In this document: piece after piece, positions 1 to 64,000 of the stretch | Position numbering within the stretch: the first letter of the stretch is position 1 | Layout of the letters: each line of letters begins with the position of its first letter | NCBI GenBank assembly: GCA_003577165.1 | Contig: QEUM01000011.1 | Coordinates: 1 to 64,000, forward strand | Direction of reading: 5' to 3' | Length of the DNA stretch: 64,000 bases | Source: Armatimonadota bacterium | GTDB lineage: Bacteria; Armatimonadota; Fimbriimonadia; Fimbriimonadales; ATM1 | Translations under genes and position numbers: made by a program | The notes under the pieces: generated by a model | Seen by the model: only the letters and a program-made list of their open reading frames with translations | What the model was told of the DNA's origin: nothing | Database searches by the model: none

Positions 1-42
1 GAGTCCGAAGTCCGCGCCTTCTGGCGCTCGTTCCGAGGCGAC
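1..42 (+). repeat. 42-bp direct repeat, copy 1
   Basis: These 42 bases are identical to 1159-1200. Both copies encode the last 14 codons of the tandem paralogs. Identity at synonymous positions suggests a recent duplication or gene conversion. Confidence 0.9.
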
Positions 43-48
43 GGATGA
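1..48 (+). CDS. C-terminal end of a tandem paralog of the next gene (partial)
   Basis: The first 45 bases read in frame as ESEVRAFWRSFRGDG followed by TGA. The same peptide, without the last glycine, ends the complete gene at 70-1203. The gene therefore begins outside the window and is very probably an adjacent duplicate of the next one, 21 bases upstream of its start. Only the tail is visible, so nothing more can be said about domain content. Confidence 0.75.
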   Translation, partial: ESEVRAFWRSFRGDG

Positions 49-69
49 CGATCGGATGAGGCAAGACTA

Positions 70-1203
70 ATGCACGGGAAGCGACTCTATAAGTTGTACC
101 TCGCCGGACTGATTGCGACAGCATTCCTCGCGCCGAGAACCAACGCGGGCGACCACAACTACGACCTCTCGCGGTGCGACTTCCTCGCTGTCGTGAAGAT
201 CATTGGCAATGCAGGCGAGTACTCGTTTGGGCCTCAGGGCTACGAGACCTACGTCAGGAGGGTAAACGCAGAAGTCGTTCTTGCGCTTCACGGCGACAGG
301 AATCGAACGATGGTGCAATTCGTTGGATCGGAAGGCCCGTCTCCGACCGGCGAGTTCAACAGCCGGTTCGCCCCAGGCGAACTCCGCCTGTGCGCAGCGC
401 TCGCTCCCGACGCGAATCTGAGGGCGTGGCGGATCGAGGAACAGTACGTCCAACTTGAGAACCAGGATCAGTTGTACATCCTTGATCCCTCCTTGATTGC
501 GGAGTCCTGGAATTTCATCCGCCTTCCATCCGGCGACTACACCGTCATGGGAGAAACGAAAGTGGAGAAGTGGGCCGGAGTTCTCTTTCAATCCATGGCG
601 GCAACGCGAACTACGAATCTGCTTCGTAACGCCCTTGAGGTCGGTCCAACATACCTGCCAAAGCCCCCCCCTGCAAACCCCTGGGAGTACGAGTTCGTAG
701 GAGGTCGTAACGCTTACAGGCAGGAGGGGCCCACGTACGGAGCCTTCTTCGGGAGAGAACTCTTGCCCATGGTACTTCAGGCCTTTGCAGATGATCCCGT
801 AACCCGTGTAAGATTTCTGAGCCTTGCGATTGGCTATGGAAATGCGCATCTCATTGAGCAGTGGCGCAGGGAACTTCTCGCGTTCAGTCGTAGCGATCCA
901 CAGCCCGGCGTGGCGCGGGAACTGAGAATCGGCGGCCTGGATCCTGCTTTCCAGAAGCCACTTCTGAGTTCCCGATCCGCTTCCGTTCGCTGGGGCTGCG
1001 TCGCCGCAGCGGACAAACCCGATTGGCAGCTCATCAGACGACTGGTGGACGATCCCGTCGCAGAGGTCCGAGTGAAGGCGATTGAGTGGTTCGAGATCAA
1101 GTTCCCTTCAGCAGGCGCACCGGAGAGGAATTACACTCGCGAAGGCGTCTGGACGAACGAGTCCGAAGTCCGCGCCTTCTGGCGCTCGTTCCGAGGCGAC
1201 TGA
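70..1203 (+). CDS. Secreted HEAT-like repeat protein of unknown function
   Basis: A 377-residue protein with an N-terminal hydrophobic segment (about residues 8-26, ending near TNAG) that fits a Sec signal peptide. Residues 30-150 have no recognisable family. Residues 230-345 contain pairs of short helices with D-D-P-V-x-x-V-R motifs (at about 240 and 330), the signature of HEAT-like repeats, which usually mediate protein contacts. The start follows a GAGG-like stretch about 8 bases upstream. It is the second member of a tandem pair and is convergent with purH. A 12-base direct repeat (cagtcgggtggc) lies in the 70-base gap downstream. Its function is not known. Confidence 0.65.
   Translation: MHGKRLYKLYLAGLIATAFLAPRTNAGDHNYDLSRCDFLAVVKIIGNAGEYSFGPQGYETYVRRVNAEVVLALHGDRNRTMVQFVGSEGPSPTGEFNSRFAPGELRLCAALAPDANLRAWRIEEQYVQLENQDQLYILDPSLIAESWNFIRLPSGDYTVMGETKVEKWAGVLFQSMAATRTTNLLRNALEVGPTYLPKPPPANPWEYEFVGGRNAYRQEGPTYGAFFGRELLPMVLQAFADDPVTRVRFLSLAIGYGNAHLIEQWRRELLAFSRSDPQPGVARELRIGGLDPAFQKPLLSSRSASVRWGCVAAADKPDWQLIRRLVDDPVAEVRVKAIEWFEIKFPSAGAPERNYTREGVWTNESEVRAFWRSFRGD
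1159..1200 (+). repeat. 42-bp direct repeat, copy 2
   Basis: Identical to positions 1-42 and located at the 3' end of the complete paralog. The sequences diverge right after it: this copy goes straight to TGA, while copy 1 has one extra GGA codon before TGA. Confidence 0.9.
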
Positions 1204-1273
1204 TCGCAGTCGGGTGGCCTTGTAGTGCGCAATGGCTCAGTCGGGTGGCAGCGGTAAGCAAATCGCGACAGCA

Positions 1274-2821
1274 TCAGTGCCGGAAGTGGCGCGCGGACGT
1301 GAAGACCATCGCGAGGCCGGCCTCGTCCGCCGCCGCGATGACTTCCGCGTCGCGCTTCGATCCACCGGGCTGTACGACCGCCGCCACGCCTGCGGACGCC
1401 GCCTCCAGAATGCTGTCCGCGAACGGAAAGAACGCATCGCTCGCTAAGACCGCTCCGCGAGCCGACTCGCCCGCCTGTCCGAGCGCGAGCCGCACAGACT
1501 GCACCCGATTCGACTGCCCCGCCCCCACCCCCAGAAGCGACTTTGGAGAACACACCACGATCGCATTCGACTTCACGTGCTTGACGACCGTCCACGCGCC
1601 TCTCATCGCAGGCTCCAATGCGCGCTCGGGCCGTGATCGCGTCACCACCTTCCACTCCGATGTCTTCGGCTCCACGTCTGCGGATTGCACGAGCGCGGCC
1701 CCTCTGAGACCGCGAATCGAAGTGAACGAACCGCGCGGGGGGGCGCCCGCCGCGAGAATGCGCACGTCTTGTCCCCACCCCGACCTCTCTCGAAACACAG
1801 CGACCGCTTCGTCCGATGCCGCCGAGCAGATGACCACCTCGAAGAAGTTTCCCTTCTCCGCAATCACCTCGGCGGTGGACCTCTCGAGTTCGCCGGGCAC
1901 GGCGACGATTCCGCCGAAAGCCGAAACCGGATCGGCCTCCCTCGCAAGTCGGAACGATTCGCGCGGGTCGCCGGCCCACGCCGCGCCGCACGGATTGCCG
2001 TGCTTGATGATCGCGACGGGACGGATGAGGCTTTCAAAGGAATAGAAGAGATCGGAAGCGAGTTCCCAGGCTGCCTCCGCATCGAGGATGTTGTTGTAAC
2101 TCAACTCCTTGCCCCAGAGTTGGTTCGCCGACGCGACCCCACGCTGCTCGAACGGGCGAACGTAGAGCGCCGCGGATTGGTGAGGGTTCTCTCCATAGCG
2201 CAAACTCTGGCGAAGCCGGTACGGAACCGTAAGAGTCGGCGGCGCATCCGTGGGCTCGTCGCTGAGATATTCTGCGATCAGCGCGTCGTAAAAGGCCGTG
2301 TGGCGGAACGCCTTCGCCCGCAGCGACTCTCGAATCGAATCATCGCCGGAGCGGATCGCTTCGAGAACGCGAGGGTAGTCTTCTGGATCGGTGACGACGA
2401 ACACCGACATCGCGTTCTTCGCCGCGGCGCGAATCATCGCCGGGCCGCCGATGTCGATGTTCTCGATCGCTTCGTCAGGCGGCGAACCGCGAAGCACGGT
2501 CTGCTCGAAAGGATAGAGGTTGACCGCAAGCACCCGAATCGGCCGGATGTTCAGTTCGTCCATCTCCTCCTGGTGCTTCGCATCCTCCGGCCGTGCGAGC
2601 AGCCCGCCGTGGATGCGAGGGTGAAGCGTCTTCACTCGACCGTCGAGGATCTCCGGCATTCCTGTGTAGTAACTGACGCTCGTGACCTCGAAGCCCTGCT
2701 CGTCGAGGAGCCTGCCGGTTCCGCCGGTGCTGATCAACTCGAATCCGGCATCGAGAAGCCCGCGGGCGAACTCGACGATTCCCGTTTTGTCGGTGACCGA
2801 AAGCAGCGCAAGGGGCTTCAT
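1274..2821 (-). CDS. purH: Bifunctional AICAR transformylase / IMP cyclohydrolase
   Basis: PurH performs the last two steps of purine synthesis: formylation of AICAR from 10-formyl-THF, then ring closure to IMP. The 515-residue length is normal. The N-terminal MGS-like cyclohydrolase domain (about 1-190) begins LALLSVTDKTGI and carries the STGGT motif and the DGRVKTLHPRIHGG signature. The transformylase domain follows, with LRYGENPHQSAALY, the catalytic IKHGNPCG region, and the C-terminal FPFADSI and QPGGSKRD motifs. It is the downstream partner of the pyroglutamyl-peptidase-like gene, whose stop overlaps its ATG by four bases (ATGA), so translational coupling is likely. Confidence 0.97.
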   Translation of the reverse strand: MKPLALLSVTDKTGIVEFARGLLDAGFELISTGGTGRLLDEQGFEVTSVSYYTGMPEILDGRVKTLHPRIHGGLLARPEDAKHQEEMDELNIRPIRVLAVNLYPFEQTVLRGSPPDEAIENIDIGGPAMIRAAAKNAMSVFVVTDPEDYPRVLEAIRSGDDSIRESLRAKAFRHTAFYDALIAEYLSDEPTDAPPTLTVPYRLRQSLRYGENPHQSAALYVRPFEQRGVASANQLWGKELSYNNILDAEAAWELASDLFYSFESLIRPVAIIKHGNPCGAAWAGDPRESFRLAREADPVSAFGGIVAVPGELERSTAEVIAEKGNFFEVVICSAASDEAVAVFRERSGWGQDVRILAAGAPPRGSFTSIRGLRGAALVQSADVEPKTSEWKVVTRSRPERALEPAMRGAWTVVKHVKSNAIVVCSPKSLLGVGAGQSNRVQSVRLALGQAGESARGAVLASDAFFPFADSILEAASAGVAAVVQPGGSKRDAEVIAAADEAGLAMVFTSARHFRH

Positions 2822-3348
2822 GTGGATTTCAGTTTCGAGGCGAGGGACGACACAGCGGCCAGTTGCTCACTTTCCGCGATGGTTTCGAAAGTCGGAACGT
2901 GCAGGAACCCGACCCGCACTCCTCGGAGTCGCGTCGCGCCGGCGAAGTACAAGTAATTGCAGAGGTAGTCGCCCGCAGATTCGGAGTTGACGAAGGGCCC
3001 CTTCGGCAACCGCATCCGATAAAAGAGCGCGCCGCGCACCTTCTTCGGCAAAGACTCGTCGATCTTCCGTTTTCCACGAACTTCGCCTTCGACATCCGGC
3101 TGATCCGACAGCACGTTTCGCGCGAAGCGCTCGATTCTCAGCCGGTCGCAGTTCGCGCAAACTCCGAGCATCAGCCACCGATCCCCGCTCTTCAGCCCGC
3201 AATCGCTCACGAAGTCGTCGACGGCCCGATACGACACAGGAAGAACGACGGATTCGAAGTCATTCAGCCGACGGACGATCGCTTCGCTCGGATTGACTTC
3301 GATTCGACCGAATGGCCCGAAGCCGGAGACGAGAAACCTCGGCATCAC
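2818..3348 (-). CDS. Pyroglutamyl-peptidase I-like protein (family C15)
   Basis: A 176-residue cytosolic protein resembling peptidase C15, which removes N-terminal pyroglutamate. The visible catalytic triad is Glu73 (IERFARN), Cys130 (SAGDYLCNYLY) and His150 (GFLHVP), with the family start FLVSGFGPFG. It is shorter than typical Pcp (about 210 residues), with the loss mainly in the N-terminal half, so substrate preference may differ. It overlaps the genes on both sides by four bases (ATGA at 3345-3348 and 2818-2821). This places it in an operon with the Ig/NEW3 membrane protein and purH. Confidence 0.85.
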   Translation of the reverse strand: MMPRFLVSGFGPFGRIEVNPSEAIVRRLNDFESVVLPVSYRAVDDFVSDCGLKSGDRWLMLGVCANCDRLRIERFARNVLSDQPDVEGEVRGKRKIDESLPKKVRGALFYRMRLPKGPFVNSESAGDYLCNYLYFAGATRLRGVRVGFLHVPTFETIAESEQLAAVSSLASKLKST

Positions 3349-4877
3349 CCCCCACCCACGTTCGGGGGCGGCGATTTCACCGTGACCTTAAGTTGTTTTT
3401 CGATAGAGACGCCCTGCGCGTCCGTCGCCTTGAGCGTAAACACCGTCGTCTCCGCTGCAATCCATTCGAAGTTCCCTCGCGCGTTGACGGTTCCGACGTT
3501 CGGCGTAATCTCCACGAGTTCTGCGTTCGACACCACCCATTCGATCTGAATTCTCGTCCCCGGGTCCACTTCCGCCGGAAGCGGCTGACCGTCCACTAAT
3601 GCGCGGAAGACCGACACGGCGGCCAGGCTCTTTTCTCTCACCGTGATCGTGATGGGACGGCTCCTTGTGGCTTCGCCGTCGGCGTTTTCCGCGACGAGCG
3701 TATAGGTGAAGTTGCCCGCGTTCGGCAGGCGCACCTCGAACTCTTCCAAGTTCGGCTCGAGTTGGGCGCCGAGCGGCTGCAGAAGTATCTTCTGCGCTCC
3801 TTTGACTTTGTATTTGAAGAGCACCGGCTCTCCGACCGCCGCTTGCCTCTTGTTCACCGAAAACTCGAGAATCTCCGCGGGGGGGACGATGGGGCGCTCG
3901 GTGACGATCACCGTCACCTCTTTCGGTGCGCTCTCCTCCCCATCGCGCACCGCGTACGCGCGGAAAGTCGTCGTCTGCTCCAGCGTGAACTGCTTGGAAT
4001 CGTTCGGCGGAACCTCTTCCGCAAGTTCGGGGTCCCCGTATCGGATGACGACCTTCTTCGCATTCGACGATGTCCAACTCAACTCGACGGGATCGCCTTT
4101 GTAAACCTGTTCGACGTTCGCCGCGAAGGACTCCATCGCGGGTGGTTTCGGTCGAACCGAAATCCAGACTGCGATGAGGATGACGGCCAACAGCGCTGCC
4201 ACCAAAGCGATCGGCGACAGGATCGCTTTGCGCTCGAGTTGGCCTTGTGCGTTCGCCACGGTGCGTGGGTCCTCCGTGCTTCTTGCGGAAACGGCGAACG
4301 AAAAGAGACGCGTGGAACTAAGGAGGGGAAACTGATTCGGCTGCACGTACATCAGCACGCGCTTTTCCTGGCCGGGAGCGAGAATGACGCGCTCGTGCTC
4401 GAACGTGTAGGAGCAGGCGTCTTCCGGGTCGCTTGCAAAGAGTTGGAGTTTCTCCTCGGTGTTCCCCATGTTGATCGTGTAGACCGAGAAGGACGTCTGC
4501 TTCTTGAAGGGAGACACTGCCAGCCGCTTCGGCTCTACCTCCGCGCTGATGAGCCGGAATTGCTCGACTTCGAGCACAGCCTGTGCTTCGACCTTCTCTC
4601 CGCTCTCCATCGAACGCACCTGCACGACGAACGGATAGGTTCCGGCCTTGCTTTCCGCAGTGCGCGGCGGCTTGATGATGATCTTGTGGGAACTCTCGCT
4701 TCCTGCACCGAGCGTGAAGGCCGGCACGGGAATCGCCACCCACTCATGATCCAGCCCGCTAATCTCGAGTTCGTATCGGTCTGCGGATTCCCCTCGGTTG
4801 GCGACGTGAACCGTAAGGGTGTAAGAACTGCCCGGCTCGACGGCGAATTGGTCTTTGGCCAGGCTGAGATAGACCAT
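3345..4877 (-). CDS. Single-pass membrane protein with NEW3/Ig-like domains
   Basis: A 510-residue protein without an N-terminal signal peptide. Residues 5-105 form a NEW3/COG1470-like beta-sandwich (a YTLTVHVANRGESADRYEL pattern), and residues 106-210 a second similar domain. A single strong membrane helix lies at about 219-241 (SPIALVAALLAVILIAVWIS). Three Ig-like repeats of about 90 residues follow, each with a short W- or Y-centred strand pattern. With only one internal helix, one half must face the cytoplasm unless export is unusual. The start lies 11 bases downstream of a perfect TATAAT. The role is unknown; adhesion or envelope scaffolding is possible. Confidence 0.7.
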   Translation of the reverse strand: MVYLSLAKDQFAVEPGSSYTLTVHVANRGESADRYELEISGLDHEWVAIPVPAFTLGAGSESSHKIIIKPPRTAESKAGTYPFVVQVRSMESGEKVEAQAVLEVEQFRLISAEVEPKRLAVSPFKKQTSFSVYTINMGNTEEKLQLFASDPEDACSYTFEHERVILAPGQEKRVLMYVQPNQFPLLSSTRLFSFAVSARSTEDPRTVANAQGQLERKAILSPIALVAALLAVILIAVWISVRPKPPAMESFAANVEQVYKGDPVELSWTSSNAKKVVIRYGDPELAEEVPPNDSKQFTLEQTTTFRAYAVRDGEESAPKEVTVIVTERPIVPPAEILEFSVNKRQAAVGEPVLFKYKVKGAQKILLQPLGAQLEPNLEEFEVRLPNAGNFTYTLVAENADGEATRSRPITITVREKSLAAVSVFRALVDGQPLPAEVDPGTRIQIEWVVSNAELVEITPNVGTVNARGNFEWIAAETTVFTLKATDAQGVSIEKQLKVTVKSPPPNVGGG

Positions 4878-4888
4878 GTTCGGCCGAG

Positions 4889-4894
4889 ATTATA
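4889..4894 (-). promoter_or_regulatory. -10 element TATAAT of the NEW3 membrane-protein operon
   Basis: A perfect TATAAT on the minus strand ends 11 bases before the ATG at 4877. Transcription would start only a few bases before the start codon, leaving no room for a Shine-Dalgarno site. Confidence 0.55.
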
Positions 4895-4937
4895 ACCCTT
4901 GCCCCCTCCGCGCGACGACCGCCTCGCCAATCGACCC

Positions 4938-4971
4938 AAAAAGACGAAGACGACGCCGTCGCGTCGTCTTT
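4938..4971 (-). terminator. Rho-independent terminator after the redoxin gene
   Basis: A perfect 10-bp inverted repeat (arms 4948-4957 and 4962-4971, loop of four bases) is followed on the minus strand by a T-rich tract with five consecutive T. It lies between the redoxin gene (ending at 5015) and the NEW3 operon, so it separates the two transcription units. Confidence 0.8.
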
Positions 4972-5014
4972 CGCTATTTCGGGGCTCCCGAACCGGGAGC
5001 GTGAATTAGATACT

Positions 5015-5629
5015 TCAGCCGGCTTCGACTTGCGTCGGCGCGCCCTTCAGGTCCAGGGCGACAGCCGACTTGCCGAGCGCCCTGGCCGAGAGGCTGCCGA
5101 GTTCCTGGACGTAGCCTCGAGACCAGCCGTCCCAACTCTTCACGATCTTCCCACCCTTACCGATGAGCACGCTCGTCGGGCCGCGCTCGACTCCGTATGC
5201 CTCGATGACCTTGTACTTGCCGTCCGCGAGGATAGGAAAAGCGGGCTTGTGGGACTTGATCCATCCGGCCGGGTTGTCCGAGTTGATGACTCCGACGACC
5301 TGGAGGCCGAGCGCCTTGTATGCGGTAGCGAGACGGTTGTAGTAGGGGGTCGCCGCGTCGGTCACCGGACAAGACTCCGCGATGAAGTAAACGAACACAG
5401 GCGAGGTCTTCGTCGCGGCGCTGAGGCTGAAAGCAGCGCCGTTGGAGAGCTTGCCCGAGAAGTTGGGGGCGGCCTTGCCGGCGGGCACTAGTTCCGTGAC
5501 CGCCTCCGGCGCAGGCGAACCCGTCGTCTCCGGGTCCACCACCACCCGGTCGGCGAAACTGGTTGAAATCCTCGATACGCCCCACGCGGCGGCTCCGATG
5601 AGCGCCAGGGCGAAAGCCGTTCCCTTCAT
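5015..5629 (-). CDS. Secreted redoxin / AhpC-TSA-like protein with a single cysteine
   Basis: A thioredoxin-fold protein of about 204 residues. An N-terminal hydrophobic stretch (KGTAFALALIGAAAWG) acts as signal or membrane anchor. The fold is seen in PVFVYFIAESCPV, LQVVGVINSD, the cis-Pro region VERGPTSVLIG and the C-terminal GWSRGYVQEL. The active site is ESCPVTD, with one Cys followed by Pro-Val, rather than C-x2-C. This resembles CPVS-type redoxin-family proteins and argues against a classic disulfide reductase. Two in-frame starts exist (5635 and 5629). I prefer 5629 because a CATAAT -10 box ends seven bases upstream of it, giving a leaderless mRNA. Confidence 0.8.
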   Translation of the reverse strand: MKGTAFALALIGAAAWGVSRISTSFADRVVVDPETTGSPAPEAVTELVPAGKAAPNFSGKLSNGAAFSLSAATKTSPVFVYFIAESCPVTDAATPYYNRLATAYKALGLQVVGVINSDNPAGWIKSHKPAFPILADGKYKVIEAYGVERGPTSVLIGKGGKIVKSWDGWSRGYVQELGSLSARALGKSAVALDLKGAPTQVEAG

Positions 5630-5636
5630 ATGCATG

Positions 5637-5642
5637 ATTATG
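5637..5642 (-). promoter_or_regulatory. Putative leaderless promoter (-10 CATAAT) of the redoxin gene
   Basis: CATAAT on the minus strand lies seven bases before the ATG at 5629. No Shine-Dalgarno sequence is visible. The spacing puts the transcription start at or next to the start codon. Confidence 0.5.
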
Positions 5643-5689
5643 GTTACGAATCTTGGTTTAGTTTCGCTCCCGCGATCACGGCAGCCAGG

Positions 5690-5695
5690 TAGATT
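5690..5695 (+). promoter_or_regulatory. Putative leaderless promoter (-10 TAGATT) of the FAD oxidoreductase
   Basis: A GG-preceded TAGATT ends nine bases before the ATG at 5705, and no ribosome-binding site is visible. This is the same arrangement as in front of several other genes in the window. Confidence 0.4.
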
Positions 5696-5704
5696 CCGCC
5701 GCGA

Positions 5705-6694
5705 ATGCGAGTCGGGATCGTCGGTGGCGGCATTTCGGGGCTGGCCGCCGCCTACACGCTCAGGAAGGAAGGGGTCGAATCGGTCCTGTTCGAGGCGGAA
5801 GACCGCCTCGGCGGGCGTCTGGAGAGCGCCAAGTTCTTCGATTCCGTCGTAGACCTCGGAGCGCAGACCCTGACACCTCGGGGATTGGCCATGGAGTCCG
5901 CCCTACAGGAGGCCGACGGCCGCGGCGAACTGTACAGGATCCCGAAGCCCCTCTACCTCTTCGACCAGGGACGCGCGATGCCGGGCTCCCCGGAGAGGAA
6001 CGCTCAGCCTCGCTACACCTTCCGGTCGGGCATCCAGAGTTTCGCCGAATCGCTCGCGCAGGCGGCGGACGTGCGCCTCGGCGTGAAGGTCGACAAAGTC
6101 GTAAAGCGGGCCGACGGCTTTGAGGTGGCAGGCGAAGTGTTCGACGTCGTGATCCTCACCCCGCCGCTTCCGCTGACGCGCACCATTCTCGCGGCGTCGG
6201 GAGTGCCTCGAAACTTGGGGGCTTTCAGTTATCGTCCCTGCCTTTCGGTCGCCCTCGGATACGACCGAGTTCTTCCGCCACCGCCCTACTACGCTCTTCT
6301 GAGCGCGAACCGCATGTCGCCCCTCATCTGGGCGACCATCGTGAACGAACTCTGCCCCGGCCGAGTCCCGGAGGGCAAGACGGTCTTCGTCGCACAGATG
6401 GGGCCAGAGCACAGCCGAACCCACTTCGGGGCGGAAGAAGAGAGAGTGGCGCACGGCGCCGCCTCCTGCTTGGCGCGGGTCATCGGCACCGAGTGGTCGC
6501 GCCCCGACGCCTACCTCGTGCGGCGGTGGCTCTATTCCCAGCCGGAGCGGGTCTCCCTGTTCGACAGTCTGAACCCGCCCGAATCGAGGGTGATCATCGC
6601 CGGGGATGGCACGCTGGCAGGGCGCGCCGAGAACGCCTACGAGACGGGTGTTCGCGCGGCAGCGCGAGCCGCCGCCCTCGCTGCGGAAGCGTAG
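5705..6694 (+). CDS. FAD/NAD(P)-dependent oxidoreductase, renalase/amine-oxidase-like
   Basis: A 329-residue flavoprotein. The N-terminus has the dinucleotide-binding GxGxxG (VGIVGGGISGLAAAYTLR), then the acidic FEAEDRLGGRLES motif typical of flavin-containing amine oxidases and renalase-like proteins. The C-terminal FAD motif appears as VIIAGDGTLAGRAENAYETG. It lacks the extended substrate domain of large monoamine oxidases, so the renalase-like NAD(P)H-oxidising group is the closest fit. No substrate can be assigned. It is divergent from the redoxin gene and precedes the CofE-like gene. Confidence 0.8.
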   Translation: MRVGIVGGGISGLAAAYTLRKEGVESVLFEAEDRLGGRLESAKFFDSVVDLGAQTLTPRGLAMESALQEADGRGELYRIPKPLYLFDQGRAMPGSPERNAQPRYTFRSGIQSFAESLAQAADVRLGVKVDKVVKRADGFEVAGEVFDVVILTPPLPLTRTILAASGVPRNLGAFSYRPCLSVALGYDRVLPPPPYYALLSANRMSPLIWATIVNELCPGRVPEGKTVFVAQMGPEHSRTHFGAEEERVAHGAASCLARVIGTEWSRPDAYLVRRWLYSQPERVSLFDSLNPPESRVIIAGDGTLAGRAENAYETGVRAAARAAALAAEA

Positions 6695-6756
6695 CCGCTC
6701 CGTTGCATCTCTTACGACGCGCGCGGCCGAACAAGGGCCACGGCTCGGGTCTGCGG

Positions 6757-6762
6757 TAGCAT
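6757..6762 (+). promoter_or_regulatory. Putative leaderless promoter (-10 TAGCAT) of the CofE-like gene
   Basis: GG-preceded TAGCAT ends nine bases before the ATG at 6772. No Shine-Dalgarno sequence is visible between them. Confidence 0.4.
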
Positions 6763-6771
6763 CCTTCGCCG

Positions 6772-7479
6772 ATGGCAGCCACGAAGGCGCCGGAGATTTC
6801 CGTCGACGGCAGGCGGTTCCTGCGCATCCCGATCCGAACCCACCTGCTGACGTCGGCGGATGATCTTGGGGCGGTGTGTCTCGAGGCCGCTGCGCCTCAT
6901 GCGGAGCCAGGAGACGTGCTCTTCGTAAGCCACAAAGCCATCTCCATCACTCAGGGAAGGACGAGGCGGGCTTCCGAGGTGAAACCAAGCCGACTTGCAC
7001 GGTTTCTCAGCCGCTTCGTCACTCGCACGCCGCACGGCATCGGCATCGGCAGTCCCGAGTCCATGCAGTGCGCCATCGACGACTGCGGCGCAGCGCGCAT
7101 TTTGCTTGCGGCGTTCGTCAGCGCTCTCGGCAAACTGGTCGGGAGGCGTGGGGACTTCTATCGCGTCGCTGGACCGAGGGCCGCCAACATCGACGCCGCC
7201 GGCACATCTCCGGTGAACCCGGGACTCATCGTGCTCGCGCCCCTCGACCCGGAGGGAGCGGCAGAGGAACTCGCCTCGAGAGTCGGCTTGCCCGTCGCCA
7301 TCGTGGACGCGAACGACCTGGGAGTTTCGATCCTGGGGGCGTCGAAAGGAGTGGATCGCGATCTCATCGTGCGCGCGCTGTCGGACAACCCCCTCGGCCA
7401 GGGGGATCAGATGACTCCGATCGGCCTTCTGAGGCAAGCGCCGAACATCGCCAACACGGAAGCGGCGACACCCGTCTAA
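6772..7479 (+). CDS. CofE-like (F420-0:gamma-glutamyl ligase family) protein
   Basis: A 235-residue cytosolic protein matching the CofE family pattern: an IPIRTHLLTSADDL N-terminus (CofE: P-x-x-T-x-L-x-x-GDDL), GDVLFVSHKAISITQGR (CofE: D-x-x-V-x-x-S-K-x-x-S-x-x-E-G-R), and the C-terminal IVDANDLGVSILGASKG. True CofE adds glutamate residues to coenzyme F420. The key Glu of the EGR motif is Gln here, and no cofC, cofD or F420-dependent enzyme is nearby. An F420 role is therefore not supported by context. CofE-like paralogs of unknown substrate are the safer reading. Confidence 0.7.
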   Translation: MAATKAPEISVDGRRFLRIPIRTHLLTSADDLGAVCLEAAAPHAEPGDVLFVSHKAISITQGRTRRASEVKPSRLARFLSRFVTRTPHGIGIGSPESMQCAIDDCGAARILLAAFVSALGKLVGRRGDFYRVAGPRAANIDAAGTSPVNPGLIVLAPLDPEGAAEELASRVGLPVAIVDANDLGVSILGASKGVDRDLIVRALSDNPLGQGDQMTPIGLLRQAPNIANTEAATPV

Positions 7480-7489
7480 CCTAAGACCC

Positions 7490-9049
7490 ATGCTCCTCGC
7501 GCTCACGGTTCTTATCGCACAGCAGTTGGGGCCCACTCTGCCGCCCTGGACATCCGAGCACATTCACGCCGTGAACCGGACGGTTCAATCTGCCCTTGCC
7601 GACGGCCGATTCGAAGAGGCGGCGAAGGCGCTCGCCACGTGGCCGGACGGCCGCATTGGATACAAGTTCGTGAAAGACGCCCCCCCCGAAGCGACCGCCC
7701 TCGGCGCTGCGGCGGAAAAGTTCTGGAGGGGGGCCTCTAACGGCGCGCTGCTTTTCGAGCGAAGTGAGGATGCGCTCATTGAAATCGAGTTCATCGAAAG
7801 CGCACCGGCGGGCGACCCGGAGCCGGTTTGGGAGAAAGGAAAGATCCTCGCCAGAATTCCACTGACATTTGGCACACAAGGTCAGCGATCCAGCGAGAAG
7901 TCGCTGCTTCATGGGGTCTTGCGCGCGTTCGGATTCGCCGCCGGCCTCGCCCCGTCTCACTATCGCGGGAACGTGATGGGGATCGACGACCGGCTGCCGT
8001 TCATCACCGAGCCGGAACTGCAGCCCAAAGAAAAGGAAGCGCTCGATCGTATCCTCGCCGCTCGTAAGCGACTCGCCGCCGCCACTTCTGATCGCGCGCG
8101 CATCATTGCGGCTGCTCCCAGGCTCGTCATCGAGCCGATTGAACTCGACGCCGGCAACGTGACGACAGGAATGGTCGCCAAGTATACGGTAACGATTCGC
8201 AACGCCGGAAACGCACCCGTCGAATTCGTCCCCGAGTTGACGTGCCGCTGCCTTTACCTCGACCCGATCCATGAACTCGCGCCGGGCGAGTCGAAGACCA
8301 TCGAACCGGGAATCGACACGAACGGAATTATCGGGCCGGTGCACAAGTCGATTCTCTTTCACACCAACGACCCTTCCGACCTGCATCAAGAGTTGAAGTT
8401 GCATGTCAACTCGGTTCCGGAATATCGAGTGCTGCCCGCAGACGTGATGAGGGTCACGCTCAGCGAAGTCGGCGCGACGAGCGCGCACTTCATCTTGTAT
8501 GCCACACCCGGCAACCCGATTCAGGTGAAGGAGGCGATCCCGTCTCGTCCGGGCCTCGAAGTCTCGATCGAACCGTGGGTGGGCGAAATACTCGATCCCC
8601 TCTATGACACTCAACCCGTGCGCAGGCTGGGCTACAAAGTGGTCGCGACGTTTCCGGCCGACTTTCCGACGGGCATCGACTGGGTTTCCATCGCGATCCG
8701 CACCGATTCGCGCAGGCAGCCGATCTACCAGGCGACGATGCAAGTCCAGAAGGGCATCGTCGCTCAGCCGAAATCGTTCTACTTCGGCGGCGTCGAGCAC
8801 GACAAAGAGGCGACGCGAAGCGTCGAGTTGAGCCACGGCTCGCAGAAGTTCTCCATCCTGTCGGCAAACGTCGAGGGAGGGCCGTTCACGGTCGCCTTCC
8901 AGAAACTCGACGACGACGGGAAGAAGTACAAGATCACGGTCACCTATAAGGGAAGCGAGCCCGGCGGGCTGGCGGGCAAGGTGATCTTGAAGACGGACCA
9001 CAAGGGGGGGGAGGAAATTGTGATTCCGATCGGCGGGACCGCAAAATGA
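7490..9049 (+). CDS. Secreted protein with degenerate zincin-like region and DUF1573 domains
   Basis: A 519-residue protein with a short hydrophobic N-terminus (LLALTVLIAQQLG). Residues 25-165 look like a matrixin-type metalloprotease remnant. The segment LLHGVLRAFGFAAGL (about 139-153) sits where HExxHxxGxxH would be, but the metal ligands after the first His are missing. Residues about 200-295 are a DUF1573 Ig-like domain (YTVTIRNAGNAPVEFVPELTCRCL, then LAPGESKTIEPGIDT and ILFHTNDP). Two further beta-domains follow, the last with GKVILKTDHKGGEEIVIPI. The stop overlaps the next gene by four bases (ATGA), so the two are probably co-translated. Confidence 0.7.
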   Translation: MLLALTVLIAQQLGPTLPPWTSEHIHAVNRTVQSALADGRFEEAAKALATWPDGRIGYKFVKDAPPEATALGAAAEKFWRGASNGALLFERSEDALIEIEFIESAPAGDPEPVWEKGKILARIPLTFGTQGQRSSEKSLLHGVLRAFGFAAGLAPSHYRGNVMGIDDRLPFITEPELQPKEKEALDRILAARKRLAAATSDRARIIAAAPRLVIEPIELDAGNVTTGMVAKYTVTIRNAGNAPVEFVPELTCRCLYLDPIHELAPGESKTIEPGIDTNGIIGPVHKSILFHTNDPSDLHQELKLHVNSVPEYRVLPADVMRVTLSEVGATSAHFILYATPGNPIQVKEAIPSRPGLEVSIEPWVGEILDPLYDTQPVRRLGYKVVATFPADFPTGIDWVSIAIRTDSRRQPIYQATMQVQKGIVAQPKSFYFGGVEHDKEATRSVELSHGSQKFSILSANVEGGPFTVAFQKLDDDGKKYKITVTYKGSEPGGLAGKVILKTDHKGGEEIVIPIGGTAK

Positions 9050-10275
9050 AGTCCCCACTCCGATTGCTGGCTCTCTGCGCAGTGCCTGCGGCCTTTCTTG
9101 CCTCACCCGACTCCGAACCGGACCTCACGGTATTGTTCACCGGGGACATCCGCGGGTACCTATCCCCGTGTGGCTGCAGCAAGCCGCAAATCGGCGGCCT
9201 GCTGCGGATGGCGTCGGTGATTCGCGGCCTGAAGTCCGCGCCGAACACCCTGTTCGTGGACCTGGGGAACTGGACTCAGGCGACGGGACGTCAGGACGAA
9301 CTCAAAGCCGACGCGATCGCCGAGACCTTTGCATCTCTCAAGCCAGACTATTTGAACGTTGGGCCGCTGGATCTCCAATTGAGCGAGGGACAGTTGGCCT
9401 CACTCGCCGAAGCGACGAAAGGCGCACTCGATTCCTCGAATGCGATCCTGCCGGGCGTGCTCGCAAACCGCGAGGGTCGCGACGTCGCCGGCAAGGTGTG
9501 GATACAGGGGCTTGTTCCGGACGGCGCGGCGCGCGCGACGGTGACCCCCCCCGCAACGGTCTTATCTCCGAGATCGGATCGTGCCCACATCGTGCTTTTC
9601 GCGGGACCGAAGGACGCGGCGTTTCGACTCGCGCGAAGCTTGGGCCCAGGTTCACTCTTGATCTACTCCAGTCAAGGCGACCCGACTCGAACGCCCGACA
9701 TCGTGGGGGGGGCGACGCTCGTATCTTTAGGGGACAAGGGGCGCTACGTTGGGAAGGCGACGCGAACGAACGGGAAGTGGGAGATCGCGTTCCTCGAACT
9801 CGGACCGGAACGCCCGGACGACCACGAGGCGACGACGGCGTATCGAAGCTATCTCAACCGCGTGGGCGAGGAGAGACTGCTCGCAGCGATGCCGCGACTT
9901 CAAAAGGGGACGCTGTTCGTTGGATCGGCGGTCTGCGGCGGGTGTCACGTCAAGGAATACAACGTTTGGCTAAAAACCGCGCATGCAAAGGCGCTCACAA
10001 CTTTGGAGAAGACCGGCAACGACAAAGACCCTGAGTGCGTCGGCTGTCACGTCGTGGGACTAACCTACCGCGAAGGTTTCATGGACAAGTCGAAGACACC
10101 GGACCTTGCGCACGTCGGCTGCGAAAGTTGCCACGGGGCGGGGGGTAAGCACGTCCGCAACGTCTCCGAGAGGGCGTCCGTTCATGCCGATGCGACTTCC
10201 TGCGCGAGTTGCCACGTTCCAGAGCACAGCCCAGGCTTCGACTTCCAGAAGTACTGGGAGAAGATCAAGCACTAG
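9046..10275 (+). CDS. Tetrahaem cytochrome c with N-terminal UshA/metallophosphatase-like domain
   Basis: A 409-residue exported protein (signal peptide about 1-20). Residues 27-270 resemble the UshA-like 5'-nucleotidase/metallophosphatase fold (VLFTGDIRGYLSPCGC, then PQIGGLLRMASVI), but the metal-binding set is incomplete. Residues 290-395 hold four haem c motifs: CGGCH (297-301), CVGCH (331-335), CESCH (359-363) and CASCH (386-390). Their layout is like the cytochrome c554 family. It overlaps the DUF1573 gene by four bases. A periplasmic electron-transfer role is likely; the substrate is unknown. The cytochrome maturation genes at 51096-56201 could supply its haem attachment. Confidence 0.8.
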   Translation: MKSPLRLLALCAVPAAFLASPDSEPDLTVLFTGDIRGYLSPCGCSKPQIGGLLRMASVIRGLKSAPNTLFVDLGNWTQATGRQDELKADAIAETFASLKPDYLNVGPLDLQLSEGQLASLAEATKGALDSSNAILPGVLANREGRDVAGKVWIQGLVPDGAARATVTPPATVLSPRSDRAHIVLFAGPKDAAFRLARSLGPGSLLIYSSQGDPTRTPDIVGGATLVSLGDKGRYVGKATRTNGKWEIAFLELGPERPDDHEATTAYRSYLNRVGEERLLAAMPRLQKGTLFVGSAVCGGCHVKEYNVWLKTAHAKALTTLEKTGNDKDPECVGCHVVGLTYREGFMDKSKTPDLAHVGCESCHGAGGKHVRNVSERASVHADATSCASCHVPEHSPGFDFQKYWEKIKH

Positions 10276-10280
10276 CTTAG

Positions 10281-10317
10281 GAAACAAAAGAGAAAGCGCC
10301 ACACGTTGGCGTGGCGC
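10281..10317 (-). terminator. Terminator between the tetrahaem cytochrome and NlpC/P60 genes
   Basis: A 7-bp GC-rich stem (gcgccac at 10296-10302, gtggcgc at 10311-10317) is followed on the minus strand by a pyrimidine tract rich in T (tttctcttttgtttc). It fits a Rho-independent terminator for the minus-strand NlpC/P60 gene and may act weakly for the convergent plus-strand operon. Confidence 0.6.
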
Positions 10318-10342
10318 AGAAAGTTCGAAAGGCGGTGAGGTT

Positions 10343-11086
10343 CTATCGAACGACGTCTACCATCTTGTTGATCCACCGCTGGGAAAGGAACTCGATGACG
10401 ATCCCTCCCTTGCTGCTGCTGCTGTGGATCATGTAGCCGTTGCCGATGTAGAGGCCGGTGTGCGTGATTCTCTGCCGCTTTGAGTCGGTGAAGTAGAGCC
10501 GGTCGCCGGGCTGCATGTCTTCGAGTCGCGTCACCTTCTCTCCAACATAACTCTGAAGCGTCGCGGTTCGGGGAAGCTTGACCCCTTGGCGAAGGAAGAG
10601 TTGCTGGATGAAGCCGCTGCAGTCAACTCCTCGGGTGAGGCTGTTGCCGCCCCACACGTACCGAGTTCCCTGAAACTGGAGCGCGTCGCGCACGACGTCG
10701 AGCCGCCATTCCCCGGCGCGGTTGATCGGCTGGCTGCCTCCTCGGGTGCCCAGCGTCGCTCCCTGCGAGGGTGGCGCAACGGGCGTCGTGGGCTGTTTGA
10801 CGTTGACGTCGTAAGGCAGGCGCTCGACGAATCGCGTCTCGATGTAGCCGTTCGACCCGTCGGCCATGATGACCGTCGCCCACTTCTCGTCGATGTTGCG
10901 GAGGACGACGTACTGGTCCACCTTGCCTCGGTAGAGGACGCGGGAGCGAGAGTCCGGCTTGATAAAGATCGGCGCTTCGGTCGTGATCTTGGCGAGTTTG
11001 CCGATCTTGGCCCGGGTTTCCTGGGCCGTACCCAGGCAGGCGACCAGGATCGCCAGGGTTGCAAGGGCAAGTTTGAGGTGCTTCAT
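10343..11086 (-). CDS. SH3b plus NlpC/P60 peptidoglycan hydrolase
   Basis: A 247-residue exported cell-wall enzyme. The N-terminus is a signal peptide; LVAC near residue 16 could also be read as a weak lipobox. Residues 30-95 form an SH3b domain (PIFIKPDSRSRVLYRGKVDQ). Residues 125-247 form an NlpC/P60 cysteine peptidase, with catalytic Cys in GVDCSGFIQ, His in ITHTGLYIG and a polar third residue in MIHSSSS. It probably cleaves peptide stems in peptidoglycan. It ends at a convergent terminator. Confidence 0.9.
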   Translation of the reverse strand: MKHLKLALATLAILVACLGTAQETRAKIGKLAKITTEAPIFIKPDSRSRVLYRGKVDQYVVLRNIDEKWATVIMADGSNGYIETRFVERLPYDVNVKQPTTPVAPPSQGATLGTRGGSQPINRAGEWRLDVVRDALQFQGTRYVWGGNSLTRGVDCSGFIQQLFLRQGVKLPRTATLQSYVGEKVTRLEDMQPGDRLYFTDSKRQRITHTGLYIGNGYMIHSSSSKGGIVIEFLSQRWINKMVDVVR

Positions 11087-11171
11087 CGGTCGGTGCTAAT
11101 CCCCATTGTGCCGCAAAAGGGTAGTACGCGGAACGATAACATTGTCGGTTCCCGGGCGGGAATCGTTCACC

Positions 11172-11939
11172 CTACGTCGGGTTCTGGCCCTGGTTGAGCC
11201 TCTTCTCGAGTTCGTCGAGTTGTGACTCCACGTCGTCGGTCTGGGCGGTCTGGGAGACGGTCGCCGGCCCGGTGTCGGCGCTGAGCCCGAGCCTCTGTTC
11301 CAGCTGCTTCAGCTCCTCTTCCGCCGCGTAGTCCATGGCCGTGTCCTCCATCTGCAGGATCTTGCCCTGGATGGAGTTGGCCATCATCTCCTGCCGAGCC
11401 GCCGCTTCGCTCTTCGCCTCGCGAATCCGCTCAGCCGCGTTCTCGAACGCTCCGAACTGCTGCTCGGTGGTGAAGCCCTCGAGCGCCTTGTTGAGGGAAC
11501 TCTCGATCTGGGCCTGCTTGTACTGGGCCTTCATCGCGAGCGCCTCGGCGGTTCGTTTGCGAACCTCCTCCTCTTGGCGGCGGATCGCGCGCTTCACGAC
11601 CTCGACGGTCTCGTTCGCCTGGGAGAGCGAGGCCTTGAGGCTCTCGAGGGTCGTCGCGTAGTTCGCTTTCTCCCTCAGAAACTGGCGGGCGAGGTCGCGG
11701 TTGCCCTGGCGGAGCGCCATGACCGCCTGCTGCTCGAGTTGGGTGACCTTCTTCGTGTGGTCGTCGACCATCGCCTGAAGGTTGTTCCTCTGGGTGATTG
11801 CCTGGACCGCCTTCTCCTTGTTTTCTTGGAGAGCGGTCTGCATGTCCCTTCGGGCCTGATCCAACATCATGTCCGGGTCTTCGAGCCGGTTCATCAGGCG
11901 ATTGAATAGGGCCTTAAGCCAAGCGAAAAAGCGTCCCAT
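11172..11939 (-). CDS. pspA: PspA/IM30 (ESCRT-III-like) membrane-stress protein
   Basis: A 255-residue, almost entirely helical protein starting with an amphipathic helix (GRFFAWLKALFNRLMNRLEDP), then the family's characteristic DPxxMLDQARRDMQTALQENK and long coiled coil. PspA/Vipp1 proteins polymerise on the inner face of the cytoplasmic membrane and protect it under stress. A C-terminal extension rich in Gln, Asp and Glu (about 215-255) is present. A TATAAT box on the minus strand about 35 bases upstream suggests its own promoter. No pspBC or pspF is nearby. Confidence 0.9.
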   Translation of the reverse strand: MGRFFAWLKALFNRLMNRLEDPDMMLDQARRDMQTALQENKEKAVQAITQRNNLQAMVDDHTKKVTQLEQQAVMALRQGNRDLARQFLREKANYATTLESLKASLSQANETVEVVKRAIRRQEEEVRKRTAEALAMKAQYKQAQIESSLNKALEGFTTEQQFGAFENAAERIREAKSEAAARQEMMANSIQGKILQMEDTAMDYAAEEELKQLEQRLGLSADTGPATVSQTAQTDDVESQLDELEKRLNQGQNPT

Positions 11940-12059
11940 TGTAAGAAGCGGCCTCCCCCCGAGCGGGATGGCGGCATTATACTACGCCCCCCTTTGGGGC
12001 CAGGATTCACGGTCCCAGTGGGCGGGGCGCAACCCTACCGGGCCGGTAAACTTCCGGCC

Positions 12060-12926
12060 GTGAGATTCACGGCTGCGGCGGTGCAGATCGCTCCTCAAAA
12101 GGGCGACGTCGCCGCAAACCTCGGACGCATCGCCGACGCCGCCATCCGCAGTTCGTCCGAGGGGGCAGACCTCGTCGTGTTTCCGGAAACTTCGACCAGC
12201 GGCTACTTCCTTCAGGGCGGAGTTGCGGACGCCGCTCTCACGACAGACAGCCTCGCCGGAGAGTTGTCGGGCCGTCTTCGGGAACTCACACGCCCGCTCG
12301 ACGTGATCCTGGGCTTCTACGAGCGGGCAGATGAAGGCTTCTACAACTCCGCCGCCCACCTCGCCTGCACCGCCTCGGGCTGTGAGGTCGTGCACCTCCA
12401 TCGGAAGTTCTTCCTTCCCACCTACGGCGTGTTCGACGAAGAGCGCTTCGTGACGAGGGGGGGACACATCGGTTCCTATCGGTGCCGATTCGGCGACTTC
12501 GCAATCCTCATCTGCGAGGACATCTGGCATAGCATCTCTGCGACCATCGCCGCGCTCTCCGGCGCAGAGGCGTTGGTCGCCATCTCTGCATCCCCCGCGC
12601 GCGGATTCGCAGGCGACAACATCGAGAACCTTGAGCGGTATGAGCGGCTTCTGCGCTCGATTAGCGAAGAACATGGCGTGTGGACGATCAACTCCATGCT
12701 CGTGGGATTCGAAGGCGGCAAGGGATTCACAGGGGGGAGCATGATCGTCGATCCCCTCGGGCGCGTCGTTGCGCGGGGGCCGACTGCGCAGGAGCACATG
12801 CTCATGGCAGAGGTGGACATGAACGAAGTCGCAAGGGCGCGCGCCGCGTCGCCTCTGCTCAGCGACTTAAAGTGCTCGACTTTGGAGATCATTCGACTGC
12901 TGAAAGCAGCCGCGCGCGAAGAATGA
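12060..12926 (+). CDS. Glutaminase (nitrilase-fold) subunit of a split NAD synthetase
   Basis: A 288-residue carbon-nitrogen hydrolase with the Glu-Lys-Cys triad in VVFPETSTSGY, HRKFFLPTYGVFDE and ILICEDIWH. The K-x-x-L-P-x-Y-G-V-F-D-E motif is characteristic of the glutaminase domain of glutamine-dependent NAD synthetase, which feeds ammonia to the synthetase. I place the start at GTG 12060, where family similarity begins (VRFTAAAVQIAPQKGD). The longer ATG at 11994 adds 22 residues that do not resemble the family. A 6-bp inverted repeat (ggccgg/ccggcc) lies just upstream. The stop overlaps the nadE start (ATGA). Confidence 0.85.
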   Translation: MRFTAAAVQIAPQKGDVAANLGRIADAAIRSSSEGADLVVFPETSTSGYFLQGGVADAALTTDSLAGELSGRLRELTRPLDVILGFYERADEGFYNSAAHLACTASGCEVVHLHRKFFLPTYGVFDEERFVTRGGHIGSYRCRFGDFAILICEDIWHSISATIAALSGAEALVAISASPARGFAGDNIENLERYERLLRSISEEHGVWTINSMLVGFEGGKGFTGGSMIVDPLGRVVARGPTAQEHMLMAEVDMNEVARARAASPLLSDLKCSTLEIIRLLKAAAREE

Positions 12927-13795
12927 CCGAAGACATCGCAAGCCTGCCGATCGTCCGTCCTGAGCATCCGGAGGAAGATCCACTTCTGGACCTCAATCCT
13001 CACCTGGTGGCCGATTGGCTCGTAAAGTTCCTTCAGGATGAATGCGTTCGCAAGCGCGGAATCTCAAGGGCTGTGATCGGATTGTCTGGCGGAGTGGACA
13101 GCGCTGTCACGACCTACCTCTGCGCTCGCGCTTTCGCACCCGAGAACACTTTCGTGTTTCGGATGCCGTACACGATCTCTTCGCCGGAGAGTTTCGCGCA
13201 CGCGCAGCTGGTGATTGACGAACTTGGATTGCCCGATCGAACGATTGACATCACGGCGATGGCGGACGGCTATCTCACGCAGTTTGAGGACGACGCCTCA
13301 GCGACTCGAATCGGCAACGTGTGCGCACGGTGCCGCATGATCGTGCTGTTCGATCAAAGCGCGAAACTGCGCGCTCTGCCCATCGGAACCGGCAACAAGA
13401 CGGAGCGCATGTTTGGATACTTCACCTGGCATGCGGACGACGCCCCCCCGATCAACCCTCTCGGCGACCTATACAAGACTCAGGTTTGGAGGCTCGCAGA
13501 ACATCTCGGCGTTCCGGAAGTCATCATTCAAAAACCCCCCACCGCGGACCTTGTGAAGGGCCAAACCGACGAAGGCGACTTTGGGATCTCCTACCGGCGG
13601 GCCGACAGGATCCTCTGCAGGCTTCTTGCCGGGTGGACGCCCGAACAGTTGATTGAGTTCGGGTTCGACAAGAACGACGTGGAGATCGTTCGTCGACGCG
13701 TTGCGACCACTCACTGGAAGCGTCACCTCCCGACCGTCGCGATGCTTTCCGACAGCGCAATCAACGAGTTCTACTTGCGTCCGGTGGACTACTGA
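12923..13795 (+). CDS. nadE: NAD synthetase (synthetase subunit)
   Basis: A 290-residue N-type ATP pyrophosphatase that amidates nicotinic acid adenine dinucleotide to NAD. The P-loop is IGLSGGVDSAVTTYL. Further family motifs are LPIGTGNKTERMFGYFTWHAD, INPLGDLYKTQVWRLAEHLGVP, and PPTADLVKGQTDEGDFGISY near the deamido-NAD site. The start at 12923 overlaps the glutaminase gene's stop by four bases, which suggests coupled translation of a two-subunit glutamine-dependent enzyme. In most bacteria the two functions are fused or the synthetase uses free ammonia. Confidence 0.93.
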   Translation: MTEDIASLPIVRPEHPEEDPLLDLNPHLVADWLVKFLQDECVRKRGISRAVIGLSGGVDSAVTTYLCARAFAPENTFVFRMPYTISSPESFAHAQLVIDELGLPDRTIDITAMADGYLTQFEDDASATRIGNVCARCRMIVLFDQSAKLRALPIGTGNKTERMFGYFTWHADDAPPINPLGDLYKTQVWRLAEHLGVPEVIIQKPPTADLVKGQTDEGDFGISYRRADRILCRLLAGWTPEQLIEFGFDKNDVEIVRRRVATTHWKRHLPTVAMLSDSAINEFYLRPVDY

Positions 13796-13804
13796 GGCCG
13801 CTGG

Positions 13805-13810
13805 TAGAAT
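13805..13810 (+). promoter_or_regulatory. Putative leaderless promoter (-10 TAGAAT) of glyS
   Basis: GG-preceded TAGAAT lies eight bases before the ATG at 13819. No ribosome-binding site is visible. Confidence 0.5.
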
Positions 13811-13818
13811 CCGGCGCG

Positions 13819-15870
13819 ATGCCCTCCCTCCTCCTCGAAGTCGGCTGCGAAGAACTTCCCGCCCACTCTGTGGCCCGGGCCGCCGAGGAGTTGGCCGAAG
13901 CCGTCATGAGGGCAATTCAAGAAAGGTCACTCGCGGAGGACTCGTCGCAAGCCGAAATTTATGCAACCCCGAGGCGGCTAATCGTATCGGTGTCGGGTCT
14001 GCGCGAGGCTCAGCCGGATCAATCGGTGGAGCGTCGGGGGCCCTCGGAGTCCGCGTGCTTCGGTCCGGACGGCGCACCGACGAAGGCGCTCGAAGGTTTC
14101 TGCAAGTCCGCAGGGATTCTCCCGGAGCAGGCGCAAATTCGGGACGGTTACGCGTGGGCCATCGTCGAGATGAGAGGCAAGCGGGCGGCGGAAGCGCTGT
14201 CGGAGGACTTGCCCAACGCCATTCGCTCACTGACGTTCGACAAGACCATGAGATGGGGCGAGAGCCGAATGCGGTTCGCAAGGCCGATTCGCTGGATTCT
14301 CGCCATTCTCGACGGCGAGATCATTCCGTTCGCGGTCGAAACGGTGCAGGCAAGCAACACCTCTCGTGGTCACAGATTTCACTTCCCGGACGCGTTTGAA
14401 GTTTCGAGTCTCGAACAACTCCTCTCAGAGCTGCGATCGCGAATGGTCGAGCCGGACGCAAACGCAAGGCGCGCTCGCATCGTCGAGTCGGCCGAGCGAC
14501 TCGCGGGGGGGCGGGCGCTGCTCACCGATGCCCTCGTCGAAGAAAACGTCTACCTGACGGAGTGGCCGGTCGCCATCGTCGGAACCTTCAAGGAGGAGTA
14601 CCGGAGACTGCCGCGTCCCGTGCTCATCACCGCAATGGCGAAGCACGAACGCTTCTTCCCCATCGAAGACGAACAAGGCAACCTCACGAACCGCTTCATC
14701 AGCGTTACGAACGGCGGGGATGAAGAAGAGATTCGACAGGGGAACGAGTGGGTCCTCAACGCCCGATTCAACGACGCGATGTTTTTCTTCGACGAGGACA
14801 GACGCAAGCCTCTGTCGTACTTCCTGGAGCAAACGTCACGCATCGTATTTCAGGAAAAACTCGGCACGATTCGCCAAAGGGCGGATCGCCTCTCAGCGCT
14901 CGCCAAGGCGATCGCCGACGAATCTCAACTCGGCATCGCGGATTTATGCGAACGCGCGGGCTTTCTGTGCAAAGCGGACCTTAGCACTGGACTTGTGAGT
15001 GAACTGCCGTCACTTCAAGGGCAGATCGGAGCGGAATACGCGCGCATCGAGGGAGAGGACGAGCGGATTTGCAGGGGCGTCGCCCAGCACTACGACGCGC
15101 CGCGCGAGCCCGCGAATGAAGGCGACCAGATCGCGATCGTGTTGATGTGCGCCGACGCGGCCGACCGAATCGCGGGCTACTTGGGGATCGGAGAGAAACC
15201 GACGGGGAGCCGCGATCCGTTCGCGCTTCGCAAGGCCGCAACGCAGTTGATCGAAGCGCAGATCGGTTGGGAATCGCTGAAAGGCTCCTTCGTCGAATGG
15301 GTGCAGCGCTCAGCCAACCTGTACGAATCGCAGAGCATCGCCCTGTCCTCTCGAGACTCCATCGAAACCGACTTTTGCGAAATCGTCACAGGAAGATACG
15401 AAGCGATGTTCCCGGACATTTCGTACGACGCGCGAGAGGCGGCGCTCGCGACTTCGTGGAAGGACCCGGCGCGGACGATTCTTCAAAGAGCGCGAATTCT
15501 TCAATCCATTTCGCCCGACGTACCCTTCGTGCGGACCGCCAAGCGGCCGATTAACATCGTTTCGGCCGCCGAAAAGAAGGAGATCGGCATCGCCTCGGCG
15601 GTCGAACCCGAGCTCTTCGAGCACCCTTCCGAATCAGATCTACTCGGCGCGGTCGAACGCGCCGAGTCCCTCACAGAAGGCAGACAACTCGATGAACTTG
15701 TGGACGTTCTCCGCTCCCTGGCGTCGCCGATCGACGCGTTCTTCGACGCGGTGATGGTGATGGCCGAAAACGAGACAATCAGGGCCAATCGCCTCGCGCT
15801 GCTGAAGCGAGCGAGCAGCCTGTTCCTGCGAATTGGAGACTTTTCGAAGATCGTGATCGAAGGAGAATGA
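13819..15870 (+). CDS. glyS: Glycyl-tRNA synthetase beta subunit
   Basis: A 683-residue protein of normal length for the beta subunit of the alpha2-beta2 glycyl-tRNA synthetase, which binds tRNA-Gly. It begins with the family signature LLLEVGCEELPA, and also shows the region FDKTMRWGESRMRFARPIRWIL and RDPFALRKAATQLI near the C-terminus. The alpha subunit gene (glyQ) is not next to it in this window. It probably has its own leaderless promoter 8 bases upstream. A run of seven G (from 14505) is tolerated without a frame break. Confidence 0.95.
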   Translation: MPSLLLEVGCEELPAHSVARAAEELAEAVMRAIQERSLAEDSSQAEIYATPRRLIVSVSGLREAQPDQSVERRGPSESACFGPDGAPTKALEGFCKSAGILPEQAQIRDGYAWAIVEMRGKRAAEALSEDLPNAIRSLTFDKTMRWGESRMRFARPIRWILAILDGEIIPFAVETVQASNTSRGHRFHFPDAFEVSSLEQLLSELRSRMVEPDANARRARIVESAERLAGGRALLTDALVEENVYLTEWPVAIVGTFKEEYRRLPRPVLITAMAKHERFFPIEDEQGNLTNRFISVTNGGDEEEIRQGNEWVLNARFNDAMFFFDEDRRKPLSYFLEQTSRIVFQEKLGTIRQRADRLSALAKAIADESQLGIADLCERAGFLCKADLSTGLVSELPSLQGQIGAEYARIEGEDERICRGVAQHYDAPREPANEGDQIAIVLMCADAADRIAGYLGIGEKPTGSRDPFALRKAATQLIEAQIGWESLKGSFVEWVQRSANLYESQSIALSSRDSIETDFCEIVTGRYEAMFPDISYDAREAALATSWKDPARTILQRARILQSISPDVPFVRTAKRPINIVSAAEKKEIGIASAVEPELFEHPSESDLLGAVERAESLTEGRQLDELVDVLRSLASPIDAFFDAVMVMAENETIRANRLALLKRASSLFLRIGDFSKIVIEGE

Positions 15871-15892
15871 CGGAGGACTCCATCCAAGTCCG

Positions 15893-18337
15893 GTGAATCA
15901 ACGCATCATGCGGGTCTTCCTCACTTCCTTGGGGATCCTCGCCTGCACGGCGGCGCTCGCAGGCGAGCCCACGGTAATCCGCATGATCGCCCACTCCAGT
16001 TGGGGCATTCCGCCGAAGGAGGCAGCCGATCCTGGGAGCCAAATTCGCCGGGCCATCTTCGAGGAGTTTCACCGGCAGAACCCGGACATTCGCGTCGTGA
16101 ACGCGGCGGGCCTCGAGGTTGCTGGCACTCAGCCGGACGCTCCCTTCTTGATGAGCATGGCGGGCGACACAGCGCCGGATGTTTTCTACGTGAACTTTCG
16201 GCAAATGACCAATTACATCGAGCAGGGGTTTTGCAGACCGCTCGATGACCTCATCGCGAAAGACCCCTCCGTGCTAAAGAGGGTGAAGCCGCGAGTGCTG
16301 GAAGTTCTGCGAAGTTTCGACGGCAAGATCTATTCCATCCCCTACATCCAGTACGGCATGGCGCTCTACTACAGGGTTGACTTTTTCCGGGAAGTGGGAC
16401 TCGATCCCAACAATCCACCGAGAAACTGGGAGCAGTTCTTCGAATACGCGAAGCGACTCACGGACCCAGCAAGGGGGAGATACGGCTTCCTGTTCAACGA
16501 CGCGGGAGAGGGGAAGGCGTGGCATTGGATCAACATCCTGCGGCAAGCCGGCGGCGAACCCGTCGAGCGAACGCCCAGCGGATTTTGGCGCGCGACGTTC
16601 AACTCCGATGCCGGCGTGAAGGCGGTGGAGTTCTTCCGCAAACTCACACTCGAAAAGTGGGAACGAAACGGAAAAGTGATCGGCCCCGCTGCCGGCTTGT
16701 CTACCCAGTGGCGTCAGGACATCGACGACGGCAAGACGGCCATGTGGTTCGACTATACGAACGACGTGCTGCTGAGCGCGACGCGCATCAACCCCGCTCT
16801 CATCGGCGTCGCTGCGATGCCTGCTGGCCCGGGGGGGCGCGCTAACGAAATCAACGCCGGAATGTGGGCGATCAACGCCGACACGAAAGACCAGAAGAAG
16901 TTGGAGGCCTGCTGGCGGTTCATTCAGTTCTTCACGGGCGACGAAGCCGCACGCGTCGCGACGCAAAAGTACGTCGAATATGGCTTCGGCAATCTGGTCC
17001 AACCCGATCTCTTGGAGAGGTTCGGATACCACGACGTCGTCTCCAGAGTTGATCCGCAGTTGGTCGAAGCGAACAAGACTCTCTTTGAGGACGGGCGCCC
17101 AGAGCCGTACGGCCGAAACTGCCAGATGATCTACGTGCTCATCGACCAGCCTCTCAAACTCGCACTCTTGGAGCCGAATCGGGACGCGAAGCAGATTCTC
17201 GACGACGCGGCGAGGGAGACCGATCGGAAACTACTCGGCTTCGTGCCGGAAGAGGAGATGCAGAAGCGACGCGGATTCGCGCTCGGAATTCTCCTGCTCG
17301 CGACCGCATTTGTCACCATTCTCGTTTGGCGCGCCGTCAAGCGCGCGCGAGCCCGGCCGTCGGAATTCGTGGAGTCGCTCGCCGCAGGCACCAATCGCCA
17401 GCGTGTGATGCGGTTCATCACCATCGCATTGGCTCCTGCAGCGATTAGCCTCCTCGTGTGGGCGTACTACCCTCTGGCCCGCGGGCTGATGATCGCATTC
17501 CAAGACTATCGCATCATGCGCGACGCGCAGTGGGTCGGGCTCGACAACTTCATCGAAGTCTTCACTTCGTTCACGTTCTGGAAGGGGCTGATCAACAGCT
17601 TCCTCTTCGTTGGACTCACTCTCGGGATTGGCTTCTTCATTCCCTTTCTGCTTGCCCTCGCGCTGAACGAGATTCCGCGCTTCAAAGTCCTGTTTCGAAC
17701 GATCTACTACCTGCCCGCAATGACGAGTGGAATCGTCATCGCCTTCCTGTGGCGTCAGTTCTACGACAAGAGCGAGACCGGGTTCCTCAACCAACTGCTC
17801 CAACCTGTGTTTGAAGCCCTCAACTCCGGGATCGCTTGGCTCAATGATGCAATCGGCACCGCGATCGGCGCATTCGAACTCACGCACGACTGGCTGGGCG
17901 ACCCTTCGCTTGCTCTGTTCGCTGTGGTGATTCCAGGCATCTGGGCGGGAGCGGGCCCGGGGAGCATCCTCTATCTGGCAGCACTCAAAAACGTTCCCGA
18001 AGATCGCTACGAAGCCGCCGACCTCGACGGAGCGAACTGGAGGCAGAAGATACGCTACATCACGTTTCCCGCCCTCAAACCCCTCGTGATGATCAACCTG
18101 CTTGGAGCGTTCATCGGCGGCTTCAAGGCGATGGAGCAGATCTTCATCATGACGGCGGGCGGCCCCCTCTACGCGACCCACACGCTCGGCCTCGAGATCT
18201 GGCAGAACGCGTTCATGTTTCTGAAATTCGGTTATGCCACGGCGGCTGCGTGGGTCATGGGGGGCATCCTTATCGGGTTCACCGTACTGCAGATTCGCCA
18301 GTTACTTGGATACAGGTTCCGCGCCTCCGGCGCTTAG
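15893..18337 (+). CDS. ABC sugar transporter: substrate-binding protein fused to MalF-type permease
   Basis: A single 814-residue chain. Residues 1-24 are a signal peptide. Residues 30-455 are a family-1 extracellular solute-binding protein (MSMAGDTAPDVFYVNFRQM, SIPYIQYGMALYYRVDFFREVGLDP, AMWFDYTND). A membrane helix at about 461-478 is followed by a short charged linker. From about 505 there is a MalF-like permease with WVGLDNFIEVF and the EAA loop YEAADLDGANWRQKIRYITFPAL at about 706-728, which contacts the ATPase. No MalG-type permease or ATPase is adjacent, so the partners must be elsewhere. GTG at 15893 is the first start; ATG at 15908 is an alternative. Confidence 0.88.
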   Translation: MNQRIMRVFLTSLGILACTAALAGEPTVIRMIAHSSWGIPPKEAADPGSQIRRAIFEEFHRQNPDIRVVNAAGLEVAGTQPDAPFLMSMAGDTAPDVFYVNFRQMTNYIEQGFCRPLDDLIAKDPSVLKRVKPRVLEVLRSFDGKIYSIPYIQYGMALYYRVDFFREVGLDPNNPPRNWEQFFEYAKRLTDPARGRYGFLFNDAGEGKAWHWINILRQAGGEPVERTPSGFWRATFNSDAGVKAVEFFRKLTLEKWERNGKVIGPAAGLSTQWRQDIDDGKTAMWFDYTNDVLLSATRINPALIGVAAMPAGPGGRANEINAGMWAINADTKDQKKLEACWRFIQFFTGDEAARVATQKYVEYGFGNLVQPDLLERFGYHDVVSRVDPQLVEANKTLFEDGRPEPYGRNCQMIYVLIDQPLKLALLEPNRDAKQILDDAARETDRKLLGFVPEEEMQKRRGFALGILLLATAFVTILVWRAVKRARARPSEFVESLAAGTNRQRVMRFITIALAPAAISLLVWAYYPLARGLMIAFQDYRIMRDAQWVGLDNFIEVFTSFTFWKGLINSFLFVGLTLGIGFFIPFLLALALNEIPRFKVLFRTIYYLPAMTSGIVIAFLWRQFYDKSETGFLNQLLQPVFEALNSGIAWLNDAIGTAIGAFELTHDWLGDPSLALFAVVIPGIWAGAGPGSILYLAALKNVPEDRYEAADLDGANWRQKIRYITFPALKPLVMINLLGAFIGGFKAMEQIFIMTAGGPLYATHTLGLEIWQNAFMFLKFGYATAAAWVMGGILIGFTVLQIRQLLGYRFRASGA

Positions 18338-18345
18338 CCTGCCGG

Positions 18346-18351
18346 TACAAT
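18346..18351 (+). promoter_or_regulatory. Putative leaderless promoter (-10 TACAAT) of the ChaN-like gene
   Basis: GG-preceded TACAAT ends six bases before the GTG at 18358. The predicted transcription start coincides with the start codon and supports that start. Confidence 0.5.
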
Positions 18352-18357
18352 GCACGC

Positions 18358-19251
18358 GTGCTTGCAGCCCTTGCCACCTTCGCAATACAGGACTCTCAAG
18401 TTGACCCGTGGATGCTCTTTGAACCCGGGCATCGCGTCGAAGTGAGGGTCAACCAGATCACCGAAAGCGCGACCGGAAGGCGCGTGTCGCTTCAAGATGT
18501 CGCCGCCGCCGCAGACGGCAAGCGGTTCGTGTACGTCGGCGAAGAGCACGACAATCCCGACGCTCACCGATGGCAGGCGCTCGTCATCGGAGAACTCGTT
18601 CGCCGGGGCCGAAACGTCGTGGTCGGCTTTGAGATGTACCAGAGACCCAAGCAGCAGTACTTGAACGCCTGGACGCTGGGCCAGTTGTCAGAAGAGGAAT
18701 TTCTCACGCAATCCGACTGGAAAGGCCAATGGGGTTTCGCGTGGGACCTCTATCGGCCGATCTTCATCTTTGCAAAGGAGAACCGACTGCGCCTCGTTGC
18801 GCTCAACATTCCGCGCGACTGGGTGCGAACGATGAGTCGGCAGGGCTGGGACGCGCTCCCCCCCGAAGCCAAGGATAACCTTCCCACGCCGTACATGGAC
18901 AACAAGGAGCACTTCGAGCTCTTCAGCGCGCTCGTAGGAGGCCACGCCGGAGGATCGGTGGAAGGGATGTATCGGGGACAAGTTCTTTGGGACGAAGCCA
19001 TGGCCGACTCTGCCCTGAGATATTTTGAGAACGCGTACGTTCCCAAGAACACCGTATTCGTCGTGATCGCTGGTAACGGCCACTTGATGTACGAACAGGG
19101 CATCAATTACAGAATCGAACGGCGCACGGGAGAGAACGGAATCACGGTGATCACTCGATCAATTCCGGAGGGCCAGGAGAAGGCAGAGGTGACGCGCGCA
19201 GTCGGCGATTTCGTCATCGGAACTCGTGAGCCCAAGCGCTCGGGCCAATAA
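18358..19251 (+). CDS. ChaN-like haem-binding uptake family protein
   Basis: A 297-residue protein of the ChaN/Tiki superfamily (DUF399). Conserved elements are RFVYVGEEHDNPDAHRWQALVI, VVVGFEMYQRPKQQYL, the LRLVALNIPRDWVR region, and the C-terminal VFVVIAGNGHLMYEQGI. Campylobacter ChaN binds haem and acts in iron uptake; other members may be hydrolases. The GTG start at 18358 is chosen because a -10 box lies six bases upstream. The N-terminus is only weakly hydrophobic, so export is uncertain. It lies directly downstream of the transporter fusion but appears to be transcribed from its own promoter. Confidence 0.8.
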   Translation: MLAALATFAIQDSQVDPWMLFEPGHRVEVRVNQITESATGRRVSLQDVAAAADGKRFVYVGEEHDNPDAHRWQALVIGELVRRGRNVVVGFEMYQRPKQQYLNAWTLGQLSEEEFLTQSDWKGQWGFAWDLYRPIFIFAKENRLRLVALNIPRDWVRTMSRQGWDALPPEAKDNLPTPYMDNKEHFELFSALVGGHAGGSVEGMYRGQVLWDEAMADSALRYFENAYVPKNTVFVVIAGNGHLMYEQGINYRIERRTGENGITVITRSIPEGQEKAEVTRAVGDFVIGTREPKRSGQ

Positions 19252-19258
19252 TCAGGTC

Positions 19259-19426
19259 ATGAGATTCACGATCTTGGTTGCGGTCTGCGGCCTGATCTTC
19301 GCGGCTGGCTGCTCCCAATCCGACGAGAAGAGCGCCTCCAGCGAACAGGGCGTCTACGCAGGCGCGATCGACACAGCGAAGGAGACTGCCGACGCAGTGT
19401 CGGAGCGAGAAAAGGAACCCGAGTAA
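19259..19426 (+). CDS. Small lipoprotein of unknown function
   Basis: A 55-residue protein starting at ATG 19259, seven bases after the ChaN-like stop. The signal sequence RFTILVAVCGLIFAAGC contains a lipobox (FAAGC), so the mature product is a lipid-anchored peptide of about 36 residues rich in Ser, Glu and Ala. Its signal resembles that of the small lipoprotein at 27325 (LIFAAIGC). A longer start at 19226 would overlap the previous gene and bury the signal peptide. Confidence 0.65.
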   Translation: MRFTILVAVCGLIFAAGCSQSDEKSASSEQGVYAGAIDTAKETADAVSEREKEPE

Positions 19427-19430
19427 GCCG

Positions 19431-22136
19431 CTAGGATTTCAGCATCCGGCGCAGCACCATCTGCAGGATGCCTCCGTGACGATAGTAGTCCACTTCGACC
19501 GGCGTGTCAATTCGGCAGACCGCCTCGAACTTCAGTTCGCTCCCATCGGCCTTCCTTGCACGCACTTCGACGTGCTGCTTGGGTTCGATTTCGTTGGATA
19601 TGAGAATGTCGAACGTCTCGTCTCCCAAGATGCCGAGCGACCGAGCGCTCTGATCCGGCAAGAAGGTTAGAGGCAGCACTCCCATGCCGACGAGGTTCGA
19701 GCGGTGGATGCGCTCGAACGACTCCGCGAGAACCGCGCGAACGCCGAGGAGCATCGTCCCCTTCGCAGCCCAGTCCCGCGACGATCCCATCCCGTAGTCC
19801 TTACCCGCGATCACGACGAGCGGAATTCCCGCCTGCTTGTAGGATTGCGATGCTTCGTAAATCGGCTTTACCAGCCCGTCGGTGAAGTCCGTCGTCCACC
19901 CCCCCTCCGTTCCCGGAGCGAGCAGATTCCGAATGCGCACGTTCGCAAACGTCCCCCGCACCATCACGCGGTCGTTGCCTCTTCGAGAACCGTACGAGTT
20001 GAACATGTGCGGCCGGACGCCCGAGTCGACGAGGTACTTTCCAGCGGGCGAGTCCGGCTTGATCGATCCTGCCGGGCTGATGTGGTCGGTGGTAATCGAG
20101 TCGCCGAGCAGGGCGAGGCAACGCGCTCCCATAACAGGCTCGATGCTCGCGGGCGATTCCGGCATGCCGATGAAGAACGGCGGCTCTTGAATGTATGTGC
20201 TTTCTGGGGGCCAGTTGTAGAGAAGCCCCTCCGCTGTCTCGACAGAGCGCCATTCCTCGGAACCCTCGAACACGTTCGCGTACTGTTCGATGAATTCGTC
20301 TCGCGTGACGCACTTCCGAATCGTCTCTTGAATCTCGCTCTGTGACGGCCAGATGTCGCGCAGATACACGGGGTTGCCGGCCTCGTCTTCACCCAAAGGC
20401 TCCGTGAGAAAGTCCTTGCGCACCGTTCCGGCGAGCGCATACGCGACGACGAGCGGAGGAGACGCGAGGTAGTTCGCTCGAACTTCAGGGTTCACCCGGC
20501 CCTCGAAGTTCCGGTTCCCGGAGAGAACGGAGACAGCGACGATGTCCTGCTCCCGAATCGCGTTGGAGATCTCCTCGGGGAGGGGGCCGGAGTTGCCGAT
20601 GCAGGTCGTACATCCGTATCCGACGACATAAAATCCCACGGCTTCCAAGTCGTCCAGCAAGTCGGCGCGCTTCAAGTATTCGGTCACGACGGTGCTGCCC
20701 GGCGCGAGCGAAGTCTTCACCCAGGGCTGCCTCCTCAGGCCTTTTGCGCGCGCGTTTCGGGCGAGAAGTCCCGCTGCGACCATCACCTCCGGGTTGCTCG
20801 TGTTCGTGCAGCTTGTGATGGCCGCGATGACGACGTCGCCGTCGCTCAGTTGGACCATCGTCCCTTCGCAATTCACCGGCCTGCGCTCGGTCTTGGAGTC
20901 GACGACCACGACCCCCCCTTCGCTGACTTCGCGGTTTACTTCCGACGCAGTTCCGTTCGCCGGGCGACCATAGGAGACGACCAATTCGTTCGCCCACGAT
21001 CGCTTCATCTCGCTGAGAGAAACGCGATCTTGCGGCCGCTTCGGTCCAGCGAGACTGGGTTCGACCCTCGACAAATCGAGTTCGAGTTCGGAGGAGTACA
21101 CGATGGGTGCATCGTCATTGCGCCACAGGCCTTGAAGTTTCGCGTAGGCTTCGACGGTTTCGACCAAGCGCTCAGGGCGGCCCGTCAATCTCAAATACGT
21201 AAGCGTCTCGTCGTCGATTGGAAAGTACCCGACCGTCGCGCCATATTCCGGCGCCATGTTGCTGATCGTGGCGCGATTCGCAAGCGGCATCGAAGCGAGG
21301 CCCGGGCCGAAGAACTCGACGAACTTGCCCACCACGCCATGCGCTCTCAGCATCTGCGTGACGGTGAGCACCAAATCGGTCGCGGTCGCACCCTCTCGAA
21401 GCGAACCCGTGAGTCGAAAGCCTACGACCTCCGGGATGAGCATGTAGATCGGCTGCCCAAGCATGCAGGCTTCCGCTTCTATGCCCCCCACCCCCCAGCC
21501 TAAGACTCCGAGTCCGTTGATCATCGTCGTGTGGCTGTCTGTCCCGACGAGCGAATCCGGGAACAGCACACCGTCGCGCTCCCAAACCACCTTCGCCAAG
21601 TACTCCAAGTTCACTTGGTGCACGATCCCCGTCGCAGGCGGAACGACTCGGAAGCCGTCGAACGCCTTCTGACCCCACTTCAGGAACTCGTACCGTTCAC
21701 GGTTCCTCTGAAACTCCAACTCGGCGTTGATCTTGAGCGCGTCCGGAGAGTTGAAGGCATCGACCTGCACGGAGTGATCGATCACCAGATCGCACGGAAC
21801 GAGGGGATTCACCTTCGCCGGGTCCCCACCCATCCGGGCCATCGCGCTGCGCATGGCTGCCAGGTCCACAAGGGCAGGCACGCCCGTGAAGTCCTGGAGC
21901 ACCACGCGGGCCGGCGTGAAGGGGATTTCGCTGTCGCCCACGTTCCGGGCGTCATAGCGTGCCAGGGCCTCGACGTGGGCCTCGGTCACAACCCTGCCGT
22001 CGAGGTTTCTCAGGCAGGATTCGAGGAGCACGCGAATCGAGTACGGCAGGGTTTTCAGGTCGCCGAGCGCGCTGAGGCGGTAGACCGTGAAGTCCGAGAG
22101 GGTCGTCCTGGCGGAGTAGGGATCGAGCGAAGCCAT
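19431..22136 (-). CDS. acnA: Aconitate hydratase A
   Basis: A 901-residue [4Fe-4S] enzyme of the TCA cycle that converts citrate to isocitrate through cis-aconitate. The cluster cysteines are in [11 protein letters not shown] and [11 protein letters not shown]. Other family motifs are [36 protein letters not shown], and [16 protein letters not shown]. Length is standard for the AcnA/IRP type. A CATAAT -10 box ends eight bases before the ATG, so the mRNA is probably leaderless. It is divergent from the Bax-inhibitor-like gene and convergent with the small lipoprotein four bases away. Confidence 0.97.
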
Positions 22137-22144
22137 GCCCCCTG

Positions 22145-22150
22145 ATTATG
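22145..22150 (-). promoter_or_regulatory. Putative leaderless promoter (-10 CATAAT) of acnA
   Basis: CATAAT on the minus strand lies eight bases before the acnA ATG at 22136, with no Shine-Dalgarno site in between. Confidence 0.5.
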
Positions 22151-22191
22151 CCTACCCCCGAAAAATCTGCGCGGGGAGCCTCCGCGTCTGT

Positions 22192-22213
22192 TAAAATCAT
22201 CCGTCGAGGAGGA
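22192..22213 (+). promoter_or_regulatory. -10 box TAAAAT and strong ribosome-binding site of the Bax-inhibitor-like gene
   Basis: TAAAAT (22192-22197) is followed by GAGGAGG just upstream of ATG 22217. This start is chosen over an in-frame ATG at 22148 because of the ribosome-binding site. It contrasts with the leaderless pattern of its divergent neighbour acnA. Confidence 0.55.
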
Positions 22214-22216
22214 AGC

Positions 22217-22951
22217 ATGAGAACTTCTAACCCAGTGTTTTCTGACAAGGTGTTTGCCCGGTACGAGGGCATGGTCTACGAGGACCGGATGACCATCAAG
22301 GGCACGATCGACAAGTGCTTCTTGATGCTCGTCTTGGCGGTCGCCGCAGCGGCCATGACATGGAACTTCGGCGCCGCTCGCGTGCCCGAGGCAGTGATGC
22401 CATTTGTGCTCGGAGGAGCGATCGCCGGCTTCGCGCTCGCTCTGATCACGATCTTCGTGCCGAGCGTCTGCCCGATCACGTCCCTGCTCTACTCTGTCGC
22501 TGAGGGAGTGTTCCTCGGGGCATTGTCGCTGCTGATCGAGACAAGGTATCCGGGGATCGCATTCCAGGCCGTGACGATCACGTTCGGAATCCTATTGGCG
22601 ATGCTCGTAATCTATCGAAGCGGCATCATCAAGGTCACGAGCAAGTTCGCGACCGGCCTCATGATCGCGACCGCCGGCGTCGCGCTCGTGTATATCGCGG
22701 CGATCGTCATGCGGGTCTTCGGCGCGGAGATGCCGTTCCTTCACGATGCAGGGCCGATCGGCATCGGCGTCAGCGTGGTGATCCTCGCCATCGCGTCGCT
22801 GAACTTCCTGCTGGACTTCGAAACGATCAAGCAAGGCGTCTCTGCGGGATTCCCGAAGGCCGGTGAGTGGATGGCGGCGTTCGGGCTGATGGTGACCCTG
22901 TTCTGGGTCTACTTCGAGGTGCTGCGGTTGCTCGAAAAAATCCGAAGGTAG
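22217..22951 (+). CDS. Bax inhibitor-1/YccA-type integral membrane protein
   Basis: A 244-residue protein with about seven membrane helices. It starts with the bacterial signature SNPVFSDKVFARYEGMVYEDRMTIKGTIDK (positions 4-33), then helices at about 35-53, 60-80, 85-105, 110-128, 135-160, 175-195 and 215-235. This is the Bax1-I (DUF4395-free) group found in many bacteria. Related proteins are proton-sensitive calcium leak channels or interact with the FtsH protease; the role here is not defined. A terminator follows at 22971. Confidence 0.88.
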   Translation: MRTSNPVFSDKVFARYEGMVYEDRMTIKGTIDKCFLMLVLAVAAAAMTWNFGAARVPEAVMPFVLGGAIAGFALALITIFVPSVCPITSLLYSVAEGVFLGALSLLIETRYPGIAFQAVTITFGILLAMLVIYRSGIIKVTSKFATGLMIATAGVALVYIAAIVMRVFGAEMPFLHDAGPIGIGVSVVILAIASLNFLLDFETIKQGVSAGFPKAGEWMAAFGLMVTLFWVYFEVLRLLEKIRR

Positions 22952-22970
22952 GCTCGAACCGTTCGTTCTG

Positions 22971-23005
22971 CGGGGCCGCGCTCTCGCGTGGCCCCGAATT
23001 CGTTT
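22971..23005 (+). terminator. Rho-independent terminator after the Bax-inhibitor-like gene
   Basis: A 10-bp stem with one G-T pair (22971-22980 with 22987-22996, six-base loop) is followed by a T-rich stretch (aattcgtttt). It separates this gene from the convergent leuS. Confidence 0.7.
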
Positions 23006-25597
23006 TCAGCCGACGACCACGTTCACGAGTTTTCCGGGGACGACGATGACCTTGCGGACGGCCAGGTCGCCGATGTGCTGCCTCACCTTTTCATTCTCCA
23101 GCGCAAGTCGCTCCAGGTCCTCTTGCGTGGAGGAAGCGGGCGCCTGGATGTTTGCGCGCACCTTTCCATTGACTTGCAGCACGACCGTCACCTCATCCAT
23201 CTTCATCAGCGAAGGGTCGGCTTTCGGCCAGGTCTTATTCAATGTGAACCCTTCGAGTCCGTAGGACTCCCAGACCTCGTCAGCCGTGTGAGGCGCGACG
23301 GGCGCGATCAAGAGGAGCAGATTCTCGATCGCCTCGGACGCTGCGAGGCGGGCTGACTCGCGGTTGAAGTCGGCGGTTCTCGCAAAATCTGAGATTGAGT
23401 TGACGAACTCCATCAAAGCCGCGACCGCGGTGTTGAATCGGAAGTCGTCAATGTCCTTGGAGACCTTTTCGATCGCGCAGTGCGTGGCGAACCGAAGCGC
23501 CGATTCGGAACGATCGAACTGCGCCGACGTAACCCCGCTTCTCCAATTCCGGATGAAGTTCTTCCGCAGCGAGTCGGAGACCTTGAAGACTCGGTTCACG
23601 AATCGGACGGCGCCCATGACGCGCTCGTCCGTCCACTGAATCGTCTGCTCGAAGGGAGCCTCAAACAACTCGTACACCCTGAGAGCGTCTGCGCCGTACC
23701 GAGAAACCGCCTCCTCCGGAGTGACGACGTTCCCTTTCGACTTGCTCATCTTCTCCCAGCGGTAGAAGACTTGGTCGGGCGGCAGCTGCGCGGCTTCCTC
23801 GAACGAGATCTGCACGCCCTCCTCTCCCACGTGAAGCGTCTCGCCTTCGCGCGGCTTGCGGAACGGCGTCTGGGCCAACAGCATTCCCTGGTTTCTCAGG
23901 ACGCTGAACGGCTCCTTGAACGGCACCAGGCCTTCGTCGTACAGCACCTTCGTCCAAAAGCGCGCGTAAAGCAGGTGCAGCACGGCGTGCTCCGCCCCCC
24001 CCACATAGCAGTCCACCGGCATCCAGTACTCGACCTTCTTCGGATCCCATGCCCTTTCCGAGTTTCGAGGATCGCAGAAGCGGAGGAAGTACCAACTGGA
24101 GCACGCGAATCCGCTCATGGTGTCTGTTTCGCGTCTTGCGGGCCGGCCTCTCGAGTCGGTCGTCTGCACGAACTCCTCGATGGCAGCCAGCGGGCTTTCG
24201 CCTGTCTCCGTCGGCTCATAACTTTCGACGGGTGGAAGCAGCACGGGCAGTTCGCTTTCCGGTACGGCCTCGATCTCTCCATCCGCCGTGTGAACGACGG
24301 GGATCGGACAGCCCCAATACCTTTGTCGGCTCACGAGCCAATCGCGTAGGCGATAGTTCACTCGCCTCGCGCCGATTCCGCGAGACTCGATGACATCGGC
24401 GAGCCGCGACTGCCCCTCGGCGCAAGTCAATCCATCGAACTCACCCGAGTTCACCATTCTCCCGTCGGTCGCTTCGAAAGGCAGCGCGCGTTCGACTCCG
24501 TCCAACGGTTCGATGACTTGTCGAATCTCAAGCCCGAATTTCTTGGCGAATTCGAAGTCCCTTTCGTCGTGGCCGGGTACGGCCATGATCGCCCCTGTCC
24601 CGTATCCCATCAGCACGTAATCCGCAATCCAGACCGGGGCCTTCTCGCCACTGAACGGATTCTCGGCGTACGCTCCGGAGAACACGCCCGTCTTCTCGCG
24701 TCCGACCGCCAGCCGGTCCTGTTCGTTAAGCCGCGAGGCTTCGAGGACGTACTGCTCCACGCTCTCCCGACGCTCCTCTGTCACGATCTCAGAGACCAGC
24801 GGATGTTCGGGGGAAAGCACGCAGAACGTCGCCCCGAACACCGTGTCGATGCGTGTCGTGAACACCGTGAACGACTTGTCGGTTCCCACGACGTTCCAAC
24901 GAAACTCGACGCCCTCGGACCTCCCGATCCAATTGCGCTGCATCGCCTTGATGCCTTCGGGCCATTCGATCTCGTCCAGGTCGTCGAGCAGCCTCTGTGC
25001 GTACTCCGTGATCTTGAAGAACCACTGCTTGAGCATCTTCTTCTCAACCGGATTTCCGCACCTCCAGCATCGCCCCCCCTCCACTTCCTCGTTCGCGAGC
25101 ACCGTCTTGTCCACCGGACACCAGTTCGCTGGGAATTCGCCCTGATACGCAAGCCCGCGCTTGAACAAGATCAGGAAGATCCACTGAGTCCACTTGTAGA
25201 ATTCCGGATCAGAACTGCTGATCTCACGCGACCAGTCGTAACCTATGCCCACCAGGTTCTGCTGTCGCTTGTACGTCTCCGCGTACTCACGGATGAGGTC
25301 TGCCGGGTGGCGCTTCTCTCGAATGGCGGCCGTTTCGGCCGGCAAGCCAAACGCATCCCAACCCATCGGGTGCAGCACGTTGAAGCCTTCCATGACCTTC
25401 TTGCGACTAAGCACGTCCGTCGGGATGTAGTTCTTCAAGTGGCCCACGCTCAACCCGGAGCCGCTCGGATACGGGAAGAAGTCCAGGCAGTAGAACTTCG
25501 GGCGGTTCGGGTCCTCTCCGGTGCGAAACAGGTCGGCTTCGCGCCATCTCTGCTGCCACTTCGGCTCGATGATAGCGGGCTCGTATCGGTCGGGCAT
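23006..25597 (-). CDS. leuS: Leucyl-tRNA synthetase
   Basis: An 863-residue class Ia synthetase. The N-terminal catalytic motif reads FPYPSGSGLSVGHLKNY, where the usual first His of HIGH is Ser. The KMSKS loop is intact (KMSKSKGNVV). The CP1 editing domain (about 230-420) includes the FTTRIDTVFGATF region and the GTGAIMAVPGHDERD motif. The anticodon and C-terminal domains end with VRKVIVVPGKLVNVVV. Zinc-knuckle cysteines are seen in GGRCWRCGNP. A TAGAAA box nine bases upstream and a GGAGG close to the ATG are both possible initiation signals. Confidence 0.97.
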   Translation of the reverse strand: MPDRYEPAIIEPKWQQRWREADLFRTGEDPNRPKFYCLDFFPYPSGSGLSVGHLKNYIPTDVLSRKKVMEGFNVLHPMGWDAFGLPAETAAIREKRHPADLIREYAETYKRQQNLVGIGYDWSREISSSDPEFYKWTQWIFLILFKRGLAYQGEFPANWCPVDKTVLANEEVEGGRCWRCGNPVEKKMLKQWFFKITEYAQRLLDDLDEIEWPEGIKAMQRNWIGRSEGVEFRWNVVGTDKSFTVFTTRIDTVFGATFCVLSPEHPLVSEIVTEERRESVEQYVLEASRLNEQDRLAVGREKTGVFSGAYAENPFSGEKAPVWIADYVLMGYGTGAIMAVPGHDERDFEFAKKFGLEIRQVIEPLDGVERALPFEATDGRMVNSGEFDGLTCAEGQSRLADVIESRGIGARRVNYRLRDWLVSRQRYWGCPIPVVHTADGEIEAVPESELPVLLPPVESYEPTETGESPLAAIEEFVQTTDSRGRPARRETDTMSGFACSSWYFLRFCDPRNSERAWDPKKVEYWMPVDCYVGGAEHAVLHLLYARFWTKVLYDEGLVPFKEPFSVLRNQGMLLAQTPFRKPREGETLHVGEEGVQISFEEAAQLPPDQVFYRWEKMSKSKGNVVTPEEAVSRYGADALRVYELFEAPFEQTIQWTDERVMGAVRFVNRVFKVSDSLRKNFIRNWRSGVTSAQFDRSESALRFATHCAIEKVSKDIDDFRFNTAVAALMEFVNSISDFARTADFNRESARLAASEAIENLLLLIAPVAPHTADEVWESYGLEGFTLNKTWPKADPSLMKMDEVTVVLQVNGKVRANIQAPASSTQEDLERLALENEKVRQHIGDLAVRKVIVVPGKLVNVVVG

Positions 25598-25707
25598 GGA
25601 CCTCCGTTTCTACCCTGTCCTATCCGTCGGTCACCGAAGGCGGCGATCCGATGGTCCTCGCCGCGCAACGCTCCGAGGGGGGACTCCGGTAGCATTACCC
25701 CCGGCAG

Positions 25708-27279
25708 ATGCCGGACTCAGGCATGACGGCTCAACAAGAAATCGAAGTCCTCATTCGCGCCCGATATCCGATTCTCTACGTGGTCACTTGGGAGGAAGAA
25801 AGGGCCCTGGCGACCATCGAAGACGTAGCGCAGCGGCTGAATCGGCCCGTCCGCACGTGGTCGCTCACGCAAGGCATGAAGCCGAGCCCCTCGGAAAAGC
25901 ACGGCGGCGCGCTCGAGAATGCGCGACTGTCACCTGAACTTCACGCTCTCACGCAGGTTCACGGCGAGGCCTCTCCGACCGTGTTCGTGTTTCGCGACTT
26001 CCACCCCTACATCGTTGACAATCGTGTCATTCGGCTGCTCCGAGACCTGGCCGCAAAACTCAAGGCGAGAAGCCAGACACTGATCATCACGGCCCCGAGC
26101 CTGCGCCTTCCGATGGAGCTCGAGAAGGAAGTGACGGTCGTCGAATTCCCCCTCCCCACCGCGGAGGAGATCACCGAGGTCGTCGACCTCGCTCTTCAGG
26201 CCGCGTCACAGAACGCCGCGTTGGAACACGAGCTCGACCCGGTGCGGCGAAAGGAGATCGTGGCGTCCTGCCAAGGGCTGACGCTGGACGAAGTGGAGGC
26301 TGTTCTCGCGCGAAGCCTAGTCGAGAGAAAAAAACTCGACGTCGAGATCATTCTCGAACAAAAGAAGCAGATCGTCAAGAAGTCGGGCGTTCTGGAGTAC
26401 TACCCGGCGACCGAGTCCTTCACGAACGTCGGCGGAATGGAGCACTTGAAGGAATGGCTCCAAAAGCGGTCGCGAAGTTTGTCCGACGAAGCGCGCGCCT
26501 TCGGGCTCCCTGCGCCGAAAGGGGTTCTCCTCTTGGGAGTCCAGGGCTGCGGAAAATCGCTCATAGCGAAGGCGATCGCAAGCCATTGGAAACTTCCGAT
26601 GCTGCGCATGGACGTCGGACGGATTTTCGGAAGCCTCGTCGGACAAAGCGAAGAGAACATACGAAAGGCGATTCGCGTCGCAGAGAGCATCGCACCGTGC
26701 GTGCTTTGGGCCGATGAACTGGAGAAAGGCTTCAGCGGATCGCAAAGCAGCGGCATAAGCGACGGAGGAACGACTGCTCGCGTGTTCGCAACGTTCCTCA
26801 CTTGGCTCCAAGAAAAGACACAACCCGTCTTCTTCATTGCGACAGCGAACGACGTCACGCAGCTCCCCCCCGAACTGCTTCGGAAGGGGAGATTCGACGA
26901 GGTGTTCTTCATCGACCTTCCTGATTCAAAGGAGCGCGAAGAGATCTTCGCCATCCACCTGAAGAAGCGCAAACGCGATCCGAGCACTTTCAGTCTTGCG
27001 GACCTCGCGGAACTGACGAAGGGATTCTCTGGAGCGGAAATCGAGCAGGCCGTGATCGGCGGGATGTTCCTGGCTTTCGACCGAGGACACGACCTCCAGC
27101 AGGAGGACCTCGTGCACGAGATCCGCGCCGTCGTGCCTCTCAGCGTGATGATGCGGGAGGAGATCGACGAGCTGCGGCAGTGGGCCAGGCTGCGGGCCCG
27201 CCCCGCCAGCCGCGACGACGAGTCCCCTTCCTCCGCGCCCGTCCCGGCGAAGCCGTCGCCCCCAACTGCGGCGTCTTAA
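25708..27279 (+). CDS. Ycf46-like AAA+ ATPase
   Basis: A 523-residue cytosolic ATPase. Residues 1-230 form the Ycf46-type N-terminal domain (IEVLIRARYPILYVVTWEEERA). The AAA+ module has Walker A at about 277-284 (GVQGCGKS), Walker B (VLWADELEKG, about 331-340), sensor 1 in FFIATANDV and an arginine-finger region RKGRFDEVFF. It resembles the chloroplast and cyanobacterial Ycf46 family, linked to CO2 use in cyanobacteria but of unclear function elsewhere. A short disordered Pro/Ser tail ends the protein. ATG 25723 is an alternative start. It is divergent from leuS. Confidence 0.88.
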   Translation: MPDSGMTAQQEIEVLIRARYPILYVVTWEEERALATIEDVAQRLNRPVRTWSLTQGMKPSPSEKHGGALENARLSPELHALTQVHGEASPTVFVFRDFHPYIVDNRVIRLLRDLAAKLKARSQTLIITAPSLRLPMELEKEVTVVEFPLPTAEEITEVVDLALQAASQNAALEHELDPVRRKEIVASCQGLTLDEVEAVLARSLVERKKLDVEIILEQKKQIVKKSGVLEYYPATESFTNVGGMEHLKEWLQKRSRSLSDEARAFGLPAPKGVLLLGVQGCGKSLIAKAIASHWKLPMLRMDVGRIFGSLVGQSEENIRKAIRVAESIAPCVLWADELEKGFSGSQSSGISDGGTTARVFATFLTWLQEKTQPVFFIATANDVTQLPPELLRKGRFDEVFFIDLPDSKEREEIFAIHLKKRKRDPSTFSLADLAELTKGFSGAEIEQAVIGGMFLAFDRGHDLQQEDLVHEIRAVVPLSVMMREEIDELRQWARLRARPASRDDESPSSAPVPAKPSPPTAAS

Positions 27280-27324
27280 TTCATATCGGGCGGCCCGTGG
27301 AGGCTGCCCGCAGGAGGTTCACTT

Positions 27325-27594
27325 ATGAAGAAGTGGCTGATCGTGCTCGCATGCGCGAGCCTGATCTTCGCGGCCATCGGGTGTCAAAAGGCCGAGGAGC
27401 CGGCCGCCGCAGAGGACAAGACCACGTCGGCGACGGATACCTCGACGAACAACGCTTCCACCGCGGAGATGATGAAGTGCGAGGGCTGCGGCTCGATGCA
27501 TGACAAAGCGGACATGGTCGACGTCGACGGCAAGATGATGTGCAAAGACTGCGCGGACAAACTCAAGTCTGGCGAAGGCTCAGGCGGATCGTAA
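27325..27594 (+). CDS. Small lipoprotein with a four-cysteine zinc-ribbon-like motif
   Basis: An 89-residue protein preceded by a strong AGGAGG seven bases from the ATG. The signal ends in a lipobox (FAAIGC, Cys20). After a low-complexity Thr/Ser/Ala linker comes CEGCGSMHDKADMVDVDGK, then CKDCADKL: two C-x2-C pairs about 20 residues apart, typical of a treble-clef or zinc-ribbon knuckle, here predicted on the outside of the membrane. The function is unknown; metal or thiol sensing in the periplasm is speculation. Confidence 0.7.
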   Translation: MKKWLIVLACASLIFAAIGCQKAEEPAAAEDKTTSATDTSTNNASTAEMMKCEGCGSMHDKADMVDVDGKMMCKDCADKLKSGEGSGGS

Positions 27595-27601
27595 GCGCGG
27601 T

Positions 27602-27648
27602 ACAAAAAAGGAACGAGGGGCTTGTCGATCGCTTCGGCGAGCCCCTCG
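27602..27648 (-). terminator. Rho-independent terminator after the EamA transporter gene
   Basis: A 9-bp stem (cgaggggct at 27614-27622, agcccctcg at 27640-27648) is followed on the minus strand by a run of six T. It sits immediately after the stop of the minus-strand transporter. Confidence 0.75.
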
Positions 27649-27649
27649 A

Positions 27650-28558
27650 CTATGCCCCCACCTGCGTGAGAGCCTTGAGACGCGATCGAGTCGAGGCGTA
27701 GACGCCCGCGAACACAATAAGCACGCCAACAAGGTCGAGCCAGGTGATCCTCTCGCCGAGATAGAAGTACGCGCACACTCCGGCGATCGGCGGGACGAAA
27801 TACTGATACAGCATGGTGTTCGCCGCCCCAATTCGTCGCACCCCTTCGAAGAAGCCGACAAAGCCGATCGCGCCTGCAAGCACGCTCAGGTGCAGCATCA
27901 GAAGCCACCACTCAAGAGTCAAGCCGGGCCAATCCGTCCTCACAACGGTCGTGATTCCGTACGCGACGACGATTGGGAAACTGCCCGGCATGGAAAGCGT
28001 GAGAAACCTCAAAGGTGACATTCGAATCGTCACGGGCCGCGAAAGAACCGTCGCGAGGGCCCACACGAACGCGCTGGAGAATATCAGCAGCGCGCCGACC
28101 AATGAGGATCTGCCCACCTCCTCGCCATTCGTCACGACAAGAACGACTCCGGCAAACGCCAGTGATGCGCCGAGGATCGCGCCCCAACTGAACTTGTCTT
28201 GGCGAAACAAGACCGCAAGCAAAGCGGTCATGACGGGAGATGTGGCGAGGATGATCGCGCCCTCGGTCCCCCCCGTGCGATCCATGCCCTCGAAGAACAG
28301 GATCATGTAGAGGCCCATCGAAATCGCGCCGATGGAGAGGATCGGCAGCGCCTGACCCTTCGGATACGCGAGGCTCTCTCCAGCGCGCACGCAAAAGAGG
28401 GCAAGCAGCACGTACATGATCACCGTACGAACCAGCAGAACGCCGTCCGGCGGCATCTCGCGGAAGAGCACCTTGAGGGCTACGAAGTTGAAGCCCCAAC
28501 AAACGATAGTGAAGACCAGCGGCCAACAAACGCCGTACCGTGGGCGCGGGTCAGCCAC
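27650..28558 (-). CDS. EamA/DMT-family inner-membrane transporter
   Basis: A 302-residue protein with ten predicted membrane helices in two EamA repeats (one starting VFTIVCWGFNFVALKVLF, the other AFVWALATVLSRPV). Family members export metabolites such as amino acids or nucleosides. I choose the GTG at 28558, which overlaps the upstream gene's stop by eight bases. Longer ORF starts lie entirely inside the upstream gene and add an Arg/Ser-rich, non-membrane leader. No substrate can be inferred. Confidence 0.85.
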   Translation of the reverse strand: MADPRPRYGVCWPLVFTIVCWGFNFVALKVLFREMPPDGVLLVRTVIMYVLLALFCVRAGESLAYPKGQALPILSIGAISMGLYMILFFEGMDRTGGTEGAIILATSPVMTALLAVLFRQDKFSWGAILGASLAFAGVVLVVTNGEEVGRSSLVGALLIFSSAFVWALATVLSRPVTIRMSPLRFLTLSMPGSFPIVVAYGITTVVRTDWPGLTLEWWLLMLHLSVLAGAIGFVGFFEGVRRIGAANTMLYQYFVPPIAGVCAYFYLGERITWLDLVGVLIVFAGVYASTRSRLKALTQVGA

Positions 28559-29831
28559 GCCTGCGATACCTAAGGAAAACCTCGTCGCCGATCGCATGCT
28601 CCTCGACGAGGGCGTACTGTAGGAGCGCGCTTCGGTCGAAGGGAGGCGCGGTTGCGATCGTCGGCACATTCTCGCCTAACTTGATCTTCGGAGCCACGGT
28701 GAGGAAGATCTCGTCAATCAAGTCGTCGCGAAAGAGTTGACCGTTCAAGTCGCTTCCCCCCTCCACGAGTACACGCCGAATGCCGAGTTCCGAGCGCATC
28801 CGTCGAAGCGCTTCCCGCAAGTTGACATGGGGCACATCCGACCGCCATATCTGGACCCCATCCGCCAAAGTAGGCAAAGCCGCCTCGGAGCCGCACACGA
28901 CGACGGCCTTCGTCGGGCAATCCGCAAAGAACCGAGTCTCTGCAAGGATGTTCCCACTGTGCGTCACCACGAATCTCCACAGATCGCACGAGTAGTGCAG
29001 TTTGGACGTGCTCCTTTGAGAGCCTGCGCCGATGAGCACCGCTTCCGAAGAGTCCTCGATGCGTCGCATCAGTTTGTGGTCGTTTGGGCTGCCCAGGTCT
29101 TCGACCGGCTCTCCCCTCTTGCCCGAAAGGATCTTGCCGTCGATCGTCGCCACCATGTTGACGAAGACATAAGGCAAACCTGGTTTCGACAGGTTGATCG
29201 GATACGCAAGAGCGCCGTAGATGTGCGGCCACTCAGTTTCGCTTTCGGCCCAAGCTGCAAGCGCTTTCCGCAAGCGAATCCACGGCTGCTCCGCATACCG
29301 CTCGCCGCCAATCCAATACGTCGGCAGGTTGTAAACGCCGTTCGCGTGCGCCGCGTCGTTGAAGTGAACGATGTTCGCAGAGAACCGCAGCCCCTGAACC
29401 GACGCTTCGAGTTCGGCGAGATCCAGCCCCAGGCCCTTTGCGCACTCCCGTATGACGGCAATCTCCGATACGTTCGCGTTCTCCGTCCAGTGAGCGAAGT
29501 AGAGCCGCTCGATGAGCGTTTCATGAACGCCGGACAGTTTTGCAAACTCGACCGCCTCGTGCGCGCTGTGCGAATCGTAGTACGGCTTGCGCTCGAACTC
29601 AAGCCCCTCGGCCGCAAACGCAAGCGTCTGCCGGCTCGGCGTGCGCGGCTTGTTGGGGGGTGGAGGCGGACCTCCGGGCTTGTACTCCTCTTCCAAGTCG
29701 TCTGGGAAGAGGACATACGGTCTCCAATCGAGTTCGACTCCGAACTCCCGGCGCATCCGTCGGCCCTGGAAGAGGCCCAGCCAGCACCACTCGCAGACGA
29801 AGTCGTGGGCGACGGGAACCGCAAGGGGCAT
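28551..29831 (-). CDS. DsbA-like oxidoreductase fused to RibD C-terminal reductase domain
   Basis: A 426-residue cytosolic protein. Residues 1-205 are a DsbA/FrnE-like thioredoxin fold: AHDFVCEWCWLGLFQGRRM with C13-x2-C16, then SAHEAVEFAKLSG, FSANIVHFNDAAHANGVYN and PTYWIGGERYAE near cis-Pro. Residues 225-426 are a RibD_C/dihydrofolate-reductase-like domain: LPYVFVNMVATIDGKI, DHKLMRRIEDSSEAVLIGAGS, and VLVEGGSDLNGQLFRDDLIDEI. No RibD deaminase domain is present. The start at 29831 lies seven bases after a TAGAAT box. Coupling a disulfide-type domain to a pteridine or pyrimidine reductase is unusual and its reaction is unknown. Confidence 0.85.
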   Translation of the reverse strand: MPLAVPVAHDFVCEWCWLGLFQGRRMRREFGVELDWRPYVLFPDDLEEEYKPGGPPPPPNKPRTPSRQTLAFAAEGLEFERKPYYDSHSAHEAVEFAKLSGVHETLIERLYFAHWTENANVSEIAVIRECAKGLGLDLAELEASVQGLRFSANIVHFNDAAHANGVYNLPTYWIGGERYAEQPWIRLRKALAAWAESETEWPHIYGALAYPINLSKPGLPYVFVNMVATIDGKILSGKRGEPVEDLGSPNDHKLMRRIEDSSEAVLIGAGSQRSTSKLHYSCDLWRFVVTHSGNILAETRFFADCPTKAVVVCGSEAALPTLADGVQIWRSDVPHVNLREALRRMRSELGIRRVLVEGGSDLNGQLFRDDLIDEIFLTVAPKIKLGENVPTIATAPPFDRSALLQYALVEEHAIGDEVFLRYRRRG

Positions 29832-29838
29832 GTTCGGT

Positions 29839-29844
29839 ATTCTA
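29839..29844 (-). promoter_or_regulatory. Putative leaderless promoter (-10 TAGAAT) of the DsbA-RibD fusion gene
   Basis: TAGAAT on the minus strand ends seven bases before the ATG at 29831 and no ribosome-binding site is visible. It supports this start over the longer ORF starting at 30041. Confidence 0.5.
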
Positions 29845-29893
29845 GCCGAGCCGCTTCCCGGCCCTGCGTCCGGCGGGCGACAGGAGGTTTTAT

Positions 29894-30421
29894 ATGAGTT
29901 TTCGTTTTGTGATCGCGTTCGCAGTGCTTTGTCTCGCGCTCGTTGCATGCAGCGGTGGCGGAACCAAGCCGGCCGACACGCAGAAGGAAGGGAATGCGAC
30001 GACATCCACCGACTCGGCGACTGCGAACGGCGGCGGCACAACCAACGCAGACGCCGGGACTGCGGATCCGGAGCCGAGCGGCGGCACGAGTTCCGAAGCG
30101 AGCATTCTCATCGGAAGGTGGGTCTTCGAGCCCTCAGCCGAGCAGAAAGCTCAGATGGGCGACACCATCCCGTCGAGCGAGTTCGTGTTCACAGCCGACG
30201 GGAAGTTCAAGATGACGGGCACGAGCGGGACGGAGTCGGTCTCTGTGATCGGGTCCTGGAAACTCGACGGCAAAAAGGCCACTCTCACCCCTGAATCCCT
30301 AGGGGGCAAGAAGCCCGAGAACGAGATGGAGCGAAAGCCCCTCGTGATCACGCTCTCGGAGGACGGAAAGTACTTCACCCCCGAGGACAGCGGCGTTCCG
30401 GTCCGATACGTGCGTAAGTAG
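29894..30421 (+). CDS. Lipoprotein of a tandem paralogous pair, first copy
   Basis: A 175-residue lipoprotein preceded by AGGAGG six bases from the ATG. The lipobox is LVAC (Cys at about 19). After a low-complexity linker, residues 70-175 form a small beta-rich domain starting ILIGRWVFEPSAEQKAQM and containing FTADGKFKM and GSWKLDGKKATL. This pattern of G-x-W, D-G-x-F and a final strand resembles the lipocalin-like stress-protein folds found in many lipoproteins. The next gene shares the G-R-W-x-x-x-P-x-x-E-Q core. Confidence 0.75.
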   Translation: MSFRFVIAFAVLCLALVACSGGGTKPADTQKEGNATTSTDSATANGGGTTNADAGTADPEPSGGTSSEASILIGRWVFEPSAEQKAQMGDTIPSSEFVFTADGKFKMTGTSGTESVSVIGSWKLDGKKATLTPESLGGKKPENEMERKPLVITLSEDGKYFTPEDSGVPVRYVRK

Positions 30422-30427
30422 ATACAG

Positions 30428-30955
30428 ATGAAGTTCCGCCTCTCTCTCTCCGGTCGGCGCCGGACGCCGACGTCGGCGCTGCTTCTCGCGAGTGTGCTCG
30501 GCCTGGCGGCGGCTTTCGCCCTGCCAGGCTGCGTGGACCCGGGTGGCTCAGTGGCGGAAAGGAAGTTCGCGCCCGCCAGCCCTGAAACCCTCAAAGACAG
30601 ATCGACACTCATCATCGGTCGGTGGCGAATCGTCCCCACTCCCGAGCAGGAAGAGGAGTTTGCGCAAATGAGGCAGGCGGGCATGACCCCCCCCGACATG
30701 GCGATCTACGTCTACGATGACGGCCGGTTCGAAATGCACGGGTGGAGCAATAGCGAGAAGATGTTTGCGGAAGGCACCTACAAGTATCACGACCACAAGA
30801 TCGTGTTCATCCCGTCCGTTTCGCACGGGCTCGCAAAAGAGAAGGATGCCAAACTGATGAGCGTCGAAGGGCAGGTGTCGGATGATGTGAAGCACATCAT
30901 TTCCGACGCCTTCATCCTTGAGAAAGAGATTTCTTACGTCCAGACTGGGCCCTGA
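30428..30955 (+). CDS. Lipoprotein of a tandem paralogous pair, second copy
   Basis: A 175-residue protein starting six bases after the first copy, without a clear ribosome-binding site, so translational coupling is likely. The signal ends in a lipobox-like LPGC (Cys at about 36) after an unusually long Arg-rich N-terminus. The domain repeats the pattern of the first copy: LIIGRWRIVPTPEQEEEF, YDDGRFEMHGW, then GTYKYHDHKIVFI. Its last 44 bases overlap the convergent rsmG gene. Function unknown. Confidence 0.75.
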   Translation: MKFRLSLSGRRRTPTSALLLASVLGLAAAFALPGCVDPGGSVAERKFAPASPETLKDRSTLIIGRWRIVPTPEQEEEFAQMRQAGMTPPDMAIYVYDDGRFEMHGWSNSEKMFAEGTYKYHDHKIVFIPSVSHGLAKEKDAKLMSVEGQVSDDVKHIISDAFILEKEISYVQTGP

Positions 30956-31640
30956 TCTTCGCCCACGGTCTCGGTATCGATGCCTGAGTGGCCCTCGCCT
31001 TGCGAACGACGGGAATAAGGCGGACCGCGTTCAACTCGGGCAGTTCCACCTGATGAACGCGCTCCAATTCGCAGCCCAGGCCTTTCCAATTCACTCTCTC
31101 GATGTCGTGTTCGTCATTCGACGTCCGCATCGGTAGGAGCAGTCCGCCGACCACTGCGAACGCGACACTCAGTTCGACTTGCGCTTCCAAGGGAGCGAAC
31201 GCGCGGCCCGTCACCACGTCGAACTTCGCGCGCAGGTTCGGATCGTGCGCAGCGACTTCGGCTCGTGCGCAAATCACTTCACGAAGCACAGCAAGTGCGC
31301 CCGAAGGACCGAACTCATTGCTCAGGAAGTCGGCGGTCTTTTTGTGGGCGTCGAGTGCAAACACCTTGAAGTCTGGCCGAGCGATCGCGACGGAAACCCC
31401 AGGCAAGCCTGCGCCGGTCCCTAAGTCGAGCAGGGACGAACCTTCCGGAATCAACGAGCAGATCGTGAGAGAATCGAGAAAGTGACGCGACCAGCAATCC
31501 TCAATGGGAACTCGCGTCAGATTCATCTGCTCGTTGGCGGAGTAGATCGCTCCCTCCTGAGCCTGGTACCGATCTAACTGCTCCTCCGTCAGTTCGAGCC
31601 CCAGGCGTCGCGCTCCGTCCCTCAACCCGGAGCGGTTCAT
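30912..31640 (-). CDS. rsmG: 16S rRNA (guanine-527-N7)-methyltransferase
   Basis: A 242-residue SAM-dependent methyltransferase that modifies G527 of 16S rRNA. Key motifs are NLTRVPIEDCWSRHFLDSL, the SAM-binding LLDLGTGAGLPGV, ALDAHKKTADFL and DVVTGRAFAPL. The start at 31640 overlaps the pth stop by four bases. The 3' end runs 44 bases into the convergent lipoprotein gene. Confidence 0.95.
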   Translation of the reverse strand: MNRSGLRDGARRLGLELTEEQLDRYQAQEGAIYSANEQMNLTRVPIEDCWSRHFLDSLTICSLIPEGSSLLDLGTGAGLPGVSVAIARPDFKVFALDAHKKTADFLSNEFGPSGALAVLREVICARAEVAAHDPNLRAKFDVVTGRAFAPLEAQVELSVAFAVVGGLLLPMRTSNDEHDIERVNWKGLGCELERVHQVELPELNAVRLIPVVRKARATQASIPRPWAKIRAQSGRKKSLSQG

Positions 31641-32248
31641 TCGGCGTCCGCCGGTAAGTTGACGCGATTCATCGCGATGTCGATTCCGCTCCCCACTATC
31701 AGTTCGCATGCGTCCGCCGCCCGCCGAATCGCGTCCCGAATCGGCTCGATCTCGTCTCGATCGAAGCGGCTCAGCACGTGGTCCACGCCGGAGACGGTCG
31801 GCTTGCCGATTCCTATGCGGACCCTCGGAAACTCCTGCGTGCCGAGCGAGGAGATAATGCTCTTCATGCCGTTGTGAGTCCCGGCCCCCCCCTTCGGCTT
31901 GACCTGAACCCGCGCGACATCCAAGTCCATCTCGTCATAGATGATCACGACGCGCTCCGAAGGGATGCCGAAGTGTCGGCTCAGTTGCGAAACCGCCTGC
32001 CCGCTGAGATTCATGTACGTCATCGGTTTGGCGAGGCATACAACCTCTCCCTCTTTCTCGAAGGTGGCGAAACCGTAGTGCGCGCGAAAGCGACGCTCGG
32101 TCAACTTCACTCCGTGTCGCGCGCAAAGCTCGCGAATGACTTCGAAGCCAACGTTGTGCCGAGTCCCGTCGTACTCTCCTCCCAAATTTCCGAGACCCAC
32201 CACGAGCCATGTCGGTTGGGGGGGCGGCTTTCGCCGAAAAAACGCCAC
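31637..32248 (-). CDS. pth: Peptidyl-tRNA hydrolase
   Basis: A 203-residue esterase that releases peptides from peptidyl-tRNA. The catalytic His is in DGTRHNVGFEV; other motifs are LAKPMTYMNLSGQAV, IYDEMDLDVARVQVKPKGGAGTHNG and RVRIGIGKP. It starts with GTG, and a CATAAT -10 box ends six bases before it, so the message appears leaderless. It is translationally coupled to rsmG. A basic ten-residue N-terminal leader (AFFRRKPPPQ) precedes the usual start of the family. Confidence 0.95.
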   Translation of the reverse strand: MAFFRRKPPPQPTWLVVGLGNLGGEYDGTRHNVGFEVIRELCARHGVKLTERRFRAHYGFATFEKEGEVVCLAKPMTYMNLSGQAVSQLSRHFGIPSERVVIIYDEMDLDVARVQVKPKGGAGTHNGMKSIISSLGTQEFPRVRIGIGKPTVSGVDHVLSRFDRDEIEPIRDAIRRAADACELIVGSGIDIAMNRVNLPADAE

Positions 32249-32254
32249 GCCGGA

Positions 32255-32260
32255 ATTATG
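32255..32260 (-). promoter_or_regulatory. Putative leaderless promoter (-10 CATAAT) of pth-rsmG
   Basis: CATAAT on the minus strand lies six bases before the GTG start of pth at 32248. No Shine-Dalgarno site is visible. Confidence 0.5.
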
Positions 32261-32265
32261 CCCGG

Positions 32266-32856
32266 CTACTCTTGTGGGTTGTACTCTTCAACGCTTCTCG
32301 CGCCCGGCCAATACTTGATTCCTCCGCCCTTCAGCAAGAGGAGCGCATTCGCCGACGCCTTCCGATTGCGATCAGTCTCCCAAGTCGCGTTGTACTGCCT
32401 CGCCCACTGCCAGTGGCATTCTGAAATCGGAGTCTCGTCGAACCACTTGCCCGAACCGCGAGCGGGCCACGGGCCCCACCAGCCGAGCACGTGAGCCTTG
32501 CCCCAATTCGGGACCCAGGTGTAACTCACGCCAGAAGGAAGTTCGAGCGTGCCCTCCAGCCGATCCGACGGCGTGTGCTTCCCCTCGCCCGGATCGAGCG
32601 GGCAGTGCAGCAAGTCTACGTTCGAGAGATAGCCGTTCGCGATATGACTGAGACGGAAGGGCAACTTGTCGTCGAAGTCCTGCCGGTAGATCTGCATTGC
32701 CGTGCCGATTTGGCGCAGATTCGTCACGCAAACCGTCTCATGCGCCTTCCGCCGCGCCCTCGCCAAGATCGGGAACAGCACCGCAGCCAGGATGGCGATG
32801 ATGGCCATTGCCACCAGCAACTCCATCATCGTAAACCCCGGTCTGCGCTGCTTCAT
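32266..32856 (-). CDS. Type IV prepilin-like (pseudopilin) protein
   Basis: A 196-residue protein with the prepilin peptidase site GFTMMELLVAMAII: cleavage after Gly, Glu at position 5 of the mature chain, then a hydrophobic helix through about residue 30. The following segment (ARRKAHETVCVTNLRQIGTAM, positions 31-51) has the C-x2-N-L-R-Q-I-G pattern seen in large families of Armatimonadota and planctomycete pseudopilins. The C-terminal domain ends with low homology to known pilins. It probably forms part of a type II secretion or type IV pilus-like fibre whose machinery is not in this window. Confidence 0.88.
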   Translation of the reverse strand: MKQRRPGFTMMELLVAMAIIAILAAVLFPILARARRKAHETVCVTNLRQIGTAMQIYRQDFDDKLPFRLSHIANGYLSNVDLLHCPLDPGEGKHTPSDRLEGTLELPSGVSYTWVPNWGKAHVLGWWGPWPARGSGKWFDETPISECHWQWARQYNATWETDRNRKASANALLLLKGGGIKYWPGARSVEEYNPQE

Positions 32857-32887
32857 CCGTTGGATGGACGCCCCTTCGGCGTCACAG

Positions 32888-34090
32888 TTACATTCTATCG
32901 CCCTTCTCGGCCGCTAGACGGGCAACTTCTGGGAACTCGTCCGCGAACCGGAACCCCAGGCCCCTCAGTTCGCCCCAGGCCAGCCAGAAGGCCCTCTCCC
33001 GCGGCCCCCTCATGCCCTGGTTGAACGCTCCGACCCTGCCGTCCGCCTGAGCCACGCCTACGGCCAGGAAGCCCGCCAGCGCCTTCGCAGCCGCCAACCG
33101 CCGCCCCTTGTCGAGGGCGGCCAGCTCTCGCTCGAGACCCACGCGCATCTGTTCCGATCGCTCCGCCGCGCTTTCATCGCCCCCTCGAAACGTCGCGAAG
33201 AACACGGCGACAGACTCCGACCTTCTGAGGGTCAGCGACAGCCCGCTGGCGTAGCTCCACGCGCCGTCCCGCCGAACCATCTTCGCGAGCGGGCTCGACT
33301 TCCCGCGTCCTAACGCGGTGACTTCGAGGAGCCAACCAGGGAACTCGGCGCTCTTGACGGATGGGCCCTTCCGGACCCACGCGGCAGTTACGTACCCGTC
33401 TGGATGCCCCCCCTGGCCCTTCGCTTTGCGAAACCTCGATTCCCGCGCGCCCCCCCCTTCCCAAGTGGAGAGCGAACCAGCGAGCGAGCGCGTCGCGTCA
33501 TCGGCGGAAACATCACCCACGACGCCGACCGCGGTTCGCTCCGGACGAAACACCCTCGCGTATAACACAGCCGCGTCCCCGGCCTTCGGGCGCTCCACAT
33601 CCACGGGCCCACAACCTGCGCCGGCGAGGACTTCTCGAATTCCGGCCAGATGGGCGAGAGATCGCAAATCGGCTCTCTCTCGCGCCATCTTCCTTTCCGC
33701 CCAGGCGATGCCCTCCTCTGTGAACTTCGTCCTTCTTAGAGTCTCTCCCAACAGCAGCGCGGCGTGCGAGAGGTGAGTCGCTGGCACTGTGATTTCGATC
33801 CGAACGCAGTCGCGCGTCAACTCGGATTCTATCGCCCCCCCCGAACGGTCGGCGAGCGCCCGAAGTTCCGAAACGGACAGCCTCTCCGACTCCCGAAGCA
33901 GACAGGCGACGACATACTCCAAGCCTCCTAACTGTTCGGGAGTTAGATCGGACGCGTCCACGAGCGCCTGAACGCAGACGAGCCCGCCATTGGTTCGCGG
34001 CTCGACGACGATCGGAATGCCGTTCCCCAGGCGAGTGAGTTGGGCGGCCGCCGCTAACAGTGCAAGACTCGCGATCAATCCCCCCTCCAA
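32888..34090 (-). CDS. M16-family peptidase-like protein lacking the zinc site (inactive partner)
   Basis: A 400-residue protein with the M16 fold pattern, including VQALVDASDLTPEQLGGLEYVVACLL where the active family has HxxEH. The His and Glu zinc ligands are absent (GLEYV), so it should not be a protease by itself. It overlaps the active M16 gene by 16 bases and follows it, as in bacterial M16B pairs in which one subunit is catalytic and the other structural. A signal-like stretch (GLIASLALLAAAAQ) is present. Confidence 0.82.
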   Translation of the reverse strand: MEGGLIASLALLAAAAQLTRLGNGIPIVVEPRTNGGLVCVQALVDASDLTPEQLGGLEYVVACLLRESERLSVSELRALADRSGGAIESELTRDCVRIEITVPATHLSHAALLLGETLRRTKFTEEGIAWAERKMARERADLRSLAHLAGIREVLAGAGCGPVDVERPKAGDAAVLYARVFRPERTAVGVVGDVSADDATRSLAGSLSTWEGGGARESRFRKAKGQGGHPDGYVTAAWVRKGPSVKSAEFPGWLLEVTALGRGKSSPLAKMVRRDGAWSYASGLSLTLRRSESVAVFFATFRGGDESAAERSEQMRVGLERELAALDKGRRLAAAKALAGFLAVGVAQADGRVGAFNQGMRGPRERAFWLAWGELRGLGFRFADEFPEVARLAAEKGDRM

Positions 34091-35307
34091 ACGACGACGA
34101 CAGCCGCGAGCGGGTCAAGTCCCGACGCGAGCCGCTGATACCTCTCGTGCGTGACATCCTCGACGATCCGCGATTCCTGGCCGACGATGTCCGAGCGACC
34201 CAAAGCGGCGAACACCCCTGTTCCGAAAGCGAGTTCGCTGGGAGCCGACGCCCTGCGAGCCAGTGACCTCTTGAGGCCGTCCCTCTCGGCGTCGAACTCT
34301 TGACGGCTCATGCCGGCCCGCTCCTTCTCGAGCGCCTTGAGCGCCGCAGACTCCAGGGTCCCTTCTTCCGGAACGCCTCGGAACAGTACCGTCATGAGCC
34401 CCCCCCGATCGGTGGGTCCGAAGAAGACGGAGGAGCGAACCGAATCCCCCAGCGTTGAATTCGCTCGTCGCGACAGACGCGACGCCAATATCTGCGCAGC
34501 GAAAAAACCGGAAGCATCGTCCATCCCTGGCGCGAAGAACGCGAATCCGACGGCATTCTCCTTTGTCGGCGAGTCTTCGACCACTCTGCCCGCTGCTGGC
34601 GCGCTGATCTCCGGCATTAGGACGCGGCTTCCGCTCGGCAGCCTGCCAAGCGTCTCCGCGGCCTTCGACAGAGTCTCCTCCGCATCCCCCCCTCCGACGA
34701 TAACCAGCACAATGTTTCTGCCCACGAAATGTCTGTCATAGGTAGCAAGCAGTTGCGACGGAGATAACTTCTCCAGATTCTGCGCGCCGCCGGAAGTCCG
34801 CAATCCATAACCGCTGCTGCCGTATGCCGCGCTCCAGAGACGATTGTCGAGAGCGCGCAGGGTGTCGAGGTCCTGCAACCCAATCTCCTCGCGTATCACG
34901 GCGCCCTCCGCCGCGACGCGCGTCGGATCGCAAGTCGGCTTCGCGAGGAGTTTCCCGAGCGCGCCAAGCGCCGTGATCCACTCGGATGCGGGCGCATCAA
35001 TTCGAATTCTCATCAATTCGCGGTACGTCGTCGCATTTGCGAATCCGCCGACCGCCTCGATCTCCCGATCCACCTCGCCCGGCGCGGACATCGCAGAACC
35101 CTCGAACAGCATGTGTTCCAGAAGGTGTGTCGAGCCGGATAGGTCGCTCGTCTCGAAGGCAGATCCCACGCGCACGAACGCCTGAACCGAAACGAAGTTC
35201 GCGGCCTCGACTTTCGCTGCGAAAACCTGCGCGCCGTTCGGTAGGGTGCGCGAATGCCATTCCGGTTGCGGGAGCGCAACGAGCAGGCCGACGATGGCCG
35301 CGATCAT
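34075..35307 (-). CDS. M16-family zinc peptidase (active subunit)
   Basis: A 410-residue exported metallopeptidase with the inverted zinc motif HLLEH in SGSTHLLEHMLFEGS and the distal Glu in VIREEIGLQD. The N-terminus (IAAIVGLLVALPQPEW) fits a signal peptide. M16B enzymes degrade peptides in the periplasm. It lies between the UspA gene (four-base overlap at 35304-35307) and its inactive partner. Confidence 0.88.
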   Translation of the reverse strand: MIAAIVGLLVALPQPEWHSRTLPNGAQVFAAKVEAANFVSVQAFVRVGSAFETSDLSGSTHLLEHMLFEGSAMSAPGEVDREIEAVGGFANATTYRELMRIRIDAPASEWITALGALGKLLAKPTCDPTRVAAEGAVIREEIGLQDLDTLRALDNRLWSAAYGSSGYGLRTSGGAQNLEKLSPSQLLATYDRHFVGRNIVLVIVGGGDAEETLSKAAETLGRLPSGSRVLMPEISAPAAGRVVEDSPTKENAVGFAFFAPGMDDASGFFAAQILASRLSRRANSTLGDSVRSSVFFGPTDRGGLMTVLFRGVPEEGTLESAALKALEKERAGMSRQEFDAERDGLKRSLARRASAPSELAFGTGVFAALGRSDIVGQESRIVEDVTHERYQRLASGLDPLAAVVVVWRGD

Positions 35308-36215
35308 GGTCTAAGGATCAGAACGCTGCACGAAGCGCGAATCGCCATCTGGTGGGACACCGATCCGAGCAGCAGCCGGGAAACCGCCGAGCGGCTGCGT
35401 GCTCCGAGGATCAGCAGGTCCAGTCCAGGCTCTGAGGATAACGTCATCAGTTCCTTTCGGACGTCCCCGAAGAGGACGCGTGTCGTCACCGACTCGGCCG
35501 CGCCCGCCAGATTCTCTGCCGTCTCCTCCAGCGCGCCCTGGACGATCCTCTCGATCTCCTCGCGATCCCGCGCTTGACCGAGGTCCGATCCCAATTGGCG
35601 CGCCAGCGCAAGCGTCTCTTTGCTGTCGGGATCGACCACCACCACTGCCGCGAGACTTCGCAGCCGGGCCGGGAAGAACTTCGCAAGTTTCTTGACGAAT
35701 TCGCCGTGGAGGTCGCCGAAGTCCGTGGCGAATGCACTGCTGAGACCCGCCCCTTCCGAGAGCGCCTTGCCGCGAGTGACGATGACAGAAACGGGCGACT
35801 CGTTCGCCAAGCCCCTCGCCACGCTCCCGAGCAGCAGGTCTTCGATCGAGGATTTACCCCTTGCGCCGCAGACGATTAGTTGCGCCCCTTGGTCGAGCGC
35901 CCGGTTGATCACCTCCGTAACGGGGTCGCCTTCTGCGGTCTCAGCCTCGGCGGACAGTCCGGCTGCCTTCAGCCTCGCCGCCGCGCCCTGGCTCGCTTCC
36001 TCCGCTTGCCTCCGCTCCTCGTCGATCGCCGCCTCGATTTGGGCTGCGAGCACACCGCCGACGAAAGGATGAGCGCCCGCGCTCGAAGTGATAAACGACG
36101 GTGAAAACACCGAAACGCAAAGGACTTTGCACTCAGCCGATAAGGGCAGCCTGCGGATGACTTCCTCGGCGGCCTTCGCGTGATCCGACCCGTCGGTGGC
36201 GAATACGATCGTCAC
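35304..36215 (-). CDS. Tandem-domain universal stress protein (UspA)
   Basis: A 303-residue protein with two UspA domains. The first starts VTIVFATDGSDHAKAAEEV and has the ATP-binding motif G-2x-G-9x-G-S in GARGKSSIEDLLLGSVA. The second ends with GARSRSAVSRLLLGSVS, where the second Gly is Ser, so its nucleotide binding may be weaker. The GTG start at 36215 lies seven bases after a TACAAT box. The ORF continues 96 bases upstream but without family similarity. It shares an ATGA overlap with the M16 gene. Confidence 0.85.
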   Translation of the reverse strand: MTIVFATDGSDHAKAAEEVIRRLPLSAECKVLCVSVFSPSFITSSAGAHPFVGGVLAAQIEAAIDEERRQAEEASQGAAARLKAAGLSAEAETAEGDPVTEVINRALDQGAQLIVCGARGKSSIEDLLLGSVARGLANESPVSVIVTRGKALSEGAGLSSAFATDFGDLHGEFVKKLAKFFPARLRSLAAVVVVDPDSKETLALARQLGSDLGQARDREEIERIVQGALEETAENLAGAAESVTTRVLFGDVRKELMTLSSEPGLDLLILGARSRSAVSRLLLGSVSHQMAIRASCSVLILRP

Positions 36216-36222
36216 AAGTCGG

Positions 36223-36228
36223 ATTGTA
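36223..36228 (-). promoter_or_regulatory. Putative leaderless promoter (-10 TACAAT) of the UspA operon
   Basis: TACAAT on the minus strand ends seven bases before the GTG at 36215. It marks a probable operon start for uspA and the two M16 genes. Confidence 0.5.
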
Positions 36229-36243
36229 GTCCAGTTACTGGGT

Positions 36244-36906
36244 TCAGCGGCGGGCGAGGAAGTAGTCGCCGCCTTCTTTCGTGCCTGCGGCCGACAAGAC
36301 GGACTCGGCAAAACGCTCCAGGTCCTGGATGTCGTCCTCGAGCCTTTCGCTCGCCGGGAACACTAAGAACCGGTAGAACTGAGCGTCGATGTTCTCTCGA
36401 CCGACCAGCTTCGAAAACGTCATGTCGATCGGGATGTAAAACGGGTCGTGCCTCAGCCCATTCGGCCCTTTGTAGAAGTAGAGCGCGACTCCCTGCATGT
36501 TGTCGGATCGCTTGAGTCCCATCACCGTTGCAGGCACCTTTCCGCCCATTGAGGGGATGTTCACGTCGCGCCTTCTCGGATTGATGAGTTGCCAGCCCTG
36601 CGCGCTGAAGCACACCTGCGGATCGTGGAATGACTTGCGCGTGTTCCCTGCGACGATCGTGTACTCAAAGTACCTGCCGTCGCCTCCTTGATACATGCGG
36701 CCCACGATGCCGAACGGCTGCAACGTCTCGTATGTCGACGCCTCCATCTTCACTGAATTTGTGAAGGAATAGCCGTCCAACTCGACCGGGAGGATCTTCT
36801 CCATCCACGACTCCTCCTTCTCCGGATAGACCGTTCTCGGGAGCACCGTGGTGACCGCGCCGACAGCGAAGAACAAAATTAGGACAATGCTAAGCCGCGA
36901 CTTCAT
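36244..36906 (-). CDS. EpsI-family exosortase-associated protein
   Basis: A 220-residue protein (start ATG 36906; an upstream in-frame start would lie inside the exosortase gene). A signal or membrane segment (SIVLILFFAVGAVTTVLP) is followed by a soluble domain. The EpsI pattern is seen in VGRMYQGGDGRYFEYTIVAGN, SFHDPQVCFSAQGWQL and GVALYFYKGP. EpsI accompanies exosortases in polysaccharide clusters, where it is presumed to aid sorting or secretion. It overlaps the exosortase gene by 17 bases. Confidence 0.85.
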   Translation of the reverse strand: MKSRLSIVLILFFAVGAVTTVLPRTVYPEKEESWMEKILPVELDGYSFTNSVKMEASTYETLQPFGIVGRMYQGGDGRYFEYTIVAGNTRKSFHDPQVCFSAQGWQLINPRRRDVNIPSMGGKVPATVMGLKRSDNMQGVALYFYKGPNGLRHDPFYIPIDMTFSKLVGRENIDAQFYRFLVFPASERLEDDIQDLERFAESVLSAAGTKEGGDYFLARR

Positions 36907-37897
36907 GACGCTTACCCTCCAATCCACGCACGATGTAATGCAGAACGATAAAGCACACGATGAGAGTGAGATACCCACTGTAGTCGTGGAAGATCATGCC
37001 GACGTCGTCTTTGGTCTTGTCCAGGCTGCGCATCCATCCGACCCAAGCGGCGTCCGGAGTTATGATCGATCTTTCTCCCGCGATTCCGATGAGCATGATT
37101 CGAAGCCCGTTGATCAGCAGCGCAAGCGCCGGGTTGATCACGAAGACGAGCAGCAAGTTCTTCCATAGGCCCAAATTCGAGATCATCACGAAGAACATCG
37201 TGAAAGCCGTAAGCGAGAGGATCAGTTTGAATCCGCTACACGGCCCCCCGACGTAGAGCGAATAGTTGTCCATCAAGATCAGCGTCGGATAAGCCGCAGG
37301 AATCTCGGCGTTGAATCCGAAGATCGTCAGCAGTTTCGCTGCGACCTTCGTCGAAATCAATTGAAGCGGATTCGTCGTGCTGTCGATGATCCAACCCAGC
37401 ACCGGCATCATGAACGCCAGGAACAGGAGCGGCCCCACGACGTGCCGCGTCACCCGCGATCCGAATACGAAGTAACTTCCCCCGATCAGCGACACGATGA
37501 ACCCGCCCGAAGCGAACGAGATGTTGTCTATCTTCTGTCCGGCGAGCACCATGAGCAGTCCGATGACCAGGATCGGCAACCCGAACCAGGAGGTGACAAT
37601 CGGCTCGCTGCGTATTCGGTCGCGGCGCATGTAAATCACCGCGAGCGACATGAACGGAATCAGGATTCCGTGCGAGTAGTAGCCCTCGTCCTCGAACCAA
37701 ATCGCAGGCAACTGCCTCAAGAACGCCCAGCCCAGCGCTAGGCACGCTACAAGGCCCGCAACCAAGAGCGGGAACCCGGCCTTCGGCAACTTAATGCCGA
37801 GGATCGGAATCGTGATCGTCTCTTCCTGAGCGACGGCTTCCGCGCCCTCAAGGAGCGCGCCCTTCTCAACTCGGTCTATGGCTGGATCGTTCGACAT
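36890..37897 (-). CDS. Exosortase (PEP-CTERM-type sorting transpeptidase)
   Basis: A 335-residue polytopic membrane protein with about eight helices. The three predicted catalytic residues are Cys220 (YVGGPCSGFK), Arg266 (NGLRIMLIG) and His304 (FHDYSGYL). Exosortases recognise PEP-CTERM-like tails and release proteins at the outer face of the membrane, usually alongside exopolysaccharide genes, as here. An extra acidic cytoplasmic N-terminus of about 35 residues is present. No PEP-CTERM substrate is visible in this window. Confidence 0.92.
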   Translation of the reverse strand: MSNDPAIDRVEKGALLEGAEAVAQEETITIPILGIKLPKAGFPLLVAGLVACLALGWAFLRQLPAIWFEDEGYYSHGILIPFMSLAVIYMRRDRIRSEPIVTSWFGLPILVIGLLMVLAGQKIDNISFASGGFIVSLIGGSYFVFGSRVTRHVVGPLLFLAFMMPVLGWIIDSTTNPLQLISTKVAAKLLTIFGFNAEIPAAYPTLILMDNYSLYVGGPCSGFKLILSLTAFTMFFVMISNLGLWKNLLLVFVINPALALLINGLRIMLIGIAGERSIITPDAAWVGWMRSLDKTKDDVGMIFHDYSGYLTLIVCFIVLHYIVRGLEGKRHEVAA

Positions 37898-37966
37898 CCC
37901 TCGTACTCTATTGAGCCCTCATGACTCTCGGGAAAGCGGAGCATAGCAAATTCTGTGCCCTCATGC

Positions 37967-38629
37967 TCAGTACGCCCCGTCGCCCCGCAAAACTGCCGTG
38001 GGCGTCTTGAGGAGGATTTTAAGGTCCAGCCAGAACGACATGTGCTCCACGTAGAACGTGTCGAGCGCCATCCACTCGTCGAACGTCGTGTCGCTTCGAC
38101 CGCAAATCTGCCAAAGACAGGTGATGCCGGGAGGGACGCTCAGCCTCAAGAAGTCCGCGTCCTTGTACTGCTCGACTTCCCTCGGAAGGGGCGGCCGAGG
38201 CCCCACCAAACTCATTTCGCCCTTCAACACGTTGAATAGCTGAGGGAGTTCGTCCAGGCTGTACTTGCGAAGGAACCTGCCGACTGGCGTCACCCGCGGG
38301 TCGTCCTTCATCTTGAAAATCGGGCCTTCCTTCTCGTTCCCCGTCCGGAGCAGTTCTGGGAGGCGCTTGTCCGCGTCCGTGTACATGGACCGGAACTTCA
38401 GGAACATGAATTCCGTCCCGTATCGTCCCACCCGCCCCTGCTTGTAGATCACCGGCCCGGGACTCGTCAACTTGACGGCGATCGCGATCGCGACCAACAC
38501 GGGAGCAAGGAGCAGGATGAGCCCGAGCGAGCCGACGATGTCCAGGATGCGCTTCCAGAACGCGTAAGTGATTCTCACGCGAGGGATGCGTCCGGCGTAG
38601 GCCGATTCGACGGCAGGCACGTTTTTCAT
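37967..38629 (-). CDS. Undecaprenyl-phosphate sugar transferase (initiating enzyme of EPS synthesis)
   Basis: A 220-residue member of the bacterial sugar transferase family (WcaJ/EpsL type), which attaches the first sugar phosphate to undecaprenyl phosphate. One N-terminal membrane helix (ILDIVGSLGLILLLAPVLVAIAIAVKL) is followed by PGPVIYKQGRVGRYGTEFMFLKFRSMY, the catalytic region LRKYSLDELPQLFNVLKGEMSLVGPRPP, and the C-terminal PGITCLWQICGRS. It is the short single-helix form, without the large N-terminal membrane domain. Confidence 0.93.
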   Translation of the reverse strand: MKNVPAVESAYAGRIPRVRITYAFWKRILDIVGSLGLILLLAPVLVAIAIAVKLTSPGPVIYKQGRVGRYGTEFMFLKFRSMYTDADKRLPELLRTGNEKEGPIFKMKDDPRVTPVGRFLRKYSLDELPQLFNVLKGEMSLVGPRPPLPREVEQYKDADFLRLSVPPGITCLWQICGRSDTTFDEWMALDTFYVEHMSFWLDLKILLKTPTAVLRGDGAY

Positions 38630-38662
38630 AACGTCGGAATGGCCCGCGCCATCCGACGCGAG

Positions 38663-40858
38663 CTACTCGTCCTCTTCTTCCTTAGAACCACTGGGCGGGG
38701 GAGTCTGTTCCCGCACCGGCTGTTGGCCGCCAGGCCCAAGCGCCGCTCGAGCCGAGGGAGCGTGGTACCGGCTGATGGTCGCCTGGTAATTCCGCCGGAA
38801 ACTCTGATACGCGGGACAGTCTTCGGGACGAGTCTTGTTGAGCACAAGACCGACCACGTTGACTCCAACGCGCTCCAGGCCACGGTGGAATTCGAATTCT
38901 GCTTCGCTCGGCGCTCGCCCAGCCTCATGGATCAGAACGACGTTCTGCACATGCTCTGCCAAAACCGTCGCGTCGCCGAAGGTTCCCCCGGCCGGGCTGT
39001 CAATTACGATGAAGTCGGCACCCTTGCTGATCTGCTCGACGAAGTTCTTCATCGCTTCGGTGTTGAACAGACGAATCGGGTTCACAGGCGGCTGGCCGCC
39101 CGCGATGAACAGCAGGCCTTCCACGCCTGTGGGCTGCACGACGTCCTCGATCGTGGCCTCTCCGTTGAGGATTTCCGCTAAGCCCGCACGGTTCTGGAGG
39201 CCGAAATGGTCGTGAAGAGCCGGCGATCTCAGGTCGCCGTCGACGAGCAGCACCCGCGCCCCGTCGCGCGCGAGGGAGATCGCCATGTTGGCGGCCACCG
39301 TGGACCTTCCGGAATTCGGCTCGGCGGAGGCCACGAGAATCCCCGGGCCCGTCAGCCTGTCCTTTAGACCCATCAACTGAGTCGAGAGAATCTGATAGCT
39401 GGCCGCGAGCGGCGTCGGCTGCTCGACATCCGGGTTGAGCCGCTGCTGTCCGCTGCGCGGCAAGGCCGCGATCACCGGGAAGCCCAAACTGTTCTCCGCT
39501 TCTGTCGCAGTGTAAGTGCTCTGGTCGAACTGACCCAGGCTCGCGATGAGCGACACAGCCACGACCATGGACAGGAAGAACGCGATCAGCGTCTTGAGTA
39601 TCGTGCCGCGATCCAGTTCGATCACGTACGTCTGGTCCAAGAAGAGCACGCCCTTCGCTTCGCTTTGGGCGGCGCGGACTCGCGCTTCTTCAAGTTTGCC
39701 CTTCAGGTTCGCAACGGACTGAGCCTGAGCGCTAATCTGAGCCGAATACTTTGCAAGTTCCTTCTCGACGACGGGAAGCTCTTCCAGTTGGGCGCGCAGC
39801 CGATTGTATTCTGCCTGCGCGGCTGCCTTCTCCATTCGAGCCGCGTTCAACGCTCGTTCAGCCCCGAGCACCGCTTGTCGGCGATCCGATTCGTTTCGGG
39901 AGAAATTCGGCTCGATCGTGCTCGTAAGATACTTTTCGCCTATGGCTTCCAGGTTCGCGAGCGAAGCCCGGTCCGTCTCGAGTTGCTGCTTCAGCTGCAC
40001 GATGGTCGGGTGGTTCTCACCGTACCTTTCGCGCTGAGATTCCAGAGTCGCTTCGGTTCCCTTGATGCGCTCTTCGATCTGCGCATAAACAGGGTTAATA
40101 GAGCGCTGAGTCGTCATCTCTGTTGACAGAAGCGGTGAGTTTTCCTGCCGCCTGCCAACCATGAATGTCGCATATGCAGAGGCGTACGCTTCGTCCGCTT
40201 TCGCAAGCCGCAGTCGTGCTGCCTGCAGATTTCCAACGAGTCCGCTCGTGTTCTGCTCGTACGCCGTCGCCTGCGGATACCGTTCTTTGAACTCCTTCAG
40301 TCGTTGCAGCAGGTCGTCGTAAATCGCCTCCTGCTCTTTGAGCTGCGACTCGATGAACGCCACCGATCTCTGGCCCTCTTCGGAGAACAACTTCCTATAT
40401 CGGTCGAGGAACTTGTCGCGCAGCGCTTCGATGACGGTCTGTGTCTCTTTAAAGTCGTCGCCGATGTAGCTAACTCGGATGTATTCCGAACCGCGGAGCG
40501 GCTTCACGTCGACTCGAGCGATGAACTGTCGTTCATCATCCGGACCACCCGCTTTCAGAGTTCCGTTCTGAACGAGGTAGTCGAACGTCGTTTTGAGCAC
40601 CGTGTATGAAGTCACGGTGTTCGCCAGGTTCGTGACACGAATCTCTTGGTCGTTGACGCCTCCGCCCAGCATCTGGCTGGTAAAGAGGTCGGGCTGGTTC
40701 AAGTCGCGTTCACGTCGGTCCGCGATCTGCATGAACCCTTCGTATTGCGGCTTGCGAAGGACCGAATAAAGAAGCGTGCCGATCGTTGCCGGAAGCACGA
40801 GCAGCGCGAGGATCCACCAGCGTTGGCGCAGCGACCTTAGAAATTTTCCGCGTCCCAT
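38663..40858 (-). CDS. Wzc-like polysaccharide co-polymerase with degenerate tyrosine-kinase domain
   Basis: A 731-residue inner-membrane protein. A Wzz-type periplasmic domain with long coiled coils lies between helices at about 15-35 and 425-445. Residues 490-690 are a bacterial tyrosine-kinase-like ATPase: Walker A ILVASAEPNSGRSTVAAN, Walker A' VLLVDGDLRSPAL, and Walker B FIVIDSPAGG. The invariant Walker A lysine is replaced by Arg518. The C-terminal tyrosine cluster normally autophosphorylated is missing (only two Tyr before an acidic tail). Chain-length control is likely; kinase activity is doubtful. It sits between the export and sugar transferase genes. Confidence 0.88.
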   Translation of the reverse strand: MGRGKFLRSLRQRWWILALLVLPATIGTLLYSVLRKPQYEGFMQIADRRERDLNQPDLFTSQMLGGGVNDQEIRVTNLANTVTSYTVLKTTFDYLVQNGTLKAGGPDDERQFIARVDVKPLRGSEYIRVSYIGDDFKETQTVIEALRDKFLDRYRKLFSEEGQRSVAFIESQLKEQEAIYDDLLQRLKEFKERYPQATAYEQNTSGLVGNLQAARLRLAKADEAYASAYATFMVGRRQENSPLLSTEMTTQRSINPVYAQIEERIKGTEATLESQRERYGENHPTIVQLKQQLETDRASLANLEAIGEKYLTSTIEPNFSRNESDRRQAVLGAERALNAARMEKAAAQAEYNRLRAQLEELPVVEKELAKYSAQISAQAQSVANLKGKLEEARVRAAQSEAKGVLFLDQTYVIELDRGTILKTLIAFFLSMVVAVSLIASLGQFDQSTYTATEAENSLGFPVIAALPRSGQQRLNPDVEQPTPLAASYQILSTQLMGLKDRLTGPGILVASAEPNSGRSTVAANMAISLARDGARVLLVDGDLRSPALHDHFGLQNRAGLAEILNGEATIEDVVQPTGVEGLLFIAGGQPPVNPIRLFNTEAMKNFVEQISKGADFIVIDSPAGGTFGDATVLAEHVQNVVLIHEAGRAPSEAEFEFHRGLERVGVNVVGLVLNKTRPEDCPAYQSFRRNYQATISRYHAPSARAALGPGGQQPVREQTPPPSGSKEEEDE

Positions 40859-40883
40859 GTTTGTTCTCGTTCTGCTCCTTCCC

Positions 40884-41816
40884 CTAGAACCTCGGGAAGA
40901 AATTGAAGTTCCGGCTCAACAGGCTCTGTACTGTAAAGACGATGTTTGCGATTTGTGATGCTCGGTCCAAATCGGGGCTGCTCGTGCTGGGAACGTAAAT
41001 TACGTCTCCCGGCTGCAGCACGACATTCTGAGTGAAGTCGTTCTTCGTGACGAACTTTGTGAAGTCCACGGTGAACCGCCGCCACTCACTGGCTCGGCCG
41101 GGCACCTGGCGTTGAATCTGAATCGCCGACAACTTCGAACGGTACGGGATCTCGCCCTGCGCAAGCGCCAGCGCTTCGGCGAGCGTCATCCCTTCGTACC
41201 ACTCGAACTGACCGGGCCGCGGGACGTACCCTAAGACGTTCACCTGAGAGATGTATCGCCGCGGGATGTTCAGCACGTCTCCGTCCTGCAGTTCGTAGTT
41301 CTGGGAGAGGTCGCCCTTTTCGAGCATCGCTCGCAAATCGATCGGGATCTGCTCGACGCTTCCCTTGCGGACGAGCGTCGCCCTGCGCAAGTCGGACGTC
41401 GGCAGGGTGCCCCCTGCCTGCGAGATCAGAGTGAGCAGGCGATCACCCGGCTTGAACTCGTACTGTCCGGCTTTCTGCGCAAAACCGACCACGCTGGCCC
41501 TCAGCGGGCGATACCGAACGATGTTGACGGTCACCAGCGGGTTCTTGAAGTAGTCGCGGGAGATCAGTTCGCTGCGAACGAAATTCGCGAGTTCCGTGGT
41601 CGTCTTGCCGGCAGCGGCCACCAGCCCCAAGAAGGGAACGCTGATGTTTCCGTCGAGGCCGACAGGCGCCTCGACCCGCATCCCCTCCTCGCCGTAGATC
41701 GAAAGGCTGATGAAGTCTTCCGGTTGGAGGCGGTAGTTCGATCCAGATACCTGTGCCCATGCTCCGACACACATCCCTGTGGCGGCGAGCATGAGCGTGA
41801 GCAACATCCTGCGCAT
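40884..41816 (-). CDS. Wza-like polysaccharide export protein (SLBB domains)
   Basis: A 310-residue exported protein starting at MRRMLLTLMLAATGMCVGAWA, with signal-peptide character. Residues 28-110 are a Poly_export domain (YRLQPEDFISLSIYGEEGM), followed by two SLBB repeats (GFAQKAGQYEFKPGDRLLTLISQAGG and LGYVPRPGQFEWYEGMTLAEAL). It would form the outer-membrane or periplasmic export ring for the polysaccharide made by the next genes. The lipobox of E. coli Wza is absent. ATG 41816 is favoured over 41888 because of the signal peptide and an AGGGG stretch upstream. Confidence 0.9.
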   Translation of the reverse strand: MRRMLLTLMLAATGMCVGAWAQVSGSNYRLQPEDFISLSIYGEEGMRVEAPVGLDGNISVPFLGLVAAAGKTTTELANFVRSELISRDYFKNPLVTVNIVRYRPLRASVVGFAQKAGQYEFKPGDRLLTLISQAGGTLPTSDLRRATLVRKGSVEQIPIDLRAMLEKGDLSQNYELQDGDVLNIPRRYISQVNVLGYVPRPGQFEWYEGMTLAEALALAQGEIPYRSKLSAIQIQRQVPGRASEWRRFTVDFTKFVTKNDFTQNVVLQPGDVIYVPSTSSPDLDRASQIANIVFTVQSLLSRNFNFFPRF

Positions 41817-41889
41817 CACAAAACCCCTAAATCGGTGGGCGCATCTTGCGCCTGAAGTCATTCTAGCAGATATGACGGCTGGACCCATG

Positions 41890-42666
41890 CTACCGGCGCC
41901 CCTCGATGACTACGGTCACCTCGCCCTTTAGCGGCCCGCCGGGCTCGTCTTCACCCAGCCGACCGCGGATCACCTCTTCAAACGCTTTCGTCATCTCCCG
42001 GCACACTGCGAATCTCCGGCCACCGAGAACCTCGGCAGCCACATTCAGGGTCTCGGCTACCCTGTGCGGGGATTCAAAGAGTACCAAAGTCATAGTCGAG
42101 TCGCGCAACGGCTCCAAAGCCGCCCGCAGGCGACCTGGACGACGGGGTGGATACCCCAGAAAGACGTACTGCTGGGCATAGAAGCCGCTCAGCGCAAGCG
42201 CAGCCGTCACTGCGCTGGGCCCCGGGACGCACTCGACAGCCAGTCCAGCCTCGACTGCAGCCTGAACCAGGTCGGCCCCCGGGTCGCTGACACCCGGCAC
42301 TCCCGCATCGGTGACGAAAGCAACTGTTTGCCCCTCGACTGCCCGCTCCACCACCCGGCTGATCGCCGACGGCCCTGCGTGCTCGTCGAGACGGACGAGG
42401 GTCTTCTTCGGTATGCCAACCGCGGCCAGTAGGCGAGACGCGACACGCGTGTCCTCTGCGGCCACGAGGTCGGCGACGGTTAGGGTCTCCCGCGCCCGAG
42501 GGGACAGGTCGCCAAGGTTGCCCAAGGGCGTCGCGACCAGAACTATCCGCCCGTGCCCTTTGCCGCCGGCTTCTCTGCGGGTTTCTCGTTCGCGGACGGC
42601 TGCTGTTCGGACTTCTTCGACTCTTCTGCGGCCTTTTTGGCTTCCTCTTCGTCGGCCTTTTTCCAT
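41890..42666 (-). CDS. rsmI: 16S rRNA (cytidine-1402-2'-O)-methyltransferase, start uncertain
   Basis: RsmI methylates the ribose of C1402 in 16S rRNA. Family motifs are IVLVATPLGNLGDLSPRA, LVAAEDTR, AFVTDAGVPGVSDPGADLV, VPGPSAVTAALALSG and LVLFESPHR. The start is a problem. No ATG, GTG or TTG lies between the end of the upstream PPIase gene and the first conserved motif. The nearest canonical start is ATG 42666, 124 bases inside that gene, giving an Arg-rich 42-residue leader that the family lacks. A rare start such as the ATA overlapping the PPIase stop (ATAG) or the CTG of VLVAT is possible. Confidence 0.9.
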   Translation of the reverse strand: MEKGRRRGSQKGRRRVEEVRTAAVRERETRREAGGKGHGRIVLVATPLGNLGDLSPRARETLTVADLVAAEDTRVASRLLAAVGIPKKTLVRLDEHAGPSAISRVVERAVEGQTVAFVTDAGVPGVSDPGADLVQAAVEAGLAVECVPGPSAVTAALALSGFYAQQYVFLGYPPRRPGRLRAALEPLRDSTMTLVLFESPHRVAETLNVAAEVLGGRRFAVCREMTKAFEEVIRGRLGEDEPGGPLKGEVTVVIEGRR

Positions 42667-44411
42667 TCCTCTTCCTGCTTTTTCACGTCTGCTTCCATCG
42701 CGAACCACTCGTCGAGGTCCGTTTGGATGGCCTTAATTGTCGGATTGTCCTTCTTAGCGTGGTTCGAGGCGGTCGCGAGCAGTTTCTGCACTCGCAGCAC
42801 GTGCGCGCGAACGGTTTCGTTCACCTCGTCGGCAGTGATCTTCTCCGAAATCTCTTTCAGCTGTTCGAGCGCTTCGTCGCCCAGCTTCTCTCCGATCAAA
42901 AGTTCCGCATACTCGAATCGGAATGCGTATGTGTCGACCTCTGGAGAGATCTCTTTGTAAAGCGCAAGTTTCTCCTTCTTGAGGGCTTCCTTCTTCGGGC
43001 CGGGCGGCGTCTCGGCGTCGATCTGATCGAAGACAACGTACCGGAGCGCGGAGAGTCCCATCGAATCCGTCGTCTCGCTTTCTACCAGCGCATTGAGAAT
43101 CTCTCGGTACATCGCAACTCGCTTGTCGCGATTCGCCCCGCCGGCAAGTTCTTTTGAAATCTCGCCCGTGCGAACTTCCTTGTATTTGTGAACCTGCTCA
43201 AGGAAGTTGTCCGTCCACTCGACCTTCAAACTCTTCAGTTCCGCATCGAGCGCGTCTTGCATCAGTTTGCCGCCGAGCTGACTTTTCAACACGTCAATTC
43301 GCGCTTTCTTCGCATCCAGACTATCCGGCACTGTGCCTTCTTCGATCTTGATAAGTTTGTAAATCGCTGCGCCGGCCGGCAACTCCACCACGTCCGAGAT
43401 CTCTCCCGGCTTCAGTTTGAGCACGTAGTCCATGTTCGACACGGTGAGCTGCGTCCAATCCTGCGTTTCGACCCCGGCCTGCTCTGGCTTCTGATCCTTC
43501 GAAGGCTCCCGGTCCGAGTACTGCTTCACGGCCTGCTCGAAGGTCATTCCGGCCTTGATCCGCTTCATCACCTCGTCCGCCTTCACCTTCGGCGTCGGGT
43601 TCTTTTCGCTTGAGATGAGCAACTGTTGGAACGTATAGCGGTTGTAACTCTTCTTCAGCGCTTCGTCGGACGCATCCACCTTCAACTTGTAATGACCGTC
43701 CAATCTCGATTGCAGGAATCCGGCGAGGTTCGAGCGTAGGAAGACTTCGTTCCCACGCGAGTTTTCGACCTGCTCGCGCAACCGTGTCTTTGCTTCTGCA
43801 GGTGTCACTCCGTACTGCTGCTGATAAACCGCTTCGGACGTCATGGCGGCCATCTCGTCGAGTTGCTTTTTCGCGTCGAGGTACTCCTTGCTCTTCTCGC
43901 CCTTCGTCTTCTTGAGGTTCTCGACGTTTTGCTGCAGGAACTGCTTCTGAAACTGAAGTTGGAATCCGATCATGTCCAACTGCTGCTGTATCTCCCCATC
44001 CACGCTTTCGAGCAGAAAGTCCGCGACCTCTTCGATCTTCCACGCGATGCCCTCCTTCTTCGCAAGGGACACCAAAGCAGCGGTGCTCAGCCATCGGTCG
44101 ACCGCTGCGACACGCGCGTCCACGATGTCGAACGGAGTGAACTCGCCGCCTGCGGCTTGCGCGAGTCGATTGCTCTCTTCGATTTGAATCGTCTCAGCAA
44201 GATCCTGTCCGTAAACCGTGAAATCGCCGGCTTTGAATACGACTTCCGACGTGTCCACCGATACCTTTTGCGGACCCATTCCGGGAACGCTGTTTCGGCA
44301 CTGGCTGTTCGGCATCAGGAAGCCGATCACCAGCGTGGCGGCGACGAGGCCCATGACGTAGGGGCCGAGCTTGGACATGCACCCGCGGGCGCGAGTTATC
44401 GAGATAGGCAA
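42543..44411 (-). CDS. SurA/PpiD-like peptidyl-prolyl isomerase, membrane anchored
   Basis: A 622-residue chaperone with one N-terminal membrane helix (LGPYVMGLVAATLVIGFLM), a SurA-N-like helical region (about 60-250), a parvulin-type rotamase domain (about 255-360: FQQLLISSEKNPTPKVKADEV and LKPGEISDVVELPAGAAIYKL), and a long helical C-terminus ending in a Glu/Lys/Ala-rich tail. It should help fold exported or outer-membrane proteins. Initiation at TTG 44411 is supported by AGGAG seven bases upstream. The ATG at 44378 has no ribosome-binding site. Confidence 0.85.
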   Translation of the reverse strand: MPISITRARGCMSKLGPYVMGLVAATLVIGFLMPNSQCRNSVPGMGPQKVSVDTSEVVFKAGDFTVYGQDLAETIQIEESNRLAQAAGGEFTPFDIVDARVAAVDRWLSTAALVSLAKKEGIAWKIEEVADFLLESVDGEIQQQLDMIGFQLQFQKQFLQQNVENLKKTKGEKSKEYLDAKKQLDEMAAMTSEAVYQQQYGVTPAEAKTRLREQVENSRGNEVFLRSNLAGFLQSRLDGHYKLKVDASDEALKKSYNRYTFQQLLISSEKNPTPKVKADEVMKRIKAGMTFEQAVKQYSDREPSKDQKPEQAGVETQDWTQLTVSNMDYVLKLKPGEISDVVELPAGAAIYKLIKIEEGTVPDSLDAKKARIDVLKSQLGGKLMQDALDAELKSLKVEWTDNFLEQVHKYKEVRTGEISKELAGGANRDKRVAMYREILNALVESETTDSMGLSALRYVVFDQIDAETPPGPKKEALKKEKLALYKEISPEVDTYAFRFEYAELLIGEKLGDEALEQLKEISEKITADEVNETVRAHVLRVQKLLATASNHAKKDNPTIKAIQTDLDEWFAMEADVKKQEEEWKKADEEEAKKAAEESKKSEQQPSANEKPAEKPAAKGTGG

Positions 44412-44476
44412 GGGGTCGCTCCTAAAGGGAAGGTGAAATCTGCCCGGATTATGGCACGGGCCCCCCTCAGGCCCCC

Positions 44477-44506
44477 TTGACAGGTAGACGCGTCTGAGTG
44501 TACACT
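44477..44506 (+). promoter_or_regulatory. lexA promoter with two palindromes (probable operators)
   Basis: TTGACA (44477-44482) and TACACT (44501-44506) are separated by 18 bases and form a good promoter for lexA. Two perfect 10-bp palindromes fall inside it: AGACGCGTCT (44486-44495) in the spacer and AGTGTACACT (44497-44506) covering the -10 box. LexA normally represses its own gene, so either could be its operator. Neither matches the E. coli CTGT-N8-ACAG or the Bacillus GAAC-N4-GTTC site. Confidence 0.6.
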
Positions 44507-44524
44507 TGTAACGGTTGGGGCCCC

Positions 44525-45154
44525 ATGAGCAAAGGACTTACACAGCGGCAGGCCGAGATTCTCGACTTCGTAAGCAATTATCTACAGGAGAACGGTTTTC
44601 CTCCCTCGATTCGTGAAATCGGCAAGGCCGTCAAGATCGGCAGCCTGAGGGGAGTGACGGTTCACCTCGACGCCCTCCAGCGGAAGGGGTACCTCGAGCG
44701 GGGCAACCGCCCGCGCTCGATCAAGCTACTGCACCCGCAGTACCAGGTGCCCTCGAAGGCGCGGATGCTGCCCCTGGTGGGCACGATCGCGGCCGGCGAG
44801 CCAGTGCTGGCCGACCAGAACATCGAGGCCCTGATCCCAGTTCCGGCGGAGATGGTGCGCAACATGCGGGGAGCCTTTCTCCTCAGGGTGCGCGGCGACT
44901 CCATGATTGACGAGGGCATCCGCCCCCGGGACCTCGTCATCATCAAGCCTCAGGAAGTGGCCCGGGACCGCGACCTCGTGGCCGTCCTTCTGGGAGACGA
45001 GGCGACGGTCAAGCGCATCTCCTTCGAGAATTCGGTCGTGAAACTCATCGCGAGCAACCCGGCCTACGAACCCATCGAGATCCGCCGCGAAGACGCCCGG
45101 ATCATCGGCAAGGTCGTCGGCCTGATTCGCGACTACGAAGGAATGGCCTTCTAG
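44525..45154 (+). CDS. lexA: LexA SOS-response repressor
   Basis: A 209-residue repressor. The winged HTH is at about 1-70 (LTQRQAEILDFVSNYL, PSIREIGKAVKI). The self-cleavage site is the Ala-Gly of VGTIAAGEP; the catalytic Ser is in RGDSMIDEGIRP and the Lys in LLGDEATVKRI. It controls DNA-repair genes and is cleaved when RecA filaments form. The HTH has a short, unusual recognition stretch (KIGSLRGVTVHLDAL) instead of the common S-P-x-A-A-E-E-H-L form. This fits a non-standard operator. Confidence 0.95.
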   Translation: MSKGLTQRQAEILDFVSNYLQENGFPPSIREIGKAVKIGSLRGVTVHLDALQRKGYLERGNRPRSIKLLHPQYQVPSKARMLPLVGTIAAGEPVLADQNIEALIPVPAEMVRNMRGAFLLRVRGDSMIDEGIRPRDLVIIKPQEVARDRDLVAVLLGDEATVKRISFENSVVKLIASNPAYEPIEIRREDARIIGKVVGLIRDYEGMAF

Positions 45155-45230
45155 AGCCCGCAAGCCTCCCAGCAAGCCCCCGGCCAGAAGGCGGAATCTC
45201 AACTCCGGCGCACGATCGCCGGACGTAACT

Positions 45231-47501
45231 ATGCTCAGACTCTTGACCGCATTGTGCGGCGCGCTCGTCGCCGCCTCGGCGTTTTCCCAAGCCAACTTCT
45301 TCCAGCACTCGAACGACCACATCCTGGTTCGCTTTCTTCCCGGCTACGGCGCGGCCGGGCGCCAAGCCGCAGCCCAGATGGGGGCGCGGTACGCAGGCGA
45401 GGTGACCGAACTCGGCGTCGTCCGTCTGCAGCTGCCTCGGAACTTGAGGGCGGACGACGCCCTTCGATTCCTCTGGGGACTTCCGTTCGTGGACCTCGCG
45501 GAGCCGGACTACGTCGCTCGCGCCTACGGCATCCCGAACGACCCCGGCTATCCCTCCCAGTGGGGGCTCGCCAAGGTCGGCGCTCCTTCCGCGTGGGATG
45601 TCAGCCAGGGGGACGACGACGTCGTCATCGCGATCGTCGACACGGGAGTAGACCTGGATCACGGCGACCTCGCCCCGAAACTGACAGAAGGCTACGACTT
45701 CGTCAACTCCGACAGCCTTGCCGACGACGATAACGGCCATGGAACCCACTGCGCAGGCATCGCCGCCGCTGCGACCAACAACGGAAACGGAGTCGCAGGC
45801 ATGGGATTCAACTGCTCGCTTATGCCGGTCAAGGTGCTCGACGCGAGCGGCACGGGCACCTACTACAGTGTCGCCGCCGGCATCGTTTGGGCGACCGACA
45901 ACGGCGCAGACGTGATCTCGCTCAGCCTGGGTGGCCCCGCGCCGTCAGAGACGCTTCTCGACGCAGTCGAGTACGCGTGGTCACAAGGCGTGGTCGTCGT
46001 CGCCGCAGCGGGTAACGACAACTCGAACCAACCCTCCTATCCTGCTTACTACGAGCTGGCCATTGCCGTCGGGGCCACGGACTCGAATGACATGCGCGCG
46101 AGTTTCAGCAACTACGGTGAGTGGGTTGACGTCGCGGCGCCCGGCACGGCGATCTACAGCACTTACAACAACGGCGGATACGCCACCTTGAGCGGCACGT
46201 CCATGGCGACACCCCTCGTCGCGGGGCTCGTTGGACTTCTGCGAGCGGACAGCCGATTCGAAGGCGCATCCGCGGCGCGCGAGCGACTTGAAGCAACCTG
46301 CAAACCCGTCGGGGAGTGGCTTGACCACGGGCGCGTGGATGCTGGCGCGGCGCTTGGCGATGGCGAACCGACGCCCGACCTCACTTCGCTCACTGTGGTG
46401 CCCTCGCAGGCGTGGGGCGGAACGGACGGAACCGGAACCGTCACGCTCGGAGGTCCGGCGCCAGACGGCGGAGCCACCGTGCTCCTCAGTTCCTCGTCGC
46501 CCTACGTGAGCGTGCCGGAATCCGTGACCGTCGAGTCGGGCGACACTTCAGCGACCTTTGAACTTGAATTCGGCAATGTGTCCTCCAGCGTTTCCGCCAC
46601 GGTGTTGGCGTCGCTCGGCAGCGTCTCGAAGAACGCGTCGGTCACCGTGAAGCCTTTGCTGAGGTCGCTCACGTTGGAGCCCGCTCGCGTGAAGGGAGGA
46701 CAAACCTCGACCGCGACGGTGCGCCTCAACGGACCTGCGCCGGGCGAAGGAGTCGAAATCAACGTTTCAACCTCTGGACCGGCTGAGGCAGACGGAACAG
46801 TGTTCGTTCCCGGTGGCGCTTCCAGCGCTGCTTTCACGGTCGAAACCGCAGGCGCGTCGTCGAACACCTCAGCGACCGTCACCGTGTCCTTTGCGGGAGT
46901 TTCGAGAAGCGCGAACTTGACGATCCTTGCGAGCGGACTCCAATCAGTTGCAGTCGAGCCCGGCACGCTCGTGGGAGGCTTCGCCTTCGAAGGCCTCGTC
47001 ACTCTCGACGCGCCCGCCGGAGAGGGTGGAGCCGTGGTGACTCTGACCGCCTCGAATGGTGTCGTGGTGCCCTCGACGGTGACAGTTCCGCAGGGCGAAC
47101 GAACGGCTGGATTCGCGGGAACGACCCCGGCCGTGACGAGGACCACGAAGGTCAAGATCACGGCTCAGTTGGGCCGGAGCCGACAGCAGTCCCGGCTCAC
47201 ACTTCTGCCCTACTTTGCAACTTTCACAGCATCGCCGACCACCCTCTTCGCTGGAGGCGGCTCGCTGGGAAGGGTCACGCTGAACGCTCCGGCTCCGGAC
47301 GGGGGCCTCACTATGACAGTGGGTTCCTCCTCGGAGTGGCTCACTGCGCCGGCGACGGTCACGGTCCCAGCCGGTGAGAGCAGCGCGACCTTCGAGATGG
47401 TCGCGGGCGCCGTCACGAGGCGGACGCGAGCCACTGTGAGCGTATCGTACGGCGGAGTGACCAAGAGCGTTCGCTTCCAACTCAGGCCGCCGGAATCTTA
47501 G
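45231..47501 (+). CDS. Secreted subtilisin-like serine protease with four C-terminal beta repeats
   Basis: A 756-residue exported protease. A signal peptide (1-19) precedes a fervidolysin-like propeptide (HILVRFLPGYGAAG). The S8 catalytic triad is Asp137 (IVDTGVDLDHGD), His170 (NGHGTHCAGI) and Ser324 (SGTSMATPLVAGL), with oxyanion Asn in AAAGNDNSN. Residues 383-756 hold four repeats of about 92-95 residues starting near 383, 478, 570 and 662, each beginning L-x-x-L-T-V-x-P or similar and containing L-x-x-P-A-P-x-G-G and V-P-x-G-x-x-S-A-x-F. They are probably surface-binding domains. It converges with the GH20-like gene by four bases. Confidence 0.92.
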   Translation: MLRLLTALCGALVAASAFSQANFFQHSNDHILVRFLPGYGAAGRQAAAQMGARYAGEVTELGVVRLQLPRNLRADDALRFLWGLPFVDLAEPDYVARAYGIPNDPGYPSQWGLAKVGAPSAWDVSQGDDDVVIAIVDTGVDLDHGDLAPKLTEGYDFVNSDSLADDDNGHGTHCAGIAAAATNNGNGVAGMGFNCSLMPVKVLDASGTGTYYSVAAGIVWATDNGADVISLSLGGPAPSETLLDAVEYAWSQGVVVVAAAGNDNSNQPSYPAYYELAIAVGATDSNDMRASFSNYGEWVDVAAPGTAIYSTYNNGGYATLSGTSMATPLVAGLVGLLRADSRFEGASAARERLEATCKPVGEWLDHGRVDAGAALGDGEPTPDLTSLTVVPSQAWGGTDGTGTVTLGGPAPDGGATVLLSSSSPYVSVPESVTVESGDTSATFELEFGNVSSSVSATVLASLGSVSKNASVTVKPLLRSLTLEPARVKGGQTSTATVRLNGPAPGEGVEINVSTSGPAEADGTVFVPGGASSAAFTVETAGASSNTSATVTVSFAGVSRSANLTILASGLQSVAVEPGTLVGGFAFEGLVTLDAPAGEGGAVVTLTASNGVVVPSTVTVPQGERTAGFAGTTPAVTRTTKVKITAQLGRSRQQSRLTLLPYFATFTASPTTLFAGGGSLGRVTLNAPAPDGGLTMTVGSSSEWLTAPATVTVPAGESSATFEMVAGAVTRRTRATVSVSYGGVTKSVRFQLRPPES
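46377..47489 (+). repeat. Four tandem beta-domain repeats in the subtilase C-terminus
   Basis: At protein level, four units of about 92-95 residues begin near residues 383, 478, 570 and 662. They are divergent in DNA sequence, so they are old duplications. Confidence 0.75.
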
Positions 47502-49003
47502 CGGAACTGGCCCGTGCGCCACGCGGCCTGATCTCCGATCACGTAGGCGTCGTGCACCAACCGTTCAAAAGACGGCAGGTGCGCGACGCCTTGATGCGTT
47601 GCTTCGACCTCACCGATCTTCGCGCTGACGTTGCGCACCTTCTCCACGAGCATGCGCAGCCGCCCTACGTCAGCCGAGGAGCCCCCCCCTGCGGCGATTC
47701 GCTCCAAATCTGGTCGCAGGCCCTCTAACCAAGAGCAGCCTTGTTCGAGCGTGTAGCGAGCGGCAGCCAAGTCGCCGGCGCGATATTGATCGTGCGCGTC
47801 GCGAACGACGCGAATCCATTCGACGCCGCTGCGGTACAGCCTCGCCGGAAACCGAAGCGGATGCTCCTCGGGCAGCAGATCCTCGACCTGCATGCAAAGC
47901 CGAATCACGTCGTCTCCCACCGAACCGCACGCCTCCTCACCCCAATCGAGCCAGAGGTAGAACGGGTTCTGGCCGAAGATGAGTGCGTTCCTGAACTTCC
48001 TCCACGTTCGCTTCTGCAAGAAAGGAGAAAGCGATGGGATCTGATTTCCAAGAATCTCAGCTGCCCTCCAATATTCCTCCCCCCCCTCGGCGCGAATCGC
48101 GTCGCTCCAATCTGTGCCTGAAGACAATCTCCGACCGCAGGCGTAGATCACCGGCAGAGTGGACTCGTAGTTCGTGAAGTAACTGTATTCCCACGTCGTC
48201 ACAAGCACTCCCAGCGAATCCGTCTCGATCGCGGCCGCGGCATGCTCATCCACGTTCTCTTGCGTCTGGTCGAGAAAGCACCACGCGGAATCGAAAGTGT
48301 GAACGGCAGGGCAGCACACGACGTCGAAGCCCATCTCTCGAAATTGCGATGCGCTTTCGACCGGCGACTTGTCATAGTGCCAATCGAACAGAATCGTCTG
48401 CTTGGGAATGTAGCGAATTGCGTCCGGATGCTCGATGAGCATGTCCGCCCAGAGACACGGCCTTCGCCCTCGGTCCAGCACCCACTCGCACAGCGGCCCG
48501 TAAAACTCGCCATAGATCCCCGCCTTGCCGATCTTTTCCGCGCGCTGCGAGCACTCGGCGCATTGCCCCAACTGCCACGTTTCGTCGCCGCCGAGATGAA
48601 CCCACTCGTCGGAGAACGCGTCCATCGCGTCCGTGATCAGCCCGCGCGCGAACTCCACCACGCGCGGGTTTGACGGACAAGCTTGCTGCGATCCCGTTGA
48701 GGCGCCCTCGGCAAGCCACTTGCCGCCCTCCGAGCGGATGAACCCCTCCATGTGCCCTAAGGTGTTCAGGAAAGGGATCAGCCGAACGCCCGGCGCGCTG
48801 CGGATCGCCTCACGGACGGCCTCCGGCGACAGCGCCCCTGGGCCCGCCGCCCACGGGGCGGAAGGATAGGCAAAGCGGTGTTCCAGGTACAGCCCGACCG
48901 CCCCGTAGCCCGCACTCTCCGACCTCTTGAGGACCTGAATCAGCCAATCGGTACTCGGCGACTGCTCCCTCGCCACGTCCAACATCCAGCCAACGAATCG
49001 CAC
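47498..49003 (-). CDS. Family GH20-like glycoside hydrolase (beta-hexosaminidase-like)
   Basis: A 501-residue protein without signal peptide. A TIM-barrel of the GH20 type is suggested by GLYLEHRFAY, RLIPFLNTLGHMEGF and the catalytic pair Asp140-Glu141 in WVHLGGDETWQLG. In GH20, the acidic pair after H-x-G-G assists cleavage through the N-acetyl group. The C-terminal 150 residues are helical. It probably trims N-acetylhexosamine residues inside the cell. The GTG start lies six bases after a TAACAT box (leaderless). Confidence 0.82.
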   Translation of the reverse strand: MRFVGWMLDVAREQSPSTDWLIQVLKRSESAGYGAVGLYLEHRFAYPSAPWAAGPGALSPEAVREAIRSAPGVRLIPFLNTLGHMEGFIRSEGGKWLAEGASTGSQQACPSNPRVVEFARGLITDAMDAFSDEWVHLGGDETWQLGQCAECSQRAEKIGKAGIYGEFYGPLCEWVLDRGRRPCLWADMLIEHPDAIRYIPKQTILFDWHYDKSPVESASQFREMGFDVVCCPAVHTFDSAWCFLDQTQENVDEHAAAAIETDSLGVLVTTWEYSYFTNYESTLPVIYACGRRLSSGTDWSDAIRAEGGEEYWRAAEILGNQIPSLSPFLQKRTWRKFRNALIFGQNPFYLWLDWGEEACGSVGDDVIRLCMQVEDLLPEEHPLRFPARLYRSGVEWIRVVRDAHDQYRAGDLAAARYTLEQGCSWLEGLRPDLERIAAGGGSSADVGRLRMLVEKVRNVSAKIGEVEATHQGVAHLPSFERLVHDAYVIGDQAAWRTGQFR

Positions 49004-49009
49004 CCGCCC

Positions 49010-49015
49010 ATGTTA
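49010..49015 (-). promoter_or_regulatory. Putative leaderless promoter (-10 TAACAT) of the GH20-like gene
   Basis: TAACAT on the minus strand ends six bases before the GTG at 49003, without a ribosome-binding site. Confidence 0.4.
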
Positions 49016-49100
49016 GCCAAACTCGCCGATTCAGACACGACGCGCCTCTCGGCCCGTCAAAGTAGAGCGAAATCGCGCCAATCCATGGAGGACAACCGTT

Positions 49101-50045
49101 ATGACTCGCATCTTGTTTTTGGCCCTCGGCCTTAGCCTCGTCTCTCTCTCCTCTGCCGCGCCGACCGTTACGCCTGCAGGCGCGTTCATCGGCCAGGAAG
49201 CCCTCTGCTTTGCCTTCGCTCCTACCGGCACACAGTTCGCAGCCGGGATGGCAGACATGTCGGTGAAGGTGTTCGACGTGAAGACACGCGCCACCCTCAA
49301 GACATTCAAGGGACATCGCCTCGGCGTGCAGGCCATTGCCTGGAGCCCGAAGGGAGACAAGATCGCATCGGGCGACGGTAAAGCGGAGATTCGCGTCTGG
49401 GACGTCAAAACGGGCGCGAGTTACAGCCTCACCGGACACTTGAGGGGGATCATCGCACTCGACTTCAATCCCACCGCAGGCAAACTCGTCAGCACGGGCG
49501 ACGACGACGTCGTGAAAGTCTGGGACCTCCAAAAGAGAAAGGCCGTCGTCAACATCCTCGGCAAGGGCGCGAATCTGTATGGAGCGCGATTCGACTCCAC
49601 GGGAACGAAGATCCTCATCGCCACACTCGGCAAGGGACTGTGCGTGTACAGCGCCTCGAACGGCCAACTGCTGAAGGCGTTCGGCGGCCACGGTTCGCTT
49701 GGCGTCAACCAGTTGGCGAACCACGACAAACTCGGTCGCTACTTCTCCGCGGGAAGAGACGGATCGATCGGAGTGTGGTCCCCGAAGCTGGACAAGCCGA
49801 TCGCCTATCTCAAAGGCCACACGGACTGGGTCGTCAACGTCGCGGTCAGTCCGAATGGGAAGTTCCTCGCGTCCAGTTCTTCCGACGGCACGGTTCGCGT
49901 TTGGGACATCAAGACGCTCACCTGCATCGCGACGCTCAAAGATCAGAGTTACGTGGGCGCGCCACTCGCATGGAGTCCGAGCAGCGGCTACCTGCTCACG
50001 TGCGCGAAGGACAACTTTATCCGCGCATACATCGTTACGCCCTAA
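49101..50045 (+). CDS. Secreted WD40-repeat beta-propeller protein
   Basis: A 314-residue exported protein (signal peptide RILFLALGLSLVSLSSA) with GGAGG nine bases before the ATG. About seven WD40 blades follow, for example VKVFDVKTRATLKTFKGHRLGVQAIAWSP, IRVWDVKTG, VKVWDLQKRKAVV and VRVWDIKTLTCIATLKD. It probably serves as a binding scaffold. It is unusually small for a single-domain propeller with a signal peptide. It is convergent with the tRNA-Leu gene seven bases downstream. Confidence 0.88.
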   Translation: MTRILFLALGLSLVSLSSAAPTVTPAGAFIGQEALCFAFAPTGTQFAAGMADMSVKVFDVKTRATLKTFKGHRLGVQAIAWSPKGDKIASGDGKAEIRVWDVKTGASYSLTGHLRGIIALDFNPTAGKLVSTGDDDVVKVWDLQKRKAVVNILGKGANLYGARFDSTGTKILIATLGKGLCVYSASNGQLLKAFGGHGSLGVNQLANHDKLGRYFSAGRDGSIGVWSPKLDKPIAYLKGHTDWVVNVAVSPNGKFLASSSSDGTVRVWDIKTLTCIATLKDQSYVGAPLAWSPSSGYLLTCAKDNFIRAYIVTP

Positions 50046-50052
50046 GAAACGT

Positions 50053-50138
50053 TGGTGCCGAAGGTGGGAGTCGAACCCACACGAGGTTGCCCTCGACGGT
50101 TTTTGAGACCGTTGCGTCTGCCATTCCGCCACTTCGGC
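50053..50138 (-). tRNA. tRNA-Leu (anticodon CAA)
   Basis: A clover leaf of 86 bases can be drawn on the minus strand. The acceptor stem is GCCGAAG paired with CTTCGGC, then discriminator A and encoded CCA. The anticodon arm is ACGGT-CTCAAAA-ACCGT with CAA at 50105-50103. The class II variable arm is CGAGGG...CCTCG, and the T arm includes GGTTCGACTCC. It decodes UUG. Confidence 0.96.
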
Positions 50139-50175
50139 AACGCGGGGTGAGGAGTATACCGGCGCGCCGGTCGGG

Positions 50176-50736
50176 CTACCTCGTTCCCGGCTTCGTGATC
50201 GGAATCGCGGCCAGCCATTCCGGAACTTCGTCCGGAGCGTACGAAACCGCCTCCACGCGCACCGCGCTGTAGAACGGAACGCCGAAATCCGGAGGAGTTT
50301 CCGAACGATCGACGAGAACCGCGACTCCGCAGACTTCTGCGCCTGCGTCTCGGATCAGTTCCACCACTTCTCGAACGCTCGTGCCCGTCGTGAACACGTC
50401 GTCCACCACCAAGGCGCGCGTTCCTGCACTCAACTTCGCGCCACGTCTCAGCACGCGCTTTCCGTCCGCCCGCTCCACGTAGAGCGCGGGAAGGCCCAGC
50501 CTCCGCGCGACTTCGAACGCGATGATGATCCCCCCCGTCGTTGGTCCCACGACCAACTCCGCCCCCGAGTCGCGAAATCGGTCCGCGATCGAGCCGCAAA
50601 CTTCACTCAGCACGTCGGGGCGTTCGAGTATTCGAAACTTCTCGAAGTAGGTGTCGCTGTGCCGTCCGGAGGTCAGCAGGAAGTGCCCCTTGAGGACCGC
50701 CCCTGATTCCTCCATGAGTTTGAGAAGATCAGCCAT
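50176..50736 (-). CDS. pyrE: Orotate phosphoribosyltransferase
   Basis: A 186-residue enzyme making orotidine monophosphate from orotate and PRPP. The PRPP-binding loop is ALVVDDVFTTGTSVRE. Other family features are GHFLLTSGRHSDTYFEKFR and ELVVGPTTGGIIIAFEVAR. It overlaps panD by eight bases and is the last protein gene of the long minus-strand run that begins at the Rrf2 regulator. Confidence 0.95.
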   Translation of the reverse strand: MADLLKLMEESGAVLKGHFLLTSGRHSDTYFEKFRILERPDVLSEVCGSIADRFRDSGAELVVGPTTGGIIIAFEVARRLGLPALYVERADGKRVLRRGAKLSAGTRALVVDDVFTTGTSVREVVELIRDAGAEVCGVAVLVDRSETPPDFGVPFYSAVRVEAVSYAPDEVPEWLAAIPITKPGTR

Positions 50737-51091
50737 GTCGGCTATACGGCGTCATGTCGCGAACGATTGCGTTCTTCTCATCGAGCAGCACCATCTTCGG
50801 AACCACCGTTTCATCTGTGTAGACGAAGGCCGCAATGATGAGTCGGTCTCCGACGTTCACTCGCTTCGCGGCCGCTCCGTTGACGCCGATGATGCCCTCC
50901 TCGCCCTCGAAACAGTAAGTCGTAAACCTCTCTCCGTTCTCCACGTCCCACACGAACACGAACTCTCCGTTCGTCAATCGGACATGTTCCATCACTTTGC
51001 GGCAAATCTCAATGCTGCCGACGTATTCCGCGTTCGCGTACGACACGCGCGCGTGATGAATCTTCGCTTTCAACAGGTTGACGAGGCGCAT
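50729..51091 (-). CDS. panD: Aspartate 1-decarboxylase (pyruvoyl enzyme)
   Basis: A 120-residue pro-enzyme that makes beta-alanine for pantothenate. The self-cleavage site is Gly-Ser in NAEYVGSIEIC, giving the pyruvoyl cofactor at the Ser. Other motifs are GERFTTYCFEGEEGIIGVNGAAA and VGDRLIIAAFVYTD. ATG 51091 is used; the ORF continues upstream only into the ccmF gene. It starts five bases after ccmF and overlaps pyrE, so both are likely transcribed with the cytochrome maturation genes. Confidence 0.95.
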   Translation of the reverse strand: MRLVNLLKAKIHHARVSYANAEYVGSIEICRKVMEHVRLTNGEFVFVWDVENGERFTTYCFEGEEGIIGVNGAAAKRVNVGDRLIIAAFVYTDETVVPKMVLLDEKNAIVRDMTPYSRHG

Positions 51092-51095
51092 GGTC

Positions 51096-53474
51096 TTACT
51101 CGGCTGGGTGCCCGGGGTTCCGCTTGCGGCGCATTGCCGCAAATCCGCCGACAGTCATCATACCCGCGCCGATCCAAACGAGAATCGTCAGAGGCTTGTA
51201 GAACAGCTGCGTCGGGTACACAGGTTCCGACGGAAGCAGTGAAAATGAGGCTGTCTTCGTCGCGGCATCCAAACTGTCGAGCGCGATGACCATGTCGGAT
51301 GCGATCGCAGCGGAACGCTGACGAGTGCCGCGCTCTGTGATCTCGATCGCGGGCTCCGCCTCGATGAACTCGCCATCTGAAAAGGTCACCCTCACCCTCG
51401 CTCCGAACCTCGTGCCGACCGCGCCTGGCTCGCCCTGCTGAGTCGGTTCCAAGTATCGAATCAGCATCCCGTTCGATGCCTTCTCCTCGCCGGGCTTCAA
51501 CTGGATTCCCGTGTCGATTTCCAAAACGGGCTTGCCAATGACGTAATACAGGTCGTACAGAACGGTCCGGTAGATGTCCGGCCTCATCACCCAGTTGCCG
51601 TGCTTCTCGCTGAAATAGAGCACAGGTTCCAACCGCTTCGGAGGCCCTTCAGACGCCTGGAGCAGGAAGGGAAAACGATTGTCGTGCTGCGCGATTCGGT
51701 GAACGTCCTCCGCAGTCGGCGCATCGAGCAGCCTTGCCAGATACCGCCGCGACGATCCGATCACCAAACTCGCCTGCTTCACGCTCGTCACGAAATCTCG
51801 ATCCGTCTTCTCAAATGCCTTGGAGACTACGAGTCCCAATAGGAGTAGCGCAACGCCCGCATGCGTCACGTATGCACCGATCCCCCAGGCACCCGATCGC
51901 ACTCGCTCGAGAATGCGGATCAGATTCGCTGAAATTGAAAAGATCGTCACCCACGTCGAAGCAAACAGCACGAAGAGGAGCCACTTCGACATCCGCTGGA
52001 TCTCGACGTTGCCTTCGTTCCTCACCACAACGTCCGTCAGCCCGTTGCGCAAGAGGAAGAAGACGAGCAGGCTGAAAAGCAGCGCGGAGAGAAAGAAAGC
52101 GTTCGCCAACTGCTGGGTGCGCTTCGAGGAGGTCTTCGTCCAACCCAGGAATGGCGTCAATCCCATCAGGAACATCGCCGGGATGAAAGCGAATACTGCG
52201 ACACGGTTGTAAACATCCTCGCTCACCGCGGAGATGTTGCTGTCGCCTTCCACGACGCCGAGCATCGGAACCTTGAAACCGAAGAGGTGCGAGAAGAAGG
52301 GAAGCGACATTCCGATCGCCGCCATAATGCCGACCAAATAGAGCACCGACATCCCGATGGTCAATCCCTCTTGCCGGTGGCCGGCTTCCTTCGAGTTCAC
52401 ATCCGCGAGCGCCTTGCCTCGGGCCCAAATCACGCCCCAAACGACGCCCGTGAACGCAAGCGTTGCGACGACCAATCCGAGCAGCACGCCGTGCGCTCCT
52501 TGGTTCATCTCCGCAAAACTGTGCACGCTGACGTTCACCAACGCTCCGCTTCTCGTGAGATAGGTGCCGAACACGAACCAAAGGAACGGCAGAAGCGCAA
52601 GAACGAGCGCCGGCCGTCCCCAGCGGTTGCGATGCGCGCGAACGTAAAGCGCATGCACGAGCACAGCGCACGCGATGAAGGGAACCAGGCTTACGTTCTC
52701 AACCGGATCCCACGCCCAGAATCCCCCCCACCCAAGGGTCTCGTACGCCCACAGGCCTCCCATTACCAGGCCCACGCCGAGCATCGTCATCGAGAAGATA
52801 GCAAACGGCCGAAAACTCTGCACCCACGAGTCCCAATCCTTCGAAAAGGCAACGGAGGTCGCCCACGCGAATAGGCTCAACAGACTTCCGAATCCGATGA
52901 AGATCACCCAGGGGTGGATGACCATCCAGTAGTTCTCGAGCTGAGGGTTCAGACCGACGCCGTCGTTCAGCGCGAAGAGCCTCTGCTCTTCCGTGAGCTC
53001 GCTAAAGTCCAGGAGCTTGAACGGCGACTCATAGGCGGTGATCGCGAGCATCGCGGACAACGCGATCCCGGCGACCACAGAGAACCACCGACGATAGAGG
53101 CCCGTCTTCGGCGCGGCGAACATCGCGACGACCGCGCTCATCAGCGCCCATAGAAGAAAACTCCCTTCCTGCTTCGCCCACGCCGCGCTCAACCGGTACA
53201 TCGTCGGCATCCGGTTTTCGGTCGTCCCAGAAACGTAGTCGAATTGATACTGTTTCGTCAGCAGGAGGTAGATGAGGCAGCCCATCGTCGCAGCGACTGC
53301 CGCCGCCCCGAGAGTAAAGAGCCATCCGCCAAGGCGGCTCCGGCCCTCTTTCGCTCGAAACGCCCACACTGCCGCAGAACCGAGAAAGAGCGCGATCGCC
53401 GCGAAGACGAGGAACCGGCCGAGACTCCCCACGGCCATCCCCGCAGCCGATGGCTCCGTGATCAATTCGGGCAT
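51096..53474 (-). CDS. ccmF: CcmF-type cytochrome c haem lyase, copy 1
   Basis: A 792-residue polytopic protein (about 14 helices) of the CcmF/NrfE family, which attaches haem to apocytochromes. The WWD haem-handling motif is WGGFWAWDPVENVSLVPF. Conserved histidines are seen in MVIHPWVIFIGF and in SVHSFAEMNQGAHG, and the early AAWAKQEGSFLLW motif is present. A periplasmic C-terminal domain of about 180 residues follows the last-but-one helix. It lies six bases downstream of ccmE. A second ccmF precedes ccmE. Confidence 0.93.
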   Translation of the reverse strand: MPELITEPSAAGMAVGSLGRFLVFAAIALFLGSAAVWAFRAKEGRSRLGGWLFTLGAAAVAATMGCLIYLLLTKQYQFDYVSGTTENRMPTMYRLSAAWAKQEGSFLLWALMSAVVAMFAAPKTGLYRRWFSVVAGIALSAMLAITAYESPFKLLDFSELTEEQRLFALNDGVGLNPQLENYWMVIHPWVIFIGFGSLLSLFAWATSVAFSKDWDSWVQSFRPFAIFSMTMLGVGLVMGGLWAYETLGWGGFWAWDPVENVSLVPFIACAVLVHALYVRAHRNRWGRPALVLALLPFLWFVFGTYLTRSGALVNVSVHSFAEMNQGAHGVLLGLVVATLAFTGVVWGVIWARGKALADVNSKEAGHRQEGLTIGMSVLYLVGIMAAIGMSLPFFSHLFGFKVPMLGVVEGDSNISAVSEDVYNRVAVFAFIPAMFLMGLTPFLGWTKTSSKRTQQLANAFFLSALLFSLLVFFLLRNGLTDVVVRNEGNVEIQRMSKWLLFVLFASTWVTIFSISANLIRILERVRSGAWGIGAYVTHAGVALLLLGLVVSKAFEKTDRDFVTSVKQASLVIGSSRRYLARLLDAPTAEDVHRIAQHDNRFPFLLQASEGPPKRLEPVLYFSEKHGNWVMRPDIYRTVLYDLYYVIGKPVLEIDTGIQLKPGEEKASNGMLIRYLEPTQQGEPGAVGTRFGARVRVTFSDGEFIEAEPAIEITERGTRQRSAAIASDMVIALDSLDAATKTASFSLLPSEPVYPTQLFYKPLTILVWIGAGMMTVGGFAAMRRKRNPGHPAE
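52702..52733 (-). repeat. 32-bp identical segment shared by the two ccmF genes, copy 1
   Basis: Identical to 55402-55433. It encodes the centre of the WWD motif (G-G-F-W-A-W-D-P-V) in both genes, while flanking sequence differs. Confidence 0.85.
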
Positions 53475-53480
53475 CGCAGA

Positions 53481-53861
53481 CTAACCCTTGCTCGCCTCAG
53501 CGCTTTCGTACTTGCTCGGGCATTGCGTCTTGACGCCCGTCGCACGGAACTTGCCGTCCCGGTACGCGCCCTCGACCGAAGCCTTGGGGGCGCCGTCGAA
53601 ATTCGCAGGTTTCCCCGTCTCGCACACAACCGGCATCCGCTCTCCGAATTCATCCACCAGGACGAACTCGAAGCGGTTCGTCCTCAAATCGAGCCGCGCT
53701 GAGGCGTGGTCGATTTCGCCTGCCACGTGAACGACCTTGCCCGGCTGGGCTGCTGCCTCCGTCGCCGACACGTACGGCGTCGCGCTCGTCACGAAGGCAT
53801 ACACGCTCAGAGTGATGCCGACGACGATGACGGCTGCTGCGATAATGGGCCCGGGTTTCAC
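53481..53861 (-). CDS. ccmE: CcmE haem chaperone, cysteine-type (C-x3-Y)
   Basis: A 126-residue periplasmic haem chaperone with one N-terminal anchor helix (IIAAAVIVVGITLSVYAFV). The OB-fold (VVHVAGEIDHASARLD, FVLVDEFGERMPVVCE) is typical. The haem-binding site near the C-terminus is Cys114-Pro-Ser-Lys-Tyr118 instead of the usual H-x3-Y. This C-x3-Y form is known from archaea and some deltaproteobacteria (for example Desulfovibrio) and marks the variant System I pathway. It sits between two ccmF genes. No ccmA, B, C, D, G or H is visible in the window. Confidence 0.93.
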   Translation of the reverse strand: MKPGPIIAAAVIVVGITLSVYAFVTSATPYVSATEAAAQPGKVVHVAGEIDHASARLDLRTNRFEFVLVDEFGERMPVVCETGKPANFDGAPKASVEGAYRDGKFRATGVKTQCPSKYESAEASKG

Positions 53862-53876
53862 TTCGTAAAGACCATT

Positions 53877-56201
53877 TTAGTCCACCGGCCCGCTCTTCGG
53901 CTTCGCCGACACGAACGCCAAGCCGACTCCGACGGCCAGCAGGATGGCTCCGACCCAGACCAGCCGAGCCAGTGGCTTCTCATAAATCTCTACTACGACG
54001 TACGGCTCGATCGTGTTGACGGACACCACCGCAGCCCCGTCCGGCTTCACCCCGTCCAGCCGGACGTACATGTCCTCCCCCATCCTCTCGTCTTCGAACG
54101 AGGAGCCATCCGAGTTGTGCAACTTCGCCGGCGCCAGGTCGAAGGTCTGTCCATCGGCCGTGATCCGCAGCCGTACCGACTGCCGACCGGGATCGCCGTC
54201 CTGCAAGGCCCCTAAATGCTCAACTCGAATTTCGTTCCGCTCCACCGACTCGCCCGGTCGAACCTCAACCCCTCGAACGACTTCGTCGTCGGGGGCCGTC
54301 GCCGAAACGTACAAGTCCGAGAGCCCGCTGGTTCTGACGCTGGGCCGCGTCACGGGCATGATGTCCTCCTCCCGACCCAGCGGCAAGTGATAGTAGGCGA
54401 CCGGCCGGAATGGCATCGCCGTTCCCTTCGGCGTATGAATCTCGAGGGCAAGAGTGGACTCCGGCGTCATCAGTTGCTCGATGGACGGGTTCTCGGTCAT
54501 CCGCACCGTGTACTCGCCCGACGCGAGTTCGATCCGCGCCTCCTTCGTCGGATAGAGCAGACCTCGGTCCTTCGTCTCGAATCCACGCGAAATCAACAGC
54601 CCCAATAGCAGAATCGAAATTCCCATGTGCGCCACGTAGCCGCCTAACCGTCCCGCGTGCGCCTTCATCCGAGACCAACCCCGCACGGCGTTCGCAGACA
54701 TCGCAAACAGAGTCGCTGCGGAAAGCAAGACCACCAACGTCGCGCTGAGCGGCTGCACGGAAAACGTGGCCTGCAGCAGCCCCCCCCAAGCGAGGTAAGC
54801 GAGAATGCAGCCCGTGATGACGAGGGCGAACAGCACACATCCGATGAGCGTGCCTGAAAACCTCCGCCCCCCCTCCTTCCAACCGGCCTGAGGCGCGATC
54901 GCCATCAGCGCGAGCGCCACAAGCAGTGGCAGCCAAGTCATTTGGTTGTAGTCGCCTTCGTCCACGGTCTTTCGAACCCCGGAGAACTGGGCAGCCAAGA
55001 ACGGAACCGACATTCCGATCGCGGCGAGGCCGGAAAGAACCCAAAGGGAAACAACGCCGATCGTGATGGCGCGTGACCTCGGCTCCGATGCTGGACTTCG
55101 TTCGCCTTCCGGTTGTCGCAATCCACCGACGACCCCGTGCACCACAACGACCGCAACGATTGCGCCGAGGACGAAACCCAGCAGGAGTTTGTGAGCGACC
55201 GGGTCCATCTGAGCGAAACTGTGTACGGACACATTCGCCAGCTGTCCGCTTCGGGTCAGAAACGTCCCGTATGCAAACAGAGCGAACGGAAGACCAGCCA
55301 ACACGAGATTCGCGCGCTTCCAGTGGCCGCGCCAGTGCTGCAGATAAAGCCCGTGCACCAGAGCGCCCACCGCTAAGAACGGAACGAGGCTCGTGTTCTC
55401 CACCGGATCCCACGCCCAGAATCCCCCCCACCCGAGGGTCTCATACGCCCACAATCCGCCCATGACGAGGCCGACGCCCAGGAAGAAAAGCGCGACGAAC
55501 GCGACCTTTCGCCCCTGCGCGAGCCACGTGGAGAAGTCACCGGCGATCGCCGACGCTCCGGACAGCGCGAAAAGGGGCAGCAGCGAACCGAATCCGAGGA
55601 AGATCACCCACGGGTGGATGATCATCCAGTAGTTCACGAGCACTGGATTGAGACCCGCGCCATCCGGCGGAACGACCATCGTTTGACCTGGGGCGAGATA
55701 CGGCTTTAGGTCGTCCGCGATCTCGATGAGACGAAATGGAGACTCGTAAGCGAGGATCGCCGCACAAGCCGCAAGCGGAATCGCTGCAATCGCGATGTAT
55801 CGCGGCAGCAGGGAGGCGTTTCGGGGCATGAACAGAAGGCACATCAGCGCGCTCGAGGCGAGCCAGAGCGTAAAGCTCCCTTCCTGCGCAGCCCACGCGG
55901 CCCCAATCCGGTACGGAAGGCTGAGCGAGTTGTCCGTGTTCTGGAACACGTAGGCAAACTCATACTGCCTGCCAACAAGGAGCGAAATCAGCGCTGCGAG
56001 AGCGGCGATGGCGAACAGCGACCCAACCTTAAAAAGAGCCTTCGCGACCGCGCTTCCCCGCGTGCGGCTTCCGATCACGAAAATGAACGACAGAATCCAA
56101 GCCAGGACGGACCCGATCACGAGGGCCGTCCCGGCCCAGCCCACCGCAAGCCAACCGGAACTCGGCTCTACGAGCAGACTTTCGATCGATGGGGATTCCA
56201 T
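53877..56201 (-). CDS. ccmF: CcmF-type cytochrome c haem lyase, copy 2
   Basis: A 774-residue paralog of the gene at 51096 with the same architecture: AAWAAQEGSFTLW, IIHPWVIFLGFGSLLPLFA, the WWD motif WGGFWAWDPVENTSLVPF, and SVHSFAQMDPVAHK. The two proteins differ widely outside the membrane helices, particularly in the C-terminal periplasmic domain. They may serve different apocytochromes or haem types, or act as a heterodimer. It starts 65 bases after the DUF2231 cytochrome gene. Confidence 0.93.
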   Translation of the reverse strand: MESPSIESLLVEPSSGWLAVGWAGTALVIGSVLAWILSFIFVIGSRTRGSAVAKALFKVGSLFAIAALAALISLLVGRQYEFAYVFQNTDNSLSLPYRIGAAWAAQEGSFTLWLASSALMCLLFMPRNASLLPRYIAIAAIPLAACAAILAYESPFRLIEIADDLKPYLAPGQTMVVPPDGAGLNPVLVNYWMIIHPWVIFLGFGSLLPLFALSGASAIAGDFSTWLAQGRKVAFVALFFLGVGLVMGGLWAYETLGWGGFWAWDPVENTSLVPFLAVGALVHGLYLQHWRGHWKRANLVLAGLPFALFAYGTFLTRSGQLANVSVHSFAQMDPVAHKLLLGFVLGAIVAVVVVHGVVGGLRQPEGERSPASEPRSRAITIGVVSLWVLSGLAAIGMSVPFLAAQFSGVRKTVDEGDYNQMTWLPLLVALALMAIAPQAGWKEGGRRFSGTLIGCVLFALVITGCILAYLAWGGLLQATFSVQPLSATLVVLLSAATLFAMSANAVRGWSRMKAHAGRLGGYVAHMGISILLLGLLISRGFETKDRGLLYPTKEARIELASGEYTVRMTENPSIEQLMTPESTLALEIHTPKGTAMPFRPVAYYHLPLGREEDIMPVTRPSVRTSGLSDLYVSATAPDDEVVRGVEVRPGESVERNEIRVEHLGALQDGDPGRQSVRLRITADGQTFDLAPAKLHNSDGSSFEDERMGEDMYVRLDGVKPDGAAVVSVNTIEPYVVVEIYEKPLARLVWVGAILLAVGVGLAFVSAKPKSGPVD
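55402..55433 (-). repeat. 32-bp identical segment shared by the two ccmF genes, copy 2
   Basis: Identical to 52702-52733 and positioned at the same place in the WWD-encoding region of the second ccmF gene. Confidence 0.85.
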
Positions 56202-56266
56202 GACTGGATGTAGGCGATGCCGATTGCGCCGAGAATCAGTCTACTCCAGTGCGAATCCGTCCGAGG

Positions 56267-57268
56267 CTACTCTCCGTACACGAACACGCCGCCCAAGTGA
56301 CCGGCCCAGGAAATCAGAATGAGTCCGATGACCGCCAACAGCCAGTAGACCAATCGCTGAAACACGTGCATGTCTTCGTGGCGGTGTACGCGCATCGAGA
56401 CCATCATCCACATCACGAACGCGCCGGTGACCGCAAACAGGAAGTGCTCCGTAATCACGCCCTTGAACGGGATTTTCATGTAGATCATTGCGAGATAGCC
56501 TGTGACGACGCCGATGACTGCGCTCAAGGCCGCCAATACCAGGTTGTACCAACCGGCCCACAGAAGTTCATGTTTCTTCGTCAGCAGGCCCCACAGATCG
56601 AGAAGCAGGCCGGCGATGAACAGAGCGATAGGAAAGTGCACTACCGCGGGATGAAATCCGTTTTTGGGAATTAGCCTCTTTGGAGGTTCAGGCTCCTCGA
56701 CCGGCTCTTCTTCGGCTTGCTCGGTCGGTTCCGACGTCGGCGGCGCCGCCTCCTCTGCTCCGGGCTGGGGTTGACCTTCGCCCCCCCCTTCCGTAGTCGC
56801 GGGCTCCGTCTTGCCTGTGGGCGGTTTTGTCGTTCCTGTCGCGGGAGGTTTCGCGCCTGAGCCACTTCCCGATGCGGGAGGCTTCGCGTCTCCGGCTGCA
56901 GGGGGGGGCTTCGGCGTGCCGGCGGGTTTGTCTTTGCTGTCGCCGGGGGCCTTGTCCGCTCTTAGTTCTTCGGCGTTCGTGAACCCGTCTCCGTCGGCGT
57001 CCATCGCCTCGATCTTCTTCATGATCGCCGCCGTAAGGCTAGTCTCATCGGCTTCCGCCATCGCCACGGCCAACTGCTTTCCGTACGAGTTCATGCCGTA
57101 ATCCGAATCGGATACGTGACAGATTCCGCAGGATCGTTCCGCGAGCGAACCGCTATCGGAAATCTTGTAGGTCAGGAGAATCTTCTCAAGGAAGTCGCTC
57201 TTCGCAGTCGCCGATGTAACGGAGAAGAGGAAGGCTATCGGAACGAGCACGGCTGAGGCTCTACGCAT
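56267..57268 (-). CDS. Haem c / EF-hand / DUF2231 membrane protein
   Basis: A 333-residue multidomain protein: signal peptide (1-22), one haem c motif (Cys47-Gly-Ile-Cys-His51), an EF-hand-like loop (DADGDGFTNAEE, about 90-101), a Pro/Gly/Thr-rich linker (about 112-195), and a C-terminal DUF2231-type membrane domain (about 205-333, starting FHPAVVHFPIALF, four helices). DUF2231 domains often carry histidines that may bind haem b. The haem and EF-hand part is paralogous to the small cytochrome at 58576. It could pass electrons between the membrane and the periplasm. Confidence 0.85.
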   Translation of the reverse strand: MRRASAVLVPIAFLFSVTSATAKSDFLEKILLTYKISDSGSLAERSCGICHVSDSDYGMNSYGKQLAVAMAEADETSLTAAIMKKIEAMDADGDGFTNAEELRADKAPGDSKDKPAGTPKPPPAAGDAKPPASGSGSGAKPPATGTTKPPTGKTEPATTEGGGEGQPQPGAEEAAPPTSEPTEQAEEEPVEEPEPPKRLIPKNGFHPAVVHFPIALFIAGLLLDLWGLLTKKHELLWAGWYNLVLAALSAVIGVVTGYLAMIYMKIPFKGVITEHFLFAVTGAFVMWMMVSMRVHRHEDMHVFQRLVYWLLAVIGLILISWAGHLGGVFVYGE

Positions 57269-57338
57269 TTTCTGTTACTCCATACGAGGCTGTTAGGGTG
57301 GCGGAGGGCAACGAGTGCCCTCCGCCGATCAGGCGATC

Positions 57339-58541
57339 TCAGAACATCCAGTTTAGTTCGAAAGTGAACTTGTTGGTCGTTGCTCCGCCTGAGACCTTCG
57401 ACCATGTCTGCTCGAAGACCATTCTGCCAACTTTGTTGAGTCTGTACGACAGTCCGATCGCGCCGCCGGTGATCTCCGGCGAGAGGTCGGGATCGAAGAA
57501 GTCGTACCGGCCATAGAAGGCAGTCGTGGGACTGGCAAGGAACGCAGCCTCAAGGTAATAGCCGTGCGGATTGCGAGAACCGCCGGCCGCGAGGTCATTC
57601 TGACCAGAGAACCACCCGCCGCTGACTTCGAAGTTGTCACGAACGAGGCTCGCCATCACTCCGAATCGCGTGAACTCATCGCCAAAGGCAGGGGGTCCCG
57701 TTACGGGAAACTCGCCTGAGTAGCCGTAAACCCCAAACGAACTGCCGAACTCATCGAACAGGAACTCGAGCGAGCCCCAGATGTCCTTCATCTCGTTGTT
57801 CTCAGCGATGTTAGGCCGGGCGTTGCCGCCGCCGCCATTCGTGATGCCGAACTCGCCGAACAAGTTTTCCTTTGTCTTGAACCCGAACGCAACCCCGTAG
57901 AACCTGTCGCGAGGAGTGAACAAGTTGCCTCCACCGACATTGTCGTTGAGAATGCGGGGCCGACTGATGGAAACCCGTCCGCCCGTGCTCGCAGTGTGAA
58001 TGATGCGCGGCGTATAGGAACCCGCTCGCGCAAACCAGTAGTTCTCGCCCTGCGGGTTGCTGTTGTACTGCAAGTACGCTTCTGCTAACTTGCTTCTGAC
58101 TGCCGTATCGAGCTGGCCGCCGCCACTGGTGGCTGCTTTGCCCCGCTCGTGCAGGTAGATCTCGAAGAAGTAACTGAAGTTCTCGTAGAGTGGGCCGCCC
58201 GAATAGATGGACAGCGCTTCGACGTCGAACCTGGTCTCAGGCGTTTCGTCAGGGCTCTGCTCAAACCGGAACTTGCTGGCGAACGACATGTACTGCCACC
58301 AGCTCAGGTCTTCTGCATCGTCGATGTTAGTTGCGTCGGGCGTTCGCTGCCCCCGCCATAGGAAGTCTCGACCGAATTTCGTCAATCGGTTCGTGGAGCC
58401 AAAGTGGCATGAACTGCAGTCCATGTCGTATTTTCGTGACCATGCTGGGATTGCTTCCGACTTCGTCGGTAGCCACAGGCACGTCACGACGAGCGCAACG
58501 CAGCAAATCGCGTGCGCCATGTGAGTGATCCTAATCCTCAT
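57339..58541 (-). CDS. Cyc2-like cytochrome-porin fusion (outer membrane)
   Basis: A 400-residue exported protein. The signal peptide ends near SEA30. A monohaem cytochrome segment follows directly: AIPAWSRKYDMDCSSCHFG with C42-x2-C45-H46, then TNRLTKFGRDFLWRGQRT. Residues about 85-400 have alternating polar/hydrophobic strands typical of a 16-strand porin barrel, ending in the outer-membrane signature FTFELNWMF with terminal Phe. This arrangement (short N-terminal haem c and barrel in one chain) is that of Cyc2-type iron-oxidising or electron-conduit proteins. It lies between two monohaem cytochrome genes. Confidence 0.85.
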   Translation of the reverse strand: MRIRITHMAHAICCVALVVTCLWLPTKSEAIPAWSRKYDMDCSSCHFGSTNRLTKFGRDFLWRGQRTPDATNIDDAEDLSWWQYMSFASKFRFEQSPDETPETRFDVEALSIYSGGPLYENFSYFFEIYLHERGKAATSGGGQLDTAVRSKLAEAYLQYNSNPQGENYWFARAGSYTPRIIHTASTGGRVSISRPRILNDNVGGGNLFTPRDRFYGVAFGFKTKENLFGEFGITNGGGGNARPNIAENNEMKDIWGSLEFLFDEFGSSFGVYGYSGEFPVTGPPAFGDEFTRFGVMASLVRDNFEVSGGWFSGQNDLAAGGSRNPHGYYLEAAFLASPTTAFYGRYDFFDPDLSPEITGGAIGLSYRLNKVGRMVFEQTWSKVSGGATTNKFTFELNWMF

Positions 58542-58575
58542 GTTTGTCCTCCTGGATTACGTGATCGCGATCCGA

Positions 58576-58920
58576 TCACCTCTCGGTCGTAGGGACGCTC
58601 TTCGCGTCACCCGGCAATTTGTCGGCGCGGATCTCCGCGATGTTGCTCGCTCCGTCCTTGTCGGAATCCTTTGCCTCGACTTTCTTCAACACTTCAGCAG
58701 TCAGCGCCTTCGATCCGGCAAGCGCATGCTTGAGGTCCTGACCGTAGGAATTGAGTTTTGCGGTCTGGCCAACGTGGCAGACTGCGCACTTTGCTTTGCC
58801 CAGCGTTGATGTCTTGGCAACGTTGTAAGTGGTAGCGAACACCTTCACGAAACCGGTGAGTGCCATCGCACTCGACGCAATGCTAACAGCCAAAAGCGCA
58901 AGAAGCGCTTTCCGTTTCAT
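58576..58920 (-). CDS. Small periplasmic monohaem cytochrome c with EF-hand-like loop
   Basis: A 114-residue exported protein (signal about 1-20) with haem motif C45-A-V-C48-H49, LNSYGQDLKHAL, and an EF-hand-like loop DSDKDGASNIAE (about 85-96) followed by IRADKLPGD. The order C-x2-C-H, N-S-Y-G, K-K-x-E-A, D-x-D-x-D-G, R-A-D-K-x-P-G-D is shared with the DUF2231 cytochrome at 56267, so one derives from the other. An AGGAGG lies close to the ATG, which also overlaps the Rrf2 stop (ATGA). It is a candidate soluble carrier between the porin cytochrome and the membrane. Confidence 0.88.
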   Translation of the reverse strand: MKRKALLALLAVSIASSAMALTGFVKVFATTYNVAKTSTLGKAKCAVCHVGQTAKLNSYGQDLKHALAGSKALTAEVLKKVEAKDSDKDGASNIAEIRADKLPGDAKSVPTTER

Positions 58921-59450
58921 TTTTTGCCTCCTAATGGCTTTGGGTTGGACGCGGTCGGGGCGTTTGTGCCTCCGCGTCGACTCGGTTTCTTCCCTATTCC
59001 CACCTTTGCAGTTCGGCTAGATCGCCCGGCTTCAACTTGACGTCGAACGATGTCGTCCAAGGTGATGGTGGATAAGGACTCTCTCGTATGATCTCGCAGC
59101 GCCAGCCACATGTCGTGCAAGGCGCACGGCGAATTCGAATTGCACATCCGCTCCCGATCCATGAAGCACCAGGGCTTCTCGAACGGTCCGTCGTACGACT
59201 CGACAATCTCGAGCAGGCTAATTTCGTTTGCAGGGCGAGCGATCGTATAACCGCGCTCGGCGCCGCGACGTACCCTAAGGAGCGCGGCCTTCGCTAAGCG
59301 AGTGAGGATGTTTCCCGCAAACTGCGGAGGGATGTTCGCGGATCGAGCGATCTCGTCCGCCTGGACGACCCTCCCCTCCCTCTCGGCAATCCACTGCATC
59401 GCGGAGATCGCGTATTCGCATCCTCTCGTGATCTGCAGCAGGTTTGCCAT
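58917..59450 (-). CDS. Rrf2-family transcriptional regulator with Fe-S-type cysteine triad
   Basis: A 177-residue winged-HTH regulator. Family motifs are CEYAISAMQWIAE, IARSANIPPQFAGNILTRLAKAALL and RRGAERGYTIARPANEISLLEIVE. Three cysteines, C95, C103 and C109, have spacing C-x7-C-x5-C, as I recall for the iron-responsive RirA; IscR and NsrR differ slightly. An Fe-S cluster sensing iron, NO or redox is therefore likely. The Lys/Arg-rich tail (about 145-177) is longer than usual. Start 59450 is chosen over TTG 59465. It is the first gene of the cytochrome operon and a perfect dyad lies 12 bases upstream. Confidence 0.88.
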   Translation of the reverse strand: MANLLQITRGCEYAISAMQWIAEREGRVVQADEIARSANIPPQFAGNILTRLAKAALLRVRRGAERGYTIARPANEISLLEIVESYDGPFEKPWCFMDRERMCNSNSPCALHDMWLALRDHTRESLSTITLDDIVRRQVEAGRSSRTAKVGIGKKPSRRGGTNAPTASNPKPLGGKK

Positions 59451-59461
59451 CTTCAACTGCC

Positions 59462-59486
59462 TCAATCGAGTGATTGGCTCGATTGA
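59462..59486 (-). promoter_or_regulatory. Perfect 9-bp inverted repeat: probable Rrf2 operator
   Basis: TCAATCGAG (59462-59470) and CTCGATTGA (59478-59486) are exact inverted repeats with a 7-base spacer. The dyad lies just downstream of the predicted -10 box and 12 bases before the regulator's ATG. This is a typical place for autorepression of the Rrf2 operon. Confidence 0.65.
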
Positions 59487-59492
59487 CTTGAT

Positions 59493-59520
59493 TCTGTAGC
59501 CGCAAACCTGCCCATGTCAA
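59493..59520 (-). promoter_or_regulatory. Promoter of the Rrf2-cytochrome operon
   Basis: On the minus strand TTGACA (59520-59515) and TACAGA (59498-59493) are separated by 16 bases. The -35 is perfect and the -10 weak, as expected for a regulated promoter. The predicted start site falls at the edge of the dyad at 59462-59486. Confidence 0.5.
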
Positions 59521-59606
59521 GTCCTTTCTGGGGAATTTCGGGTTCCGTAGCCCCGCTAAACTTCACCCCCAGTCGCCCCGAGCCCGAGCCGGGCCGAAGC
59601 AAAATG

Positions 59607-59612
59607 TATACT
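59607..59612 (+). promoter_or_regulatory. Possible -10 box TATACT of the secreted protein at 59665
   Basis: TATACT preceded by TG lies 52 bases before the ATG. It is the best -10 candidate in the 214-base intergenic region. No clear -35 is visible, and the rest of the region, outside the divergent Rrf2 promoter, shows no structure I can name. Confidence 0.35.
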
Positions 59613-59664
59613 TCCGGCGTTCTGAGAACCGAGGCCCTCGGTTCCAGCAGGCCCAACCCGCGCT

Positions 59665-60294
59665 ATGAAGACCAAAACCCTGCTCGTCGCTTCGGCCGTC
59701 GCACTCGGCGGCGCGGCCGCGGTCCTCTGGGCTCAGAACAACCAGCCTCAACCCAAGCCGATCCCCTCCCCCGACCAGGTGAATCCCGGCACCATGCTCC
59801 TCAAAACCCAGCTGGGCAGTTTCCAACTGGAAGGCGAAGGAACCGTCGAGATGACCTTCCGAGGCACCTTGCTGATCGAGCGACTCGACGGCGCGGTGAC
59901 CGTCGTCGGCCAGAACAAGCCCGACGACATCCGGCTCGAGTTTGAGGGCTATGATCGCAAGGTCTGGTTCGGCCGAGGCAAAGCCGTGATTCGCGGCAAG
60001 TTCCGCCGCCTGCAGTGGTTCGGTGGCGACCTCAACGCGGTTTGGCGAGGAAAAGGCCTAGCCTACGTCTTCGGCGAGTACGACCCCGTGACTAAGTCCA
60101 GCGGCGTCTGCAAAGTGGACGACCTTCCCTGGAGGCCCTGGTTCACCACAGGCCAGCAGTTCTGGGTGCCCAAGGAACTCGAACCCCTCTACGTGACGGG
60201 GCAGATCAAGCCAGAGGGCTCAGGCGGCAGCGACGAAACGCCGGAGGAAGCCCCGCCGACGACCGACCCGTCGTCGGACGACGGCATCCAGTAG
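59665..60294 (+). CDS. Secreted protein of unknown function
   Basis: A 209-residue protein with a signal peptide (TKTLLVASAVALGGAAAVLWAQ). The mature part (about 25-175) is beta-rich with repeated short strands (GTVEMTFRGTLLIE, DGAVTVVG, GKAVIRGKFRRLQWFGGDLNAVWRGKGLAYVFGEYDP), suggesting a single beta-sandwich or barrel. The tail is acidic and Pro/Thr/Ser-rich. I recognise no family. It is divergent from the Rrf2 regulator and close to the convergent HhH gene. Confidence 0.6.
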   Translation: MKTKTLLVASAVALGGAAAVLWAQNNQPQPKPIPSPDQVNPGTMLLKTQLGSFQLEGEGTVEMTFRGTLLIERLDGAVTVVGQNKPDDIRLEFEGYDRKVWFGRGKAVIRGKFRRLQWFGGDLNAVWRGKGLAYVFGEYDPVTKSSGVCKVDDLPWRPWFTTGQQFWVPKELEPLYVTGQIKPEGSGGSDETPEEAPPTTDPSSDDGIQ

Positions 60295-60300
60295 GCCGCC

Positions 60301-61164
60301 CTAACCCCGCCTCATCCCGTAGTGCGCGTAGCACTCCCGCTCGCGGCCTCTCACCACCCGCTCGCCCTTGAGCGCGCCCTGGGTCTCCGTGACGACCGTG
60401 TGCTGCCCCTCTCGGTGGTCTTCGTCGTAGAAGTAGACCACCACCCAATCCCGCGTCTTCCTCAGTTCATGAGCTCGCGCTGTGTTGGAATACAAGGCCG
60501 TGTAGTGCCACGGCCCGATCTGCGTGTGGAGCACCGGCAGCCACGCCTTCTTCATTGGGTTGAACCTCTTCGGGGCGATCTTCCGCAACTTGCCGGCCTC
60601 AGCCTTCTCACGGTACTCACGGTCAACGCGAAGGATCTCCGCGACGGGCGGCCCCGCAAACTCCCGGTGCCTTTGCCTGGCCCGCCGACCGAGCATCGCC
60701 TGCAGCGAGGCTCGCACCGCTTCGGCTCTGCGGGGACCGACGCCCGGCACGCCCTCGAGCCTGCCATCGTGGGCCGCGACCTCCAGTTCTTCGAGGGTGT
60801 CCACGTCCAGGTGCTCGTGGATTCGGTTCGCAAGTTCCGGCCCGATCCCAGGGACGCTGGCGAACAGCTGCTCAGGAGCGCATTCACCCCGGAGCCTCTC
60901 AAGTCGGTTCCACTTGCCTGTGGACAAGATCTCCGCGATCGCCGCGGCGATACCCTCACCGATCGCGGGCAAGGCGACGAGCGCCGGTCTCCCTCCGGCC
61001 TCGTAAACGTCGGAAACGCTTTCGGGCAAGTTTCTTACGGCCGATGCCGCCTTGCGGTAGGCAGACACACGGAACGGATTCGCCTCCTGCGCGGCGAGGA
61101 GATCGGCCATCTCGTCGAGACGGGCCGCGATCTCAGAGTTCACCGAGCCTATGACCGCAGTCAT
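60301..61164 (-). CDS. PolX-type helix-hairpin-helix protein lacking a polymerase domain
   Basis: A 287-residue protein. Residues 5-160 match the N-terminal part of family X DNA polymerases: NSEIAARLDEMADLLAAQEANPFRVSAY, then HhH motifs in LPAIGEGIAAAIAEIL, SVPGIGPELANRIHEHL and GVPGVGPRRAEAVRASL. Residues 175-287 contain no nucleotidyltransferase (no G-S-x-R-R or D-x-D) but a separate conserved-looking domain with LPVLHTQIGPWHYTALYSNTARAHEL and DWVVVYFYDEDHREGQHTVV. It likely binds structured or damaged DNA. The C-terminal function is unknown. Confidence 0.78.
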   Translation of the reverse strand: MTAVIGSVNSEIAARLDEMADLLAAQEANPFRVSAYRKAASAVRNLPESVSDVYEAGGRPALVALPAIGEGIAAAIAEILSTGKWNRLERLRGECAPEQLFASVPGIGPELANRIHEHLDVDTLEELEVAAHDGRLEGVPGVGPRRAEAVRASLQAMLGRRARQRHREFAGPPVAEILRVDREYREKAEAGKLRKIAPKRFNPMKKAWLPVLHTQIGPWHYTALYSNTARAHELRKTRDWVVVYFYDEDHREGQHTVVTETQGALKGERVVRGRERECYAHYGMRRG

Positions 61165-61226
61165 CGCACGCCCTCGCGCTTTGTGATATGTTACTCTTGT
61201 TTCATCAAAACGGCGGAGGCAATCAA

Positions 61227-61532
61227 ATGCAAACGTTTGTCATGCTCACTCGCCTTTCACCGGACGCAGTGCTGTCCGCAAGCCAACTCAAAGACCTGGA
61301 GAAGTCCGTCGCCGCGCGCGTGGAGTCGGAATGCCCGTCGGTCAAGTGGATTGGCAGTTACGCCATCCTCGGCCCGTGCGACTACCTCGACATCTTCGAG
61401 GCTCCGGATTCGAAGGAAGCCACCAAGGTGTCGCTTCTCGTAAGAACACTCGGACACGCTTCGACGGAGATCTGGACGGCGACAGAATGGGATCGCTTCA
61501 AGTCGCTTCTCTCAGACCTGCCGCGAGACTGA
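61227..61532 (+). CDS. GYD-domain protein
   Basis: A 101-residue protein resembling the GYD family (PF08734 as I recall): [39 protein letters not shown], then [16 protein letters not shown]. The start is ATG 61227 because GGAGG lies seven bases upstream. An upstream ORF start at 61188 lacks one. The family's function is unknown, with a ferredoxin-like fold. It precedes archease by 13 bases and may be in its operon. Confidence 0.8.
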
Positions 61533-61545
61533 TCCAAATCGTGCG

Positions 61546-61983
61546 ATGACGAATCGGCCCGCGAACGAAACTCCGTGGGAACACTTTCACCACGAAGCGG
61601 ACATCGGCGTTCGCGGGTATGGGAGCACGGTCGAAGAGGCCTTCGAGAACGCCGCTCTTGCGCTCACTTCGGTCATGACCGATCTTTCGCTGGTGGATCC
61701 GCAAACCGAGGTCGCGATCGAGTGCAGTTCCCCTGACGTCGAAGTTCTCTTCGTGGACTGGCTGAACGCAATCGTATACGAAATGGACACGCGCAGAATG
61801 CTCTTCTCTCGCTTTTCTGTGTCGCTGAACGGCGAACTCCTACATGCCAAGGCATGGGGCGAGACGATCGACGTTCCCAAGCACAAACCTGCAGTCGAGG
61901 TCAAAGGCGCGACTTTCACGGAACTCAAGGTGGCGACAGACGACGACGACCGTTGGCTTGCGCAGTGCGTGGTAGACGTATAA
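61546..61983 (+). CDS. Archease (RtcB cofactor protein)
   Basis: A 145-residue protein with the archease signature [44 protein letters not shown] and [24 protein letters not shown]. Archease speeds guanylation of RtcB and broadens its nucleotide use. Its stop lies 16 bases before rtcB, so the two are almost certainly co-transcribed. Key acidic metal-binding residues (Asp in EADIG and the C-terminal Asp of VVDV) are present. Confidence 0.93.
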
Positions 61984-61999
61984 AAAAGGTCTTACGAAG

Positions 62000-63430
62000 A
62001 TGGACTTGAAGAAGTTGAAGCGCGCAGGTGAACACCAATGGCTCATCGAGCCTCACGGCGATATGCGCGTTCCGGGGCTGATCTTCGCGACCCGCGAACT
62101 CGTCGAGGCCATGGATGAGAAGGTCTATGAGCAGGTCGTGAACGTCGCTACTCTTCCGGGAATCTGCTCCCCGTCCATGGCCATGCCGGACGCGCACTGG
62201 GGCTACGGGTTTCCGGTCGGAGGCGTCGCCGCGTTCGACGCGGACCAGGGGGGGGTCGTGTCGGCGGGCGGCGTCGGCTTCGACATCTCCTGCGGGGTCC
62301 GATGCCTCCTCACGGGCATCTCGGCTTCCCGCATCCATCAGGTGAAGACGCGCCTTGCGGACGCGCTCTTCTCGACGGTTCCTGCAGGGCTCGGCAGCCG
62401 AGGGCAAATCCGCCTGAACAACCGACAGCTCGACGACATGCTCGAAGGCGGCGCACGCTGGGCCGTGGCGAGCGGGTGGGGGGAAGAGGCCGACCTCGAA
62501 AGGATTGAAGAGCACGGTCAGGTTTCCGATGCGAAGCCTGCCTATGTCTCCGACAAAGCGAAGGAGCGCATGCGCGATGAGGTCGGAACGCTTGGTTCAG
62601 GAAACCACTATCTCGAACTACAAGAAGTCGCCGAAGTGCACGACGAACGCTCAGCGAGCGGTTTCGGACTTAAGCGTGGCGAAGTCGTCGTCTCGATTCA
62701 CTGCGGCTCCCGCGGTCTCGGCCACCAAATCGGAACCGACTACCTCCGGGAAATGGTGCTATGCGCCGGCTCTTACGGCATCCGACTTCCGGATCGAGAA
62801 CTCGCTTGCGCTCCCGTCCATTCTCCCGAAGGCCAACGCTACCTCGGAGCGATGCGCGCTGCGATCAACGTCGCTCTAGCGAACCGACAAGTCATTACGC
62901 ACCTCACGCGCAAGGCGTTCGCGGAGGTCATTCCCGGATCCGAACTGCGCCTCCTCTACGACGTCTCCCACAACACCTGCAAAGTCGAGGAGCACGAAGT
63001 GGATGGCACGATGAAGAACGTCTACATTCACCGCAAGGGAGCGACCCGTGCGTGGGGTCCGGGACATGAAGGGCTTCCACTGGCCCTGCGGCCGTTCGGT
63101 CAGCCGGTTCTGATCGGCGGCTCGATGGGCACCTGCTCCTACGTGCTCGTCGGCACCGAGAGCGGAATGAAACTCTCACTTGGCTCCGCGTGCCACGGAG
63201 CGGGACGGAGCATGAGCCGCCGCCAAGCGCTCAAACAGTGGAACGGTCGAAAAGTGGTGGACGAACTCGCCGAACGCGGCATCATCATACGAAGCCCTTC
63301 GATGCGAGGAGTCGCCGAAGAGGCGCCGGGCGCCTACAAAGATGTGACCGAAGTCGTAGATGCCGCGCACGTCTCCGGCATCGCGATGAAGGTCGCCAAA
63401 CTCGTGCCCATCATCACCATCAAGGGATAA
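62000..63430 (+). CDS. rtcB: RNA-splicing ligase RtcB
   Basis: A 476-residue Mn2+/GTP-dependent RNA ligase that joins 2',3'-cyclic phosphate and 5'-OH ends. Metal-binding residues lie in GVGFDISCGVRCL (Cys), VVSIHCGSRGLGHQIGTDYL (His) and LYDVSHNTCKVEEHEVDG (His). The guanylated His is in LGSACHGAGRSMSRRQA. It starts with MDLKKLKRAGEHQWLIEPHGDMRVPG. In bacteria it repairs cleaved tRNA and rRNA; pairing with archease suggests an efficient healing system. No RtcA or RtcR is visible here. Confidence 0.97.
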   Translation: MDLKKLKRAGEHQWLIEPHGDMRVPGLIFATRELVEAMDEKVYEQVVNVATLPGICSPSMAMPDAHWGYGFPVGGVAAFDADQGGVVSAGGVGFDISCGVRCLLTGISASRIHQVKTRLADALFSTVPAGLGSRGQIRLNNRQLDDMLEGGARWAVASGWGEEADLERIEEHGQVSDAKPAYVSDKAKERMRDEVGTLGSGNHYLELQEVAEVHDERSASGFGLKRGEVVVSIHCGSRGLGHQIGTDYLREMVLCAGSYGIRLPDRELACAPVHSPEGQRYLGAMRAAINVALANRQVITHLTRKAFAEVIPGSELRLLYDVSHNTCKVEEHEVDGTMKNVYIHRKGATRAWGPGHEGLPLALRPFGQPVLIGGSMGTCSYVLVGTESGMKLSLGSACHGAGRSMSRRQALKQWNGRKVVDELAERGIIIRSPSMRGVAEEAPGAYKDVTEVVDAAHVSGIAMKVAKLVPIITIKG

Positions 63431-63440
63431 CCGTTCGCGA

Positions 63441-64000
63441 TCAATTCGCTCGCAGCCACGCGAACCAGTTCGTCGGAATGGGGAGAAGCGTCTCCGAAGA
63501 ACTCGCAAGCGAGCGCACGCGGATGGCGTTCGCAGAAGAAAAGGCGATCGCCCCACCGTCAGGCGACCACGCGTAGGATCGGCTTTCTTTCTCGCTCGTG
63601 AATATCGCTTGCAGGCTGGGCCACTTTGCGACCACGACGTATCCCTGGGCGTTCGTGTAGGCGATCCTGTCTCCGAGCGGCGAAAACCGCGCTGCCGTCG
63701 CGCCGGTAAGCAGCCGCTCGTCCCTTGCCGTGGACCGGTTCCATCGGCGAAGTTCGCCGCCGACCGAGTAGATGACGGACGTGCCGTCCGGCGTCCACAC
63801 AGCCCCCCACCCCTTTCCCACACGCGTGGGTCTCCCCCCCGCAGAGGAGATCACGTAAACCGTCATTCCCGAGTCCGCGAGATCCCCCCAGGCGATCATC
63901 TTTCCGTCAGAAGACCAGGCAGGAGGTTCATCGCGATGTCCCAGTTCGCTGAGTCTCGTCTTGCCGCTTCCGTCGGCTTTCATCACGTACAGCCCGTTCG
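63441..64000 (-). CDS. PD40/TolB-like beta-propeller protein (5' end outside the window)
   Basis: The reading frame is open to the window edge (NGLYVMKADGSGKTRLS continues upstream), so the true start lies beyond position 64000. The visible 186 residues contain at least four PD40-type units with the W-S-P-D-G motif (PAWSSDGKMIAWGD, VWTPDGTSVIYSVGG, RFSPLGDRIAYTNA, AWSPDGGAIAFSSA). It resembles TolB-type propellers, but a kinase-fused or peptidase-fused form cannot be excluded because the N-terminus is missing. It converges with rtcB. Confidence 0.8.
   Translation of the reverse strand, partial: NGLYVMKADGSGKTRLSELGHRDEPPAWSSDGKMIAWGDLADSGMTVYVISSAGGRPTRVGKGWGAVWTPDGTSVIYSVGGELRRWNRSTARDERLLTGATAARFSPLGDRIAYTNAQGYVVVAKWPSLQAIFTSEKESRSYAWSPDGGAIAFSSANAIRVRSLASSSETLLPIPTNWFAWLRAN

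Follow-up and report, generated by a model that had tools for sequence, protein, structure and literature searches.

The window, a stretch of 64,000 nucleotides from an armatimonadotal genome, carries on its minus strand (59520-50176) a promoter, a 25-bp dyad and nine co-directional genes (Table 1) that, judged from sequence and modelled structure, are probably, though by no means certainly, an operon for electron transfer with haem-loading genes among its members. Every element that an earlier note had named in this co-directional run is present, with small gaps or overlaps (-4, 34, 70, 65, 15, 6, 4 and -8 bases in order from Rrf2 to PyrE, read from the sequence), and so are its three cytochromes, the monohaem, haem-barrel and haem c/DUF2231 genes. 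Its list overlooked the hairpin, and two starts were moved: for Rrf2 an ATG at 59450 is more likely than the TTG at 59465, and for PanD a start at 51091 is more likely.

Table 1. Features of the run, in order of transcription.
Feature	Positions	Strand	Basis or remark
Sigma-70-like promoter TTGACA-18-CAGAAT (TACAGAAT)	59491..59520	-	CTTGACA also 5' of the Rrf2 homologues in G136 and G173
Perfect dyad TCAATCGAG-N7-CTCGATTGA, presumed operator, 3' of the -10	59462..59486	.	Unique in the genome at 0 mismatches
Rrf2-family regulator, C-x7-C-x5-C-x2-H	58917..59450	-	Pfam PF02082, 106 bits; closest homologue 53% in G136
Secreted monohaem cytochrome c (CAVCH), EF-hand-like D-x-D-x-D-G	58576..58920	-	4-base ATGA overlap with Rrf2, likewise in G136
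Cyc2-like fused cytochrome-porin: signal peptide, CSSCH, 16-stranded barrel	57339..58541	-	Sequence and AlphaFold
11-bp G+C-rich hairpin without T run; possible processing/attenuation point	57300..57326	-	Folding energy
Cytochrome c domain (CGICH), EF-hand-like motif, Pro-rich linker and DUF2231 membrane domain	56267..57268	-	Conserved His206, 211, 275, 297, 324
CcmF1, extra CcmF, full length	53877..56201	-	Retains the WWD motif and all four haem-ligand histidines; trees
CcmE, CXXXY type (CPSKY)	53481..53861	-	Sole copy found in genome
CcmF2, orthologue of relatives' panD-linked CcmF	51096..53474	-	Trees, neighbourhood
panD, aspartate decarboxylase	50729..51091	-	Conserved neighbour, outside conduit
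pyrE, orotate phosphoribosyltransferase	50176..50736	-	Conserved neighbour, outside conduit

The Rrf2 domain encoded by the first gene has three conserved cysteines with a histidine close by, as in Rrf2 proteins of the Fe-S type. The same cysteine/histidine pattern is found in the homologues from two relatives, G136 and G173. The cysteine spacing presumably resembles that of RirA. Assignment to a named member of the family (IscR, RirA, NsrR or the SUF regulator) was tried and rejected, as all NCBIfam equivalog scores were below their cut-offs. The SUF-linked Rrf2 is a separate gene of the same genome (C21). We infer that the Rrf2 protein controls the operon, probably by way of an Fe-S cluster. 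The sigma-70-like match upstream is the single one in 10 kb with both strands scanned, which does not exceed the chance level (shuffled sequences give 2.2 +- 1.3); what speaks for it is where it lies and that CTTGACA also stands before the two Rrf2 homologues. Both relatives have a promoter and some dyad at the equivalent place. In each of them the dyad sequence differs from that of the window, and footprinting of the operator across G136 and G173 gave no shared sequence. Elsewhere in the genome only two imperfect matches to the dyad were found, both within genes, the one with two mismatches inside a transporter gene. As there is no other credible site, no wider regulon is claimed.

The synteny search in relatives that the earlier note had proposed was run on 291 genomes of the phylum. 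Pieces of the run recur, but the complete order was found in no other genome of the set. The recurring pieces are Rrf2-monohaem, monohaem-barrel, and monohaem with the DUF2231 protein and a paralogous CcmF beside MtrA/MtrB-like conduits. In G136 the Rrf2 and monohaem genes likewise overlap by ATGA and lead into tetrahaem-FeS-NrfD genes, while the Rrf2 homologue of G173 heads FeS-NrfD-molybdoprotein genes and that of f3 flanks an oxidase/SCO-like cluster. The monohaem-barrel pair is kept in G176. In G066 one run reads monohaem-tetrahaem-FeS-NrfD-DUF2231 protein-ccmE-ccmF-panD-pyrE, connecting the window genes with the tetrahaem/Fe-S/NrfD module that the present genome holds on another contig (C19). 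A ccm gene (ccmF and/or ccmE) lies in the cluster at 10 out of 16 relative loci with a close homologue of the DUF2231-cytochrome. Several relatives encode the barrel alone, away from the window's neighbours. The barrel thus needs none of its window companions, and the whole gene order is one lineage's arrangement.

In most relatives ccmE-ccmF-panD-pyrE occurs without cytochromes. It is an old block, outside the conduit, ahead of which Rrf2, the monohaem cytochrome, the cytochrome-porin, the haem c-DUF2231 protein and a full-length CcmF1 were inserted. Of the proposal of one module behind an Fe-S-type regulator, the Rrf2 gene at the head with its cysteine/histidine pattern stands, but the four-gene block exists independently of it. 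The same block favours an alternative of two neighbouring units, Rrf2-monohaem-barrel ending at the hairpin and a mainly constitutive maturation/housekeeping operon running from the DUF2231 protein to PyrE. The 70-base gap between the barrel and DUF2231 genes folds at -28.5 kcal/mol (z -5.8). This hairpin separates the cytochrome half from the maturation half, with the DUF2231-cytochrome gene on the maturation side, and may split the run into two expression segments. Both panD and pyrE are biosynthetic and needed under most conditions, as would suit such an operon. However, the hairpin lacks a T run, a scan of both strands of the 10 kb, which detects the sigma-70 consensus only, showed no further promoter-like site, and in relatives the genes for the DUF2231 protein and CcmF cluster with that for the monohaem cytochrome. 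Two units are a possibility to be taken seriously, if not one that we expect.

The barrel protein has 400 amino acids, a hydrophobic N-terminal helix and a single CSSCH at residues 42-46. Its AlphaFold model has 16 strands (pLDDT 74). The best PDB matches of the model are OprO/OprP (VIA-align; Z 22.6, 297-300 aligned, rmsd 3.5), with other 16-strand porins scoring within 1-3 Z of them. When PDB sequences were searched with a profile of the barrel, only chance matches to antibodies came back, and a plasmid search returned no homologues. OprO/OprP porins are also the structural relatives named for Cyc2, whose consensus is AXPXFAR[QK][TY] upstream, CXXCH, and PXL downstream (PMC8406198). Like Cyc2, the window protein has a signal peptide, a single N-terminal CXXCH, a length over 365 and, in the predicted structure, a 16-stranded barrel of the OprO/OprP type. 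Its haem region reads AIPAWSRKY, CSSCH and NRL, with W in place of F and S in place of A at two fixed positions and NRL where Cyc2 has PXL, and we therefore term it Cyc2-like rather than Cyc2. Its pore, with a built-in haem, is probably a route for electrons across the cell surface.

In the electron-transfer operon that we prefer, the Rrf2 protein, probably with an Fe-S cluster, would repress from the dyad, which would overlap the transcription start, until iron, oxygen or NO alters or destroys the cluster. The barrel would be an outer-membrane pore whose periplasmic mouth holds one haem, and it would swap electrons with a dissolved external donor or acceptor, with Fe2+ as the precedent. The monohaem cytochrome would be the periplasmic shuttle, and the DUF2231 protein, probably together with the tetrahaem/Fe-S/NrfD complex encoded at C19, would link to the quinone pool, which would lead on to Alternative Complex III and a haem-copper oxidase. 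Genes for an aerobic chain of this kind, Alternative Complex III-like and haem-copper oxidase, were read from ORFs at C6. CcmF1 and CcmE would increase haem-attachment capacity while these cytochromes are produced.

Counted against the operon reading are the hairpin, which could uncouple the halves, the full order in one genome and the unlinked ccmABC. The barrel alone in relatives, the partial fit to the Cyc2 consensus and the operator that is not conserved in G136 and G173 are counted likewise.

A special case of the operon reading is Cyc2-type iron oxidation, with the barrel oxidising dissolved Fe2+ at the surface and Rrf2 as iron sensor. Consistent with it are the features that the barrel shares with Cyc2 (16 strands, one N-terminal haem, a fold like that of OprO/OprP and a haem signature that can still be recognised), the aerobic respiratory chain, and the Rrf2 regulator CtaR, which adjoins the rus operon of Acidithiobacillus ferrooxidans (PMC2754497). 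In addition, a cluster 3 Cyc2 is annotated in an armatimonad MAG of the HRBIN16 class (PMC9671151), which by its name includes HRbin16, where the barrel family is also present. However, the function of cluster 3 is itself uncertain (PMC8406198). The three departures from the consensus also argue against iron oxidation, as does the A-W-x-R common to the whole barrel clade, Elusimicrobia and Nitrospinae members included; the comparison with Cyc2 was made by consensus and fold. We consider this special case rather unlikely.

Electron export, in which the conduit sheds electrons to external acceptors at low oxygen like MtrCAB, draws on related clusters that encode, beside the same monohaem and DUF2231 proteins, MtrA-like decahaem and porin-like proteins as well as multihaem lipoproteins. 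The MtrA homologues MtoA and PioA also operate inward (PMC9671151), however, and the window encodes no multihaem surface protein; export is unlikely.

The genome's only CcmE and both its CcmF are encoded in the run, with ccmA, ccmB and ccmC on another contig (C1, read from ORFs). The C-terminus of CcmE, CPSKY, has the CXXXY form, and CcmH gave no match at E<=1 in this 97.5% complete genome. With CcmABC and CcmF present and no CcmH, the genome matches variant System I in these genes. A CXXXY CcmE without CcmH is this known variant, and it is common in the phylum: CcmE matches were found in 192 of the 291 genomes and CPSKY in the proteins of all relatives inspected (17 out of 17). The variant CcmE that the earlier note placed in the module is accordingly not special to it. 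Its coupling of conduit and maturation fared better. The 16-strand barrel gene shares its run with the cytochrome genes and with the single ccmE and both ccmF of the genome, and relatives, too, pair conduits with a paralogue of CcmF, but ccmABC is unlinked and a hairpin lies between the halves.

Four histidines of CcmF are taken by us to act as haem ligands. All four and the WWD motif are kept in CcmF1, as aligned with the Thermus CcmF structure 6zmq. CcmF1 is long-branched, and a common origin with the conduit-linked CcmF clade of relatives, tried as a candidate, was rejected by AU tests (p 1.9e-6). Grouping with the second CcmF of G066 was also rejected (AU p 1e-4), while neither a position sister to CcmF2 (AU p 0.12) nor one outside every single-copy CcmF of the family (AU p 0.135) was. 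The trees indicate that the window's extra CcmF arose separately from the relatives' conduit-linked copies. That CcmF1 is a lyase dedicated to some unusual haem site is very improbable, for although the dedicated lyases NrfE/SirE adjoin their substrates (PMC6976685) and the MtrA-like proteins of related clusters have a conserved extra CX4CH site (CW-x-x-G-CH; 9/9 complete clusters), the three window cytochromes have canonical CXXCH sites only, no substrate with an atypical haem motif being found in the window, and CcmF1 falls outside the CcmF clade of those clusters.

A bolder reading, less likely than not, is that Armatimonadota at least twice independently added an extra CcmF to outer-membrane conduit operons, once MtrAB-type and once Cyc2-like, and that the window copy works on canonical CXXCH cytochromes, with haem-attachment capacity induced alongside the conduit. 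A literature search with partial coverage found no description of surface conduits paired with spare haem-attachment genes, no paper joining MtrB, CcmF and porin-cytochrome clusters and nothing relevant on DUF2231 with cytochromes. The arrangement suggests that haem attachment can limit production of a surface electron conduit and that lineages answer this limit by equipping the conduit with a CcmF of its own. With a single pore carrying one haem, a single shuttle and a single regulator, it also offers a compact setting for a Cyc2-like function outside the known iron oxidisers, and links undescribed haem c-DUF2231 proteins to surface electron transfer of this kind.

Variant System I (Allen et al. 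2006, as cited in PMC9084895) shares with this genome the CXXXY CcmE, CcmABC with CcmF, and no CcmH match. For the Methanosarcina CcmF pair, PMC9084895 places the haem motifs in CcmF2 and gives CcmF1 a secondary role, whereas both window CcmF carry the full haem motif set. As in NrfEFG/SirEFG (PMC6976685), a CcmF paralogue is encoded next to its presumed cytochrome substrates; unlike there, the window cytochromes have no atypical haem motif and no CcmH-like partner was found in the genome. CtaR of A. ferrooxidans (PMC2754497), compared by description only, is likewise an Rrf2-family regulator encoded with respiratory electron-transfer genes, but unlike the window Rrf2 it adjoins haem A and oxidase biogenesis genes. 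Cyc2 of Mariprofundus PV-1 (Keffer et al. 2021, PMC8406198) has the same signal peptide, N-terminal CXXCH, 16-strand OprO/OprP-like barrel and length over 365 residues, but differs in signature (AXPXFAR[QK][TY]/CXXCH/PXL against AIPAWSRKY/CSSCH/NRL), and iron oxidation is only putative for the window barrel. The relatives' clusters, with their MtrA-like decahaem protein, porin-like protein and multihaem lipoprotein, resemble the MtrCAB/MtoAB conduits, in which porin and multihaem cytochrome are separate, whereas the window encodes a single fused protein with one haem.

Nine minus-strand genes, spanning 59450 to 50176, make up the run in the window (bases 1-64000 of contig C11). Upstream of them are a promoter, TTGACA-18-CAGAAT, and a dyad that is perfect in its 9-7-9 arrangement. 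Pfam/NCBIfam names could be assigned to the Rrf2 regulator, the DUF2231 protein, both CcmF proteins, CcmE, PanD and PyrE; the monohaem cytochrome and the barrel protein (a fused cytochrome-porin) matched no Pfam family above the cut-off. The Rrf2 and monohaem genes overlap by the four bases ATGA. Gene content, overlaps, the conservation of domains and motifs and the recurrence of sub-blocks were observed directly; we infer the regulation of the genes, the location of their products, and the path and direction of the electrons. The earlier note had described the run correctly but overlooked a hairpin of 11 bp, which lies where the barrel gene has ended and the DUF2231 gene has yet to begin. The hairpin is very stable and is not followed by a T run. 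The gap that holds it has a folding energy of -28.5 kcal/mol (z -5.8), and about four stems of this kind were counted in 177 kb of sequence from the genome. It is possibly a processing site or an uncommon terminator. Away from the run, the window also has a called gene coding for a 409 aa protein with four CXXCH motifs.

Positions of the features discussed, in window coordinates unless another stretch of DNA is named
Feature	Position	Remarks
Secreted protein, unknown family	59665-60294	divergent from ccmE or the inserted genes; conserved in much of the order
Monohaem cytochrome c, secreted	58576-58920	minus strand
Barrel, cytochrome-porin	57339-58541	minus strand
Hairpin	57300-57326	
Haem c-DUF2231 membrane protein	56267-57268	minus strand
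CcmF1, additional CcmF	53877-56201	minus strand
CcmF2, panD-linked CcmF	51096-53474	minus strand
Tetra-CXXCH protein	9046-10275	
Haem-cytochrome b561-type fusion	L105:5831-7642	genome G144
Second Cyc2-like protein	L103:5494-6615	genome G000, contig C22

The downstream part of the run is an old block, ccmE-ccmF-panD(-pyrE), which in the family and the order lies opposite the divergent gene. CcmE, CcmF and PanD are encoded together in 12 of 18 relatives' loci from the family and the order, several of which end early at contig ends, and PyrE is also present in nine of the 12. The window has an insertion at the point where the divergent gene and ccmE would otherwise face each other: the genes for Rrf2, the monohaem cytochrome, the barrel, the haem c-DUF2231 protein and CcmF1. 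The variant type of CcmE is not special to this module. A CXXXY-type CcmE is encoded in every locus inspected, no match to CcmH was found in the window's genome (2.75 Mb, 97.5% complete), and ccmABC are apart from the run on contig C1. What follows CcmF1 in the way of maturation genes is therefore ordinary for the Armatimonadota. The system is the variant System I, with a CXXXY CcmE and no CcmH, already described (PMC9084895).

Sub-blocks of the inserted genes recur in relatives. In one genome (G136) the gene of an Rrf2 homologue (53%) shows the same four-base overlap with a monohaem gene, and tetrahaem, FeS and NrfD genes follow; the window's genome carries its own tetrahaem, FeS and NrfD genes on contig C19. 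In another (G176) a barrel homologue (62%) is preceded by a monohaem gene at a contig edge. A member of the same family (G066) has a single run, monohaem-tetrahaem-FeS-NrfD-DUF2231 protein-ccmE-ccmF-panD-pyrE, at the same place as in the window, and its second CcmF is encoded in an additional cluster of the conduit type.

A CcmF adjoins monohaem and/or DUF2231 genes in 11 members of the order, nine of which also encode three further proteins, one MtrA-like, one porin-like and one multihaem. The MtrA-like proteins (in stretches L104, L105, L135, L136, L139, L140, L142, L147 and L148) have nine CXXCH motifs and one conserved CX4CH, reading CW-x-x-G-CH, and are therefore decahaem; the CX4CH site is a possible target of the CcmF clade encoded next to them. 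Pfam lends the porin-like proteins little support, so they are labelled MtrB-like on the strength of their size, their position and a signal peptide. In G144, a protein encoded near the conduit and ccmABC fuses seven c-type haem motifs to a membrane domain of the cytochrome b561 type and may be the conduit's quinol oxidase. Beyond the reading in the earlier note, these loci generalize to electron conduits with their own CcmF.

Within the order, the CcmF copies linked to conduits form a single clade (100/100) separate from the panD-linked copies. CcmF1 of the window groups outside it, with the CcmF proteins of its own family (100/100); in family members that lack the monohaem gene, only a single CcmF was seen. 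Given these separate clades, a CcmF would have ended up beside electron-conduit genes at least twice, provided that CcmF1 is not misplaced by its long branch. Two other placements of CcmF1 were rejected, one with the conduit-linked clade (AU p 1.9e-6) and one paired with the G066 copy (AU p 1e-4). CcmF1 retains the WWD motif and four histidines; its role is one we infer. Five histidines are conserved in the DUF2231 domain and, at a guess, would suit a b-type haem.

An AlphaFold prediction from 12 homologues gave the barrel protein 16 strands with a mean pLDDT of 74. OprO and OprP ranked at the top for this predicted fold in VIA-align, with other porins 1-3 Z units off. Both have also been reported as structural relatives of Cyc2, in a paper that gives its haem consensus (PMC8406198). 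The window protein agrees with that consensus in part and is Cyc2-like. Barrel homologues extend to WOR-1, Nitrospinae, Elusimicrobia and Eisenbacteria, and several adjoin monohaem cytochromes. In two stretches from Elusimicrobia (L160 and L164) the barrel family adjoins an MtrAB-like conduit, in which a large protein of porin-like character accompanies a decahaem cytochrome. A second Cyc2-like protein (ATPQFSREF...CITCH...PKLNAFG) is encoded as a standalone gene beside a MerR-like regulator in G000, and its sequence includes PXL, as does the Cyc2 signature in the literature.

Follow-up and report, generated by a model that had tools for sequence, protein, structure and literature searches.

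A divergent Cyc2-like porin-cytochrome in Armatimonadota, encoded in an operon with haem-maturation genes

Cyc2 is a marker gene by which iron oxidation is recognised in genomes. The sequence AXPXFAR[Q/K][T/Y] upstream of CXXCH has been named as unique to Cyc2, together with PXL four residues after CXXCH, and the porins OprO and OprP are those on which Cyc2 of PV-1 was modelled (PMC8406198). Cluster 1 Cyc2 is reported for every Gallionellaceae iron oxidiser that has cyc2 (PMC10734462). For Armatimonadota, Kato and colleagues (2022) described a FeGenie-called Cluster 3 Cyc2 in the class HRBIN16, and MtoA was reported in UBA5829 (PMC9671151). The Cyc2 kind is already known and published for this phylum, and the protein described here is a divergent variant of it. 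On balance we think it probable, if far from certain, that this protein is a divergent Cyc2-like outer-membrane porin-cytochrome that acts as an inward conduit for Fe2+ or another small reductant and is encoded in an Rrf2-controlled operon.

The protein is encoded in the window, by which we mean the whole stretch of 64,000 nucleotides that was analysed. Its features are as follows:

57339..58541, minus strand: Cyc2-like porin-cytochrome, 400 aa (open reading frame, orthologues, AlphaFold2 16-strand barrel)
58452..58541, minus strand: signal peptide, residues 1-30, predicted cleavage after KSEA (sequence reading and model helix 2-23)
58344..58454, minus strand: haem-c domain, residues 30-66, AIPAWSRKYDMDCSSCHFGSTNRLTKFGRDFLWRGQR (clade conservation and alignability with Gallionellaceae Cyc2-type proteins)
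58404..58418, minus strand: haem attachment motif CSSCH, residues 42-46 (invariant in all aligned relatives)
57342..58289, minus strand: predicted 16-strand beta-barrel, residues 85-400 (AlphaFold2; OprB/OprO/OprP with Z about 22-23; Foldseek OmpU/Omp32/OmpF)

The preliminary description had placed the reading frame exactly and left its strand unstated; it lies on the minus strand. The single C-x2-C-H and the terminal aromatic that it had reported are both present. CSSCH (C42-H46) is the only CXXCH and comes straight after a signal peptide ending in KSEA, which was called by eye from the sequence and from the hydrophobic helix 2-23 of the AlphaFold2 model. The haem region, directly after this signal-peptide-like hydrophobic start, reads AIPAWSRKYDMDCSSCHFGSTNRLTKFG. 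The C-terminus is FTFELNWMF, and a terminal aromatic is typical of outer-membrane barrels. At 400 aa the protein exceeds the minimum length for Cyc2 (at least 365 aa), and it shares with Cyc2 the secretory start and the one N-terminal CXXCH.

Searches against Pfam and NCBIfam gave no significant match to the porin-cytochrome, and likewise no significant model for its Gallionellaceae Cyc2-type relatives. Sequence searches of the PDB with the protein, the clade profile and the Gallionellaceae profile returned chance matches only. No match was obtained by tblastn against plasmids, where a Cyc2-like paralogue used as query found one distant Methylocystis protein, and none was found in a scan of viral contigs.

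Four genomes of the same order, G009, G025 (complete chromosome CP054189.1, the Armatimonadota MAG Chthonomonadaceae bacterium H1_ARM1), G027 and G062, carry full-length orthologues that are 57-62% identical to the window protein and share its haem site. The identity of G025 places the window in Armatimonadota. Elsewhere in the phylum, orthologues at about 43-47% identity are found in HRbin16, G183, G226 and G228. Because of this distribution the reading frame is not a chance one. The CXXCH is invariant in every relative aligned, over all sampled divergence. Matches to a Cyc2-like profile were obtained in 58 of the 291 Armatimonadota genomes, representing 46 of 156 genera; in many cases what is matched is the haem region of another clade. 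An MtrB-like porin of about 540 aa, indicating an MtrCAB-like conduit, is widespread in the order (31 of 101 relatives); no match to it was found when it was sought in the window genome. With these counts and the 2022 report (PMC9671151), the earlier expectation that such a function would be unusual for Armatimonadota falls away. In G062 (L101:133-4391), a 544-aa MtrB-like porin is flanked on one side by a nonahaem cytochrome and on the other by a protein that has seven CXXCH motifs, an MtrC/F domain and a lipoprotein-like start. The window genome itself carries a second Cyc2-like porin-cytochrome, L017, on contig 22 (L022:8494-9615), which has no redox neighbours.

A barrel had been claimed from the sequence, with structure prediction as the way to count its strands. 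AlphaFold2 predicted, at moderate confidence (mean pLDDT 64.7, pTM 0.66), 16 strands between residues 85 and 399, in agreement with that claim. The alignment supplied consisted of the window protein and its relatives' sequences, with distant relatives trimmed to the haem region; including these distant relatives at full length gave a pLDDT of 47, which rose to 64.7 after trimming. The top Foldseek matches were 16-strand porins (an OmpC model, OmpM1, OmpU, Omp32 and OmpF; E about 1e-10 to 1e-8), and a second fold comparison gave OprB (Z 22.9), OprO (Z 22.8) and OprP (Z 22.6), an order that means little because many other porins score Z 21-22. In the haem region, the model has two short helices (33-38 and 55-62), with a confidence of about 60-74 for the haem domain. 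By analogy with the published Cyc2 model, from which we take its position, the haem plug would sit at the periplasmic mouth of the barrel (PMC8406198).

Kinship to Cyc2 is supported by sequence comparison of the N-terminal part. In a profile-profile comparison, the clade profile matched Gallionellaceae Cyc2-type proteins over residues 1-131 (98.6%, E 1.4e-15), and no similarity was detectable in the remainder of the barrel. A contig scan with the clade alignment retrieved Armatimonadota orthologues, followed by proteins of Nitrosomonadales, Sideroxydans and one other gammaproteobacterium; these latter proteins carry the canonical motif, e.g., AVPVFARQTGMACSSCHFQHFPLLN. When the five source genomes were searched with the clade profile, the same proteins were matched (E 1e-8 to 1e-13). 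The protein matched in Sideroxydans STB_72 is the sole strict Cyc2-motif match of that genome, and since Cluster 1 is the type reported for Gallionellaceae, it probably is a real Cyc2. The Gallionellaceae reference proteins, which come from MAGs, are probably Cluster 1 Cyc2 as well.

Two signature motifs are altered in the window protein. Where Cyc2 has AXPXFAR[Q/K][T/Y], it reads AIPAWSRKY, with F replaced by W and A by S, and in place of PXL it has NRL. The close orthologues deviate too, with [WY][SAT]R where Cyc2 has FAR, and the proline of PXL is absent throughout the clade alignment. The strict Cyc2 motif, used as a DNA pattern, had no match over the window's own genome. In a tree of Cyc2-like proteins of the phylum and the Gallionellaceae proteins, the window protein belongs to a clade that comprises 11 Armatimonadota rows (98/98), eight of which form an inner clade (100/100). 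The Gallionellaceae proteins stand outside it, as do four or five other Cyc2-like groups of the phylum. Considering the two altered motifs and the separate clade, we call the protein Cyc2-like rather than Cyc2. Of the proposed Cyc2-like fusion, the monohaem-plus-barrel architecture and the kinship stand, and strict membership does not. That the protein works like Cyc2 is our best guess.

It is possible, though we rate it as clearly less probable than the divergent conduit, that the protein is a true Cyc2 iron oxidase of the Cluster 3 type, its motif changes reflecting ordinary drift of a loose cluster. The FeGenie-called Cluster 3 Cyc2 of the class HRBIN16 (PMC9671151) would agree with this, as would the place of the HRbin16 orthologue, which may or may not be the published HRBIN16 protein, in the clade of the window protein. 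Against it, strict screening requires PXFAR[Q/K][T/Y] (PMC8406198), a sequence that the window protein lacks.

The divergent porin-cytochrome is encoded by the third of seven genes on the same strand. The intergenic spacing is -4, 34, 70, 65, 15 and 6 nt, and the genes are probably co-transcribed. Besides the porin-cytochrome gene, the operon contains:

58917..59450, minus strand: Rrf2-family regulator, ATG start, alternative TTG at 59465 (PF02082, E 2.1e-30)
58576..58920, minus strand: small monohaem cytochrome, 114 aa, CAVCH plus EF-hand-like DSDKDGASNIAE (open reading frame; weak NF041762 match)
57300..57326, minus strand: 11-bp hairpin without T run in the gap between the porin-cytochrome and haem-DUF2231 genes (fold z-score -4.2)
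56267..57268, minus strand: monohaem (CGICH) domain fused to a DUF2231 four-helix membrane domain, 333 aa (PF09990, E 1.1e-14)
53877..56201, minus strand: CcmF-type haem lyase (PF01578, PF16327)
53481..53861, minus strand: CcmE haem chaperone (PF03100)
51096..53474, minus strand: second CcmF-type haem lyase (PF01578, PF16327)

The operon thus encodes three single-haem cytochromes and three haem-maturation proteins. The membrane histidines of the DUF2231 domain are conserved across relatives and would fit haem b, and the hairpin is perhaps an mRNA stabiliser. The small cytochrome belongs to a family of about 110 aa with an EF-hand-like loop, found in 116 of the 291 Armatimonadota genomes either free-standing or fused to DUF2231, and often as two or more in tandem; the window members are at 58576-58920 and 56921-57232. 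No Pfam model covers this family, and its match in NCBIfam is weak.

The Rrf2 regulator has the cysteines C95-x7-C103-x5-C109, spaced like those of Fe-S sensors in the Rrf2 family. Two features lie just upstream of its gene:

59462..59486, no strand assigned: perfect 25-bp palindrome TCAATCGAG-N7-CTCGATTGA, candidate operator (just upstream of the Rrf2 ATG)
59491..59520, minus strand: promoter-like TTGACA-18-CAGAAT, upstream of the palindrome (consensus match only)

The palindrome is the sole perfect copy in the genome, the next best having two mismatches. The promoter-like match shows no excess over shuffles, and overlapping perfect inverted repeats of about this size number 13 in the window; we therefore treat the palindrome as no more than a candidate operator. 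The Rrf2 protein, encoded at the head of the operon, probably controls it via this palindrome.

The surroundings of the window operon recur in G004, a genome of the same family: ATP-synthase genes lie to one side, together with a gene for a relative of a 209-aa protein, and pyrE lies to the other. The slot between them (L095:8417-14549) holds genes for a tetrahaem cytochrome, an Fe-S protein, NrfD, haem-DUF2231, CcmE and CcmF, and no porin-cytochrome. The Rrf2, monohaem and porin-cytochrome genes therefore occupy the slot of a quinone-type module in the sister genus; the window genome's own tetrahaem/Fe-S/NrfD set is on another contig. The orthologues in G025, G027, G062, HRbin16, G183 and G228, for which both flanks are readable, have no cytochrome neighbours; those in G009 and G226 lie near contig ends, with one flank unread. 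A conserved operon was discarded as general evidence because of these six orthologues. It follows that the operon is not conserved as a functional unit; as far as sampled, it is particular to the window lineage, and a function read from it is therefore not transferable to the whole clade. In the literature searched, which excludes most subscription journals, no paper was found on a haem-DUF2231 partner for Cyc2. The gene setting of the porin-cytochrome is new and unreported.

Elsewhere in the window genome, COX1 adjoins a complete-looking alternative complex III operon. A RuBisCO large subunit was sought in this genome and not found, so there is no sign of classical lithoautotrophy by the RuBisCO route. 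On contig 8 (L129:6270-10604), a molybdopterin oxidoreductase gene is found beside that of a fused Fe-S/NrfD protein, polysulfide-reductase-like.

From these features we infer how the conduit might operate. A small dissolved reductant, most plausibly Fe2+, would enter the 16-strand barrel and, at its periplasmic mouth, meet the single haem c that the N-terminal domain carries. The 114-aa monohaem cytochrome encoded alongside would take up the electron and hand it on, via the haem-c/DUF2231 protein of the membrane or via other carriers in the periplasm, to an aa3-type oxidase, while the CcmF and CcmE proteins of the operon would load haem. The organism may use these inward electrons beside organic carbon. 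Movement of electrons across the outer membrane by the porin-cytochrome, as the preliminary description had suggested, is the best inference, and inward flow the most economical reading. Set against this explanation are the two altered Cyc2 motifs, the orthologues without cytochrome neighbours, the failure to find a RuBisCO large subunit and the confidence of about 60-74 in the haem domain.

Electrons might instead travel outward: quinol would feed them in via the haem-c/DUF2231 protein, and the porin-cytochrome would pass them from the periplasm to Fe(III), humics or soluble shuttles outside the cell. Tetrahaem/Fe-S/NrfD sets usually exchange electrons with the quinone pool, and in both G004 and G025 the haem-DUF2231 gene adjoins tetrahaem, Fe-S and NrfD genes; MtrCAB-like conduits are, moreover, common in relatives. 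We nevertheless regard outward transfer as improbable: solid oxides are out of reach for a monohaem porin, the genome has an oxidase as electron sink, and the characterised Cyc2 proteins oxidise Fe2+ (PMC8406198). We consider it equally unlikely that the protein is a substrate porin and its haem domain a plug, structural or redox-gated, rather than part of an energy-yielding electron path. The closest folds are indeed substrate porins such as OprB, OprO and OprP, the orthologues lack redox partners where flanks were read, and the clade has lost the PXL proline; yet the CXXCH is kept over all sampled divergence, and in the window a cytochrome gene stands on either side of the porin-cytochrome gene, accompanied by haem-maturation genes.

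A bolder version of the inward conduit can be drawn, which we consider doubtful. The operon would then be a compact, self-contained membrane-to-membrane wire that supports lithoheterotrophic Fe(II) oxidation in Armatimonadota, situated in the tetrahaem/Fe-S/NrfD slot of the sister lineage. The haem-c/DUF2231 protein would be the inner-membrane station, the small monohaem cytochrome the periplasmic shuttle and the porin-cytochrome the outer-membrane port, and the operon's own haem-loading genes and an Fe-S Rrf2 switch would complete it. Since the operon names likely partners (the monohaem cytochrome, haem-c/DUF2231 and Rrf2), a route from the outer to the inner membrane becomes testable. A clade that keeps the architecture without the two signature motifs is also a direct test of what the Cyc2 marker means.

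Compared with other known systems, the window protein resembles MtrCAB, MtoAB and PioAB in combining an outer-membrane barrel with haem c. In these systems the cytochrome is multihaem and a protein of its own, inserted in a barrel of 26 strands (PMC8406198), whereas here a single CXXCH is fused to a barrel of 16 predicted strands. The FeGenie-called Cluster 3 Cyc2 of HRBIN16 (PMC9671151) is from the same phylum, and the orthologue in the HRbin16 genome, 46-47% identical to the window protein, may or may not be the published one; this orthologue stands alone, in contrast to the window gene in its operon. The paralogue L017 also combines an N-terminal monohaem motif with a predicted barrel-length chain, but it reads ATPQFSREF-KMP-CITCH-SHV-PKL, with PXL kept, and belongs to a distinct clade. 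Other Armatimonadota Cyc2-like paralogues likewise have a monohaem N-terminus and a barrel-length chain and fall in distinct clades.

The closest described system is Cyc2 itself. In Mariprofundus ferrooxydans PV-1, Acidithiobacillus ferrooxidans and Gallionellaceae Cluster 1, a signal peptide, a single-CXXCH domain and a 16-strand porin are likewise joined in one chain. Cyc2 and the window protein have the identical spacing A-x-P-x4-[QK][TY]-x3-CXXCH, and profiles indicate that their N-terminal parts are homologous. The window protein differs from Cyc2 by WSR for FAR, NRL for PXL, its separate clade and a barrel without detectable sequence similarity, and, unlike Cyc2, it is encoded in an operon with haem-DUF2231 and Ccm genes.
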